Origin: Acidobacteriota bacterium
GTDB taxonomy: Bacteria; Acidobacteriota; Thermoanaerobaculia; Gp7-AA8
NCBI GenBank assembly: GCA_016184115.1
Contig: JACPDH010000082.1
Coordinates: 1-43,905, forward strand
Length of the DNA stretch: 43,905 nt
Direction of reading: 5' to 3'
Made by a program: the position numbers and the translations under genes. This document shows positions 1-43,905 of this stretch, in pieces. Under the pieces are notes generated by a model, which was not told the origin of the DNA, did not search any database, and saw only the letters and a list, made by a program, of their open reading frames with translations. Within the stretch, counting starts at the first letter, position 1. Each line of letters opens with the position of its first letter.

Positions 1-189
1 GGCGCGAGCGACGGAAACCTCAGCGTCCACGCGCGAAAACTCGAAGACGCCGGCTACGTCGAGTGCCAGAAGTCGTTCGAAGGCCGCGTTCCGAAGACCG
101 ACTACAGACTAACCAACGCTGGTCGCAGAGCGCTCGAGCGCTACCTCGCTCACATGGAAGCGCTCATTCACGCAATGAAGACGAGATGA
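1..189 (+). CDS. Winged-helix transcriptional regulator, C-terminal fragment
   Basis: An open frame enters from the left edge and stops at 187-189, leaving 62 residues. The fragment starts inside a winged helix: GNLSVHARKLEDAGYV is the recognition-helix region, a basic wing follows (KSFEGRVPKTDYRLT), and the end reads TNAGRRALERYL. This is the pattern of the PF13601 (HTH_34) winged-helix family, close to MarR/PadR/ArsR-type small regulators. The N-terminus and ligand, if any, lie outside the window. It ends 30 bp before the cis-prenyltransferase gene on the same strand, so it may regulate or be co-transcribed with that pair; this is an inference from spacing. Confidence 0.8.
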   Translation, partial: GASDGNLSVHARKLEDAGYVECQKSFEGRVPKTDYRLTNAGRRALERYLAHMEALIHAMKTR

Positions 190-219
190 CACCCGCCCCA
201 CCCCACGGGAGGAGAGAAC

Positions 220-945
220 ATGTCACGCAACTTTGCAACACAAAGTACTTGCCATCACGTCGCGATCGTAATGGACGGCAACGGCCGCTGGGCAGACGAG
301 CGCGGACTCCCACGTCTCGAAGGCCACCGCGCCGGCGCCGTCGCAGTTCGTCGCGCGACGGAAGCTGCCGCTCGCCTGGGCGTCCCGTTGTTGACGCTCT
401 ACGCCTTCTCCTCCGACAACTGGCGCCGCCCTGAAGACGAGGTCCGTGGCCTCTTCGCGCTATTCACCGTGTATCTACGCGAAGAGCGCGAGCGCGCGCT
501 GCGCGAAGGCGTTCGCGTGAGCGTCATCGGCCGACGCGACCGCCTCGCGCCGAGGCTCGTCCGCGAGATCGAGCGTACGGAAGAAACGACGCGCGGCGGC
601 ACGAGGTTGCATCTTCGGATTGCGATCGACTACTCCGCGCGCGACCTCCTCGTCGCCGCCGCTTCCGACGTGCCACGATCGCGCGACGAGATGTCGCGCG
701 CCATCGCGCGCGCAATGCATGCGGAGGCATCGACCGAAGACGTCGACTTGTTCATTCGCACCGGCCGCGAGCGCCGCCTGAGCGACTTTCTGCTCTGGGA
801 GTGCGCCTATGCCGAGCTCGTCTTCTACGACCGAATGTGGCCCGACTTCTCCGCCGAAGACCTTGAAGAAGCGTTGCGGGCATTCGAACGACGGCAGCGG
901 CGCTTCGGAAAGACACCCGCACAGACTGCCGAGGTCGCTCGATGA
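220..945 (+). CDS. uppS: Cis-prenyltransferase, UppS family (isoprenyl transferase)
   Basis: The 241-residue product has the usual family length. It shows the catalytic MDGNGRW motif near residue 26, GHRAG, the FSSDNW motif (Asp where most members have Glu) and the C-terminal [17 protein letters not shown] and RRQRRFG blocks. The family condenses isopentenyl diphosphate onto an allylic diphosphate with cis geometry on the cytoplasmic face, normally making undecaprenyl diphosphate for the cell wall. The start at 220 follows a strong GGAGGAGAG site. Its stop overlaps the next start (ATGA at 942-945). The gene is not in the common frr-uppS-cdsA-dxr setting, so it could be a second, specialised copy with another chain length. 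The chain length cannot be read from sequence alone. Confidence 0.92.
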
Positions 946-2099
946 GGGAGCGCTTCGACGCGGTCGTGATCGGAGCCGGGCTGGCGGGACTTTGGTGTGC
1001 GCGGGAGATGGCAAGGGCCGGCCTTCAAGTGGCGATCGCCGACAGAAAGGCCGATCCAGGCGAAAAGGTCCAGACCACAGGGATCTTCGTCCGAAAAACT
1101 TTCGACGAGACGCGTCTCCCGCACGCCTTCCTCGGTGCGCCGATCCGCCGCGTCCACCTCCACGGACCACGCGGCGCCACGCTTTCGTTGGCGAGTGAAC
1201 GAGATGAGTTTCGAATCGGGAGGATGTCCGAGCTTTACCGCCATCTACTCGCGCAGGCCGTCGAGTGTGGCGCCACGTGGCTGCCTGCCGCGTCGTTCGA
1301 GGGCACTCACCCCGCCACAGGAGGATCGCTCGTCCATCTTCGCGTCGATCGCTCGATCACCGAGCTGACCGCGCGCTACGTGATCGGCGCCGACGGAGCA
1401 CGCTCACTCGTGGCGCGCGACCTCGGCCTCGACGTGAACGACAACTTCCTCGTCGGCGTGGAGAACGTCTATCGCCGAGGTGCAAACGAAGGCGAGCCGG
1501 AGTTGCACTGCTATCTCGAGCCCGCTCTCGCGCCCGGCTACATCGCATGGGCAGCCGGTGACAATGACGAGCTGCACGTCGGCGTCGCTGGCAAGGCGGG
1601 GAAATTCGATCCGGCGGCCGCGCTCGATCGCTTCGTCGACAGAGTTGCTCCCGATCTCGGCCTCTCCCTCCCCGCCTCCTTCGTGCGACGGGGCGGGCTG
1701 ATTCCCGTCAACGGCGTGCTTCAACGGATCGCGTCGCAGCGCGGCCTGCTGATCGGGGACGCTGCAGGAGCGGTCTCGCCCCTCACCGCGGGAGGGCTCG
1801 ACGCGTGCGTCCGGCTCTCGTCCGCTGCCGCGCGCATCATCGTCGAGGCGTGCCGGCGCGACGACTCGTCGCTCCTACCGCAGTTTGATGGGAACCGATT
1901 CCGAGCACGATTCATCGCGCGCCTCTGGATGCGAAAGGCATTCTCGACGGTCACTTCACCGCACCTGCTCGACCTCGCCGTGCGTCTCGCCGCGCTACCT
2001 CCGCTCCGCGCGCTCGCAAGCCACGTATTCTTCGGCCGCGGATCGTTTCCCGACGTGAGGTTCGCGTTCGAGACGACGCGAGACGCCGTGCGCGCATGA
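942..2099 (+). CDS. Geranylgeranyl-reductase-family FAD-dependent oxidoreductase
   Basis: The product has 385 residues. The N-terminal FAD-binding motif [12 protein letters not shown] is at residues 9-20. [11 protein letters not shown] stretch typical of geranylgeranyl reductases lies near residue 92, and the second flavin motif [17 protein letters not shown] is near residue 270. Members reduce isoprenoid double bonds in chlorophyll, archaeal lipid, menaquinone and polyprenol pathways, or act on other hydrophobic substrates. Its ATG overlaps the TGA of the cis-prenyltransferase by four bases, so the two are very likely translationally coupled. I infer that it saturates bonds in the product of its partner, giving a partly reduced polyprenyl chain. 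A related monooxygenase role is the main alternative. Confidence 0.85.
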
Positions 2100-2144
2100 G
2101 GCCGCGAACGCGCAGCTGTGATTCGATTCGGTTCCTGGCTCGGT

Positions 2145-2232
2145 TTCTCACAGCCCTTCGTCACGAGACAGCCGAGAGTGGCCTGGCTGCTATCGGCTGT
2201 CGCAGCAGAAGGACGGTGAAGAATGCGGGCTA
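2145..2232. repeat. Dispersed palindromic element, short copy
   Basis: This 88-bp sequence matches the two ends of the element at 4939-5123. Bases 2145-2187 match the left end of that copy with 5 mismatches in 43, and 2188-2232 match its right end with 5 mismatches in 45. The roughly 88-bp centre of the long copy is missing. The two halves can pair into an imperfect hairpin around a shared ACAGCCGA/TCGGCTGT core. It sits in the gap after the reductase gene. It resembles REP- or MITE-type repeats; no transposase is visible in the window. Confidence 0.8.
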
Positions 2233-2602
2233 GCCTAACGCCCAGCAGCGAAGACGAGTGGAGGGTTGCCGCTCCAATCGGGGAATCGTCTCGACGGAGG
2301 TGCACTTCGCTCGTTTGAGAGTATGGACTTGCCCATCGCCCGGCCGACCCGCCATTCCAGGAACCTCGCAACTCCCGATTTCCCGGATTTCGAATGTCTC
2401 GTAGGACAAAACCTCCGCGCGGACATAGATTGACGTCATCCGTCCGAACTAGTCGCACCACCACGGCAGGCGCGCATCGCTTCGCTCATCGCGATCGAGT
2501 GTGTACGCGTTTACGAAGGGAGGTGGCATCGATGCCGGCCTGACGAGCCCTGTCCCGGTCCGAGTAACTCACCCTGAATTTGCCCACGAGGAGGAGCAGA
2601 TC
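2233..2602. other. Non-coding stretch before the DUF1326 gene
   Basis: These 370 bases hold no convincing gene. Short open frames on the minus strand have no start signal or family likeness. A TTGACG hexamer lies near 2431 but no clear partner -10 box follows at the right distance. The only confident element is the GAGGAGGAG ribosome-binding site just before the ATG at 2603. Confidence 0.6.
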
Positions 2603-3334
2603 ATGCAGAGATGGAAGTCCCCGCTTCGCGCGTCCGCGCTCGTTCTCGTCGTAGCCGCCGCGGCCATCGCGGTCGGTTCCGCCGGCGCCGGCGAATCGAA
2701 GGAGCCGGCGTGGAAGATGAACGCCTCGATCATCGAGGCATGCAGTTGTCCCATGTTCTGTCAGTGCTACTTCAGCACCGAGCCCGCCGCGCACCACGGC
2801 GCCGGCCATGCGGAAGAACACTTCTGCAAGTTCAACAACGCGTTCAAGGTCAACGAGGGGAATCACGGAGATACGAATCTCGCCGGCGCGATGTTCTGGA
2901 TCGCAGGCGATCTCGGCGGCGACTTCTCGAAAGGCCAGATGGACTGGGCGGTCCTCACGTTCGATCCATCCGTCACCGAGGCGCAGCGGAAGGGGATCAT
3001 GGCGATCCTCGGCCAGCTCTACCCGGTCAAGTGGAGCTCCTTCACCGTCGCGAAAGACGCGAAGATGGAATGGACCGCGGGCAAAGACCGATCGGTGGCG
3101 AAGCTCGACGGCGGAAAGACAGCGGAAGTCGCGCTCAACCGGTTCCAGGGAATGACCAACGATCCAATCGTGATCAGCAATCTCCGCTACTGGGGTGCGC
3201 AACGGAACAGCGGCTTCGTGCTCATGCCCAACGAAGTCGAAGCGTACCGTATCGGAGACAAGCCGTTCGAGTTCAAAGGAACCAACGGATTCATGATCAC
3301 GTTCGACATCTCGTCAGCAGACGTCAAGATGTAG
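2603..3334 (+). CDS. Exported DUF1326 domain protein
   Basis: The 243-residue product starts at ATG 2603, chosen because GAGGAGGAG lies just upstream and the first 30 residues form a signal peptide (basic start, Ala/Val-rich core, SAGAGE end). An earlier GTG at 2501 would bury this signal. The mature part begins with a Cys cluster, ACSCPMFCQC, the hallmark of DUF1326 (PF07040), and has a His-rich stretch, AAHHGAGHAEEH, soon after. The family has no firmly known function; the Cys/His set suggests metal binding. A secretion signal seems unusual for this family. It stands alone between repeats and the PAP2 gene on the same strand. Confidence 0.82.
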   Translation: MQRWKSPLRASALVLVVAAAAIAVGSAGAGESKEPAWKMNASIIEACSCPMFCQCYFSTEPAAHHGAGHAEEHFCKFNNAFKVNEGNHGDTNLAGAMFWIAGDLGGDFSKGQMDWAVLTFDPSVTEAQRKGIMAILGQLYPVKWSSFTVAKDAKMEWTAGKDRSVAKLDGGKTAEVALNRFQGMTNDPIVISNLRYWGAQRNSGFVLMPNEVEAYRIGDKPFEFKGTNGFMITFDISSADVKM

Positions 3335-3503
3335 CCAGCGCCCCGCGGTCGGCCGTTCGCGGAACGCTCTCTCGGAACATGCTTCGGGGAGAGCGATCCG
3401 CGACCCCGCGCCGCCGCTGCATTTCATGCGAATTTCGCAGCTTCCTCACGCGCGCCCGCGCGATCGCCACGCCGGCTTTCCTCCGCCGGTCCACAGTACG
3501 ATC

Positions 3504-4160
3504 ATGAGGCAGGCTCAGATCGTTCACGATCTCGACGAGCTCGATGACGTTTCGGTTCCGTATATCCGAGCGCAAGTCGAGGAATGCTGGCAGAACGCAA
3601 CTCGAGAGAGCAGCCTCACTCACATCCGGGACGCGTGCGGAGCGTTCTTCCAGAAGCTCGACCCGATTGAAGCGGCGATGGTCGAGATCATGCTCGCACG
3701 TCGCCCCTTGACCATCACCGCTGCGAAGACGTTCGACGATGCCGGTAAGGGACTCGCCTATCCTGCTCTCGCGGCCGCGGCGGTGTTGACCGACGGACGC
3801 GGCGCATTCGCGGTGATCCTCGCGTGCGCAATCGCAACGGCAGTCAGCCTCGCTCTCTATCCGTTGCTCAAGCAGTTCGTCGCCCGCGAACGGCCGCTGA
3901 CGTTCGACCCGGAGCTCGGAATCGGCGTCGCCCCGATCGACCGGTACTCGTGGCCGAGTGGTCACTCGATTACCGCGACCGCGTTTCTCGTACCGTTCGC
4001 GCTGGCCGGCAGTTCGTTGCTTCCATTGATCGGAGCCTTCGCTCTTCTGGTCCTCTGGTCTCGCGTTGCTCTTGGACATCACTACCCCAGCGACGTCGCT
4101 GGTGGGGTAGCCATCGGGGCGGTGATCTCCGCGCTGTCGTGTCTCGTCGTGGGAGTCTGA
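3504..4160 (+). CDS. PAP2-family membrane phosphatase
   Basis: The 218-residue product carries all three PAP2 signature blocks in order: KQFVARERP (Lys and Arg-Pro of block 1), PSGH (block 2) and SRVALGHHYPSD (block 3, catalytic His). Several hydrophobic helices surround them. Bacterial members remove phosphate from lipid phosphates such as undecaprenyl diphosphate or phosphatidate at the outer face of the membrane. The ATG at 3504 is preferred because the 26 residues added by the ATG at 3426 look unlike the family, but neither start has a good ribosome-binding site. It ends 7 bp from the convergent ExoD-like gene. With the cis-prenyltransferase upstream, a role in polyprenyl phosphate turnover is possible but unproven. 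Confidence 0.85.
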   Translation: MRQAQIVHDLDELDDVSVPYIRAQVEECWQNATRESSLTHIRDACGAFFQKLDPIEAAMVEIMLARRPLTITAAKTFDDAGKGLAYPALAAAAVLTDGRGAFAVILACAIATAVSLALYPLLKQFVARERPLTFDPELGIGVAPIDRYSWPSGHSITATAFLVPFALAGSSLLPLIGAFALLVLWSRVALGHHYPSDVAGGVAIGAVISALSCLVVGV

Positions 4161-4167
4161 CCGCGTC

Positions 4168-4830
4168 TCAAAACGAAACAGCCGCACGCACGGCGGCAAA
4201 GCCAATCGTCGACACGGCGACGCCGAGCGCGACGAAGAGCGCGACCGAAGCGAGGAGCATCGAGACGCCGAATCGAGCGAGCCGGCCATCCTGGTTGGCC
4301 CAACCGAGCGAGAAGCCGATGATCGAGAGCGCGGGAAGTGAATTCGTCAATGGCATGAACGGAATCGGCACCGCGAGCAGCGCGGCAGCAACGATCATTC
4401 CGACACCGCAGACCAGCCTTCCTCTCGAGCCTTGGAGCCATCGCGGAGACGCGTGGTGACCGCGCCGCATCCATTCGGGAAGCCGATGCAGCGCGCCTCG
4501 CAGTGCCCGATACGCCGCACGCGGCACCGTCATCGATCGGATTCGCCGTGGAATAGGCGATTCCTCGCGGTCCGACAGAAGGCCGATCCCAATCAGTGCG
4601 ATCACGACGCTCGCGACTGTCGTCAATGGACCGAGACTGATCGGACCGAGGAACGGGAGAGCGAAAAGCGCCGCACCGAGCCCTCCCGCGCGATCGCCGA
4701 GCGGCTCGAGAATGTCGCCGACCGTGGCGCGGCCAGCGCACTCGTAGCGGTTCTCGAGCTCCTGTAAGGCCTGCGCGAGCGCATCGAACGCGTTGCGCCT
4801 CGGCGGGCCGTCGTGCCGTTCCTCGTGCAT
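4168..4830 (-). CDS. ExoD-family membrane protein
   Basis: The 220-residue product matches the ExoD family (PF06055): an N-terminal helical part (ALAQALQELENRYE...TVGDILEPLGDRAGG), the LFALPFLGPISLGPLTTV block, and a C-terminal block with PIPFMPLTNSLPALSIIGFSLG. It has about four to five hydrophobic segments. ExoD was named for exopolysaccharide and alkali phenotypes in rhizobia; the biochemical role is unknown. Start choice is uncertain. ATG at 4830 begins a family-like N-terminus, while a GTG at 4923 would add 31 Arg/Ser-rich residues. The gene converges with the PAP2 gene and is divergent from the HutF-like gene across the long palindromic repeat. Confidence 0.78.
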   Translation of the reverse strand: MHEERHDGPPRRNAFDALAQALQELENRYECAGRATVGDILEPLGDRAGGLGAALFALPFLGPISLGPLTTVASVVIALIGIGLLSDREESPIPRRIRSMTVPRAAYRALRGALHRLPEWMRRGHHASPRWLQGSRGRLVCGVGMIVAAALLAVPIPFMPLTNSLPALSIIGFSLGWANQDGRLARFGVSMLLASVALFVALGVAVSTIGFAAVRAAVSF

Positions 4831-4938
4831 GGATTCGGACAGGAGACGACTTCGCTGGAACGACGATCGCCTCGGTGCTTCGTCTAACCCGCTCGATTCG
4901 CGTTTCAATCCAGCGCGTGCCACGGATCGAGACGGCGG

Positions 4939-5123
4939 CTAGCCCGCATTTCTCACAGCGCTTCGTCGCGAGCCGGCCGAGAGCGGCCTGGATGCGAGGC
5001 GCGCGGCGATTTCGCGACGACGGCATAGTTGACACTATGTCGAGGAGCGAAATCGTCGCGCAACGAAGCAGGCAGACCGCTATCGGCTGTCGCAGCGGAA
5101 GGGCTGTGAGAAATGCGGGCTAG
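4939..5123. repeat. Dispersed palindromic element, long copy with perfect 21-bp inverted ends
   Basis: Bases 4939-4959 and 5103-5123 are perfect inverted repeats of 21 bp, beginning and ending in CTAG. Inside, a second palindrome is formed by GCGATTTCGCGACGA and its near complement around a CATAGTtgaCACTATG centre. The outer 43-45 bp on each side match the short copy at 2145-2232 at about 88-89%. The element has the build of a non-autonomous mobile palindrome (MITE or REPIN). CTAG at both ends could be a target duplication or part of the ends. It fills the divergent gap between the ExoD-like gene and the HutF-like gene. Confidence 0.88.
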
Positions 5124-5234
5124 AAGCCTGCGTGGTGGAACGGCTTCAGCACCACGAAGGCCACTTGTTCCGGATCCTCCGCGAGTTTATCGTCAGGGAA
5201 AGACCGGAACGTCGGACTGTGTGCGGGGACGTCA

Positions 5235-6548
5235 ATGCCTGCGTCGAAGTCGGTGATCGAAGCCGCGTGGACCTGGACGGGCGAGCAGTTTCAGCGCGAC
5301 GTCCAGATCGTCGTCGACCGCCATGGCCGGATCGAGAAACTGATCCCCGCGGGACGTCCCGCCACACGCCGTCTCCCGGGCCAGGCGCTCCTTCCCGGTT
5401 TCGTGAACGCGCGTTCTCTCAGTTTCCAGCGCGGCATGCGTGGTCGCGGCGAAGGGTTTCCAGTCGGCGTCGGGAATCTCTGGACCTGGCGCGAGGCGAT
5501 GTACGACCTCGTGCTCGAGCTCGACTCCACATCGCTCTATGCCCTCGCTTCCCGCGCGTTCCGCGAGATGCGCGCCGCGGGAATCACGACGGTTGGCGAG
5601 GTGCAGCTGCTTCATCACACGTTGGGCGAGGTCGACTACGCGTACGACGAGGTGATCCTGCGCGCGGCCGCGACCTCGGGGATCCGCATCGCCCTTCTCG
5701 AGGCGTACGTGCACGACGGCGGCTACGGACTCCCTCCCAACGACGCCCAGAAGCGCTTTGCGTCTCCCTCGCGGGGCCAGTTCTGGAGGCAAGTCGATGC
5801 ACTCGAGGCGGCGCGCGATCCGCGCACGCAGTCGATCGGTGTCGCCGCGTACGGCCTGCGAACCGTCCCTCTCGTCGAGCTCGCCGAGCTCCATGCGGAG
5901 ACGAGGCGCCGGGATCTCGTGTTCCACGTCCCAGCCGAAGAACAGCGCCACGACGTGGATCAGTGCGTCGCGCACTACGGCAAGCGACCACTCGAGCTGC
6001 TCCTGGACACGATCAAGATCGACCGCCGGGTAACGGTCGCTCACGCGACGCACGCCACGCCCGACGATCTCGCACGCTTCTTCGCGGCGGGAGGCAACGT
6101 CTGCCTCGCGCCCCTCACCGAGCACAACCTCGGCGATGGCCTCATTCACACCGAGAGCATCCGCGGCGTCTCGGAACATCTCGCGCTCGGCACAGCGGGC
6201 AACGGGAGAATCTCGATGCTCGAGGAGATGCGCGCGCTCGAGTACGCGCATCGCGTGCGCGCCGAATCGCGCGGGATCTTCCGCGACGAGTCGGGGCGCG
6301 TCTCGAAGACACTCCTCGAGATCGCCACGCGCGGTGGCGCTCGCGCGCTCGGTCTCGAGACGGGACGAATCTACCCGGGCTACTGGGCGGATTTCACCGC
6401 GATCGACCTCACGCACCCTTCGATCGAAGGCTGTGACGAGCAGTCGATTCTCGATGCCGTCGTGTTAGGCGCAGGAGACGAGATCATTACCGCGACCTGC
6501 GTCGGCGGAAAATGGACGGAGCACCGTGAGGCACGGCTTCAGACTTGA
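5235..6548 (+). CDS. HutF-like amidohydrolase, probable pseudoenzyme (metal ligands lost)
   Basis: The 437-residue product aligns along its whole length with formimidoylglutamate deiminase (HutF), a zinc amidohydrolase of histidine breakdown. Conserved blocks include LWTWREAMYDL, HHTLGEVDYAY, LLLDTIKIDRR, NLGDGLI and EEMRALEYAHRVR. The four positions that bind zinc in HutF are all changed: the HxH of the first strand is R60-S-L62, the HIH...EQ histidine is P233, and the metal Asp of the GSDSH block is A321. Tyr206 replaces a substrate histidine. Q65, R209, E236 and H270, which match substrate or catalytic residues, remain. The frame is intact, so it is likely kept for a non-catalytic or altered role. 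No other hut gene is nearby. The ATG at 5235 has only a weak GCGGGG upstream. Confidence 0.85.
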   Translation: MPASKSVIEAAWTWTGEQFQRDVQIVVDRHGRIEKLIPAGRPATRRLPGQALLPGFVNARSLSFQRGMRGRGEGFPVGVGNLWTWREAMYDLVLELDSTSLYALASRAFREMRAAGITTVGEVQLLHHTLGEVDYAYDEVILRAAATSGIRIALLEAYVHDGGYGLPPNDAQKRFASPSRGQFWRQVDALEAARDPRTQSIGVAAYGLRTVPLVELAELHAETRRRDLVFHVPAEEQRHDVDQCVAHYGKRPLELLLDTIKIDRRVTVAHATHATPDDLARFFAAGGNVCLAPLTEHNLGDGLIHTESIRGVSEHLALGTAGNGRISMLEEMRALEYAHRVRAESRGIFRDESGRVSKTLLEIATRGGARALGLETGRIYPGYWADFTAIDLTHPSIEGCDEQSILDAVVLGAGDEIITATCVGGKWTEHREARLQT

Positions 6549-6587
6549 AGCGCCCGGAGCCATTCGCGGCGATCTCGAAGCGGGGAA

Positions 6588-6935
6588 CTACTGCTTTTCT
6601 GAGGTGCGCATCGCCTTCGACGACTGGAGAATCAGCCTCACGACCTGGCGCTTCAGTTGCGCCGGGATCTCGTCCGAGCCAAGGGAATCCGCCATCGCGT
6701 CGGCAATCGTTTCGACGTACTCCGCGAGCTCTTGAACCAACACATTCATCCGCTGGATCTCGTCGACATACGCCTGCTCGAATGTGGTGCTGAGCGAGAG
6801 CTGATCGCGAAGCGATTCGACCTCGGCGACGAGCTCGGCCGCGAGCTCCTGCGTCACGTCGGCGCCTGCCTCGAGGAGCGTTCGCGCCCTGTCACAAGCA
6901 GTATCGGTGGGTGGATTCATGCCTTCCGGATCCAT
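6588..6935 (-). CDS. Small acidic helical protein, function unknown
   Basis: A 115-residue reading from ATG 6935 gives an acidic, strongly helical protein with a heptad-like pattern (LAAELVAEVESLRDQL, then EIQRMNVLVQELAEYVETIADAMADSL), likely a coiled coil or helical bundle without signal or membrane segment. I do not recognise a family. ATG 6920 is another possible start, with GGAAGG one base away; neither start is well supported. Its composition is far more protein-like than the overlapping frame on the other strand. It is divergent from the ECF sigma gene with a gap of about 110 bp and converges with the HutF-like gene, so it may share a control region with the sigma factor. Confidence 0.6.
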   Translation of the reverse strand: MDPEGMNPPTDTACDRARTLLEAGADVTQELAAELVAEVESLRDQLSLSTTFEQAYVDEIQRMNVLVQELAEYVETIADAMADSLGSDEIPAQLKRQVVRLILQSSKAMRTSEKQ

Positions 6936-7042
6936 GCGCAGATGGTAACCGATCGGGTCGCCGGGAGAACCGTCACCCATCGCGCGCGCGGAACGTCAGG
7001 AGGTTTCGCTTCACCCACTCGCGGTGTCCAACCTTACGTGAA

Positions 7043-7048
7043 TAGAAT
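7043..7048 (+). promoter_or_regulatory. Predicted -10 box (TAGAAT) for the ECF sigma gene
   Basis: TAGAAT lies 13 nt before the ATG at 7062. It covers part of the alternative ATG at 7047, which argues for the later start. No clear -35 box is seen. Confidence 0.4.
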
Positions 7049-7061
7049 GGGCCATGCGGAA

Positions 7062-7646
7062 ATGGCACAGACCGTCCGGGAGCTCTCGGGCGTGATCTTT
7101 GAGTTTGGAGAGGCCAGGCTCGTCAACGCGGCGAAGCTCGGAGACCGCGATGCGGCCGAACGGCTCGTCGAGCTGACCTATGCTGCCGTCTACGCCAGCC
7201 TCTATCGCATGTGCCACGGCGACGCTGACCTCGCCGCCGACCTGACGCAGGACACCTACCGTAAAGCGTGGGAAGCCCTCGCCGGGTTCGACGGGAGATC
7301 GAAGCTCTCGACGTGGCTTTACCGGATCGCCTACACGACGTTTTTGAATCACGTACGGCGACCCGATCGGAACGTCGAGCTCGACGAGGGCTCGATCGAG
7401 GTCAACGACCCGGCACCCTCGATCGAAGACACGATCGGGAAGAGCGAGGAGTCGTCGATGCTGCGCGAAGCCGTGCTCGCGCTCCCCGACGAGTTGAGGT
7501 ACACGGTGACCGCTCATTACTGGGGAGAGGTCCCGATACCAGAGATCGCGAGGCAGGAGAAAATCACTGCCGTTGCGATTCGAAAGCGGCTGCGAAAAGC
7601 CTGCATGCTTCTCGAGGCCGCGATGATGGAGAGCAGACAGTCATGA
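7062..7646 (+). CDS. RNA polymerase ECF sigma factor (sigma-70 family)
   Basis: The 194-residue product has a region 2 helix set (LYRMCHGDADLAADLTQDTYRKAWEAL, then STWLYRIAYTTFLNHVRR) and a region 4 helix-turn-helix (LPDELRYTVTAHYWGEVPIPEIAR...AIRKRLRKA), with no region 1 or 3. This is the ECF layout: it directs core RNA polymerase to a small regulon under control of an anti-sigma factor. ATG 7062 is preferred to ATG 7047, which lies inside the predicted -10 box. Its TGA overlaps the ATG of the next gene (ATGA at 7643-7646), so the two are coupled. That partner is a membrane protein with a TonB end and is the natural candidate anti-sigma factor. Confidence 0.88.
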   Translation: MAQTVRELSGVIFEFGEARLVNAAKLGDRDAAERLVELTYAAVYASLYRMCHGDADLAADLTQDTYRKAWEALAGFDGRSKLSTWLYRIAYTTFLNHVRRPDRNVELDEGSIEVNDPAPSIEDTIGKSEESSMLREAVLALPDELRYTVTAHYWGEVPIPEIARQEKITAVAIRKRLRKACMLLEAAMMESRQS

Positions 7647-8782
7647 AGCCGACGAAGGACGACATTCGCAGGCGTCTCGGCCTTCGCGAGGTTCCCAAAC
7701 CTCCCGACGACCTGGTGCGCCGGCTCAAGGCGGATATCCCGCCTTCCTTTCGATATACGAACCATGCGGCTGCCGGCAGGAAAGGCGACGCTTCGTCCAC
7801 GGCACTCCGCGGCATGTCGTGGCAGGTGGCGGCCTCGTTCCTCGTGCTGACGCTCGGTGGCGTCGGCATCTACATGGTCATGTACGAAACGGAGCAGCGC
7901 GAAACTGCGAGGATCGCCGAGGCAGACAAGGCGCCCGAGGTGGAGTTCTCGCCTCCGACGTCACCGCCCGCAGCGGCGCCGGCCACAGAGGCGCCGAAGC
8001 TGAAAAAGAGCGACTCGCCGTCGACGTTCGCATACGAGATTCCAGCGCCTCCGCCTCCTCCGCCGCCGTCGCGCCAGACACGCGGCGATGAACGTGCCGC
8101 ACAGACGGTCGAGGGGCGCGCAGAAGGAGGCGTCGAAGGCGGCGTCATTGGTGGTGTCGCAGGCGGCGTGCCGGGCGGCGTCCTTGGAGGCGTGGTCGGA
8201 GGTGTCGCGGAGAACGAGGTCGCCGCGTCGGCGGGCGTCGCTCTGGCTGACGCCGACGATGCGCGCAGACAGCCGGCGGAGCCTCAGGTTTCCGGCGGCA
8301 GGGATCACGCCTTCGCCGAAGAGAAAGGAATCACCACCCGCGCGTCTGCACCAGCGACGGCAGCAGCGCCGGCAGAGGTCGCCGCGAAAGACGAAAAGGT
8401 CAATGGAGTCTATCGGGAGCCGGCACTCGAACCTCCCGCGTCGCAAACCGAAAGTGTCCAACTGCTACGTGCACGAGCCGCTGCGGGCGAGACGCTTCGC
8501 GTCGGCGGGGCGGTCAAGGCTCCCGTCGTCGTGGAGCGGGTCGAGATCGCGTACCCGAAGCGGGCAAAAGAAGCGGGAATCCAGGGGATCGTGATCATCG
8601 AGACGGTCATCGACCGCCAAGGCAGAGTGAAGAGCGCGAAGGTGCTCAAGCCACTTTCGATGGGGCTCGACGAGGCGGCACTGCGGGCCGTGAAGCAGTG
8701 GAAGTTCAAACCCGCCACGCTCGAGGGAGAGCCTGTCGAAGTCCGCTTCGTGCTGACGGTGAATGCGAAACTGTCGCGGTGA
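7643..8782 (+). CDS. Single-pass membrane protein with TonB C-terminal domain, candidate anti-sigma factor
   Basis: The 379-residue product has four parts. Residues 1-55 are cytoplasmic, charged and helical (KDDIRRRLGLREVPKPPDDLVRRLKAD). One membrane helix spans about residues 57-82. A long Pro/Ala/Gly-rich periplasmic linker includes a PPPPPPP run and seven GGVx tetrapeptides. A TonB_C domain covers about residues 285-379 (YPKRAKEAGIQGIVIIETVID...LDEAALRAVKQWKFKPA). TonB domains pass proton-motive energy to outer-membrane receptors, or act alone in trans. The start overlaps the sigma factor stop, the usual position of an anti-sigma gene, and the short cytoplasmic part could bind sigma. No zinc anti-sigma motif is present. 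The sigma-binding role is inferred; the TonB domain is clear. Confidence 0.82.
   Translation: MKPTKDDIRRRLGLREVPKPPDDLVRRLKADIPPSFRYTNHAAAGRKGDASSTALRGMSWQVAASFLVLTLGGVGIYMVMYETEQRETARIAEADKAPEVEFSPPTSPPAAAPATEAPKLKKSDSPSTFAYEIPAPPPPPPPSRQTRGDERAAQTVEGRAEGGVEGGVIGGVAGGVPGGVLGGVVGGVAENEVAASAGVALADADDARRQPAEPQVSGGRDHAFAEEKGITTRASAPATAAAPAEVAAKDEKVNGVYREPALEPPASQTESVQLLRARAAAGETLRVGGAVKAPVVVERVEIAYPKRAKEAGIQGIVIIETVIDRQGRVKSAKVLKPLSMGLDEAALRAVKQWKFKPATLEGEPVEVRFVLTVNAKLSR
8126..8209 (+). repeat. Seven in-frame 12-bp repeats coding GGVx
   Basis: Seven tandem units code Gly-Gly-Val-x in the periplasmic linker of the TonB-domain protein. They probably give a flexible spacer across the periplasm and may vary in number between strains. 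Confidence 0.85.
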
Positions 8783-8793
8783 GGCGGCCCTTC

Positions 8794-8975
8794 CTTAGTG
8801 CTCAGTCCTGAGTCCTGAGTGCTCAGTCCTGAGTCCTGAGTCCTCGGTGCTGAGTCCTGAGTCCTTAGTCCTGAGTCCTTAGTCCTTAGTCCTTAGTGCT
8901 CAGTCCTGAGTCCTGAGTGCTCAGTCCTGAGTCCTCAGTCCTGAGTCCTCGGTGCTGAGTCCTCAGTAATGAGTA
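8794..8975. repeat. Tandem array of 26 heptanucleotides (consensus CTNAGTS)
   Basis: The 182 bases divide without a gap into 26 units of 7 bp, mostly CTGAGTC, CTCAGTC, CTTAGTC and CTCGGTG. A higher-order copy is visible: the first units (CTTAGTG CTCAGTC CTGAGTC CTGAGTG CTCAGTC) return exactly 98 bp later. Neighbouring CTCAG and CTGAG units are complementary, so the array can form many small hairpins. The array begins 11 bp after the TonB-domain gene. Seven is not a multiple of three, so this is not coding sequence. Confidence 0.95.
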
Positions 8976-9111
8976 CGAAGTTGGAGAGGCTGCGGCGGAC
9001 GACGGGAGGAGAGATGCAGGTCGCGCCTCGGAGCAGCTGCCAAGTTTGGAGGCCGCGCGCTTGCGCGCCTTCATGCTCGCCGTGAAGTTCCGGTCGCCGC
9101 CCGCCCGCCTC
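8976..9111. other. Non-coding spacer between two heptad arrays
   Basis: These 136 bases hold no credible gene. A short GC palindrome (CGCGCGCTTGCGCGCC) lies near 9055-9069. An open frame across this stretch could extend the MFS gene upstream, but the extension shows no protein character. Confidence 0.6.
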
Positions 9112-9167
9112 CTCTCGCCTCTCTCCTCTCTCCTCTCGCCTCTCGCCTCTCGCCTTACGCTTCTCGC
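9112..9167. repeat. Tandem array of eight heptanucleotides (CTCTCGC type)
   Basis: Eight contiguous 7-bp units: CTCTCGC, CTCTCTC twice, CTCTCGC three times, CTTACGC, TTCTCGC. The strand is pyrimidine-only apart from scattered G and one A. It ends 7 bp before the predicted -10 box of the MFS gene and thus sits in its promoter region. Confidence 0.9.
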
Positions 9168-9174
9168 GTTCTGT

Positions 9175-9180
9175 TACTCT
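9175..9180 (+). promoter_or_regulatory. Predicted -10 box (TACTCT), leaderless start of the MFS gene
   Basis: TACTCT lies 9 nt before the ATG at 9190 and no Shine-Dalgarno is present, so the transcript probably starts at or next to the start codon. Confidence 0.45.
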
Positions 9181-9189
9181 GCGCGTTCC

Positions 9190-10359
9190 ATGTCCGACCT
9201 CCGTTCCGAACTGCGGGCGCTGCCGCGCGAAGCCTGGATCCTGTTCTTCGGGACGTTTCTGAATCGCTTCGGCTCATTCGTGCACCCGTTCCTCGTTCTC
9301 TATCTCGGAAGCAAGGGCTACGGCGCTGCGGCGGGTGGGCTTGCGCTCGGCGCGTACGGCGTCGGACACGGCATCTCGTCGCTCATCGGAGGATGGCTCG
9401 CCGACCGCATCGGGCGGCGCAACTCGATCGCGATCTCGATGTTCAGTTCCGCGCTCGCGATGCTGGCGCTTTCGCAAGCGGAACGGTATTGGACGATCGT
9501 CACCCTGGCGACGCTCGCGGGAATCGCGGCGGAGCTCTATCGCCCCGCAGCCAGTGCTCTTCTCGGAGACCTGACCCCGATCGGGAACCGCGTGATCGCC
9601 TTCGCGACGTACCGGCTTGCGATCAACGCGGGTTTCGCGTTCGGACCTGCAACGGCGGGATTTCTCGCGAAGTACTCGTTCACATGGCTGTTCGTCGGCG
9701 ACGCGATCACGTCGGTGCTCTATGCGATCGTCGCGCTCATCGCCCTTCCTCATGGGCTTCGAAGCTCGGCTGAGGATGCGGGCTGGCTCCCGGCGATCCG
9801 GCACGCGAGATCCGACCGGAGATTTCTCGCGTTTCTCGCCGCGTCGATGATCTCCGCGATGGCGTTCTTTCAGTTCGAGTCGACGTTCGCGCTTCATGTG
9901 ATCGATGCCGGCTTCTCCGCGGCGACCTACGGCGCGCTCGTCTCCCTGAACGGCTTCATGATCATCGTGCTCGAGCTGCCGATCGCATCGATGACGAGAA
10001 GAACCTCGCGACCTCGCGCCGTCATGGCACTCGGCTACGCGTTGGTCGGCGTCGGCTTCGCGATCAACATCGTCGCCTTCTCGATACCGCTCATGGCGCT
10101 CTCGGTCATCGTCTGGACGATGGGAGAAATGACGAACGCGCCGCTCGGCGGAGCCTACGTCAGCGACCTTGCGCCTCCAGAGCTCCGCGGCCGCTACATG
10201 GGCCTCTGGGCGATCACGTGGTCGGTCGGCCTCACGCTCGGTCCCGCCCTGGGAACATGGATCTACGCCACGAGCCCCGCCGCGGTCTGGGTGCTGTCGC
10301 TTCTCTGTGGCCTAACCGCAGCGGCGATCATGTACGAGAAAAAGGGCGCTGAGTGCTGA
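9190..10359 (+). CDS. MFS transporter
   Basis: The 389-residue product has about twelve hydrophobic helices and the MFS loop 2-3 motif GGWLADRIGRRNSI near residue 75. The second half repeats the fold, with a shorter loop motif around LAPPELRGRYMGLWA. It resembles drug/sugar-type MFS exporters (MFS_1); the substrate cannot be read from sequence. ATG 9190 is chosen because it begins a normal N-terminus and has a TANNNT box at leaderless distance; upstream codons run into the pyrimidine heptads. It converges with the histidine kinase gene, 15 bp apart, with no obvious terminator between them. Confidence 0.85.
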   Translation: MSDLRSELRALPREAWILFFGTFLNRFGSFVHPFLVLYLGSKGYGAAAGGLALGAYGVGHGISSLIGGWLADRIGRRNSIAISMFSSALAMLALSQAERYWTIVTLATLAGIAAELYRPAASALLGDLTPIGNRVIAFATYRLAINAGFAFGPATAGFLAKYSFTWLFVGDAITSVLYAIVALIALPHGLRSSAEDAGWLPAIRHARSDRRFLAFLAASMISAMAFFQFESTFALHVIDAGFSAATYGALVSLNGFMIIVLELPIASMTRRTSRPRAVMALGYALVGVGFAINIVAFSIPLMALSVIVWTMGEMTNAPLGGAYVSDLAPPELRGRYMGLWAITWSVGLTLGPALGTWIYATSPAAVWVLSLLCGLTAAAIMYEKKGAEC

Positions 10360-10374
10360 GTCTACGGAAGGCCG

Positions 10375-12912
10375 TCAGCGCTGCACCCACTTCGCCAGCG
10401 CGACTCTCAAGTCTTCCTGTCGCGTGGGCTTCGCGAGGTAGTCGTCCATTCCAGCCGCAAGGCACTTCTCCCGATCGCCGTCGAGTGCATGTGCCGTCAT
10501 CGCGATGATGCGAATCCGGCGCGCTGCCCCTTCGAGCCTCCGGAGCTGAATCGTCGCTTCGTATCCGTCCATCTCCGGCATCTGACAATCCATCAGAATC
10601 ACAGGGTAGTGACGCTCCTGGATCGCGGTTAGGACTTGTGCGCCATTCTCGACGATGTCGACCTCGTAACCGAGCTTGACCAGCTGGCTCTTCGTGAGCT
10701 TCTGATTGAGCGTGTTGTCTTCCGCGAGCAGGATGCGTGTCGTGCCCTCCGCAACCGGCATCGGCAATGCCGAAGGTAGCGGCTCGGGCGCCGCGGGAAG
10801 CGCTGACGGAGCTGCTACCTCGCGCGGCTTCTCGCGTTTCGGGCGAAGCTCCTTCGCCATGACGATCGTCAGCGCATCGAGCAGCTCGGCCTGCTCGACC
10901 GGCTTCTGAATGTACGCGGCGATCCCGACCTCGCGCAACAGGTCGTCGTCGACCTGCTCTCCGAGCGAAATCATCGACAGCAGCGAGACCGTCGCGATCG
11001 ACGGCTCACTTCTGATCGCCTCGGCAAGCGCCAGTCCATGCATCGCCGGCATGTGCAGGTCGAAGATCGCAATACGGAACGGGTCGCCCACCGCCGCCTC
11101 GGCGCGCATCATCTCCAGCGCGTCGACCGGCGACGTCGCCGTGTCGCAGCGCATCCGCAGCGTTGACTCGAGATAGTGAACGACGATCTTCCGGCTCGTC
11201 TCGCTCTGGTCGAGCACGAGCACGCGAGTTCCGGTGAAATCGAACCGCTCAGCATCGATGTGCCTCGTCTCGAACGGAATCGAGAACCAGAACGTCGAGC
11301 CCTCGAGCACCTTGCTGTCGACACCCATCACCCCGCCCATCAGCTCGACGAGCTGCTTCGACGTCGAGAGGCCAAGCCCGACTCCTCCATACTTGCGCGT
11401 CATCGAGCCGTCGGCCTGAGTGAATGAGTCGAATATCCTGCCGAGCGAGCCCTCCGGAATCCCCATCCCCGAGTCAGTCACTTCGAAACGGACGATCTGA
11501 TGCGTGTCGGTCTCGCGCTCGAGTCGCACGCTCACGAAAACCGAACCATGCTCGGTGAACTTCACCGCGTTGTTCAGGAGATTGGTGAGCACCTGGCGCA
11601 CCGCACTCACGTCGCCGTAGACGACCGCGGGGAGATTCTCGTCGAGCGTCATCGTCATCTGGAGCTGCTTCTCCGACGCCGCGACCTTCATCACTTCGAC
11701 GATCCACGTGACGGTGTTGATCAGGTCGAAGTCGCTCAGGGTGCGCGTGAGCCTTCCCGCCTCGAGACGCGAGACCTGGAGGATGTTGTTGATGATCGAC
11801 AGGAGCTCGTCCGCGCTCGACAACGCCGTTCGCGCGAACTCCGTCTGCTCTTCGTCGAGCTTCGAGTCGAGCAGCAGCTGCAGCATGCCGACGATCGCGT
11901 TCATTGGCGTTCGGATCTCGTGGCTGACGTTCGTCAGGAACTGACTCTTCAGGCGGGACGACTCGAGTGCCGCGTCGCGTGCCTTGCCGAGCTCGACCTC
12001 GAACTGCTTACGCTCGCTCACATCGCGGAAGATGACGCGGACGAGAGACGTGCGTCCCTCGAGGACTCGCGGGCTCAATTTCCCTTCCACGGTTAGGCGT
12101 CTGCCGCGATTCGTCAGGAAGACCGTCTCGATCGTCTCGGCCCGCCCCGTCGCGACGACGCGGCGGAACACCTTGACGAACTCCGGCCTCATGTCGGGGT
12201 TCACGATGTCGGAGAGCGAGACGCGCGGCACCTCTTCGCGCGAGTATTCGAATGCCTCCAGCCACGCACGGTTGACATGGATCAGCCGCCCGTCGGTCGA
12301 GATCGTGAGGATGAAGTCGTCGACGCTCTCGAACAGGTCCTGCAGCCGCTCCTGAGTCTCCGCGAGCGCATGCTTGACGTCCGACGTCTCGCGCGCGCGA
12401 CGCTCGAGTTCGCTGACGTCGCGCCGCATCACGAGCGCGCCCACGACTTCCCTCGCGAGTGACTCGAGGATTCGCTTCTGCGTAGGGTTGAGCGCGCTGC
12501 GAGGCACGCTGTCGAAGACCGCGAGCGTGCCGAGCACGTGCCCTTCGGCCGTGATCAGCGGCGCGCCAGCGTAGAACCTGACATGGGGCGGTCCGGTGAC
12601 GAGCGGGTGGCGCGCGTAGTCGGGATCGCGCAACGTGTCGGCGATCATCACTGTGCTGAACAACTGAATCGCGCGCTCACAGAAGCTGAGGCTCCGCGGC
12701 ATCGATTCGATCGCCCAGCCATGCGTCGCCTTGAACCACTGCCGTTCCGCGTCGACGAATCCAATCATCGCAACCGGAGCGCTGCATGAAAGCGCCGCGA
12801 TCTTCACGATCTCGTCGAGCGTCTCGTCAGCCTCCAGCTCGAGGACGCCCCAGCTCATCACCGCATCGAGACGATCCTTCTCCACGGACGGGTCGGGGCC
12901 ATTCGTATTCAT
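10375..12912 (-). CDS. Hybrid sensor histidine kinase with GAF, PAS and two receiver domains
   Basis: The 845-residue product has no membrane helix. In order it has a GAF domain (about 15-165), a PAS domain (about 190-310), a dimerisation domain with the phospho-accepting His331 in NVSHEIRTPMN, an ATPase domain (about 430-555, with NLLNNAVKFT, DSGMGI and GVGLGLS), a first receiver with Asp618 in IFDLHMP, and a second receiver with Asp775 in ILMDCQMPEMDG. The first receiver has LDQ in place of the usual acidic pair. It is a soluble sensor that probably passes phosphate to its own receivers; no output protein or Hpt is nearby. The ATG at 12912 has a TACAAT box 9 nt upstream. It lies 56 bp downstream of the CorA-like gene on the same strand. 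Confidence 0.92.
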   Translation of the reverse strand: MNTNGPDPSVEKDRLDAVMSWGVLELEADETLDEIVKIAALSCSAPVAMIGFVDAERQWFKATHGWAIESMPRSLSFCERAIQLFSTVMIADTLRDPDYARHPLVTGPPHVRFYAGAPLITAEGHVLGTLAVFDSVPRSALNPTQKRILESLAREVVGALVMRRDVSELERRARETSDVKHALAETQERLQDLFESVDDFILTISTDGRLIHVNRAWLEAFEYSREEVPRVSLSDIVNPDMRPEFVKVFRRVVATGRAETIETVFLTNRGRRLTVEGKLSPRVLEGRTSLVRVIFRDVSERKQFEVELGKARDAALESSRLKSQFLTNVSHEIRTPMNAIVGMLQLLLDSKLDEEQTEFARTALSSADELLSIINNILQVSRLEAGRLTRTLSDFDLINTVTWIVEVMKVAASEKQLQMTMTLDENLPAVVYGDVSAVRQVLTNLLNNAVKFTEHGSVFVSVRLERETDTHQIVRFEVTDSGMGIPEGSLGRIFDSFTQADGSMTRKYGGVGLGLSTSKQLVELMGGVMGVDSKVLEGSTFWFSIPFETRHIDAERFDFTGTRVLVLDQSETSRKIVVHYLESTLRMRCDTATSPVDALEMMRAEAAVGDPFRIAIFDLHMPAMHGLALAEAIRSEPSIATVSLLSMISLGEQVDDDLLREVGIAAYIQKPVEQAELLDALTIVMAKELRPKREKPREVAAPSALPAAPEPLPSALPMPVAEGTTRILLAEDNTLNQKLTKSQLVKLGYEVDIVENGAQVLTAIQERHYPVILMDCQMPEMDGYEATIQLRRLEGAARRIRIIAMTAHALDGDREKCLAAGMDDYLAKPTRQEDLRVALAKWVQR

Positions 12913-12921
12913 GTGCGGCCC

Positions 12922-12927
12922 ATTGTA
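12922..12927 (-). promoter_or_regulatory. Predicted -10 box (TACAAT), leaderless start of the hybrid kinase
   Basis: On the minus strand TACAAT is followed by 9 nt and then the ATG at 12912. There is no Shine-Dalgarno, so the kinase probably has its own leaderless transcript besides any read-through from corA. Confidence 0.5.
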
Positions 12928-12968
12928 GAACGTACGCGAGTCGCCGGAGACTCGCCTTTCGTTGGCCT

Positions 12969-14009
12969 CTACCGAGACTTCCCGGTGCCGATCCAACCGA
13001 GACGCTTGAATATGAAGAGCAGCACGGTCGCGATTGCGCCCATGAAGCCGAGCACCGCGAAGTAGGAATAGCGCCCCGGAAGCTCCGGCATGTGCTGGAA
13101 ATTCATCCCATAGATTCCAGCGATGAGTGAGAGCGGGAGGATGATCGCCGATACGACCGTCAGCACGCGCGCAATCTCCGCCGTCCTCGCCGCCGCATTC
13201 GCCTGGAAGCTCCCGACGAGCCCGTCGAGAAGATGGTGCGAAGAGTCGATCGCGCCGCGAACCGCCTGCACCCCTTGCAGCAACTCGCTGAACGACTGCC
13301 GTGCCTCGCCGCTGATGAAGCGGCTCCGCTTCGTCACCATGAGCATGAGCACGATGTGCAGACTCGCCGTCAGCTTCTTGAGCGTCAGGATGTTCATCCC
13401 GGCGATCGCGATCATCTGTTCGAGCTCTTCCGCTTTGCCGCTGAGAACGCGCGCCTGCAGCGAATCGAGATAGTTGTCGTTCGCCAGATTGAGGTGCGCG
13501 TAGTCGTAGAGGCATCGGCTGAGGAAGAGGAACGCGATGAAGCCCGGCGACTTGCCGAACATGCGGAAGTTCTCCGCACACTCCTCCTTCACGTAGTCGA
13601 CTGCCTCGAGGGGCCGCTGGTGGTACGTGATCACGTAGTCGATGCCGATCACGATGATCATCCGGACGACGTCGAGCTCGCGAAGTCCGGCCGACGTGTC
13701 GAGGTGCGCGTCGGGGTGCAGGATCTCATAGAGGTAGAAGGCGTAACAGTCCGACTGGTCGACGATCCGCGGAAGGATCTCGTCTTCGCCGAAGTGGCTC
13801 AGCAGCACGACGTCGATTCCGACTTGCCGGAGAACGTCATTGAGGGCGCCGATGTCGTGCCCCTGGAGATCGATCCATGAGAAGACATCGTGATCCTCGA
13901 GCTCTGCCGCGAGCCCGCCGCGGTCGAACGAGCGCACGTCTCTCGTCGCCGGATTGAAGCTCATGCCATGAAAGGCTCCGGCTGTCGCCGCGCCCGCTTC
14001 GTTCGTCAC
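12969..14009 (-). CDS. corA: CorA-family divalent metal transporter
   Basis: The 346-residue product has the long, acidic/helical cytoplasmic funnel of CorA (about 1-280) and two membrane helices at the C-terminus. The first ends in the YGMNFQHMPEL signature, which forms the pore loop. CorA is a homopentameric channel for Mg2+, and related members carry Co2+, Ni2+ or Zn2+. The start is a GTG at 14009 with AGGAG about 8 nt upstream. It is followed on the same strand by the hybrid kinase gene, and its upstream end faces the propeller-GGDEF gene across about 70 bp of divergent promoter DNA. Confidence 0.9.
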   Translation of the reverse strand: MTNEAGAATAGAFHGMSFNPATRDVRSFDRGGLAAELEDHDVFSWIDLQGHDIGALNDVLRQVGIDVVLLSHFGEDEILPRIVDQSDCYAFYLYEILHPDAHLDTSAGLRELDVVRMIIVIGIDYVITYHQRPLEAVDYVKEECAENFRMFGKSPGFIAFLFLSRCLYDYAHLNLANDNYLDSLQARVLSGKAEELEQMIAIAGMNILTLKKLTASLHIVLMLMVTKRSRFISGEARQSFSELLQGVQAVRGAIDSSHHLLDGLVGSFQANAAARTAEIARVLTVVSAIILPLSLIAGIYGMNFQHMPELPGRYSYFAVLGFMGAIATVLLFIFKRLGWIGTGKSR

Positions 14010-14080
14010 GAGTCCATCTCCTGTCTATCGGCCGTGGGGTGAATTATCGTCGATCGCGGTATCATTCGCGACGATTTCGG

Positions 14081-17000
14081 ATGAAGAAACGGGCCCCGGT
14101 CGCGGACACGCTCACTGCGCTGTCGTTCGTCGTCGCGACGGCCTTACCTTCCTTGCAAGGAGCGGCCGCCACGCCCCCGCCTCCTGCCGATCCCACCGCA
14201 ATCGCGGCGATGCATGCGCGCATCTTCACCGACGATGACGGCCTCCCACAGAACTCGATCGAATCGCTCCGCTTCTCGCCCGACGGAATGCTCTGGGCCA
14301 CGACGCGTGAGGGAGGGGCTCGATTCGACGGAACGGAATGGACTCCTCTGTCAATGCCATCGCGGGCCGGGAACAACTGGCCACGCATTGCCCTCCCCTC
14401 GCACGATGGCGCCGTCTGGTTCGGAACCGAGGGAGGAGGCCTTCACCGATTCCTTCATGGCAAGTGGGCGAGCGTTTCCGATGGCACGATCGAGCACGAC
14501 ACGGTCCTCGCTCTCGCCGAAACGACGAGCCCACGCCTAGGGGCCGCGATCTGGGCCGGTTCGAGCTCGGGGCTCTTCCGGATCGACCCGGGTACGATGC
14601 GCGTCTCTCGCATCACCGCGCTCGGTGGAACGAGCATCACCGCGCTCTACGCAACTCCGTCGTCGTTACTCGCCGGCAGCGCGAACGGCGCCGTCTTTCG
14701 CTGTGAAGCCAACCGATGCCTTCCTGACAGCCTGTTGAGCGAGCTCGCACCTGGCGCGCGCATTGCCGGCTTCGCCGAGACCGAGGATTCCGACGGCGCG
14801 CGGACGACGTGGATCGCCACCGATCGAGGTATCGCGGTCTCGTCGCCCGCCGGGAGCCGGCTCGAGCTCCCCGGAACGCGGATCAACGCCATCACCCTCA
14901 CGCACGACTCGCGCGGAGAGACGACGCCATGGATTGCCCTCGATGGGGCCGGAGTGCTTCGCCGCGTGGGCGGACAGTGGAGCGCCCCAACCGTCGCCCC
15001 AGGTTTGCCTAACGGATTCGTCTTTTCATTCGCCCCGTATCCCGTCACGGGGCCGACGCGGCATCTGTTTGCCGGAACGCTGAACGGTGTCGTCCGGATC
15101 GACGTCGCCGCGTGGCGCTCGATCGATGTCGACGCGGGCCTTCCCGACTCCTCGGTGGTCAGCATTCTCGAGGCGCGCGTGGGCACCGGGTCGGAGTATC
15201 TGCTCGGGACGACCGCTGGACTCGCCAGTCTGGACGGTGGCGCCTGGCGCCGTGTGGACGAACGAGCCCTCTCGTCCGCCCCCGTTTTCGCTCTACTTCA
15301 GAGCCGCGATGGCACATCGATCTGGGCCGGCACGAACGAAGGACTACTCACCCGGCGCGACGGACGCTGGTCGGAGGAGAGCGCCACATCTGCGCTCCCC
15401 CGCGCAGCGGTCGTGTCGTTGATGGAGACGTCTGACCCTGAAGGCCGTCGTCTCTGGGCCGGAACCTACGGCTCGGGGCTCTGGTCTCGCGTTGGGAACG
15501 GAGATTGGACCCCAGTCGAAGGGCTTCCCGACGGACGTGTCGAAGCTCTCGTTGCCGATGAGCGTGACGGAAAGCCGCTTCGCGTCTGGGTCGCCACGAA
15601 CCGCGGTCTCGTCTCAATCGAGGGGCATCGCGTCACCGTCATCGACCGCGACGCGGGGCTCCCTGCCGGCATCATCCGGAGCCTCCAGCTTGCGGAAGGG
15701 CCCGATGGCAAAACGTATCTCTGGGCCGGCACGGCCACGGGACTGAGCTGGCGTGAGGCGGGCAATGACCAGGGCCGATGGCAGACGCTCTCGCGGGCCA
15801 CCGGCGCCCTCCTGCCGGGCGACAATGTCTATCAGGTTCGCTGTGAGAGCCCGACACGCTTCTGGCTCTTCACGGGCCGCGGGATCGTTCGCCTAACATT
15901 CCCTCCAGGCGCTCCTGCGACTCCCGCGTCGGCCACAATCGAGAGCTTCACGACCGCTGACGGCCTGCCTGGGAACGAGTGCAACTTCGGGGCGTCGCTG
16001 ATCGACACGTCGGGTCGCGTATGGGCCGGGACGACGCGCGGCGCCGCGATCTTCGATCCTTCGATCGCAACCGACGACCGGATCCCAAAAACGATCGCCT
16101 TCACCGAGGCCCGCGCCCTTCAGGCGAACCTCCCGATCGATGCGAAGCGCGCGCTCCGGCACGATCAGAGCGATGTGCTATTCGCCTACAGGCTTCTCGA
16201 TCCGGGCCGAGGCGACCGAGCGCTCTACCGAACGCAGCTCGTAGGCAGCGAGAAGAGTCCCGGCGAATGGGGCCGCGCCGCGGAGCGGCGATTCACAGGG
16301 CTGCCGCCAGGACGGTATACGTTCCGAGTCTGGGGACGCGATGCCGGTGGAAACGTCTCCGGCCCGCTCGAGCTGCAGTTCGCCGTTGTCGCGCCCCCGT
16401 GGCGCTCCTGGTGGGCGATGCTCGTCTATATCGGCGTTGCAATTGCGGGCCTCGCGACGATTCACCGAATCCGCGTGCGCACCATCAGTGCACACGCGGA
16501 ACGCCTCGAACGCGTCGTTCGCAGCAGGACGCGTGACCTCGAGCGGATGAACCGCGAGCTCGGGATCGCCAACGCCGCACTCGCCGACATGAGCGTGACC
16601 GATCCGCTCACGGGCGCGAGAAACCGCCGCTTCCTCGATCAGGAGATGCAGCGCGAAGCGGATCGCGTCGGACGCACGCTGCGCAGCGGCGACGACCTCA
16701 TGTTCTTCGTCGTCGACATCGACCTCTTCAAGAACGTCAATGATTCGTATGGCCACACCGTGGGCGACGCAATCCTCCGCCAGTTCTGTGGAACGCTCGC
16801 CGCTGCTGTCCGGGAGACCGACACGATCGTTCGCTGGGGCGGCGAGGAGTTTCTCGTGGTGGCGCGCCGCAGCTCTCGCGCCGAAGCCACCCGGATCGCC
16901 GACCGCATCATCGAAACGGTCCGCGCGGAGGTCTTCGATGCCTTCGACGGAAGAATGGTCCAGCTCTCGTGTTCGTTAGGCTGGGCCGTCTTTCCCTTCG

Positions 17001-17236
17001 TCCCTCGCGACCCTGGTCTCTTCACCTGGAACGAGGTGGTCGACATTGCCGATCACTGCCTTCTCGCGGCGAAGGCCTCGGGGAGAAACTGCTGGGTCGG
17101 CTTGAGCGCGGGTCCCTCGCTCTCCGCCGACACCTTCTTCCAACGTCTCCGCCGCAGCGTCCCCACGATGACCGACGCGGCCGAGGTCGAGGTGACGACT
17201 TCACTCGCGAATCCCGCCGCGACGATCTGGCCCTGA
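14081..17236 (+). CDS. Beta-propeller sensor diguanylate cyclase (Reg_prop, Y_Y_Y, GGDEF)
   Basis: The 1051-residue product starts with a signal peptide (about 1-30). A long periplasmic part follows with many propeller repeats carrying the motif LWAGT (for example IWAGTNEGLL, LWAGTYGSGL, VWAGTTRGAA), closing in a Y_Y_Y domain (ERRFTGLPPGRYTFRVWGRDAGG). One membrane helix lies near residue 780, then a short coiled coil and a GGDEF domain. The active-site GGEEF is at 920-924 and an RETD inhibitory site precedes it by five residues, so cyclic di-GMP output with product inhibition is expected. No DNA-binding or kinase domain follows. It probably reads an extracellular ligand. Start ATG 14081 is supported by the signal peptide. 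Confidence 0.9.
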   Translation: MKKRAPVADTLTALSFVVATALPSLQGAAATPPPPADPTAIAAMHARIFTDDDGLPQNSIESLRFSPDGMLWATTREGGARFDGTEWTPLSMPSRAGNNWPRIALPSHDGAVWFGTEGGGLHRFLHGKWASVSDGTIEHDTVLALAETTSPRLGAAIWAGSSSGLFRIDPGTMRVSRITALGGTSITALYATPSSLLAGSANGAVFRCEANRCLPDSLLSELAPGARIAGFAETEDSDGARTTWIATDRGIAVSSPAGSRLELPGTRINAITLTHDSRGETTPWIALDGAGVLRRVGGQWSAPTVAPGLPNGFVFSFAPYPVTGPTRHLFAGTLNGVVRIDVAAWRSIDVDAGLPDSSVVSILEARVGTGSEYLLGTTAGLASLDGGAWRRVDERALSSAPVFALLQSRDGTSIWAGTNEGLLTRRDGRWSEESATSALPRAAVVSLMETSDPEGRRLWAGTYGSGLWSRVGNGDWTPVEGLPDGRVEALVADERDGKPLRVWVATNRGLVSIEGHRVTVIDRDAGLPAGIIRSLQLAEGPDGKTYLWAGTATGLSWREAGNDQGRWQTLSRATGALLPGDNVYQVRCESPTRFWLFTGRGIVRLTFPPGAPATPASATIESFTTADGLPGNECNFGASLIDTSGRVWAGTTRGAAIFDPSIATDDRIPKTIAFTEARALQANLPIDAKRALRHDQSDVLFAYRLLDPGRGDRALYRTQLVGSEKSPGEWGRAAERRFTGLPPGRYTFRVWGRDAGGNVSGPLELQFAVVAPPWRSWWAMLVYIGVAIAGLATIHRIRVRTISAHAERLERVVRSRTRDLERMNRELGIANAALADMSVTDPLTGARNRRFLDQEMQREADRVGRTLRSGDDLMFFVVDIDLFKNVNDSYGHTVGDAILRQFCGTLAAAVRETDTIVRWGGEEFLVVARRSSRAEATRIADRIIETVRAEVFDAFDGRMVQLSCSLGWAVFPFVPRDPGLFTWNEVVDIADHCLLAAKASGRNCWVGLSAGPSLSADTFFQRLRRSVPTMTDAAEVEVTTSLANPAATIWP

Positions 17237-17470
17237 GCTTCCTGCCGTGCAATGAGACGTCCTCAGTCCGGTAGCGGGTAGTGCCCGCGCGGGCCGAGAG
17301 GATCAGATCCAATGACCTAATGCTAAGAATGAAAGCTCTGAAGTGAGAACGTAGAACGGGGCGAATGTCGAACCCAGAAACGCATCCTGGGCGGGGGTTT
17401 CTGGGTTCGAAATTCATCGTTCCACGTTCTCACTTCAGCCTCTTTCCCTTACCTCTAGGCCCATCGCGGC
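17237..17470. other. Convergent intergenic region
   Basis: The 234 bases between two converging genes hold no open frame of note. Their one structured element is the 101-bp palindrome at 17338-17438, listed separately. Confidence 0.7.
17338..17438. repeat. Long palindrome built of GAA-starting heptads
   Basis: Outer arms 17338-17358 and 17418-17438 pair over 21 bp with one mismatch; inner arms 17368-17381 and 17397-17410 pair over 14 bp without mismatch, around a 15-nt loop. Read 5' to 3' toward the loop, each arm is a row of 7-bp units starting with GAA (one arm: GAAGTGA, GAACGTG, GAACGAT, GAATTTC, GAACCCA, GAAACCC). The position between convergent genes would suit a bidirectional terminator, but no T-run follows. 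Confidence 0.92.
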
Positions 17471-18742
17471 TCAAATCTTCACGAAGATCCCGCGCCTCCA
17501 AAGTGGCCAGAGCAGCGCAATCCACACTCCCACGAACGCGATCGCCCACGCGAGTGAGGCAGCCTCGGGGGCGAGCAGCGGAGAAAACGTCGACTCGAAG
17601 AGCGCCTTCTGCAACGGAACGCGCCGTCCTTGCCACTCGACTCTGACGAGCGAGGAGAGAATGCGCGCCATCACGCCCGATCCGACGAATGCGACGAGCG
17701 GGTTCACGCCGAGAACGACCCACGGCTGCGCGGCGCCGCGCCAGCCCTTCAGATCGATCAGCCAGGCAAATGCCGCGAGCCCCGCTGCCGCCATACCGGC
17801 GGTGAAGAGGACGTAGGAGCTGGTCCAGAGGTTCTTGTTGATCGGAAAGAAGGCGCCCCACGCGATCCCCGCGAGCGCGAGCGCGATCCCCGATGCGGCG
17901 AGTTGCGCGACCTTCTTTCGAAGTCCAACCGCACCTGCGATCCACCGCCCCGCGAACAGGCCTAACAGGCCCGTCACCGTCGCGGGTAGCGTCGAAAGCG
18001 CCCCTTCCGGATCCCATTCCCTCGACGCGCGATAGAGATGCGCGCTGCCGAATGCGGCACGATCCGACCACGCCGCGAGCGTCGCCGACGGCTGGTCGAG
18101 CACGTCAGCGCCCCGCGCTCCCGTTCCCGGAACCGGGATCAGCGTCAACGCCGCCCAGTATCCGAGCAGAATCGCCGCGACCGCGGCGAGCTCGCCGCGC
18201 GATGCGAGCGCGGTGCGCGGACGGCGCGAGACGACGAGCTCCCAGAACGCAACCAGCAGGTAGACGATCCCGATCCGTTGCAGCACTCCGGGAATCCGCA
18301 ACGTTTCCCCGCGCACGGCGATCCGCTCGAGAAGCGTCGGATCGGCGATGCCCGCAATCGTCCCCGCCTCGAAGAACGGAAACGCGTGCAGCGCGAGTCC
18401 TAGCAGCACGATGATCGATCCACGCTTCACGACTTTCGCCGCGATCGCGCCGTCGCCGGCGCCTCGCGTCCTTTCGCCTCGCAGCGATAGGTGCGTCGTG
18501 ATCCCGACGACGAAGAGAAAGAAGGGGAAGATGAGATCGGTCGGTGTCCAGCCATGCCAGTCCGCGTGACGGAGTGGTGCGTAAACCGCGCTCCAGCTGC
18601 CTGGATTGTTCACCAGGAGCATCGCCGCGACGGTCGCTCCGCGGAACGCATCGAGCGAGAGAAGCCGCGCCGGCCGGGCCCCTTCGGGGCTCTCGGCTCC
18701 GACTCGTTCCTCGAATTTCACATGCTTTTCCTGTCCAGTCAC
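17471..18742 (-). CDS. NagX/DUF5009-type membrane acyltransferase-like protein
   Basis: The 423-residue product has about ten hydrophobic segments. Its N-terminal block RLLSLDAFRGATVAAMLLVNNPG and the next block DLIFPFFLFVVGI mark the heparan-alpha-glucosaminide N-acetyltransferase relatives (NagX, DUF5009, DUF1624). In lysosomal HGSNAT the fold moves acetyl groups from acetyl-CoA across the membrane onto a sugar amine. Bacterial members sit in amino-sugar or polysaccharide settings but most have no tested activity. The start is either GTG 18742 or GTG 18721; the second has AGGAAA at a good distance. It is divergent from the thioredoxin-fold pair and converges with the propeller-GGDEF gene. 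Confidence 0.8.
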   Translation of the reverse strand: MTGQEKHVKFEERVGAESPEGARPARLLSLDAFRGATVAAMLLVNNPGSWSAVYAPLRHADWHGWTPTDLIFPFFLFVVGITTHLSLRGERTRGAGDGAIAAKVVKRGSIIVLLGLALHAFPFFEAGTIAGIADPTLLERIAVRGETLRIPGVLQRIGIVYLLVAFWELVVSRRPRTALASRGELAAVAAILLGYWAALTLIPVPGTGARGADVLDQPSATLAAWSDRAAFGSAHLYRASREWDPEGALSTLPATVTGLLGLFAGRWIAGAVGLRKKVAQLAASGIALALAGIAWGAFFPINKNLWTSSYVLFTAGMAAAGLAAFAWLIDLKGWRGAAQPWVVLGVNPLVAFVGSGVMARILSSLVRVEWQGRRVPLQKALFESTFSPLLAPEAASLAWAIAFVGVWIALLWPLWRRGIFVKI

Positions 18743-18804
18743 AGCTCGTTCCGAATCGTTAACAGCGTCACGCGGCCCACCCGCCTATTCTACGGGCAGG
18801 GACT

Positions 18805-19326
18805 ATGACACGCGTTCGAGCACTGATCCTCGCTGCCGTGATGAGCATCGCGGCCACCCCCCACTTCGCCGAGCCTCCGGTCGTCGAAGCGGACTCTCGC
18901 GCGGACGTGGTTCGACAGTTCGACCAGAGCTCGAAGGTGCGGGTGTTGAACTTCTGGGCGACCTGGTGCATGCCGTGCGTCGCCGAGATGCCCATTCTGC
19001 AGAAGATCCACGAGTCGTATCGCGAGCGTGGCGTATCGCTCGTCGCGTTGTCGATGGACGACGCGCTTCCAGGGAGTCGTGAGGAGGCGCGCCGTCGTGT
19101 CGAGACGTTCGCCGCGTCGCGCTCGCTCTCGTTTCCCACACCGCTCTACGTCGGATCGGTCCCCGACATCGAGTCGGAGTTCGATCTCGACGGCGAGATA
19201 CCGGTGACGATCGTCTTCGACGAGAACGGCCGCGAGTTGAGCAGAATCAAGGGCATCATCGACGCAACCAGGTTCCGCGCGGAGCTCGACCGGTTTCTCA
19301 CGGGCGATCACAGAAGCGCGAAATGA
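18805..19326 (+). CDS. TlpA-like thioredoxin-fold protein (exported)
   Basis: The 173-residue product has a short signal peptide (about 1-22) and one thioredoxin domain with the active site NFWATWCMPCVAEMP near residue 50 and the cis-Pro in EIPVTIVF. TlpA/ResA-type proteins reduce disulfides of periplasmic proteins, often for cytochrome c maturation, or take part in peroxide defence. A TATTCT box 13 nt upstream and a weak AGGG near the ATG may both serve it. It ends 37 bp before a second thioredoxin-fold gene on the same strand, so the two probably form an operon. Confidence 0.88.
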   Translation: MTRVRALILAAVMSIAATPHFAEPPVVEADSRADVVRQFDQSSKVRVLNFWATWCMPCVAEMPILQKIHESYRERGVSLVALSMDDALPGSREEARRRVETFAASRSLSFPTPLYVGSVPDIESEFDLDGEIPVTIVFDENGRELSRIKGIIDATRFRAELDRFLTGDHRSAK

Positions 19327-19363
19327 CGGGCCGCTGCGCCCGCAACCACCACCGGAGGACACC

Positions 19364-19963
19364 GTGAAGATTCAGACGCTCGCGCTTCTCGCTCTCATCG
19401 CCATCGCCATTCCGGCCTTTGGAGGCGAAGAGCTCGCCATCGGCGCCGACGCGCCCGCCTTCTCGCTCCTCAACGCTGCAGACGGCAAATACGTCTCGTT
19501 CGACCCGAAAAAGAACAAACTCTCCGTGGTCGTCTTCACCTGCAATGAATGCCCGTACGCCAAGGCGTTCGAGCCGCGAATCATCGAGCTTGCGAAGCAC
19601 TACGCACCGATGGGAGTCACGTTCTACGCGGTCAACCCGAACGACGACGCCGCCTACCCCGCGGAGGCGATGGACAAGATGAGAGCGCGGGCGACATCGA
19701 AAGGCTTTCCCTTCCCCTACCTCAAGGACACCGACAGCGCCGTCGCTTCGAAGTACGGAGCAAGGGTCACGCCACACGTCTTCATCGTCGACAGCGCGGG
19801 CAGGGTTCGCTACCGCGGCTATGTCGACGACAGCGCGAAGGTCGAAGAGCGCAAGCACCTTGGGATGAGCGACGCGCTCGATGCGATTCTCGCCGGAGGC
19901 ACCGTCAAGAGGCAATCGACGAAAGCCTTCGGCTGCTCGATCAAGTGGAAGCGAGCAAGCTGA
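19364..19963 (+). CDS. Peroxiredoxin-like protein (PRX_like1 type), exported
   Basis: The 199-residue product begins at a GTG at 19364, after a clear GGAGGA site, with a signal peptide ending around AFGGEE. The redoxin domain has the VFTCNECPYAKAFEPR active site (the family usually reads CNHCPY), the FPFPYLKDTDSAVASKYGA block, and the typical tail TKAFGCSIKWK with a further Cys. These proteins belong to the AhpC/TSA-thioredoxin superfamily group often called PRX_like1; the substrate is not established. The gene directly follows the TlpA-like gene and the pair probably handles thiols in the periplasm. Confidence 0.85.
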   Translation: MKIQTLALLALIAIAIPAFGGEELAIGADAPAFSLLNAADGKYVSFDPKKNKLSVVVFTCNECPYAKAFEPRIIELAKHYAPMGVTFYAVNPNDDAAYPAEAMDKMRARATSKGFPFPYLKDTDSAVASKYGARVTPHVFIVDSAGRVRYRGYVDDSAKVEERKHLGMSDALDAILAGGTVKRQSTKAFGCSIKWKRAS

Positions 19964-19985
19964 GCCGTTCCGCCTTACCCGTCCG

Positions 19986-19991
19986 TATAAT
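19986..19991 (+). promoter_or_regulatory. Consensus -10 box (TATAAT), leaderless start of the kinase-ATPase gene
   Basis: A perfect TATAAT lies 8 nt before the ATG at 20000 with no Shine-Dalgarno between. RNA synthesis starting 6-8 nt after the box would begin at the A of ATG. Confidence 0.6.
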
Positions 19992-19999
19992 GTCCCGAC

Positions 20000-22900
20000 A
20001 TGCCAGCGGGCTTTCCCTCGTCACGTGCGGATGTCGAGTTCGCCGGTAACGAACGGTTCGAGGTGCGCCGTCGCGTCGGAGAAGGTGCGTTCGGCGTCGT
20101 CTACGAGGCGTTCGATCGCGAGCGAGACACCGCAGTCGCGCTGAAGTCGCTCCGCCGGCAACAGGACGGAGCGCTCGCGAGGTTCAAAGGGGAGTTTCGT
20201 GCCCTCGCCGACATCGCACATCCAAACCTCGTCTCCCTCTATGAGCTGTTCTGCGATGGCGATCACTGGTTCTTCACGATGGAGTTCGTCGAAGGGTGCG
20301 ATTTTCTCGAATACCTGACCCCGGCAGCAGGCCCCGCAGAAGACGAAAGCACGCCCACCGAGATCCGGCCCAGGGTGTTGCTCGCCGACGCCGGCACGAA
20401 CGCGCCGCCCGTGGTGCCGGCGCCACGTCCAGCGACACTCGATACTGACCGCCTACGGAAGGCGCTCGCCCAGCTTGCGCGCGGGCTCGGCACGCTGCAC
20501 GAAGCAGACAAACTCCATCGCGACATCAAGCCCGCGAACATCCTCGTCTCCCGTCGCGGCCGCGTCGTCATCCTCGATTTCGGACTCGTGACCGAACGGC
20601 ACGGCCACTCGGCCGACAACGCATCGCTCATCGGTACCCCCGCGTACATGTCGCCCGAACAGGCCGCCGGCCGCTCCCTCACCGAGGCGAGCGATTGGTA
20701 CAGCGTCGGCGTGCTTCTCTACCAGGCGCTCACCGGGGTCCTTCCTCACGGCGGGAAAGGAATTCGCGCCCTCATCGACAAACAGACGGTCGTTCCCCGC
20801 TCGCCGCGGTTGATCAATCCCCATGCGCCCGGCGATCTCGTCGAGCTCTGCGAAGAGCTTCTTCGCATCGATCCCGAACAGCGACCCACCGGAGTCGAAA
20901 TCCTCCGCGCGCTCTCGCTCAGCGGCCGGTCGACAGGTTCGATCCCTCGGCCGAAGCCGGCGACGAGCCATCCGCTCGTCGGCCGCGGCGCGGAGCTCCG
21001 GAGAATGACGGAGGCATTCGACGACACGATGCGCGGCGCAACGTCGGTCGTCTTTCTCGCCGGCTCGTCGGGCATGGGCAAGACGACGCTGATCCGCCAC
21101 TTCGTCGAGATGGCACGCACCCGGAACGACGACGTCGTGGTGCTCGAGAGCCGTTGCTACGAGCGCGAGTCTGTGCCTTACAAGGCGGTCGATCACCTCA
21201 TCGACGGATTGAGCGCGTGGCTCCGCACGCTTCCCCAGGGCGAGCTCGCGGCGATCCTGCCTCCCGACATCGGTGATCTGGCGCGCCTCTTCCCGGTGAT
21301 CGCGCAGCTCGAATCACTCGCGGGGCGTACCTCGAGCATCGCGGCCGATCCGCAGGAATCGCGCCGCCGCGCCTTCGGCTCGCTTCGCCACATCCTCACG
21401 CGGATCGCGGTTCGCAAGGTGCTCGTCGTCGTGATCGACGACCTCCAGTGGGGAGATTCCGACAGCGCATTGCTGCTCGGCGAAGTGCTCCGGCCTCCCG
21501 CTGCACCGCCGCTCATGTTGCTCGCCACCTGCCGCCTCGAGGAGGAGCGCGCGAGCGAGTTCGTCGCCACCCTGCGCCGGCTCCTTCTTCCGCATGACCG
21601 AGTGAGCCCATTCTTCTCGGCGACGCGACTGGAGATCGGCCCGCTTCCGGCGAGCGAGGCTCTGACGCTCGCGCGCGACCTGATCTCCAGCGAAGGAGAA
21701 TCGCGGTTCTCCCCCGACGAGGCAGCGAGGATGGCGGCTGTGATCGCCGAGGGTAGCCAGGGGCACCCGATCTCGATCGTCGAGCACGTCCGGTTCCTCC
21801 TCTCGCCCGCACACGATCCGCGCGATGACGCTCCCTTGTCGATCGAGACTTTGATCCGACGGCGCGCGGCACGCCTTCCGGAGAGCGCGCGACTGCTCCT
21901 CGATCTCCTCGCCGTCGCCGCGAGGCCTGTCACGCAGGATGTCCTGCGCACCGCCGCCGCGCTGGGCGACGAATTCCCACGCGCGCTCGCGCTACTCGTC
22001 GCGAGCCATCTCGGGCGATCGAAAGGGATCCGCTCCTACGACGACGTGGAGACGTACCAGGACCAGATCCGCGACGCGATCGCGTCGTCGATCGATTCCG
22101 AGAGGCAGCGATCGTTGCATCTCATGCTCGCGAATGCGATGCGTGAGGCGGGCTCGCACGACTCCGAGGCGCTCGCGGAACATTTCCGGGCATCCGGCGA
22201 CAGCCGGACCGCGTACGCGTACACGCTCGCCGCGGCGGACCAGGCGATGCAGGCGCTCGCGTTCGACCGCGCCGCTCGCCTCCTTCGAAGCGCGATCGAG
22301 CTCGCGCCGACGCCCGTGGTCGCGCGGGACCTTTCGATCCGTCTGGGGCAGTCGCTGGCCGGTGCGGGACGCGGCGCGGAAGCGGCGATCGTATTCCTCG
22401 GCGCGTGCGAAGGCGCGCGCATCGCGGAATCGATCGAACTGCAGCGTCGCGCTGCCGAGCTCCTTCTCGAGAACGGACACATCGACGATGGGATCGTCAC
22501 GCTGCGGCAAGTGCTTCGACGGCTCGGAATGAAGTTCGCTGAGACGCCGCTGCAAGCCGTCGCGTCACTCCTCGGGCGGCGAATGCTCGTTCGCCTGCGC
22601 GGACTCCGCTTTACGAAACGCGATCCTTCGCAACTATCGCAATTACAGCTCACGAAGATCGACGCGTGCTGGTCGGCCGCGGTCGGACTCGGCCTCGTCG
22701 ACACGGTTCGCGGCGCCGACTTCCAGACGCAGCACCTCCTGCTCGCGCTTAACGCCGGCGAGCCCTATCGCGTAGCGAGGGCGCTCGCGACCGAGGCGGG
22801 CTACTGCGCGGCATACGGCACCGCCCGGCGCAAACGTACCGAGAGCCTGATCTCCAGAAGCAAGTGGGTCGCCGACTCCATCGATGAGCCTCACGTCGAG

Positions 22901-23785
22901 GGGCTCGTGCTCCTCATCGAAGGAATGGCGGCAACGCTCGAGGGGCGTTGGCGCGACAGTATCGCCCCTTCGCGCGCCGCGGAGACGATTCTGCGCGAGC
23001 GCTGCAGCGGCGTCTTCTGGGAACGATTCATGTCGCAGCTCTATCCGCTCATTGCGCTCATGTGGATGGGCGAGTGGCGCGAGATGTCGGCTGCCGTGCC
23101 CGCCCTCTTGAACGAGGCGCGCCAGCGCGGCGACTTCTTCGCGGAAACCTACATCCGGACCCGTCTCGAGTGGCTCGTCGCCCTCGCGGACGACGACGCG
23201 AAACGAGCCGGCCAGATTGCAGACGACGCAATCGGACGCTGGTCGAGCACCGGGTTCCACCTTCAGCACTTCCATCACATGCTCTCGCGCGTCGAGATCG
23301 GGCTTTACGACGGAGATCCGGCCGGCGCGTACGAGGCGTATCGCCGGCAACTCCCTCCACTGAAACGCTCGATGCTGACGAATGCGCAGATCATCGACAT
23401 CGAGCTCGGCTTCGTTGGTGCTCGCGCGAAACTCGCCCTCCGTGCGGCCGGGGAACGCGACGCGCCTTCGGCGCGATCGGTGATGCGCGATGTCTCGAGG
23501 ATCGAAGAGCACGAGACCCCGTGGGGAAACGCGCTCGCCCTGATGCTCCGCGCAAGCGCCTCATCGATCACGGACGATCGCGACGAAACGCTTTCGCTAC
23601 TCCAGCGCGCCGAGGAGGCGCTGCGAGCTGCCGACATGCAGATCTGCGCGATTGTCACTCGACGCAGACGCGGCGAATTGTCGGGCAACGCGAGCCTCGT
23701 GCGGGCCGCCGACGAACGGATGGCGGCGCGCGGCGCCGTCCGCCCTGACCGGATCGCCAGGATGCTGATGCCGGGCCGCTGGTAA
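20000..23785 (+). CDS. Ser/Thr protein kinase fused to STAND-type ATPase and helical repeats (PknK-like)
   Basis: The 1261-residue product opens with a protein kinase domain (about 18-300): GEGAFGVVYEA loop, VALKSL lysine, HRDIKPANILV with catalytic Asp175, DFGLVTER and GTPAYMSPEQ. An insert of roughly 45 residues, rich in Pro/Ala/Asp, lies between the hinge region and the helix before HRD. An AAA_16/STAND ATPase follows (about 325-560) with P-loop GSSGMGKTT near 354-362 and Walker B VLVVVIDDLQWGDSDS. The rest, about 600 residues, is helical TPR-like repeats. No membrane helix is seen. Such proteins (PknK, adenylate-cyclase-like STAND kinases) act as cytoplasmic signal switches whose helical part senses a ligand or partner. 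It stands alone on the strand, with its own promoter. Confidence 0.92.
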   Translation: MPAGFPSSRADVEFAGNERFEVRRRVGEGAFGVVYEAFDRERDTAVALKSLRRQQDGALARFKGEFRALADIAHPNLVSLYELFCDGDHWFFTMEFVEGCDFLEYLTPAAGPAEDESTPTEIRPRVLLADAGTNAPPVVPAPRPATLDTDRLRKALAQLARGLGTLHEADKLHRDIKPANILVSRRGRVVILDFGLVTERHGHSADNASLIGTPAYMSPEQAAGRSLTEASDWYSVGVLLYQALTGVLPHGGKGIRALIDKQTVVPRSPRLINPHAPGDLVELCEELLRIDPEQRPTGVEILRALSLSGRSTGSIPRPKPATSHPLVGRGAELRRMTEAFDDTMRGATSVVFLAGSSGMGKTTLIRHFVEMARTRNDDVVVLESRCYERESVPYKAVDHLIDGLSAWLRTLPQGELAAILPPDIGDLARLFPVIAQLESLAGRTSSIAADPQESRRRAFGSLRHILTRIAVRKVLVVVIDDLQWGDSDSALLLGEVLRPPAAPPLMLLATCRLEEERASEFVATLRRLLLPHDRVSPFFSATRLEIGPLPASEALTLARDLISSEGESRFSPDEAARMAAVIAEGSQGHPISIVEHVRFLLSPAHDPRDDAPLSIETLIRRRAARLPESARLLLDLLAVAARPVTQDVLRTAAALGDEFPRALALLVASHLGRSKGIRSYDDVETYQDQIRDAIASSIDSERQRSLHLMLANAMREAGSHDSEALAEHFRASGDSRTAYAYTLAAADQAMQALAFDRAARLLRSAIELAPTPVVARDLSIRLGQSLAGAGRGAEAAIVFLGACEGARIAESIELQRRAAELLLENGHIDDGIVTLRQVLRRLGMKFAETPLQAVASLLGRRMLVRLRGLRFTKRDPSQLSQLQLTKIDACWSAAVGLGLVDTVRGADFQTQHLLLALNAGEPYRVARALATEAGYCAAYGTARRKRTESLISRSKWVADSIDEPHVEGLVLLIEGMAATLEGRWRDSIAPSRAAETILRERCSGVFWERFMSQLYPLIALMWMGEWREMSAAVPALLNEARQRGDFFAETYIRTRLEWLVALADDDAKRAGQIADDAIGRWSSTGFHLQHFHHMLSRVEIGLYDGDPAGAYEAYRRQLPPLKRSMLTNAQIIDIELGFVGARAKLALRAAGERDAPSARSVMRDVSRIEEHETPWGNALALMLRASASSITDDRDETLSLLQRAEEALRAADMQICAIVTRRRRGELSGNASLVRAADERMAARGAVRPDRIARMLMPGRW

Positions 23786-23848
23786 GGCGGGGCCGCGGGC
23801 ATGGTCCGTTTCCGCTACTCGGATTGGTCTGCAGTCGCGTCCCCTTAG

Positions 23849-24009
23849 TGCCCCGTTCGCTAAATTCGACGACGCATTCCGTGGCGCCGCGACCCCGTCT
23901 GTATCGTTTTCGCTCCTCAGCGATGTCCCTGCATCGCCTGCGTCGCGACGCCTCGCATCCGACGCCTCGGCACTCACGGCCTGTGTAGCCGAATTTAGCG
24001 AACGGGGCA
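23849..24009. mobile_element. MITE-like element, 161 bp, with perfect terminal inverted repeats
   Basis: Bases 23849-23868 and 23990-24009 are perfect 20-bp inverted repeats beginning TGCCCCGTTCGC. CTTAG directly flanks both sides (23844-23848 and 24010-24014), as a 5-bp target duplication would. The interior holds no gene. The pairing can be extended by AG/CT into the flanks, so the exact border is uncertain by two bases. This is the build of a non-autonomous transposable element mobilised in trans; no matching transposase is in the window. It is inserted between the kinase gene and the next promoter. Confidence 0.88.
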
Positions 24010-24045
24010 CTTAGCCAGGATCTTTGCCCTTCCTCTCCTCTGCAC

Positions 24046-24051
24046 TATGAT
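24046..24051 (+). promoter_or_regulatory. Predicted -10 box (TATGAT), leaderless start of the saccharopine-dehydrogenase-like gene
   Basis: TATGAT lies 7 nt before the ATG at 24059; TTTGCC lies 17 bp further upstream as a weak -35. No Shine-Dalgarno is present. Confidence 0.55.
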
Positions 24052-24058
24052 CCGCGGC

Positions 24059-25201
24059 ATGAAACGGATCACCGTACTCGGAAGTGGACTTGTTGGCGGG
24101 ATCATGGCTCGCGATCTCGCGTCGGATGGCAACATTCTCGTGCGCTCGGTCGACGCGTCGCAGAAGAATCTCTCGAAACTCGAAGGCATCGATCGGATCG
24201 AGCTCCGGCAGGCCGATCTCACGGCAGAGGCGGCGTTGCTCGATGCGATCGCCGATGCCGACGCAGTCGTCGGCGCCGTGCCTGGCTGGATGGGACAGGC
24301 GATGCTCCGCACCGTGATCACGGCGGGCAAGCCGATCTCCGATATTTCCTTCGCACCGGAAGATCCGCTCGAGCTCGACGGCCTGGCCAGGGAAAAAGGA
24401 GTCACGGCAATCGTCGACTGCGGCGTCTCGCCTGGCCTTTCGGCGCTTGCCATCGGACGCGCTGCATCGAAGCTCGCGCGCACCGACACCGCGGTGATCT
24501 ACGTTGGAGGCCTCCCCGTCGAGCGCTACTGGCCGTTCGAGTACCGGTCGGTCTTTTCGCCGACCGATGTCATCGAGGAGTACACGCGCCCTTCCCGGCT
24601 CGTCGAGCATGGTGAAGTCGTCGTACGGGAAGCCCTCTCGGAGGTCGAACTTCTCGATTTCCCCGGCGTCGGAACGCTCGAGGCTTTCAACACCGATGGA
24701 CTGCGGACGCTGATCCGCACGATGAAGATTCCGATGATGAAAGAGAAGACGATGCGCTACCCGGGCCACGCAGACCGGATGCGAATGCTCCGCGAGATGG
24801 GGCTCTTCTCGAACGACCCGGTGGAGGTCGACGGCGTCAGCGTCGTGCCGCGCCGCCTCACCGAATCGCTCCTCTTCGAGAAATGGCGGCGTCCCGCGCA
24901 CGAGCGTGAGCTCACGGTGCTTCGCATCATCGTCGAAGGAGAAGCGAACGACGGTTCACGCAAGCGCTACGTCCACGACCTGCTCGACCACACCGACCCG
25001 GCGACGGGATGGACCTCGATGGCGCGCACGACGGGCTTCCCTTGCGCCATCATGGCCCGCGCGATCGCAGACGGCCGCTGCAGCACCGCCGGCATCCTGC
25101 CGCTCGAGCTCGTCGCTCCCGATGATTCGCTCTTCGACCACATGATCGCCGAGCTCGGAAAGCGCGGCGTGTCATTCCACGAACGGATCGAAAACGCGTA
25201 A
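24059..25201 (+). CDS. Saccharopine-dehydrogenase-family oxidoreductase
   Basis: The 380-residue product starts with a Rossmann NAD(P) motif, VLGSGLVGGIMARDLA, and continues with the family blocks DAVVGAVPGWMGQAML and VTAIVDCGVSPGLSALAIGR. The C-terminal half is the matching substrate domain (YVGGLPVERYWPFEYRSVFSP...). Relatives include saccharopine reductases, lysine 6-dehydrogenase and carboxynorspermidine dehydrogenase; the exact substrate is not clear. ATG 24059 is chosen over an ATG at 24047 because the earlier one overlaps the -10 box. It converges with the small secreted protein gene across a heptad-type hairpin. Confidence 0.85.
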   Translation: MKRITVLGSGLVGGIMARDLASDGNILVRSVDASQKNLSKLEGIDRIELRQADLTAEAALLDAIADADAVVGAVPGWMGQAMLRTVITAGKPISDISFAPEDPLELDGLAREKGVTAIVDCGVSPGLSALAIGRAASKLARTDTAVIYVGGLPVERYWPFEYRSVFSPTDVIEEYTRPSRLVEHGEVVVREALSEVELLDFPGVGTLEAFNTDGLRTLIRTMKIPMMKEKTMRYPGHADRMRMLREMGLFSNDPVEVDGVSVVPRRLTESLLFEKWRRPAHERELTVLRIIVEGEANDGSRKRYVHDLLDHTDPATGWTSMARTTGFPCAIMARAIADGRCSTAGILPLELVAPDDSLFDHMIAELGKRGVSFHERIENA

Positions 25202-25211
25202 GGCAGGATCG

Positions 25212-25304
25212 AGGTCAAAGGTCAGAGGTCAACGCAGGCAGGAGGGCGAGCCGGAGGCCAAAGGCCGACCGTTCAGCCTGCCTTGATACTCTGACGTTTG
25301 ACCT
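25212..25304. repeat. Hairpin with GGTCAAA heptads between convergent genes
   Basis: The left arm (about 25212-25241) holds GGTCAAA, GGTCAGA, GGTCAAC followed by GCAGGCAGG; the right arm (about 25276-25304) is its near complement. An inner GGCCAAAGGCC stem lies between. The position between two convergent genes suits a bidirectional terminator, but a T-run is absent. Confidence 0.85.
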
Positions 25305-25311
25305 GCCCTAC

Positions 25312-25680
25312 CTACTCCCAGCCTTCGCAGGCGAGGAGCTCGTCGTCGGTGATTCGCCAGACGGCGTCTTCGTCGCAAAGCGCAACTCCGCGAATCTCGC
25401 ACTCGTCGCCGTCTTCGTCGACGACTTTGATGTCCCAGAGGTCACACTCGATGTCCGTGAGCGTGAACGACGAGCCCGACTCGAGCACGACCTCGCCGAG
25501 CTGATCGGGACCCCACTCATTCGAATCGGCTGGAGAGAGATAGAAGTGATGGATGTCCCATTCGCTCTTGTTGAGGATTTTGACCGAAGCCAACTCCGCG
25601 CCATCGGCACCCATCGGCGCGAGCAGAACCAATGCCAGCACGGTCAGCGCCACGATTCCAACGATTGATGTCCGTTTCAT
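25312..25680 (-). CDS. Small acidic secreted protein, function unknown
   Basis: The 122-residue product starts at ATG 25680, set by a strong AGGAGG and by a signal peptide (about 1-27: KRTSIVGIVALTVLALVLLAP, then a small-residue cleavage region). The mature part is acidic, predicted beta-rich and has four Cys. Its core (NKSEWDIHHFYLSPADSNEWGP, then a 'VLESGSSFTL' step and a 'VVDEDGDE' turn) resembles a family of small exported proteins with an N-x-S/T-x-x-I...LYVSP pattern that I know only as uncharacterised. It is divergent from the aminotransferase gene; a near-perfect 18-bp inverted repeat lies in its 5' leader. Confidence 0.8.
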   Translation of the reverse strand: MKRTSIVGIVALTVLALVLLAPMGADGAELASVKILNKSEWDIHHFYLSPADSNEWGPDQLGEVVLESGSSFTLTDIECDLWDIKVVDEDGDECEIRGVALCDEDAVWRITDDELLACEGWE

Positions 25681-25695
25681 TTTCGTTTCCTCCTG

Positions 25696-25747
25696 GCCTG
25701 GATTATTCATGAGACTTCCGCAACGAATCCTCATGAGTAATCCAGGC
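25696..25747. repeat. 18-bp inverted repeat in a divergent promoter region
   Basis: Arms 25696-25713 and 25730-25747 (GCCTGGATTAtTCATGAG and its complement) pair at 17 of 18 positions around a 16-nt loop. It lies between the secreted protein gene and the aminotransferase gene. In the RNA of the minus-strand gene the hairpin would end right next to the AGGAGG ribosome-binding site. Confidence 0.85.
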
Positions 25748-25780
25748 TCGATGTTCCAGCCGAAAGAGTACATCGTGTTG

Positions 25781-25786
25781 TATTCT
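25781..25786 (+). promoter_or_regulatory. Predicted -10 box (TATTCT), leaderless start of the aminotransferase
   Basis: TATTCT lies 9 nt before the ATG at 25796 without a Shine-Dalgarno. This supports 25796 over earlier in-frame ATG codons. Confidence 0.5.
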
Positions 25787-25795
25787 CTCGCCTTC

Positions 25796-27124
25796 ATGAC
25801 GACGATGAAAGTCCTTCGAGCTCAGGAGTACTTCCCCTCCGAATCGCACGCGGCGACGGCGGAGAAGCTCGGTCTCTCCACCTGCGCGGCCGGGTTGATC
25901 GGCTCCGAGATCCTCAAGATCGCTGGCGAGATCCGCGCGTTGATCGCTTCTGGCAGATCGATCTGCAACCTGACGGTCGGCGACTTCGCGCCAAAGGAGT
26001 TCCGGATCCCCGAGGCGCTCGAGATGGCGGTTGTCGACGCGTTGCACGCGGGACAGACCAATTACCCCCCGTCCGACGGCATGCTCGAGCTTCGCCGCGC
26101 CGTAGTCGACCAGTACGAGCGCGAGCTCGGGCTCGCATATCCCGTCGACGCAGTCGTGATCGCGAGCGGCGCGAGACCAATCATCTATGCCGCGTACCGC
26201 GCGGTCGTCGATCCGGGTGACGAAGTGCTCTACCCTCTCCCTTCGTGGAACAACAATCACTACTGCCACCTGGCCGGTGCGACGAAGGTGGAGGTCGAGA
26301 CGGGGCCGTCGACGAATTTTCTGCCGACCGCATCGCAGCTTCGCCCTTACATCCGCAGCGCGCGCATGGTCGCGCTGAACAGCCCGCTCAATCCGACCGG
26401 CACGGTTCTCGGCGAGCAGCAGCTTCGGGAGATCGTCGAGCTCATCGCCGAGGAGAACCGGCGTCGCGCCGCCGCGGGCGAGCGAACGCTCTTCCTTTTG
26501 TGGGATCAGGTCTACTGGAACCTCACGTTCGGAGATGCTCGCCACCACACGCCTCCCGAGCTCGTCCCCGAATCGGCAGCGTGGACGATCTTCGTCGACG
26601 GAATCTCGAAGTCGTTCGCTGCGACAGGGCTGCGCGTCGGTTGGACGGTCGCCCCGCCCCTCATCGCCACGCGCATGAAGGACATCCTCGGGCATGTCGG
26701 CGCGTGGGCACCGCGGGCCGAGCAACTCGGAGCCGCACATCTCATCAACAACCTCGCCGCGGTGCGCGAATACCACGCGCAGATGATCCCCGCGGTACGC
26801 GCCCGCCTCGATCGCATCTACGACGCGCTGATGGATATGAAAGCCGACGGCCTGCCATGCGACGCAATCTCGCCGCAGGGCGCGATCTATCTCTCGGCTC
26901 GGTTCGACCTGATCGGTCGCGGCGACGGCGGCGCCAAGTTCACGACGAACGACGCGATCCGCCACCTTCTCCTCGAGGAGGCTGGCTTCGCCGTCGTGCC
27001 ATTCCAGGCCTTCGGCCGCTTCCGTGACGACGGCTGGATGCGCCTGTCGATCGGCGCCGCATCGCTCGAGCAGATCGACGAAGCGCTTCCGCGCGTTCGC
27101 GCGCTGCTCGCCCGTTACAAATAA
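25796..27124 (+). CDS. PLP-dependent aminotransferase, class I/II
   Basis: The 442-residue product shows the fold-type I pattern: NYPPSDGMLELRRAV near the N-terminus, IASGARPIIYAAYRAVVDPGDEVLYP, LNSPLNPTG (substrate carboxylate and PLP ring region), LLWDQVYWNLTF (PLP Asp and Tyr) and VDGISKSFAATGLRVGW with the Schiff-base Lys. The C-terminal domain has the usual YLSARF and MRLSIG with the carboxylate-binding Arg. Aspartate-type aminotransferases move amino groups between amino and keto acids; specificity is not readable. Neighbours give no pathway. Confidence 0.9.
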   Translation: MTTMKVLRAQEYFPSESHAATAEKLGLSTCAAGLIGSEILKIAGEIRALIASGRSICNLTVGDFAPKEFRIPEALEMAVVDALHAGQTNYPPSDGMLELRRAVVDQYERELGLAYPVDAVVIASGARPIIYAAYRAVVDPGDEVLYPLPSWNNNHYCHLAGATKVEVETGPSTNFLPTASQLRPYIRSARMVALNSPLNPTGTVLGEQQLREIVELIAEENRRRAAAGERTLFLLWDQVYWNLTFGDARHHTPPELVPESAAWTIFVDGISKSFAATGLRVGWTVAPPLIATRMKDILGHVGAWAPRAEQLGAAHLINNLAAVREYHAQMIPAVRARLDRIYDALMDMKADGLPCDAISPQGAIYLSARFDLIGRGDGGAKFTTNDAIRHLLLEEAGFAVVPFQAFGRFRDDGWMRLSIGAASLEQIDEALPRVRALLARYK

Positions 27125-27200
27125 CCCTGCCGCAGGCAGCCTAACGGACTCCCGATCGCCCGCCATTTGTGTGACAATCGAGCAGTCTGGAAGGCGATCG

Positions 27201-30200
27201 ATGAGGCGACTCGCATACATCACGACGACCGCAACGTACATCCTGACTGCGGCCGTCACGGCATTCGCCGCTTCCCCAACCCTCCGCGAGGGCGCTCCTC
27301 TCGCGGCGTCAGTCTCTCCTGATGCCTCTGCAACCTTCGTGATCGAGGCTCCTGCCGACAGCTATGTGAGGCTCGAGGCCGACCAGACCGGCGCCGACGT
27401 TCAAGTCACGCTCTTCGCGCCCGACGGCTCGATTCTCCGTTCGTCCGATGCGATCCGATCGCCCGATACCGAACTGCTCGAGGCGCTCGTCGCCACGGCC
27501 GGAAGCTATCGGGTCGAGATCGCGTCCGTGAGGAAAAGCAACGGCACCGTCGGCGTCTCACTCACCGCGATGCGAGCCCCGACCAACGAGGAGCGCTCTC
27601 GAGTCGTCGCCGAAATGGCGCTCGCCGAGGCCAACCGCCTCCTGGATCTCCGCACCGGCGAGGCGCGAACGGCGGCGATCGCCGCCTACGAACGCGCGCT
27701 TCTGCTGGTCCGCGCCCGCAACGACCGAAAGACCGAGGGGATCATCCTCGACAGCCTGGGCTGGGCAAACGATCTCGCGGGCGATCGTCGCGCTGCACTC
27801 GAATGGTACGGCCTCGCGCTCGTCGCGCGCCGCGATGCCGGAGATCGCGAGGGAGAGATCCTCACGCTCCAGGGCATCGGCCTCGTTTACAACTACCTCG
27901 CCGAGTACGAGAAGGCGTTCGAGGTCAATGAGAAGGCGCTCGTGCTCGCGCGCGCGCTCAACGACCGCCAGGGAGAAGCGTCGCTGCTTCACAACATCGG
28001 TGGCCTCTGCTGGGCGTCGGATGAGATGCAGAAAGCGCTCGAGTACTACGGCGCCGCGCTCGCCGTATGGGACACGATCGACCGACCGCTCAGCCGCGCG
28101 TCCACGCTCAACAACATCGGCGACGTCTATCGAAGGCTCGGCGACTACGACCGTGCACTCGACTATTTCAACCGGGCACTCGAGATCCGGCGTGCGCACG
28201 GCGACCGGCGAGGCGAGGCGCACTCGCTCCACACGATCGGCCTCGTCTACCTCGCCACGACGCGCTACGACCTGGCGCTCGACAACTTCACCCGCGCCCT
28301 CGGGTTTCGACGCGAGAGCGGCGACAAGCGCGGGCAGGCCTACTCTCTCGGCGGCTCTGCGAGCGCGCGCGAAAAACTCGGCGAGCTCGAACAGGCGATT
28401 GCGCTCGAAGTGGAGGCCGTTGCGCTCTGGAGTGAAGTCAAGGAAGTTCGCGCGGAAGGCGAAGCGCTGTCGGCGCTCGGCCGACTCTACGTCGAAGCAG
28501 GCCGGCTGGCAGATGCCGAGCCTGCACTGATGCGGTCGCTCGAGCTCAGCCGCCGCGCGCTCGATACGACGACCGAAGCGAGCACGCTCCTGTCGCTGGC
28601 GAAACTCGAGCGGGCGCGCGCGGACCTGCATGCCGCGAAGGCTCGAGTCGAGGCGTCGCTCGCGATCGTCGAGACGCTACGCAACCGTATCGCGAGCGAG
28701 GCGCTGCGCGCGTCATATCTGTCGACGGTCGCAGAGCCTTACGAGTTCTATGTCGATCTGCTCATGCAGCTCGACCGCGAAGACGAAGGCAACGGATGGG
28801 CGGCCGCCGCGCTCGAGGCCAGTGAGCGCGCGCGGGCGCGCAGCCTGCTTGACGCGCTCCGTGCCGCCTCGGTGAATCCGCTCGATGGAGCGAGGCCAGA
28901 GCTTGCAGCGGAGGAAACGGCGCTGCGGCGCCGCATCGCCGACCTCGACCGGAAGCGAGTCGCATTCGCGCTCGACGACAACCAGAAGGACGCGCTCGCC
29001 CGGACCGAGCTCGACATCGAGAACGCGACCGCGGAGCACGCGGCTCTCATGCGCAAGATCCGCGCCGAAAGTCCTGGCGCCGCTGAGCTCGCCGAACCAC
29101 GCACGCTGAGGCTGGCAGAGATCCGTTCGCTCCTCGACGACGCGACGCTTCTCGTCGAGTTCTTCCTCGGCGAGAAGCGCAGCTACGCCTGGGCGGTCGG
29201 GAAGGAATCGCTGACGAGCTGGACACTCCCTGGACGGGCCGAGGTCGAGGCCATCGCGCGACCGGTTCATTCACTGATGACGGCGAGAAACGCCGTGCCC
29301 GCAGACGAAGATGCGGCGGCGCGCCGGGCGCGGATCGCGAAGGCCGATGAGGAGTGGCCCGAGCGCGCTTCGGCGCTTTCGGCGATGCTCTTCACGGCGC
29401 CGGGCGACCGCATGCGCGCCGCGCGGATCGCGATCGTCGCCGACGGCGCGCTGCAATATGTTCCCTTCGCGGCGCTGCCGCGGCCGGGAGATGAATCGCG
29501 TAGTCCGCTGATCCTGGAAAGCGAGATCGTCGTGCTTCCTTCGGCGTCGTCGCTCGCGCTGTTCCGCGGCGCGAAACCAAAGGGCCAGATCAGGGGCCCC
29601 GCGCTCGCGGTTCTCGCCGATCCCGTCTTTCGCAACGACGACGCGCGTCTCGCGATGGCTGGTTCGCGCCGTCCCGCGAGCGATTTCGGCGGCGACAACG
29701 CGCTCATGCGCGCGGCGGAAGACTCCGGGCTCACATCGCTGCCGCGCCTCCGCTTCTCGCGGCAGGAGGCGGACGCAATCGTCGCGCTCGCCGGAACCGC
29801 GGGCGCCATTCGCGCGGTCGATTTTGCCGCGAGCCGCGACACGCTTCTCGGCGACGACGTGTCGAAGGCACGCATCGTCCACGTCGCCACGCACGGAATC
29901 GTCAACAGCGTCCGACCCGAGCTCTCCGGCCTCGTGCTTTCGCTCGTCGACGAGAAGGGCACTCCGCGCGATGGGTTCCTCCGCCTCCGCGAAATCTACG
30001 CGCTCGACCTCGATGCCGAGCTCGTCGTCCTCAGTGCGTGCCAGACGGCACTGGGCCGTGAGATCAGGGGCGAAGGGATGATCGGCCTTACGCGCGGCTT
30101 CATGCACGCGGGCGCCTCCAGTGTGATCTCGAGCCTCTGGCGCGTCGACGACCGCGCCACGGCCGAGCTGATGAAACGTCTCTACGGCGCGATACTCCGC

Positions 30201-30326
30201 GACGGTCTGCAACCCGCGGCCGCGCTGCGCGCCGCGCAGCGGTCGATGTTCGCCGACGAGCGGTGGCACTCTCCCTACTACTGGGCTGCGTTCGAGATGC
30301 ACGGGGAGTGGAGATCACCGAACTGA
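27201..30326 (+). CDS. Exported TPR-CHAT protein (caspase-like protease)
   Basis: The 1041-residue product has a signal peptide (about 1-24, AFA-A cleavage), a beta-sandwich resembling pre-peptidase C-terminal domains (about 30-125), about eight TPR units (about 140-510, with repeats such as LNNIGDVYRRLGDYDRALDYF), a coiled region, and a C-terminal CHAT domain (about 700-1035). The CHAT catalytic pair is present: His898 in VHVATHGIV and Cys947 in LSACQTALG, followed by the GLTRGFMHAGASSVISSLW block. CHAT domains are clan CD cysteine proteases related to caspases and separase. The signal peptide places it in the periplasm or outside. GGAAGG precedes the ATG. The next two genes on the strand are an ECF sigma factor and an anti-sigma-like protein. 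Confidence 0.93.
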   Translation: MRRLAYITTTATYILTAAVTAFAASPTLREGAPLAASVSPDASATFVIEAPADSYVRLEADQTGADVQVTLFAPDGSILRSSDAIRSPDTELLEALVATAGSYRVEIASVRKSNGTVGVSLTAMRAPTNEERSRVVAEMALAEANRLLDLRTGEARTAAIAAYERALLLVRARNDRKTEGIILDSLGWANDLAGDRRAALEWYGLALVARRDAGDREGEILTLQGIGLVYNYLAEYEKAFEVNEKALVLARALNDRQGEASLLHNIGGLCWASDEMQKALEYYGAALAVWDTIDRPLSRASTLNNIGDVYRRLGDYDRALDYFNRALEIRRAHGDRRGEAHSLHTIGLVYLATTRYDLALDNFTRALGFRRESGDKRGQAYSLGGSASAREKLGELEQAIALEVEAVALWSEVKEVRAEGEALSALGRLYVEAGRLADAEPALMRSLELSRRALDTTTEASTLLSLAKLERARADLHAAKARVEASLAIVETLRNRIASEALRASYLSTVAEPYEFYVDLLMQLDREDEGNGWAAAALEASERARARSLLDALRAASVNPLDGARPELAAEETALRRRIADLDRKRVAFALDDNQKDALARTELDIENATAEHAALMRKIRAESPGAAELAEPRTLRLAEIRSLLDDATLLVEFFLGEKRSYAWAVGKESLTSWTLPGRAEVEAIARPVHSLMTARNAVPADEDAAARRARIAKADEEWPERASALSAMLFTAPGDRMRAARIAIVADGALQYVPFAALPRPGDESRSPLILESEIVVLPSASSLALFRGAKPKGQIRGPALAVLADPVFRNDDARLAMAGSRRPASDFGGDNALMRAAEDSGLTSLPRLRFSRQEADAIVALAGTAGAIRAVDFAASRDTLLGDDVSKARIVHVATHGIVNSVRPELSGLVLSLVDEKGTPRDGFLRLREIYALDLDAELVVLSACQTALGREIRGEGMIGLTRGFMHAGASSVISSLWRVDDRATAELMKRLYGAILRDGLQPAAALRAAQRSMFADERWHSPYYWAAFEMHGEWRSPN

Positions 30327-30460
30327 ATCGCCGAGACACGTCCGCGCAGCGACTGCGAGTTGCGGGGACGTCCCGGGCAGCGACCCCGGTCGCCCGCGTG
30401 ACTGCTTCACGAGTGTTCCTGCCCCACCCTCCCATCTCCTCGAAGCCGTTTTTCCTGCGT

Positions 30461-30466
30461 TAGAAT
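30461..30466 (+). promoter_or_regulatory. Predicted -10 box (TAGAAT), leaderless start of the ECF sigma gene
   Basis: TAGAAT lies 8 nt before the ATG at 30475 and no Shine-Dalgarno is seen. It suggests that the sigma gene has its own promoter in the 148-bp gap after the CHAT gene. Confidence 0.55.
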
Positions 30467-30474
30467 CGTCGCGG

Positions 30475-31080
30475 ATGAGCAAGGTGCCTCCTAACTCAAT
30501 CTCGACGAATGCCGCAACCGACGCGAGCGCAATCGAACGAGGCCTCGAGATTCTGATCGCCAGACTCGATCCCGACGTTGGAATCGCGTCGCGAAAGTAC
30601 CAGCAGCTCCGCCGCAGACTGGTTCGGCTCTTCGAGTGGCGGGGAGCGTGGGTCGCCGACGATCTCGCAGACGAAACGCTCACGCGCGTCGCCCGCAAGC
30701 TCGGAGAAGGTACGAGCGTCGACGGCGATGTCGAGCCATTCGCGCGCGGCGTCGCCCGCCTCGTCTTTCTCGAATTCCTGCGAGAACAGGACCGGGAGCA
30801 GCGAGTGAAGTCTTCGCCGGCTCCTCCCTCCAGTTCGGCGCTCGACGAGCACGACCTCGAATGTCTCGACCGTTGTCTCGATCAGCTCGCAGCATCCGAT
30901 CGCGACATGATCCTCGCCTACTACTCCGGCGACTCGGCGGGACGGATCGAGTCGCGTCGTACGATGGCAACCGGTTTCGGCGTCACCCCGACCGCATTGC
31001 GCATTCGTGCGCTGCGCATTCGCGAGCGTCTCGAAGCGTGCATGCAGGAAAGCCGGACCGCGAAGGCAGGCGCAGAGTGA
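30475..31080 (+). CDS. ECF-type sigma factor, CHAT-linked
   Basis: The 201-residue product has a region 2-like helix set (YQQLRRRLVRLFEWRGAWVADDLADETLTRVARKL, then FARGVARLVFLEFLRE) and a region 4 helix-turn-helix (LDRCLDQLAASDRDMILAYYSGDS...ALRIRALRIRERLEACM). It is a divergent member of the ECF group common beside CHAT and anti-sigma genes in Acidobacteriota. It would recruit RNA polymerase to its own promoter set when freed from its inhibitor. The stop is 53 bp from the next gene, the likely inhibitor. Confidence 0.8.
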   Translation: MSKVPPNSISTNAATDASAIERGLEILIARLDPDVGIASRKYQQLRRRLVRLFEWRGAWVADDLADETLTRVARKLGEGTSVDGDVEPFARGVARLVFLEFLREQDREQRVKSSPAPPSSSALDEHDLECLDRCLDQLAASDRDMILAYYSGDSAGRIESRRTMATGFGVTPTALRIRALRIRERLEACMQESRTAKAGAE

Positions 31081-31133
31081 AACGGAACGCCCGTTGCCGT
31101 CATCTAGAGTCAGAAGTTGCGGAAAGGTTTTGA

Positions 31134-32051
31134 ATGCAGGAACTTGAACTTTCCACGATCAGGCGGTTCGTCCTGGGAGATCTCGACGACGAGACCCGCC
31201 GCTCGATCGAATCCGAGGCGCTCGAGAACGACGCCTTGTTCGAGCGAATCGAAGCTGTCGAAGATGAGCTGCTCGAAGAGTACATCGCGGGTGACCTTCC
31301 TGGCAGCGAACGAAAGATCCTCGAAGAGACGCTCGACACCGTCCCGGGCCGGAGCAGGCGCGCCGCCCTCATGCGCGCGCTCGCCGGGCGCAGTTCTGCC
31401 AGTCGCGAACCGTCGGCGGTTGCGGAGCTCGGAGTGCGCGCTCGCTACGCGAACCAGGCGCGCTTCGCAATCGCCGCAGCATTCGCGACCGCGGCCGTCG
31501 CCGCCATTGCCTTCTTTCAGCTGACGCGCAGCGAACCGCCGGCGGCGCCGCCAACTCCCACGGCGTCGGCGACGCCGGCTGCATCGGATACCGAAACCTT
31601 GCCTGCGCCTAACAGCGCCATACCCGTGACATCGTCGGCCCTCGCCGCGCATCGCCCCGATTCGACGCTCCTCGCCGCGAGGAAGCCTCAACCGCCACAC
31701 GCACCCTCGGTTCCTGTCGTGACGTTTCTGCTCGTCGCGACGACGAGTCGCAGCGAATCGGCCGCTCGAAAGTTGATCATCGACAAACCGGACAGTGTCG
31801 TCGACCTCCAGATCGCAATCGATGACGACGAGTTCTCGCATTACAACGTCGAGCTGCGCGCCCCCGACGGAACGACGCTGTCCACACATCGCGATATCCC
31901 CGTCTCGGCGCTGCTCGACGCGCCGGTGATTCGAGTTTCGGTTCCAGCGTCGTCTCTCCGGTCCGGGAGACATGAGCTCGTGCTCGCGGGTGTTCACGAG
32001 CGCGGCACGGAGGAGATCGCGTATCTCGAATTCGACGTCGTGAAGCGCTGA
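31134..32051 (+). CDS. Anti-sigma-like single-pass membrane protein
   Basis: The 305-residue product has an acidic, helical cytoplasmic part (1-100) whose pattern (IRRFVLGDLDDETRR, then AVEDELLEEYIAGDLPGSE) is that of anti-sigma proteins paired with ECF factors in Acidobacteriota. One membrane helix is at about 103-125 (RFAIAAAFATAAVAAIAFF). A Pro/Thr/Ala-rich linker and a beta-rich periplasmic domain (about 195-305) follow. No zinc-binding motif is visible. Position just after the sigma gene supports the role. The ATG at 31134 has an AGG site in GGAAAGG upstream. It would hold the sigma factor at the membrane and release it when the periplasmic part is cut or bound; this last step is inferred. 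Confidence 0.78.
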   Translation: MQELELSTIRRFVLGDLDDETRRSIESEALENDALFERIEAVEDELLEEYIAGDLPGSERKILEETLDTVPGRSRRAALMRALAGRSSASREPSAVAELGVRARYANQARFAIAAAFATAAVAAIAFFQLTRSEPPAAPPTPTASATPAASDTETLPAPNSAIPVTSSALAAHRPDSTLLAARKPQPPHAPSVPVVTFLLVATTSRSESAARKLIIDKPDSVVDLQIAIDDDEFSHYNVELRAPDGTTLSTHRDIPVSALLDAPVIRVSVPASSLRSGRHELVLAGVHERGTEEIAYLEFDVVKR

Positions 32052-32066
32052 CCGATTCGGACTGAG

Positions 32067-33734
32067 TTAGGCCGGTTTCCGCACCGGCTCGCCATGCACC
32101 CGCAGCCAGTCGAGCAGCGCACCGTCATCGAGCTCGACGACTGCCGGCGGAACGCGACGCCGCCCGCGCGAGAGTACGAGCGCGTCACCCGCGTCGACGA
32201 CGATCTGCCGTTTCGTTCGCGCATCGGCGTCGCGCGCGAAGCGAATGCCGACGGCCGGGCGAGCTCCCCGCCGCCCGTCGATCAGCTCGAACACGACCAT
32301 CTCGCGGATCGAGTCGTGGTCGCTCGCGATCGTCGCCGCGGCTCGTAGGAACGCCGGCGGGAGTGCCGCACGCAGCGGCTCCACGAGATACGACGCCTGC
32401 TCCGGCTCCTCGCTGAATCTCCCAGCTTCCAGAAGCACGCCGATCTGTTCAACCGATAGGTCGAGCGAGACCGGGCCCGCGGGATCGATCACGAGCGCGG
32501 CGTCGCCCGACTCGGCGGCCATCGCGAGCACGCGTTTCGCCTCGAGAGCGACCCGGTGCCTGTGCTTTGGATTCCACGCTGCAATCGCCTTCTCTCCCGT
32601 GAACGCGAGCGAGACTCTTCGCCCCTGAGAGTCGAGCGCGCCAGCGCGCTCGAGAGGTCGCTCCCTGGGCGCGGGAAGCCCAAGCTCGAGCAATGGCACG
32701 TCGGCGACAGGATCGTTCAACGGAACCAACAGCGGAGCAGCCAGAAGTCTGGAGGCCACGGCGTTCCGGTGCGATTCGGTGTCGTGTCGCGCCCGCGCGG
32801 CGAGCGCACGGCGCAACGGACCATCCTCCACCATCTCGCCGGTCGCGTCGCTTTCCATCGACGCGAACGCTCCGGCATAGAACTCCAGATGGTCCTGCAG
32901 CTCGTCAGGGCACGCCTCTCGAATGGACGCGATGAGCGCTTCGCCTTCACGGCGCCGTCCCGCATCGAGGAGTGCGTAAAGCAGGTTCACGCCGCATCGC
33001 GCGCCATGCTTGCGCGCGTCATACCGCGGAAGTACCAGCTCGAGCAATCCGGAGACATCGCGGCGCCTCGCCAGCAACGCCGACAGCGGCCCGAGGATCG
33101 GTTCGGCAGGCTCGATCGAGGCTGCCTCGGCTGCGAGGCTTTTCGCCTCACCAGCGTCTCCCGCCTCGAATCGAATCGACGCGAGGAGCAGTTTCGCTCT
33201 CCACGCGGCCTCGCACTTCGCAAGGCGTTCGAGCTCCAGCATTGGGCCCGTCTCACCCGATGCGTCGCAGGTGTGCTCCACCACGAGTCGCAAGGCGCGC
33301 GCGTGATTCACATCGGAGTCGAGCGCCGAGCGGAGCGCTGCCTCGCCCTTCGCCTTCAGGTGGCGTGCAAACAACGTCTCTGCCTCGACGTAGAGAAAAT
33401 CGGCGCAATCGCCAAATAGATCGCGCCCGCGCTGAAGCATCTCCTCCGCGCGCGTGAACCGGCCGGCGCGACACGACACAAGAGCGGGAATCCACGTGCG
33501 CCGTCGTCGGTCGGGATCGATCCTCGCAAGATGCTCCGCCCCATCGAGGACCTCAACGGCCAGTCCCGCCTCGATGGCAGTGAGCAGAGTCTCGGCCAGT
33601 CGCACCGGGTCGGTGCGGAATGCCGCGAGTGCGGCGGGCAGGATCTCGTCGCGCAGTTCCCGGCGCGAAGCTGGGAGGACGGATCCGTCCGCGCGCCTGG
33701 CGTCGACGCGCTCTCGATGCGAAGCAGGGACCAC
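32067..33734 (-). CDS. TPR-like protein with SseB C-terminal module
   Basis: The 555-residue product has a helical N-terminal half with TPR-like units (about 30-300, for example ALVSCRAGRFTRAEEMLQRGRDLFG) and a C-terminal half matching SseB. VSLAFTGEKAIAAWNPKHRHR and DAALVIDPAGPVSLDLSVEQIGVLLEAG form the SseB N domain (about 365-445), and ALPPAFLRAAATIASDHDSIREMVVFEL the SseB C domain. SseB causes enhanced serine sensitivity when overproduced in E. coli; its biochemical role is unknown, and related domains occur in secretion-linked proteins. The start is a GTG at 33734 with TACGAT 6 nt before it. It converges with the anti-sigma gene (15 bp) and is divergent from the E1 gene (87 bp). Confidence 0.7.
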   Translation of the reverse strand: MVPASHRERVDARRADGSVLPASRRELRDEILPAALAAFRTDPVRLAETLLTAIEAGLAVEVLDGAEHLARIDPDRRRRTWIPALVSCRAGRFTRAEEMLQRGRDLFGDCADFLYVEAETLFARHLKAKGEAALRSALDSDVNHARALRLVVEHTCDASGETGPMLELERLAKCEAAWRAKLLLASIRFEAGDAGEAKSLAAEAASIEPAEPILGPLSALLARRRDVSGLLELVLPRYDARKHGARCGVNLLYALLDAGRRREGEALIASIREACPDELQDHLEFYAGAFASMESDATGEMVEDGPLRRALAARARHDTESHRNAVASRLLAAPLLVPLNDPVADVPLLELGLPAPRERPLERAGALDSQGRRVSLAFTGEKAIAAWNPKHRHRVALEAKRVLAMAAESGDAALVIDPAGPVSLDLSVEQIGVLLEAGRFSEEPEQASYLVEPLRAALPPAFLRAAATIASDHDSIREMVVFELIDGRRGARPAVGIRFARDADARTKRQIVVDAGDALVLSRGRRRVPPAVVELDDGALLDWLRVHGEPVRKPA

Positions 33735-33740
33735 GTGCGA

Positions 33741-33746
33741 ATCGTA
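33741..33746 (-). promoter_or_regulatory. Predicted -10 box (TACGAT), leaderless start of the TPR-SseB gene
   Basis: On the minus strand TACGAT is followed by 6 nt and GTG 33734. The same hexamer serves the divergent E1 gene at 33808. Confidence 0.45.
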
Positions 33747-33807
33747 CCGCGTCGCAGCCTCGCTGCGCCCGGCACGGCGAAACGCGATCGGGGAATGCCG
33801 CTTCTGC

Positions 33808-33813
33808 TACGAT
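33808..33813 (+). promoter_or_regulatory. Predicted -10 box (TACGAT), leaderless start of the E1 gene
   Basis: TACGAT lies 8 nt before the ATG at 33822, with no Shine-Dalgarno. This start is preferred to several earlier in-frame ATG codons that overlap the divergent gene. Confidence 0.5.
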
Positions 33814-33821
33814 CCGGCGCC

Positions 33822-36335
33822 ATGAGCTCAACCTCGAACATCGCGCCGGCACGACGGCGCCTCTCCATCGGCGAACGCTTTGCCGCGTTCGTCGCCGAGC
33901 GCCACCCCTTTGCTGCGCATGCTGCCGTCGAGACGCTTGCCGAGCTGCTCACACGCCGCGAGGGTGCGACGCGTGACTCCGATTCGATCGAGTCGCTCCG
34001 CGCGCCGCTCGCCGAGGCTCTCCGATCGCGACTCGCACGCGAACTGAGCGTCAGCTCGCTTCCGACGCTGCCGTCGCTCGAAACGACGCCACGCGTCTCC
34101 GCGGCCGCACGCCTCACGACCGCCGTCGACGGAGTCGTCGACGAGTGTGACGGCTTCCTTCGGCGCGAAGCGATCGCCGCGTCGCTCACGCGCGACGAAC
34201 GCCGCGAGATTCTTCGCGGAATGACGCTCACCCGCGCCGTCGACAACCGCCTCAAAGCGTTCTTCCTGGGCGGCGAGGTTCGCTACGGATCGACCGGATT
34301 TCAGGGAAAGGGCTTCCGCTCGCTCGGGCAGGAAGCGATCTACGCGGCGGCAATCCGGCTCCGCCGCGGCACGGAGTGGGTCGCGCCCGATGGCTCATGG
34401 CGCGGCGACGTCGTTGCACCGCTGATCCGCGACCTTGGCGCGGTGCTGGCGATGCGCCCCGAGCCCGTAACGGTGCGGATGGTGCTCAGTGCACAGATGG
34501 CGAAAGCAGGCGCGCCGATGGACGGCCGCGACCTCCACGTTGGCGATTTCCATCGCGGAATCCTCCCCGCGATGGCGCCGCTCGCAACTCCGGCGCTCAC
34601 CGCGGCCGGGCTTGCAATGGCCTACTCGCTCCAGGGCTCGTCGCAGGTCGCAGTGACCTTCATCGGCGACGGCGGCTCCTCGCTCGGAGAGTGGCATGAG
34701 GCGATCAACCTCTGCGCTGCGCGACGACTCCCCGCCGTGTTCTGCATCCAGAACAATCAGACTGCCCTCTCGACCCCCGTGTCGGAGCAGTCGACGGTTC
34801 GCACATTCGCCGACAAGGCCCTCGGCTACGGCATGCCGGGCCTAACCGTCGACGGCACCGATCCCGACGCGATCGCAGCGGCCTTCACCTGGGCGGCCGA
34901 GCGCGCCCGCGCGGGCGACGGACCCACCCTCGTCGAGCTCGTCGCAATGCGGATCTGCGGTCACGCACATCACGACGACATGCTCTACGTCGGAAAGGAG
35001 CCGGCGATCTCGTGGGACTACCCGGAGCTTTCGGAGAGCGGGTACGCGAATCGCGAGGCGTGGGACTACTGGCGTCATCGCGATCCGATCTCGACCTATG
35101 CCGCACTACTCGTCGCCGAGGGAGTGATTGGGCCCGACGACCTGGGGGCGATGAAGCGCGAAGCTTCGGCTCTCGTCGAGCGCGAAGCGCGCGCTGTCGT
35201 CGACGCGCCGTGGCCGGAGCCGTCGAGCGCCGGCGCTGGAGTGCTCGCGAACGAATCTCCGCGAACGCGGATCGAAATGCTCGACGACGAAGCGCGCAAA
35301 CACGTCGAGAGGCTCCGAATGCCGGAGGTCGAGGCGGCGCCCCCGTTCGACTCGAAGGGGCGGACGATGCTCGACGCGATCATGACCGGCGTCGGCGACG
35401 TCCTCGCCTCCGATCCACGCGCGTTCGTCTACGGCGAAGACTGTGGCGGGCGCTATGGAAACGCCTTCCTGCTTCTTCGGCCTTTACTCGAGCGCTTCGG
35501 CGGGAGGATCCTCAATTCGACCCTCGCCGAAGGCGGCGTGTTAGGCGTGTGCGTGGGCGCCGCGCTCGCGGGGATGAGACCGATCGGCGAGATGCAGTTC
35601 AATGACTTCGTCGCGACGGGGTTCAATCAGCTCGTCAACAACGCTGCCAAGCTGCGCTACCGCTGGGGCGCGTCGGTTCCGATGGTCGTGCGCATGCCGT
35701 GGGGGGGATTGCGTCACGCCGGGCCGTATCACAGCCAGAACACCGAAGCCTGGTTCTACAGGACTCCCGGATTGAAGATCGTCGTGCCGTCGACACCACA
35801 CGACGCGCGCGCGCTCATGGCGAGCGCCGTTGCCGACCCCGATCCCGTGCTTTACTACGAGCACATCGCCCTCTACCGCGACCCGCGCATCAAACAGCCG
35901 CTCGGAGACGAGCCGCCCAAGCCGATCGAGATCGGTAAGGCGGCACTCCGGCGCGAAGGGCGCGATCTGGCGATCGTCTCCTGGGGAGCCTACGTTCACG
36001 TCGGAATGCGCGTCGCAACGAAGCTCGCAAAGGACGGCATCGAAGCCTCGGTGCTCGACCTTCGCACGCTTGCGCCGCTCGATCGCGACGCGTTACTCGC
36101 CGTAGCACGCCACTGCAGCCGCGTGCTCGTCATCGAGGAAGACACGCGGACGGGAAGCGTCGGCGAGAGCGTCGCCGCGATCGTCCAGGAGGAAGCGTTC
36201 GAATGGCTCGATGCGCCGGTGCGCGTCGTTGGATCGCTCGACACTCCAGTCCCCTACTCTCCTCCCCTCGAGGAGTTCTTCCTGGCAAGCGAAGCAGAAA
36301 TCGAGCGGGCGGCGCGCCTTCTCGTCGCCTTCTGA
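33822..36335 (+). CDS. 2-Oxoacid dehydrogenase E1, alpha and beta subunits fused
   Basis: The 837-residue product joins both halves of a thiamine-diphosphate E1. The alpha half (about 110-480) has GRDLHVGDFHRGILPAMAPLA, the ThDP/Mg motif GDGGSSLGEWHEAINLCAARR ending in QNN, and HAHHDDM. The beta half (about 515-835) has VYGEDCGGRYGN, TLAEGGVLGVCVGAALAGMRPIGEMQF with the conserved Glu, and the transketolase C-terminal part. About 110 extra residues at the N-terminus are helical and unassigned. Such fusions decarboxylate branched-chain oxoacids or pyruvate and hand the acyl group to a lipoyl E2. No E2 or E3 gene is in the window, so the partners are elsewhere or the enzyme works differently. 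Confidence 0.9.
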   Translation: MSSTSNIAPARRRLSIGERFAAFVAERHPFAAHAAVETLAELLTRREGATRDSDSIESLRAPLAEALRSRLARELSVSSLPTLPSLETTPRVSAAARLTTAVDGVVDECDGFLRREAIAASLTRDERREILRGMTLTRAVDNRLKAFFLGGEVRYGSTGFQGKGFRSLGQEAIYAAAIRLRRGTEWVAPDGSWRGDVVAPLIRDLGAVLAMRPEPVTVRMVLSAQMAKAGAPMDGRDLHVGDFHRGILPAMAPLATPALTAAGLAMAYSLQGSSQVAVTFIGDGGSSLGEWHEAINLCAARRLPAVFCIQNNQTALSTPVSEQSTVRTFADKALGYGMPGLTVDGTDPDAIAAAFTWAAERARAGDGPTLVELVAMRICGHAHHDDMLYVGKEPAISWDYPELSESGYANREAWDYWRHRDPISTYAALLVAEGVIGPDDLGAMKREASALVEREARAVVDAPWPEPSSAGAGVLANESPRTRIEMLDDEARKHVERLRMPEVEAAPPFDSKGRTMLDAIMTGVGDVLASDPRAFVYGEDCGGRYGNAFLLLRPLLERFGGRILNSTLAEGGVLGVCVGAALAGMRPIGEMQFNDFVATGFNQLVNNAAKLRYRWGASVPMVVRMPWGGLRHAGPYHSQNTEAWFYRTPGLKIVVPSTPHDARALMASAVADPDPVLYYEHIALYRDPRIKQPLGDEPPKPIEIGKAALRREGRDLAIVSWGAYVHVGMRVATKLAKDGIEASVLDLRTLAPLDRDALLAVARHCSRVLVIEEDTRTGSVGESVAAIVQEEAFEWLDAPVRVVGSLDTPVPYSPPLEEFFLASEAEIERAARLLVAF

Positions 36336-36474
36336 AACGGCGGCCTGGAATCAAGGGCAGCGCGCTTAATCGCGGCGTACTAACTTTAGTTGGGCGTAGT
36401 CGCAACTCGTTGCTGTGCTAAGATTTTCCCAATTCAGCAGCGCGAGTGCGAAGCTCGAAGGACGAGGACAATCG

Positions 36475-36885
36475 ATGGCGCAATCGAATTCGGGGGCCGC
36501 TCCGGTGGAACCCAGAGTCACCCGTCGTGCGAAGCGCGTCCGCTTGTTTTCACCGATCGGTGCGAGAATCGACGGCGCGAAGGTGACCGTCGTCGACATC
36601 AGTTCCATCGGCGCCCGCCTCGAGCATGGATTCCCGCTTAACATCAGCGCTCACGTCGAGGTCGCATTCGAGTTCGACGCGGAAGGGACGGTCATCGCCG
36701 TCCCCTGCGAAGTGGTCCGCTGCAAGCTCGATAAGAGCATCTTCAAGGACAGGATCAGCTACACGAGCGGCGTTCGTTTCAGCGAGCCAGACGGCACCGC
36801 CGTTCAGGAGCTCATGAACCTCGTCTCTCACGTCGTCAAGGAAGACCTCGACGCGCGGCGCGAGTACGCGAAGAAGCGAAAGTAG
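36475..36885 (+). CDS. PilZ-domain protein (cyclic di-GMP receptor)
   Basis: The 136-residue product is a single PilZ domain. It has the arginine motif region VTRRAKRVRLF near the start and VDISSIGARLEH, which fits the D/N-x-S-x-x-G motif; together these bind cyclic di-GMP in the family. The C-terminal tail (VVKEDLDARREYAKKRK) is a charged helix. ATG 36475 follows GACGAGGACAATCG, an acceptable ribosome-binding site; an earlier ATG at 36415 is less likely. TAAGAT at 36418-36423 may be its -10 box. The window also holds a diguanylate cyclase at 14081-17236, so the signal is made in this organism. Confidence 0.85.
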   Translation: MAQSNSGAAPVEPRVTRRAKRVRLFSPIGARIDGAKVTVVDISSIGARLEHGFPLNISAHVEVAFEFDAEGTVIAVPCEVVRCKLDKSIFKDRISYTSGVRFSEPDGTAVQELMNLVSHVVKEDLDARREYAKKRK

Positions 36886-36911
36886 CGACCGCAGCCACGT
36901 TTCTCACCTCT

Positions 36912-37403
36912 TCAACTGCGTTCCCTCTCCATCTCGACAAACTCGTAATCCCATCGGTTCTTCTCATCGGCGGAATGGGGATCACGCGTCACGACGCGCC
37001 AATCGCGCGCCTCGAACGTCGGGAAATACGTATCGGCCTCGAACTCGGCGGCGATCCTCGTGAGGATCATCCGGTCGGCACGGGGGAGCGCCTGGCGATA
37101 GATCTCCGCTCCCCCGATGACGAACGCCTCCTCACGGCCGGCACAGTGCGCGATGGCCGCCTCGAGAGATGAGACGGCAACGACCCCGTCGGCAGCGAAT
37201 GCACGGTTCCTCGTAACAACGATGTTCTCGCGCCCCGGAAGCGGCTTCTTCACTTCGTCGAACGTCCGGCGGCCCATGATCACCGCGTGTCCCATCGTCG
37301 TCCGCTTGAAGAATGCGAGGTCGCCCGGCAACCGCCACGGCAGACCACCCGCAAGTCCGAGCTCGCCTCGCTTCCCGACGGCCGCGATGATCGTCAGCCT
37401 CAT
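36912..37403 (-). CDS. folA: Dihydrofolate reductase
   Basis: The 163-residue product has the family length and motifs: [25 protein letters not shown] (substrate Asp in the LPGDL helix), [20 protein letters not shown] and [11 protein letters not shown] (NADPH site). It reduces dihydrofolate to tetrahydrofolate with NADPH. Its ATG overlaps the thyA stop (37400-37403), so the pair is translationally coupled. This is a classic arrangement, because thymidylate synthase makes dihydrofolate. It converges with the PilZ gene. Confidence 0.95.
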
Positions 37404-38194
37404 ACCGCGACCGCCGCGCGGATCGCAGGATGCGGATCGTAGCTCTCGAGTGAGAAGTCCTCGTACAGGAACTCGAAGATCGAGCGCCGATCGCGATTCA
37501 TGCGAAGCGCAGGAAGCGGTCGAGGCTCGCGCGAGAGCTGAAGGCGCGCCTGTTCGACATGGTTCGAATAGAGGTGAACGTCGCCGAACGTATGGACGAA
37601 GTCGCCCGGTTCGAGATCGCAGACCTGAGCCATCATCATCGTGAGCAGGGCGTATGACGCGATGTTGAACGGCACGCCGAGAAAGACATCCGCGCTGCGC
37701 TGGTAGAGCTGGCACGACAGGCGCCCGTTCGCAACATAAAACTGAAAGAGGGCGTGACAGGGCGGGAGCGCCATCCGCTCGATCTCTCCCGGATTCCACG
37801 CCGTGACCATGAGGCGGCGCGAGTCAGGGTTCCGCTTGATCTGTTCCACGACCTCTGCGATCTGATCGATCGAGCGGCCATCTGCAGTCGCCCACGAACG
37901 CCACTGGTGCCCGTAAACCGGACCGAGCTCGCCGTTTGCATCGGCCCACTCGTCCCAGATCGTCACCCCATTCTCGCGCAGGTACGTCACGTTCGTCGCG
38001 CCCGAGAGGAACCAGAGGAGCTCATGAATGATCGACTTCACGTGAAGCTTCTTCGTCGTCACGAGCGGAAATCCCTTCGAGAGGTCGAATCGCATCTGAT
38101 AGCCAAAGACGCTCGTCGTTCCGGTGCCTGTCCTGTCTCCCTTCGAGACGCCATGGTCGAGGATGTGCTGCAGGAGGTCGAGATAAGGGCGCAT
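37400..38194 (-). CDS. thyA: Thymidylate synthase
   Basis: The 264-residue product equals the length of E. coli ThyA and is well conserved: [18 protein letters not shown], the catalytic Cys in [13 protein letters not shown], the [20 protein letters not shown] block and HLYSNHVEQ. It methylates dUMP with methylenetetrahydrofolate, giving dTMP and dihydrofolate for the coupled folA. ATG 38194 is chosen from homology and from the TAGAAT box 7 nt upstream; an upstream in-frame extension reads through a heptad hairpin and is not protein-like. Confidence 0.97.
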
Positions 38195-38201
38195 AGACGG
38201 C

Positions 38202-38207
38202 ATTCTA
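38202..38207 (-). promoter_or_regulatory. Predicted -10 box (TAGAAT), leaderless start of thyA
   Basis: On the minus strand TAGAAT is followed by 7 nt and the ATG at 38194, with no Shine-Dalgarno. Confidence 0.5.
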
Positions 38208-38251
38208 AGAGCGATCGACGCGATTCGCACACGGAGCACACGGAAGTGAGA

Positions 38252-38359
38252 AACACACTGAATGCTGAATTCAGAGGGATGAATGGAGAAGGGCGAGGAG
38301 GGCGCCCGGCACAGCCACCCTTCGACATTCATCATTCTGCATTCTGCATTCGTTGTGTT
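38252..38359. repeat. Hairpin built of GAATGNN heptads between thyA and the NRDE gene
   Basis: The left arm (38252-38293) contains the phased units GAATGCT, GAATTCA, GAGGGAT, GAATGGA, GAAGGGC. The right arm (38318-38359), read on the other strand, contains GAATGCA, GAATGCA, GAATGAT, GAATGTC, GAAGGGT. The arms pair imperfectly over about 40 bp around a GC-rich loop. It lies upstream of two divergent leaderless genes. Confidence 0.85.
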
Positions 38360-38378
38360 CATGTTTGTCGGGCCTCCG

Positions 38379-38384
38379 TAGAAT
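38379..38384 (+). promoter_or_regulatory. Predicted -10 box (TAGAAT), leaderless start of the NRDE gene
   Basis: TAGAAT lies 6 nt before the ATG at 38391. The same hexamer at mirror position serves the divergent thyA. Confidence 0.5.
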
Positions 38385-38390
38385 CATCGA

Positions 38391-39164
38391 ATGTGCGTCA
38401 TCCTCCTGGCCTATCGGACCGACCGCCGCTACGAGATCGCGGTCGCCGCGAACCGTGACGAATACCATGAGCGGGCTGCGGAACCGCTTGGTTTCTGGCG
38501 AGACGCCCCCCGCGTGCTCGCAGGGCGCGACTTGATCGGCGGGGGGACATGGATTGGCGTCACGCGGGAAGGCCGCTTCGCGGCGATTACGAATTATCGC
38601 GAGCCGCACGCCCCGCCGCGCACGAATGCCCCTTCGCGCGGCTCGCTCACACGCGACTTTCTTCAGGGCCACTCCGACGCCCCAGGCTATCTCGACAAGA
38701 TCGCGCCGAGGGCCGCAGAGTTTGCGGGATTCAGTCTGATCGTCTTCGATGGTGATTCGCTCGCCTTCTTCTCGAATCGCGGCAGCGCACCCGCGACACT
38801 CGCTCCAGGCGTCTACGGACTCAGCAACCACCTTCTCGACACGCCCTGGCCCAAAGTGATGCGCGGGCGCGAGCGGCTCGCGGAGACGCTCGCAAACGGC
38901 GATGATCCTGTGCCCGCAATGTTCGAGATCCTCGCCGATCGCTCGTTTGCCGGGTACACGGAGCTCCCTCGCACCGGCCTCGAGCTCGAGCAGGAGCGGC
39001 TGCTCTCCCCGCTCTTCATCACCGGAGATCACTACGGCACTCGCTCCTCGACCGTCATGCTCATCGGTAAGACTGAAATCGAGGCCGCCGAGCGAACGTT
39101 TTCATGCGATGCGAGCCCCAGCGGAAGACGTGTGTTCAAGCTCGACCGCGATGCGGTTGCCTGA
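38391..39164 (+). CDS. NRDE-family (TANGO2-like) protein
   Basis: The 257-residue product begins MCVILLAY, with the conserved Cys2 of the family, and has the name-giving NRDE motif in VAANRDEYHERAAEPLGFW. Further family blocks are GRDLIGGGTWIGVTREGRFAAITNYREP, NRGSAPATLAPGVYGLSNHLLDTPWPKV and the C-terminal SSTVMLI. TANGO2 relatives occur from bacteria to humans; roles in heme or lipid handling have been proposed and the bacterial role is unsettled. An N-terminal nucleophile (Ntn) hydrolase-like start at Cys2 is possible. It lies 20 bp before clpS on the same strand. Confidence 0.9.
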   Translation: MCVILLAYRTDRRYEIAVAANRDEYHERAAEPLGFWRDAPRVLAGRDLIGGGTWIGVTREGRFAAITNYREPHAPPRTNAPSRGSLTRDFLQGHSDAPGYLDKIAPRAAEFAGFSLIVFDGDSLAFFSNRGSAPATLAPGVYGLSNHLLDTPWPKVMRGRERLAETLANGDDPVPAMFEILADRSFAGYTELPRTGLELEQERLLSPLFITGDHYGTRSSTVMLIGKTEIEAAERTFSCDASPSGRRVFKLDRDAVA

Positions 39165-39184
39165 GCCGGGGACGTTCGACGACG

Positions 39185-39499
39185 ATGCTGCCAGTCTGGG
39201 ATACCGAAGAGTCTGCGACCGCGGAGGCGGAAGACGAAGTCCGTCGCCCCTCGCTGTATCGCGTGCTCATTCACAACGACGACTACACCACGATGGACTT
39301 CGTGGTGTTCGTCCTCGAGTCGGTCTTTCACCGTTCGGAAGGCGACGCCATCCGCCTCATGCTTCAGGTACACCAGCAGGGTGTCGGCATCGCCGGCATC
39401 TTCACGTTCGAGATCGCGGAAATGAAAGCGACCGAAACGATGGAGCTTGCACGCGCAAACGAATATCCTCTTCTCTGTACCCTCGAGGAGGCTGAGTAG
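39185..39499 (+). CDS. clpS: ATP-dependent Clp protease adaptor ClpS
   Basis: The 104-residue product is a ClpS domain with a flexible acidic N-terminus (TEESATAEAEDE). Family motifs are present: RVLIHNDDYTTMDFVVFVLESVF, where the NDD-Y-T-T-M stretch lines the N-degron pocket, GDAIRLMLQVHQQGVGIAGIFTFEIAEMK, and PLLCTLEEAE. ClpS binds proteins with bulky N-terminal residues and delivers them to ClpA-ClpP. ATG 39185 keeps a normal adaptor length. The stop is 3 bp before clpA, so the two are co-transcribed. Confidence 0.95.
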   Translation: MLPVWDTEESATAEAEDEVRRPSLYRVLIHNDDYTTMDFVVFVLESVFHRSEGDAIRLMLQVHQQGVGIAGIFTFEIAEMKATETMELARANEYPLLCTLEEAE

Positions 39500-39502
39500 G
39501 TC

Positions 39503-41764
39503 ATGATCACGAGGGAGCTCGAAAAGGCGTTCAACAGCGCGGTCGAGGAGGCAGCGCGCCGTCGCCACGAGTACGTGACGCTCGAGCATCTGCTCTGGGC
39601 GCTGCTCGACGATCCCGTTGCCGCGGATGTCATCGTGCAGTGCGGCGGCGACCTCGACTCGCTCCGCCAGGAGCTCGACGACTTTTTCAAACAGCACCTC
39701 AGCTCACTCCCTGCGGACCGCCCCGTCTCCCCTCAGAAGACCGCCACGTTTGCCCGTATCGTCGAGTACGCGGTGCTCCAGGCCCAATCGTCGGGGCGCC
39801 AATCGCTCGACGGTGGCCACATGCTCGCCGCGATCTTTCAGGCAGCGCGCTCTCACGCCGCCTTTCTCCTTCGCAAGGGTGGCGTCGAGCGGATCGATGT
39901 ACTCAACTTCATTTCGCACGGCATCTCGAGGAGCGAGGAGAACGAGCCGGAGATCGAATACATCGGCTCGGGAGACGAAGACGAGGAATCACCCTCGCAG
40001 CGCCCTGCGCAAAAGAAGGACCCTCTCGCAGCCTACACCGTCGACCTGGTGAAGAAAGCGGCCGAGGGGGCGATCGATCCGCTGATCGGCCGCGCGGCGG
40101 AGCTTGAACGGACGATTCAGATCCTCTGCCGCCGCCGGAAAAACAATCCGATCTATGTCGGCGAGCCCGGCGTCGGCAAGACGGCGATCGCCGAAGGTCT
40201 CGCGCTCAAGATCCACCACGGAGAGGTTCCCGAGGTGCTCCGAGGCTTCGAGGTGTTCGCTCTCGACCTCGGAGCCGTGCTCGCAGGCACGAAGTACCGA
40301 GGTGAATTCGAGGCGCGGTTCAAAGCGGTCATCACGGCGCTGAAAGCGAGGAAGAGCGCAATCCTCTTCATCGACGAGATCCACACGATCGTCGGCGCCG
40401 GCGCGGTGAGCGGCGGTACGATGGACGCTTCCAACATCCTCAAGCCAGCGCTTGCCTCGGGCGACATCCGCTGCATCGGATCGACGACGTTCCCGGAGTA
40501 CAAGGCGTCGTTCGAGCGTGATCGCGCCCTCGCACGCCGCTTCCAGAAGATCGAGATCGGCGCGCCTTCGGTCGCCGAGACGATCGAGATCCTGAATGGC
40601 CTCCGCGGCTACTACGAAGAGCACCACGGGGTGAAGTACACGGTCGAGGCGATCCGGCTCGCCGCGGAGCTGGCGGCGAAGCACATTCATGAGCGGCACC
40701 TCCCCGACACCGCGATCGACGTGCTCGACGAGGCGGGCGCGCGGGTGAAGATGCTCCCGCCCGACAACCGCCCCACGACGATCGATCGCGCCGACATCGA
40801 GATCGTCGTATCGCGGATGGCGAAGGTTCCGCCGCAGTCGGTTGCCGGGAACGAGCGGGAACGACTGCACGGCCTCGAGTTAGAGCTCCAGGCCGTGATC
40901 TTCGGGCAGGATTTCGCGATTTCGCAGCTCGCCGGCGCGATCAAGATGTCGCGCGCAGGACTCGGTCATCCCGAGCACCCGATTGGCAGCTTCCTCTTTT
41001 CAGGACCGACCGGAGTCGGCAAGACCGAGCTTGCGCGGCAGCTCGCGCGCGTGTTAGGCGTCGAGTTCATCCGATTCGACATGAGTGAGTACGCCGAGCC
41101 GCACACCGTATCGCGCCTCATCGGCGCCCCTCCCGGCTACGTCGGCTTCGATCAGGGAGGTCTCCTCACCGACGCCGTGATCCGGACGCCTTACGCCGTC
41201 GTCGTCCTCGATGAGATCGAGAAGGCGCACCCGAACCTGTTCAACATCCTCCTGCAGGTCATGGACCACGCGACCCTCACCGACAACAACGGCAAGAAGG
41301 CCGACTTCCGAAACGTCGTGCTGATCATGACGACGAACGCTGGCGCGGAGGAACTGAGCGGTAAGGGAATCGGCTTCGAGAACGACACGAGCCGCGGCAA
41401 GGGGCGCTCCGCGATCGAACGAACCTTCAGCCCCGAGTTCAGGAACCGCCTCGACGCGTGGATCGCGTTCGAGCCGCTCGCCGAGGATTCGATCAAGCGG
41501 GTCGTCACCAAGTTCCTCGACGAGCTCCGCGCACAGCTCGCGCCGAAAAACGTCGAGATCACGGTGACGGAGGCAGCCGTCACCTGGCTCGCCGAGCGCG
41601 GATTCGACAAACTTTACGGCGCGCGTCCGATGTCACGCCTCATGCAGACGACCGTGAAGAAGAAGCTCGTCGACGCGATCCTCTTCGGACCGCTGGTCAA
41701 AGGTGGTACGGCGACGGTCGACGTCGCGGACGGCGAGATCGTGGTGAGGTGCGAAGGCACCTGA
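39503..41764 (+). CDS. clpA: ATP-dependent Clp protease ATP-binding subunit ClpA
   Basis: The 753-residue product has the ClpA layout: N domain (about 1-145) with EHLLWALLDD, an acidic linker, a first AAA+ domain with Walker A GEPGVGKT near 220 and the sensor block FIDEIHTIVGAG, and a second AAA+ domain with Walker A GPTGVGKT near 502, DEIEKAHPNLFN, and a C-terminal small domain (GFDKLYGARPMSRLMQ). It unfolds substrates and feeds them into ClpP, which is not in the window. GAGGAGG precedes the start. The downstream aat gene converges with it. Confidence 0.97.
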   Translation: MITRELEKAFNSAVEEAARRRHEYVTLEHLLWALLDDPVAADVIVQCGGDLDSLRQELDDFFKQHLSSLPADRPVSPQKTATFARIVEYAVLQAQSSGRQSLDGGHMLAAIFQAARSHAAFLLRKGGVERIDVLNFISHGISRSEENEPEIEYIGSGDEDEESPSQRPAQKKDPLAAYTVDLVKKAAEGAIDPLIGRAAELERTIQILCRRRKNNPIYVGEPGVGKTAIAEGLALKIHHGEVPEVLRGFEVFALDLGAVLAGTKYRGEFEARFKAVITALKARKSAILFIDEIHTIVGAGAVSGGTMDASNILKPALASGDIRCIGSTTFPEYKASFERDRALARRFQKIEIGAPSVAETIEILNGLRGYYEEHHGVKYTVEAIRLAAELAAKHIHERHLPDTAIDVLDEAGARVKMLPPDNRPTTIDRADIEIVVSRMAKVPPQSVAGNERERLHGLELELQAVIFGQDFAISQLAGAIKMSRAGLGHPEHPIGSFLFSGPTGVGKTELARQLARVLGVEFIRFDMSEYAEPHTVSRLIGAPPGYVGFDQGGLLTDAVIRTPYAVVVLDEIEKAHPNLFNILLQVMDHATLTDNNGKKADFRNVVLIMTTNAGAEELSGKGIGFENDTSRGKGRSAIERTFSPEFRNRLDAWIAFEPLAEDSIKRVVTKFLDELRAQLAPKNVEITVTEAAVTWLAERGFDKLYGARPMSRLMQTTVKKKLVDAILFGPLVKGGTATVDVADGEIVVRCEGT

Positions 41765-41796
41765 GAAGCAATTCGGAATGACCCGTTGCGCTTCGC

Positions 41797-42450
41797 TCAG
41801 AACAACATCAACCCCCTCCCTTGCGTCTCCGCGAGACGCTCGAGAAACACGTTGCGCGGCTCTTCCTTCGCTCCCAGCGCCTCCATGTGCGGCGTGACCA
41901 TCTGGATGTCGATCCAGTCGAGCCCGCGCGACGCAAGGTGATCGATGAGATGGAGCAACGCGATCTTCGACGCATTCGGTGCGAGAAAGAACATACTCTC
42001 CCCTCCGAATGCGCCCCCGGCATCGACTCCGTACAATCCACCGACGAGCTCGTCTCCACTCCACGCTTCGACACTGTGCGCAAATCCTCGGCGGTGAAGC
42101 TCGGTGTAGGCTTCGATCATCTCGCTCGTAATCCAGGTTCCACCCTGTCCGCGCCGTGGCAACTCGGCACATGCCTCGATCACGTCGCGGAAGGCTCGGT
42201 CGATGCTGCAGCGAAACTCGGCGCGCCGTCGCACCTTCGCCAGAGACCGCGGGACGCGCAACTCGCTGAAGAGGAGAACCCCACGCTTCCTCGGGCAGAA
42301 CCAGGGGAGCGGCCATCCTTCCGCCGGCCATGGAAAGATCCCGCGCCGGTACGCCTCCACGAGATTCCTCCAATCGAGGCTCCCTCCGACCCCGACGACA
42401 TCTTCGGAGCCGGCGCTGCGCGGGTCGGGAAAGTCGATCAGTCGCGGCAT
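41797..42450 (-). CDS. aat: Leucyl/phenylalanyl-tRNA-protein transferase
   Basis: The 217-residue product has the Aat signature blocks: FPDPRSAGSEDVVGVGGSL, YRRGIFPWP, LPWFCPRKRGVL, TWITSEMIEAYTELHRRGFAHSVE, LVGGLYGVDAGGAFGGESMF and IDIQMVTPHMEALGA. It adds Leu or Phe from charged tRNA to proteins with N-terminal Lys or Arg, making N-degrons for ClpS-ClpA. Family members often start MPRLIDFP-like, which fixes ATG 42450; a longer frame to 42543 adds Arg-rich residues unlike the family. It converges with clpA, so the window holds tagging, recognition and unfolding parts of one pathway. Confidence 0.95.
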   Translation of the reverse strand: MPRLIDFPDPRSAGSEDVVGVGGSLDWRNLVEAYRRGIFPWPAEGWPLPWFCPRKRGVLLFSELRVPRSLAKVRRRAEFRCSIDRAFRDVIEACAELPRRGQGGTWITSEMIEAYTELHRRGFAHSVEAWSGDELVGGLYGVDAGGAFGGESMFFLAPNASKIALLHLIDHLASRGLDWIDIQMVTPHMEALGAKEEPRNVFLERLAETQGRGLMLF

Positions 42451-42569
42451 CGGGCCAGCCGCGCCCCGCGCACGCCGCGAATCTTCACGCGACTGTCGCT
42501 TGGTGGCGCCGGAGGTATTATGCGAAGCTTCAGGCCGTACCAACGAACCCTTTTTCCCGAGGGAGTCCC

Positions 42570-43010
42570 ATGAACGCGTTTCGACTTTCCTGCTATGCGG
42601 CCGCCATCACCTTCGCGGCGGTCACTTCAACAGCTGCCGAGCCTCAGTCAGGCAGCGAGCGCCGTCGCGCCGCCGACCCCTCCAACACCGAGACCGCGTA
42701 TGAGCCGCTCCCGCTTGGCTTCGGGCTTCGCGTCTTCATCGATCCCGAGACGGGACAGTTCCGCAAACCGACCCGTGCGGAGCTCGATGCGATTGCGCAG
42801 ACCGCGCGCACGTCGAAGAACAAGTCGAGCGATGGACTCCTGATCGAATACCGCCCCGACGGCTCGAAGCACGTCGACCTCCAGGGTCGGTTCATGCACG
42901 CACTTCGCGTACGCGTTGGCGAGGACGGTGCGCTGCGAACCGTCTGCAGCGATCACGATCACGATCATCCGAAGACTGCGGATGCGCCAGCCGCGCCGGC
43001 CGACAGATGA
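42570..43010 (+). CDS. Small exported protein, function unknown
   Basis: The 146-residue product starts at ATG 42570 after a GAGGGAG site and has a signal peptide (about 1-23, STAAEP end). The mature part has the blocks GLRVFIDPETGQFRKPT and DGLLIEYRPDGSKHVDLQGRF, then one Cys and a His/Asp tail (DHDHDHPK) that could bind metal. I know similar 'IDPETG...DLQGRF' proteins only as uncharacterised exported proteins of Acidobacteriota-like bacteria. The gene ends 10 bp before a metalloprotease gene on the same strand, so the two are likely an operon; an inhibitor, partner or propeptide-like role is possible but untested. TATTAT near 42516 may be its -10 box. Confidence 0.75.
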   Translation: MNAFRLSCYAAAITFAAVTSTAAEPQSGSERRRAADPSNTETAYEPLPLGFGLRVFIDPETGQFRKPTRAELDAIAQTARTSKNKSSDGLLIEYRPDGSKHVDLQGRFMHALRVRVGEDGALRTVCSDHDHDHPKTADAPAAPADR

Positions 43011-43020
43011 GGGCAGCTCA

Positions 43021-43905
43021 ATGAAGAACGGACGAACCATCGTCGCCGCGCTGCTCCTGTCGGCACTTCTCGCACCGGTCACGCTCGCAGGGGCGAAGAT
43101 CAGGATTCAGAACAACGACGGCCCAAACGAGGGCTTCAACGACCCAGCCGCGGCAACGCCCGTGGGAGGGAACGCCGGAACGACCATCGGCGCGCAGCGC
43201 TTGATCGCGTTCCAGCGGGCGGCCGAAATCTGGGCCGGAATCCTCGATTCCGACGTCGAGATCGTGATCGATGCACGGTTCGACCCGCTCGAGTGCGATT
43301 CAACGGGAGCCGTACTCGGCTCTGCCGGGCCGCGCTGGATCGAGTCCGACTTTCCGGGTGCGCCCGTCGCCGCAACCTGGTATCACGGCGCGCTCGTCAA
43401 CCGACTCGCAGGCGAGGACCGCGATCCGACGACGAACGAGATCAACGCGCGGTTCAACGTCAACCTCGGCCAGCCTAACTGCCTCCCGAATCGAGGCTGG
43501 TACTACGGGCTCGACAACAACCACGGCACCCAGATCGACCTCATCGTCGTGCTGCTTCACGAATTCGGCCACGGCCTGGGCTTTTCCGAGTTCGTCGACT
43601 CAGACACCGGCGAGTTCTTCGACGGCCAGGTCGACGCCTACGCGAGCTTTCTCTTCGACAATACGACTGGGAAACGCTGGTCCCAGATGAGCAACAGCGA
43701 ACGCCTGCAGTCCGCAGTCAACGACGGCCAGCTGGTCCTCGACGGGCCGAGCGTCTCGGCCGCTTCGGCCGCGTTCTTCACCGGCGTCAACGGTACGAGG
43801 CTCACCGTGAACGATCCTCCCTCCATCGCAAAGAGCTACGTCGCATCCCGCGGCACCGTAGGCGGACCGATCGGCAGCGGCATCTCCGGGACGTTCATTC
43901 TGGCA
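43021..43905 (+). CDS. Secreted zinc metalloprotease, C-terminus beyond the window
   Basis: The frame opens at ATG 43021 and stays open to the right edge (295 residues visible). A signal peptide covers about 1-23. The zinc motif HEFGHGLGF lies near residue 180 after a short hydrophobic run (IDLIVVLL), with the His-Glu...His ligands and catalytic Glu. The spacing continues GFSE, so the third ligand of the metzincin pattern (His at +6 after the second His) is Glu here; another residue may serve. The last visible part (NDPPSIAKSYVAS...GISGTFILA) resembles the beginning of a protease-associated (PA) domain. Such proteins are exported peptidases. It follows a small exported protein gene. Confidence 0.82.
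   Translation, partial: MKNGRTIVAALLLSALLAPVTLAGAKIRIQNNDGPNEGFNDPAAATPVGGNAGTTIGAQRLIAFQRAAEIWAGILDSDVEIVIDARFDPLECDSTGAVLGSAGPRWIESDFPGAPVAATWYHGALVNRLAGEDRDPTTNEINARFNVNLGQPNCLPNRGWYYGLDNNHGTQIDLIVVLLHEFGHGLGFSEFVDSDTGEFFDGQVDAYASFLFDNTTGKRWSQMSNSERLQSAVNDGQLVLDGPSVSAASAAFFTGVNGTRLTVNDPPSIAKSYVASRGTVGGPIGSGISGTFILA

Follow-up and report, generated by a model that had tools for sequence, protein, structure and literature searches.

A HutF-like protein without zinc ligands in an Acidobacteriota genome, a candidate pseudoenzyme

A stretch of 43,905 nucleotides from an Acidobacteriota bacterium, which we refer to as the window, encodes a 437-residue protein that is homologous end to end with formimidoylglutamate deiminase (HutF) but has none of the zinc ligands of that enzyme. 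As judged from alignments with its homologues, this protein, which we term pseudo-HutF, is shown to have lost every protein zinc ligand along with much of the substrate pocket, and the remainder of the protein has changed in the manner of a working HutF. On balance, we lean toward pseudo-HutF being a pseudoenzyme that arose from HutF and has been kept for a nonhydrolytic role. We have high confidence that zinc would be absent from the old site, and zinc-dependent deimination of N-formimidoyl-L-glutamate by pseudo-HutF appears very unlikely. Retention of a nonhydrolytic function, which we infer with moderate confidence, is the least certain part of this explanation.

Zinc site, substrate pocket, and predicted fold

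The reading frame of pseudo-HutF is intact, confirming the 437-codon frame described in an earlier note made from the DNA alone; the positions of the gene and of its altered sites are given in Table 1. The end-to-end alignment with HutF claimed in the earlier note was also borne out, with NCBIfam HutF models matching the protein over almost its whole length (best E, 4.6e-100) and Pseudomonas aeruginosa HutF (3mdu) aligning with residues 16 to 429 (E, 1.6e-59). Pseudo-HutF nonetheless scored below the curated equivalog cutoffs of both NF006681 (335.5 versus 362 bits) and TIGR02022 (328.8 versus 413 bits). A control homologue (L034) cleared the NF006681 cutoff with 406 bits. Scans for promoters and terminators found nothing.

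Table 1. Positions of features in the window
Feature	Position	Strand	Evidence
Palindromic interspersed repeat, 31-nt terminal inverted repeats (90% complementary), intergenic, upstream of gene	4934..5128	.	Sequence and genome comparisons
HutF-like amidohydrolase-fold protein without zinc ligands (pseudo-HutF), 437 aa	5235..6548	+	ORF, profile, alignment, and predicted-fold evidence
Codons 60-62 (R-S-L), end of barrel strand 1; HxH zinc-pair site	5412..5420	+	Alignment, codon comparison
Codons 123-125 (V-Q-L), end of strand 2; family F-H-Y; Y125 corresponds to P. aeruginosa Tyr121	5601..5609	+	Alignment
Codon 159 (V), end of strand 3; family-invariant Tyr	5709..5711	+	Alignment of homologues
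Codons 206-207 (Y-G), end of strand 4; family H-S (P. aeruginosa His206)	5850..5855	+	Alignment
Codon 233 (P), end of strand 5; third zinc His position	5931..5933	+	Alignment, codon comparison
Codon 292 (A), end of strand 7; family Cys	6108..6110	+	Alignment of homologues
Codon 321 (A), end of strand 8; zinc Asp position	6195..6197	+	Alignment, codon comparison

We take the zinc ligands of Pseudomonas HutF to be His56, His58, His232, and Asp320. In the alignment with 3mdu, NLHSHAFQR at the first site lies opposite NARSLSFQR, which puts R60 and L62 at His56 and His58; HIHIAEQ lies opposite HVPAEEQ, which puts P233 at His232; and GSDSH lies opposite GTAGN, which puts A321 at Asp320. HMMER, MAFFT, and tblastn all gave this placement, the one reported in the earlier note, so that nothing is left of the His-x-His, His, and Asp set. 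Misalignment at P233 was ruled out by the agreement of HMMER and MAFFT. The counterparts of Gln61, Arg209, Glu235, and His269 are retained as Q65, R209, E236, and H270, again as the note had read them, and R86 and E296 are kept as well.

Across 113 homologues, 53 columns were at least 97% conserved, and pseudo-HutF breaks 12 of these: the four zinc-ligand columns (H60R, H62L, H233P, and D321A) and eight further ones (F82L, F123V, Y125L, Y159V, H206Y, S207G, E240D, and C292A). Other homologues, scored by leaving one out, break 0 to 3 near-invariant columns (mean, 0.42), and the number broken in pseudo-HutF is far beyond chance. Ten of the 12 losses lie at the C-terminal mouths of barrel strands, including those at the counterparts of Tyr121 (Y125L) and His206 (H206Y) of P. 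aeruginosa HutF. With the mouth defined post hoc from the strands of the model, 10 of 18 mouth columns were lost versus 2 of the 35 remaining columns (Fisher p, 1e-4). Most of the replacements at the mouth have either a hydrophobic or a small side chain (L62, V123, L125, V159, G207, P233, A292, and A321). Thus, the selective loss of the metal site proposed in the earlier note holds in that all four ligands were replaced, but the loss extends to much of the substrate pocket.

An AlphaFold2 model built with 54 relatives reached a pLDDT of 95.4 and a pTM of 0.94, a confidence partly borrowed from an alignment made up of canonical enzymes, and the model is silent on bound metal. Its best solved match was 3mdu (Z, 52.0; rmsd, 1.9; 429 residues aligned; 30% identity), and Foldseek matched it with 4rdv, also P. 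aeruginosa HutF, at an E of 2.3e-39. These comparisons suggest that pseudo-HutF folds as a (beta/alpha)8 barrel with a small beta domain, as HutF does. Pseudo-HutF therefore resembles HutF in full-length homology, predicted fold, and several active-site residues, and it combines lost catalytic residues with constraint and a (predicted) fold that are retained, as is characteristic of a pseudoenzyme.

Homologues, phylogeny, and locus

Homologues came from genomes related to that of the window, from the class and the phylum to which it belongs, and from a GTDB contig collection. In pairwise alignments with 109 homologues, 108 covered the HxH pair and every one of these had both His residues; the Asp was present in 106 of 106, and the third His was present in 105 of 109, with Ala or a gap in the other four. 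In the MAFFT alignment, the third-His column was His in 113 of 113 homologues, and none of these 113 is without the zinc ligands. A search for relatives sharing Arg, Leu, Pro, and Ala at the four positions found none in 61 relatives, 149 genomes of the class, 396 genomes of the phylum, a GTDB contig scan, and plasmids, and the best identity of any relative to pseudo-HutF in these collections was 52%. The earlier note had suggested looking for a clade with this shared form; instead, all relatives from the searched collections have the canonical site, and among them the zinc-less form is known from one genome only. In the open literature, we found no paper describing the structure of HutF or a pseudoenzyme derived from it.

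Our tree placed pseudo-HutF inside a clade of 54 rows from Acidobacteriota, Gemmatimonadota, and Phycisphaerae with 99% SH-aLRT support. When descent together with the HutF copies of two same-family genomes (L005 and L007) was imposed, the constrained tree was not rejected, and its likelihood was above that of the free search (p-AU, 0.695). Plain vertical descent within the family is possible, and the careful tree fixed no position within the clade. The members of this clade (L005, L006, L034, and others) are the closest sequences to pseudo-HutF, at 44 to 52% identity. Unlike pseudo-HutF, they keep a complete site, and most of their genes follow directly on a gene for an ArgE-like M20 protein, as pseudo-HutF does not. 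Of 56 clade loci, 44 have the M20 gene immediately upstream of HutF in the same orientation, with a gap of -3 to 153 bases; among the remaining 12, 3 extend less than 1 kb upstream of HutF and 9 extend further with no M20 match. The clade M20 protein that we tested scored above an acetylornithine deacetylase cutoff (318 versus 297.7), and in this clade the enzyme may act after HutF on N-formylglutamate, as an N-formylglutamate deformylase. One genome (G002) has both the M20-HutF pair and a monofunctional FtcD (368 versus 221 bits), indicating that HutF is not always the sole exit of the histidine pathway in the family.

Upstream of pseudo-HutF, the window has no ArgE-like M20 gene, and no M20 partner was matched anywhere in its genome at an E of 1e-20. 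Both flanking genes are on the opposite strand, and no neighboring gene suggested itself as a candidate partner. Bin contamination was ruled out, with the flanking genes matching a genome of the same genus (G001) at 73 to 80% nucleotide identity. No copy of pseudo-HutF was detected in G001, whose contigs break at the locus with conserved flanks on both sides. One of these contigs (C421, near base 11900; L168) ends just past the small downstream gene, in about 75 bases that differ from the window at that place. Genomes of the same genus and the same family (G001 and G005) contain stretches similar to the repeat upstream of pseudo-HutF, and a second contig of the window's genome (L208) carries a 16-mer identical to one at the end of the repeat; the repeat resembles a small noncoding mobile repeat.

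The window's genome has hutU and hutI above their cutoffs and no HutG above its cutoff. FTCD had no match in this genome, an absence that is only suggestive in a draft that is 97% complete. Most relatives carry FTCD, including G001, which has a full-length FTCD protein. The flanks of the G001 FtcD locus were sought in the window's genome and not found, so that loss and an assembly gap are indistinguishable. The histidine pathway in the window's genome (G000) thus appears to lack a known last step, unless the draft assembly has a gap.

Constraint, decay, and alternative explanations

Within its own clade, pseudo-HutF has lost 14 of 82 columns conserved at 95% or more, versus 0 to 6 in other members. 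Its losses in the lower classes were 9 of 39 columns at 85 to 95% conservation, 14 of 50 at 70 to 85%, and 36 of 83 at 50 to 70%, an ordinary rate over the 50 to 95% range, as in tips of similar length. Because the excess is confined to the most conserved class, the change is aimed at the pocket, and decay fits badly since unselective decay should raise losses in all conservation classes. Relative to the codon usual in the family, three of the replacements require three base changes (Y125L, Y159V, and C292A) and three others require two (F123V, H233P, and D321A), and the GC3 of the gene (0.81) is similar to that of neighboring genes. Neutral drift was also simulated, starting from the gene of an intact relative, with 2,000 runs per distance; the runs modeled substitutions, and adding indels would only strengthen the result. 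At 0.05 substitutions per site, 15% of copies were stop-free, and almost none were by 0.2; in 0 of 2,000 runs at any distance were all four ligands lost with the frame still open. Together, the pocket-aimed losses, intact frame, GC3, multistep codon changes, and drift simulation suggest that neutral decay is a poor fit. The earlier note's reading of retention rather than decay is supported to this extent, with an intact frame and ordinary constraint outside the pocket. The end branch of pseudo-HutF (0.78, or 1.15 in a smaller tree) is somewhat long versus the median of all rows (0.34) and its nearest clade mates (about 0.4 to 0.65), so constraint on the protein may possibly be partly relaxed. 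We consider it unlikely, though worth weighing, that a dispensable deiminase is being lost and that the frame is open only because decay is recent or slow. Such a loss would agree with the missing M20 operon partner, the lack of a detectable copy in G001 (where contigs break at the locus), and the end branch, but the losses are not spread over the protein, multistep codon changes need time, GC3 has been maintained, and drift lasting long enough to strip all the ligands would be expected to have disrupted the frame.

With E236 and H270 in place, there is still room for new chemistry, in which the barrel would be an enzyme for another reaction, working either without metal, through E236 and H270 as its acid-base pair, or with a metal bound by other residues. 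Q65, E296, R86, and R209 are also kept while the metal ligands are gone, and constraint is normal over the remainder of the protein. Against this, a new conserved set of His, Asp, or Cys residues is not definable from one sequence, the residues now at the mouth offer mostly small or hydrophobic side chains, and we know of no metal-free catalysts with the amidohydrolase fold in the HutF subgroup; we grant new chemistry a modest chance, somewhat above that of ongoing loss. Its specific form as a zinc-independent reaction that keeps E236, H270, and the carboxylate arginines, with R60 possibly supplying the lost positive charge, is doubtful, a shade more so than decay. A continuing formimidoylglutamate deiminase of unorthodox mechanism is highly improbable. 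It might be needed in a genome that has hutU and hutI but in which FtcD, HutG, and an M20 partner were not found, and R86, R209, Q65, E236, and H270 are kept; however, the protein lacks all four zinc ligands as well as the residues corresponding to Tyr121 and His206, and the draft may simply miss an FtcD that the same-genus genome has in full length.

Possible roles of pseudo-HutF

A pseudoenzyme kept for a nonhydrolytic role remains the explanation that we favor. In one such role, pseudo-HutF would bind a carboxylate-bearing ligand through R86, R209, and Q65 and serve as a sensor or a sink. Alternatively, pseudo-HutF could serve another enzyme as a structural or regulatory partner, by analogy with Pseudomonas ATCase, whose activity requires an inactive dihydroorotase (pDHO) (PMC7053772). 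Fungal Ura2 has a pDHO that lost its zinc ligands and substrate residues (PMC7053772), and these proteins resemble pseudo-HutF as barrels of the amidohydrolase superfamily in which chemistry was lost and the fold kept. They differ in belonging to another family and in having a known partner (ATCase) and a widespread shared form, whereas pseudo-HutF has no known partner and was seen once. Several observations weigh against the pseudoenzyme explanation: no second genome with the same form speaks for a shared selected state; pure binding has no obvious need for E236, H270, and Q65 of the old catalytic apparatus; the end branch is compatible with partly relaxed constraint; no neighboring gene points to a partner; and the fold model owes part of its confidence to canonical enzymes.

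We caution against an annotation of pseudo-HutF as formimidoylglutamate deiminase, which would complete on paper a histidine pathway that the genome may not have. Pseudoenzymes show how a fold can outlive its chemistry, and pseudo-HutF would provide a clean test of whether an amidohydrolase barrel can be kept for binding, partnership, or metal-free catalysis.
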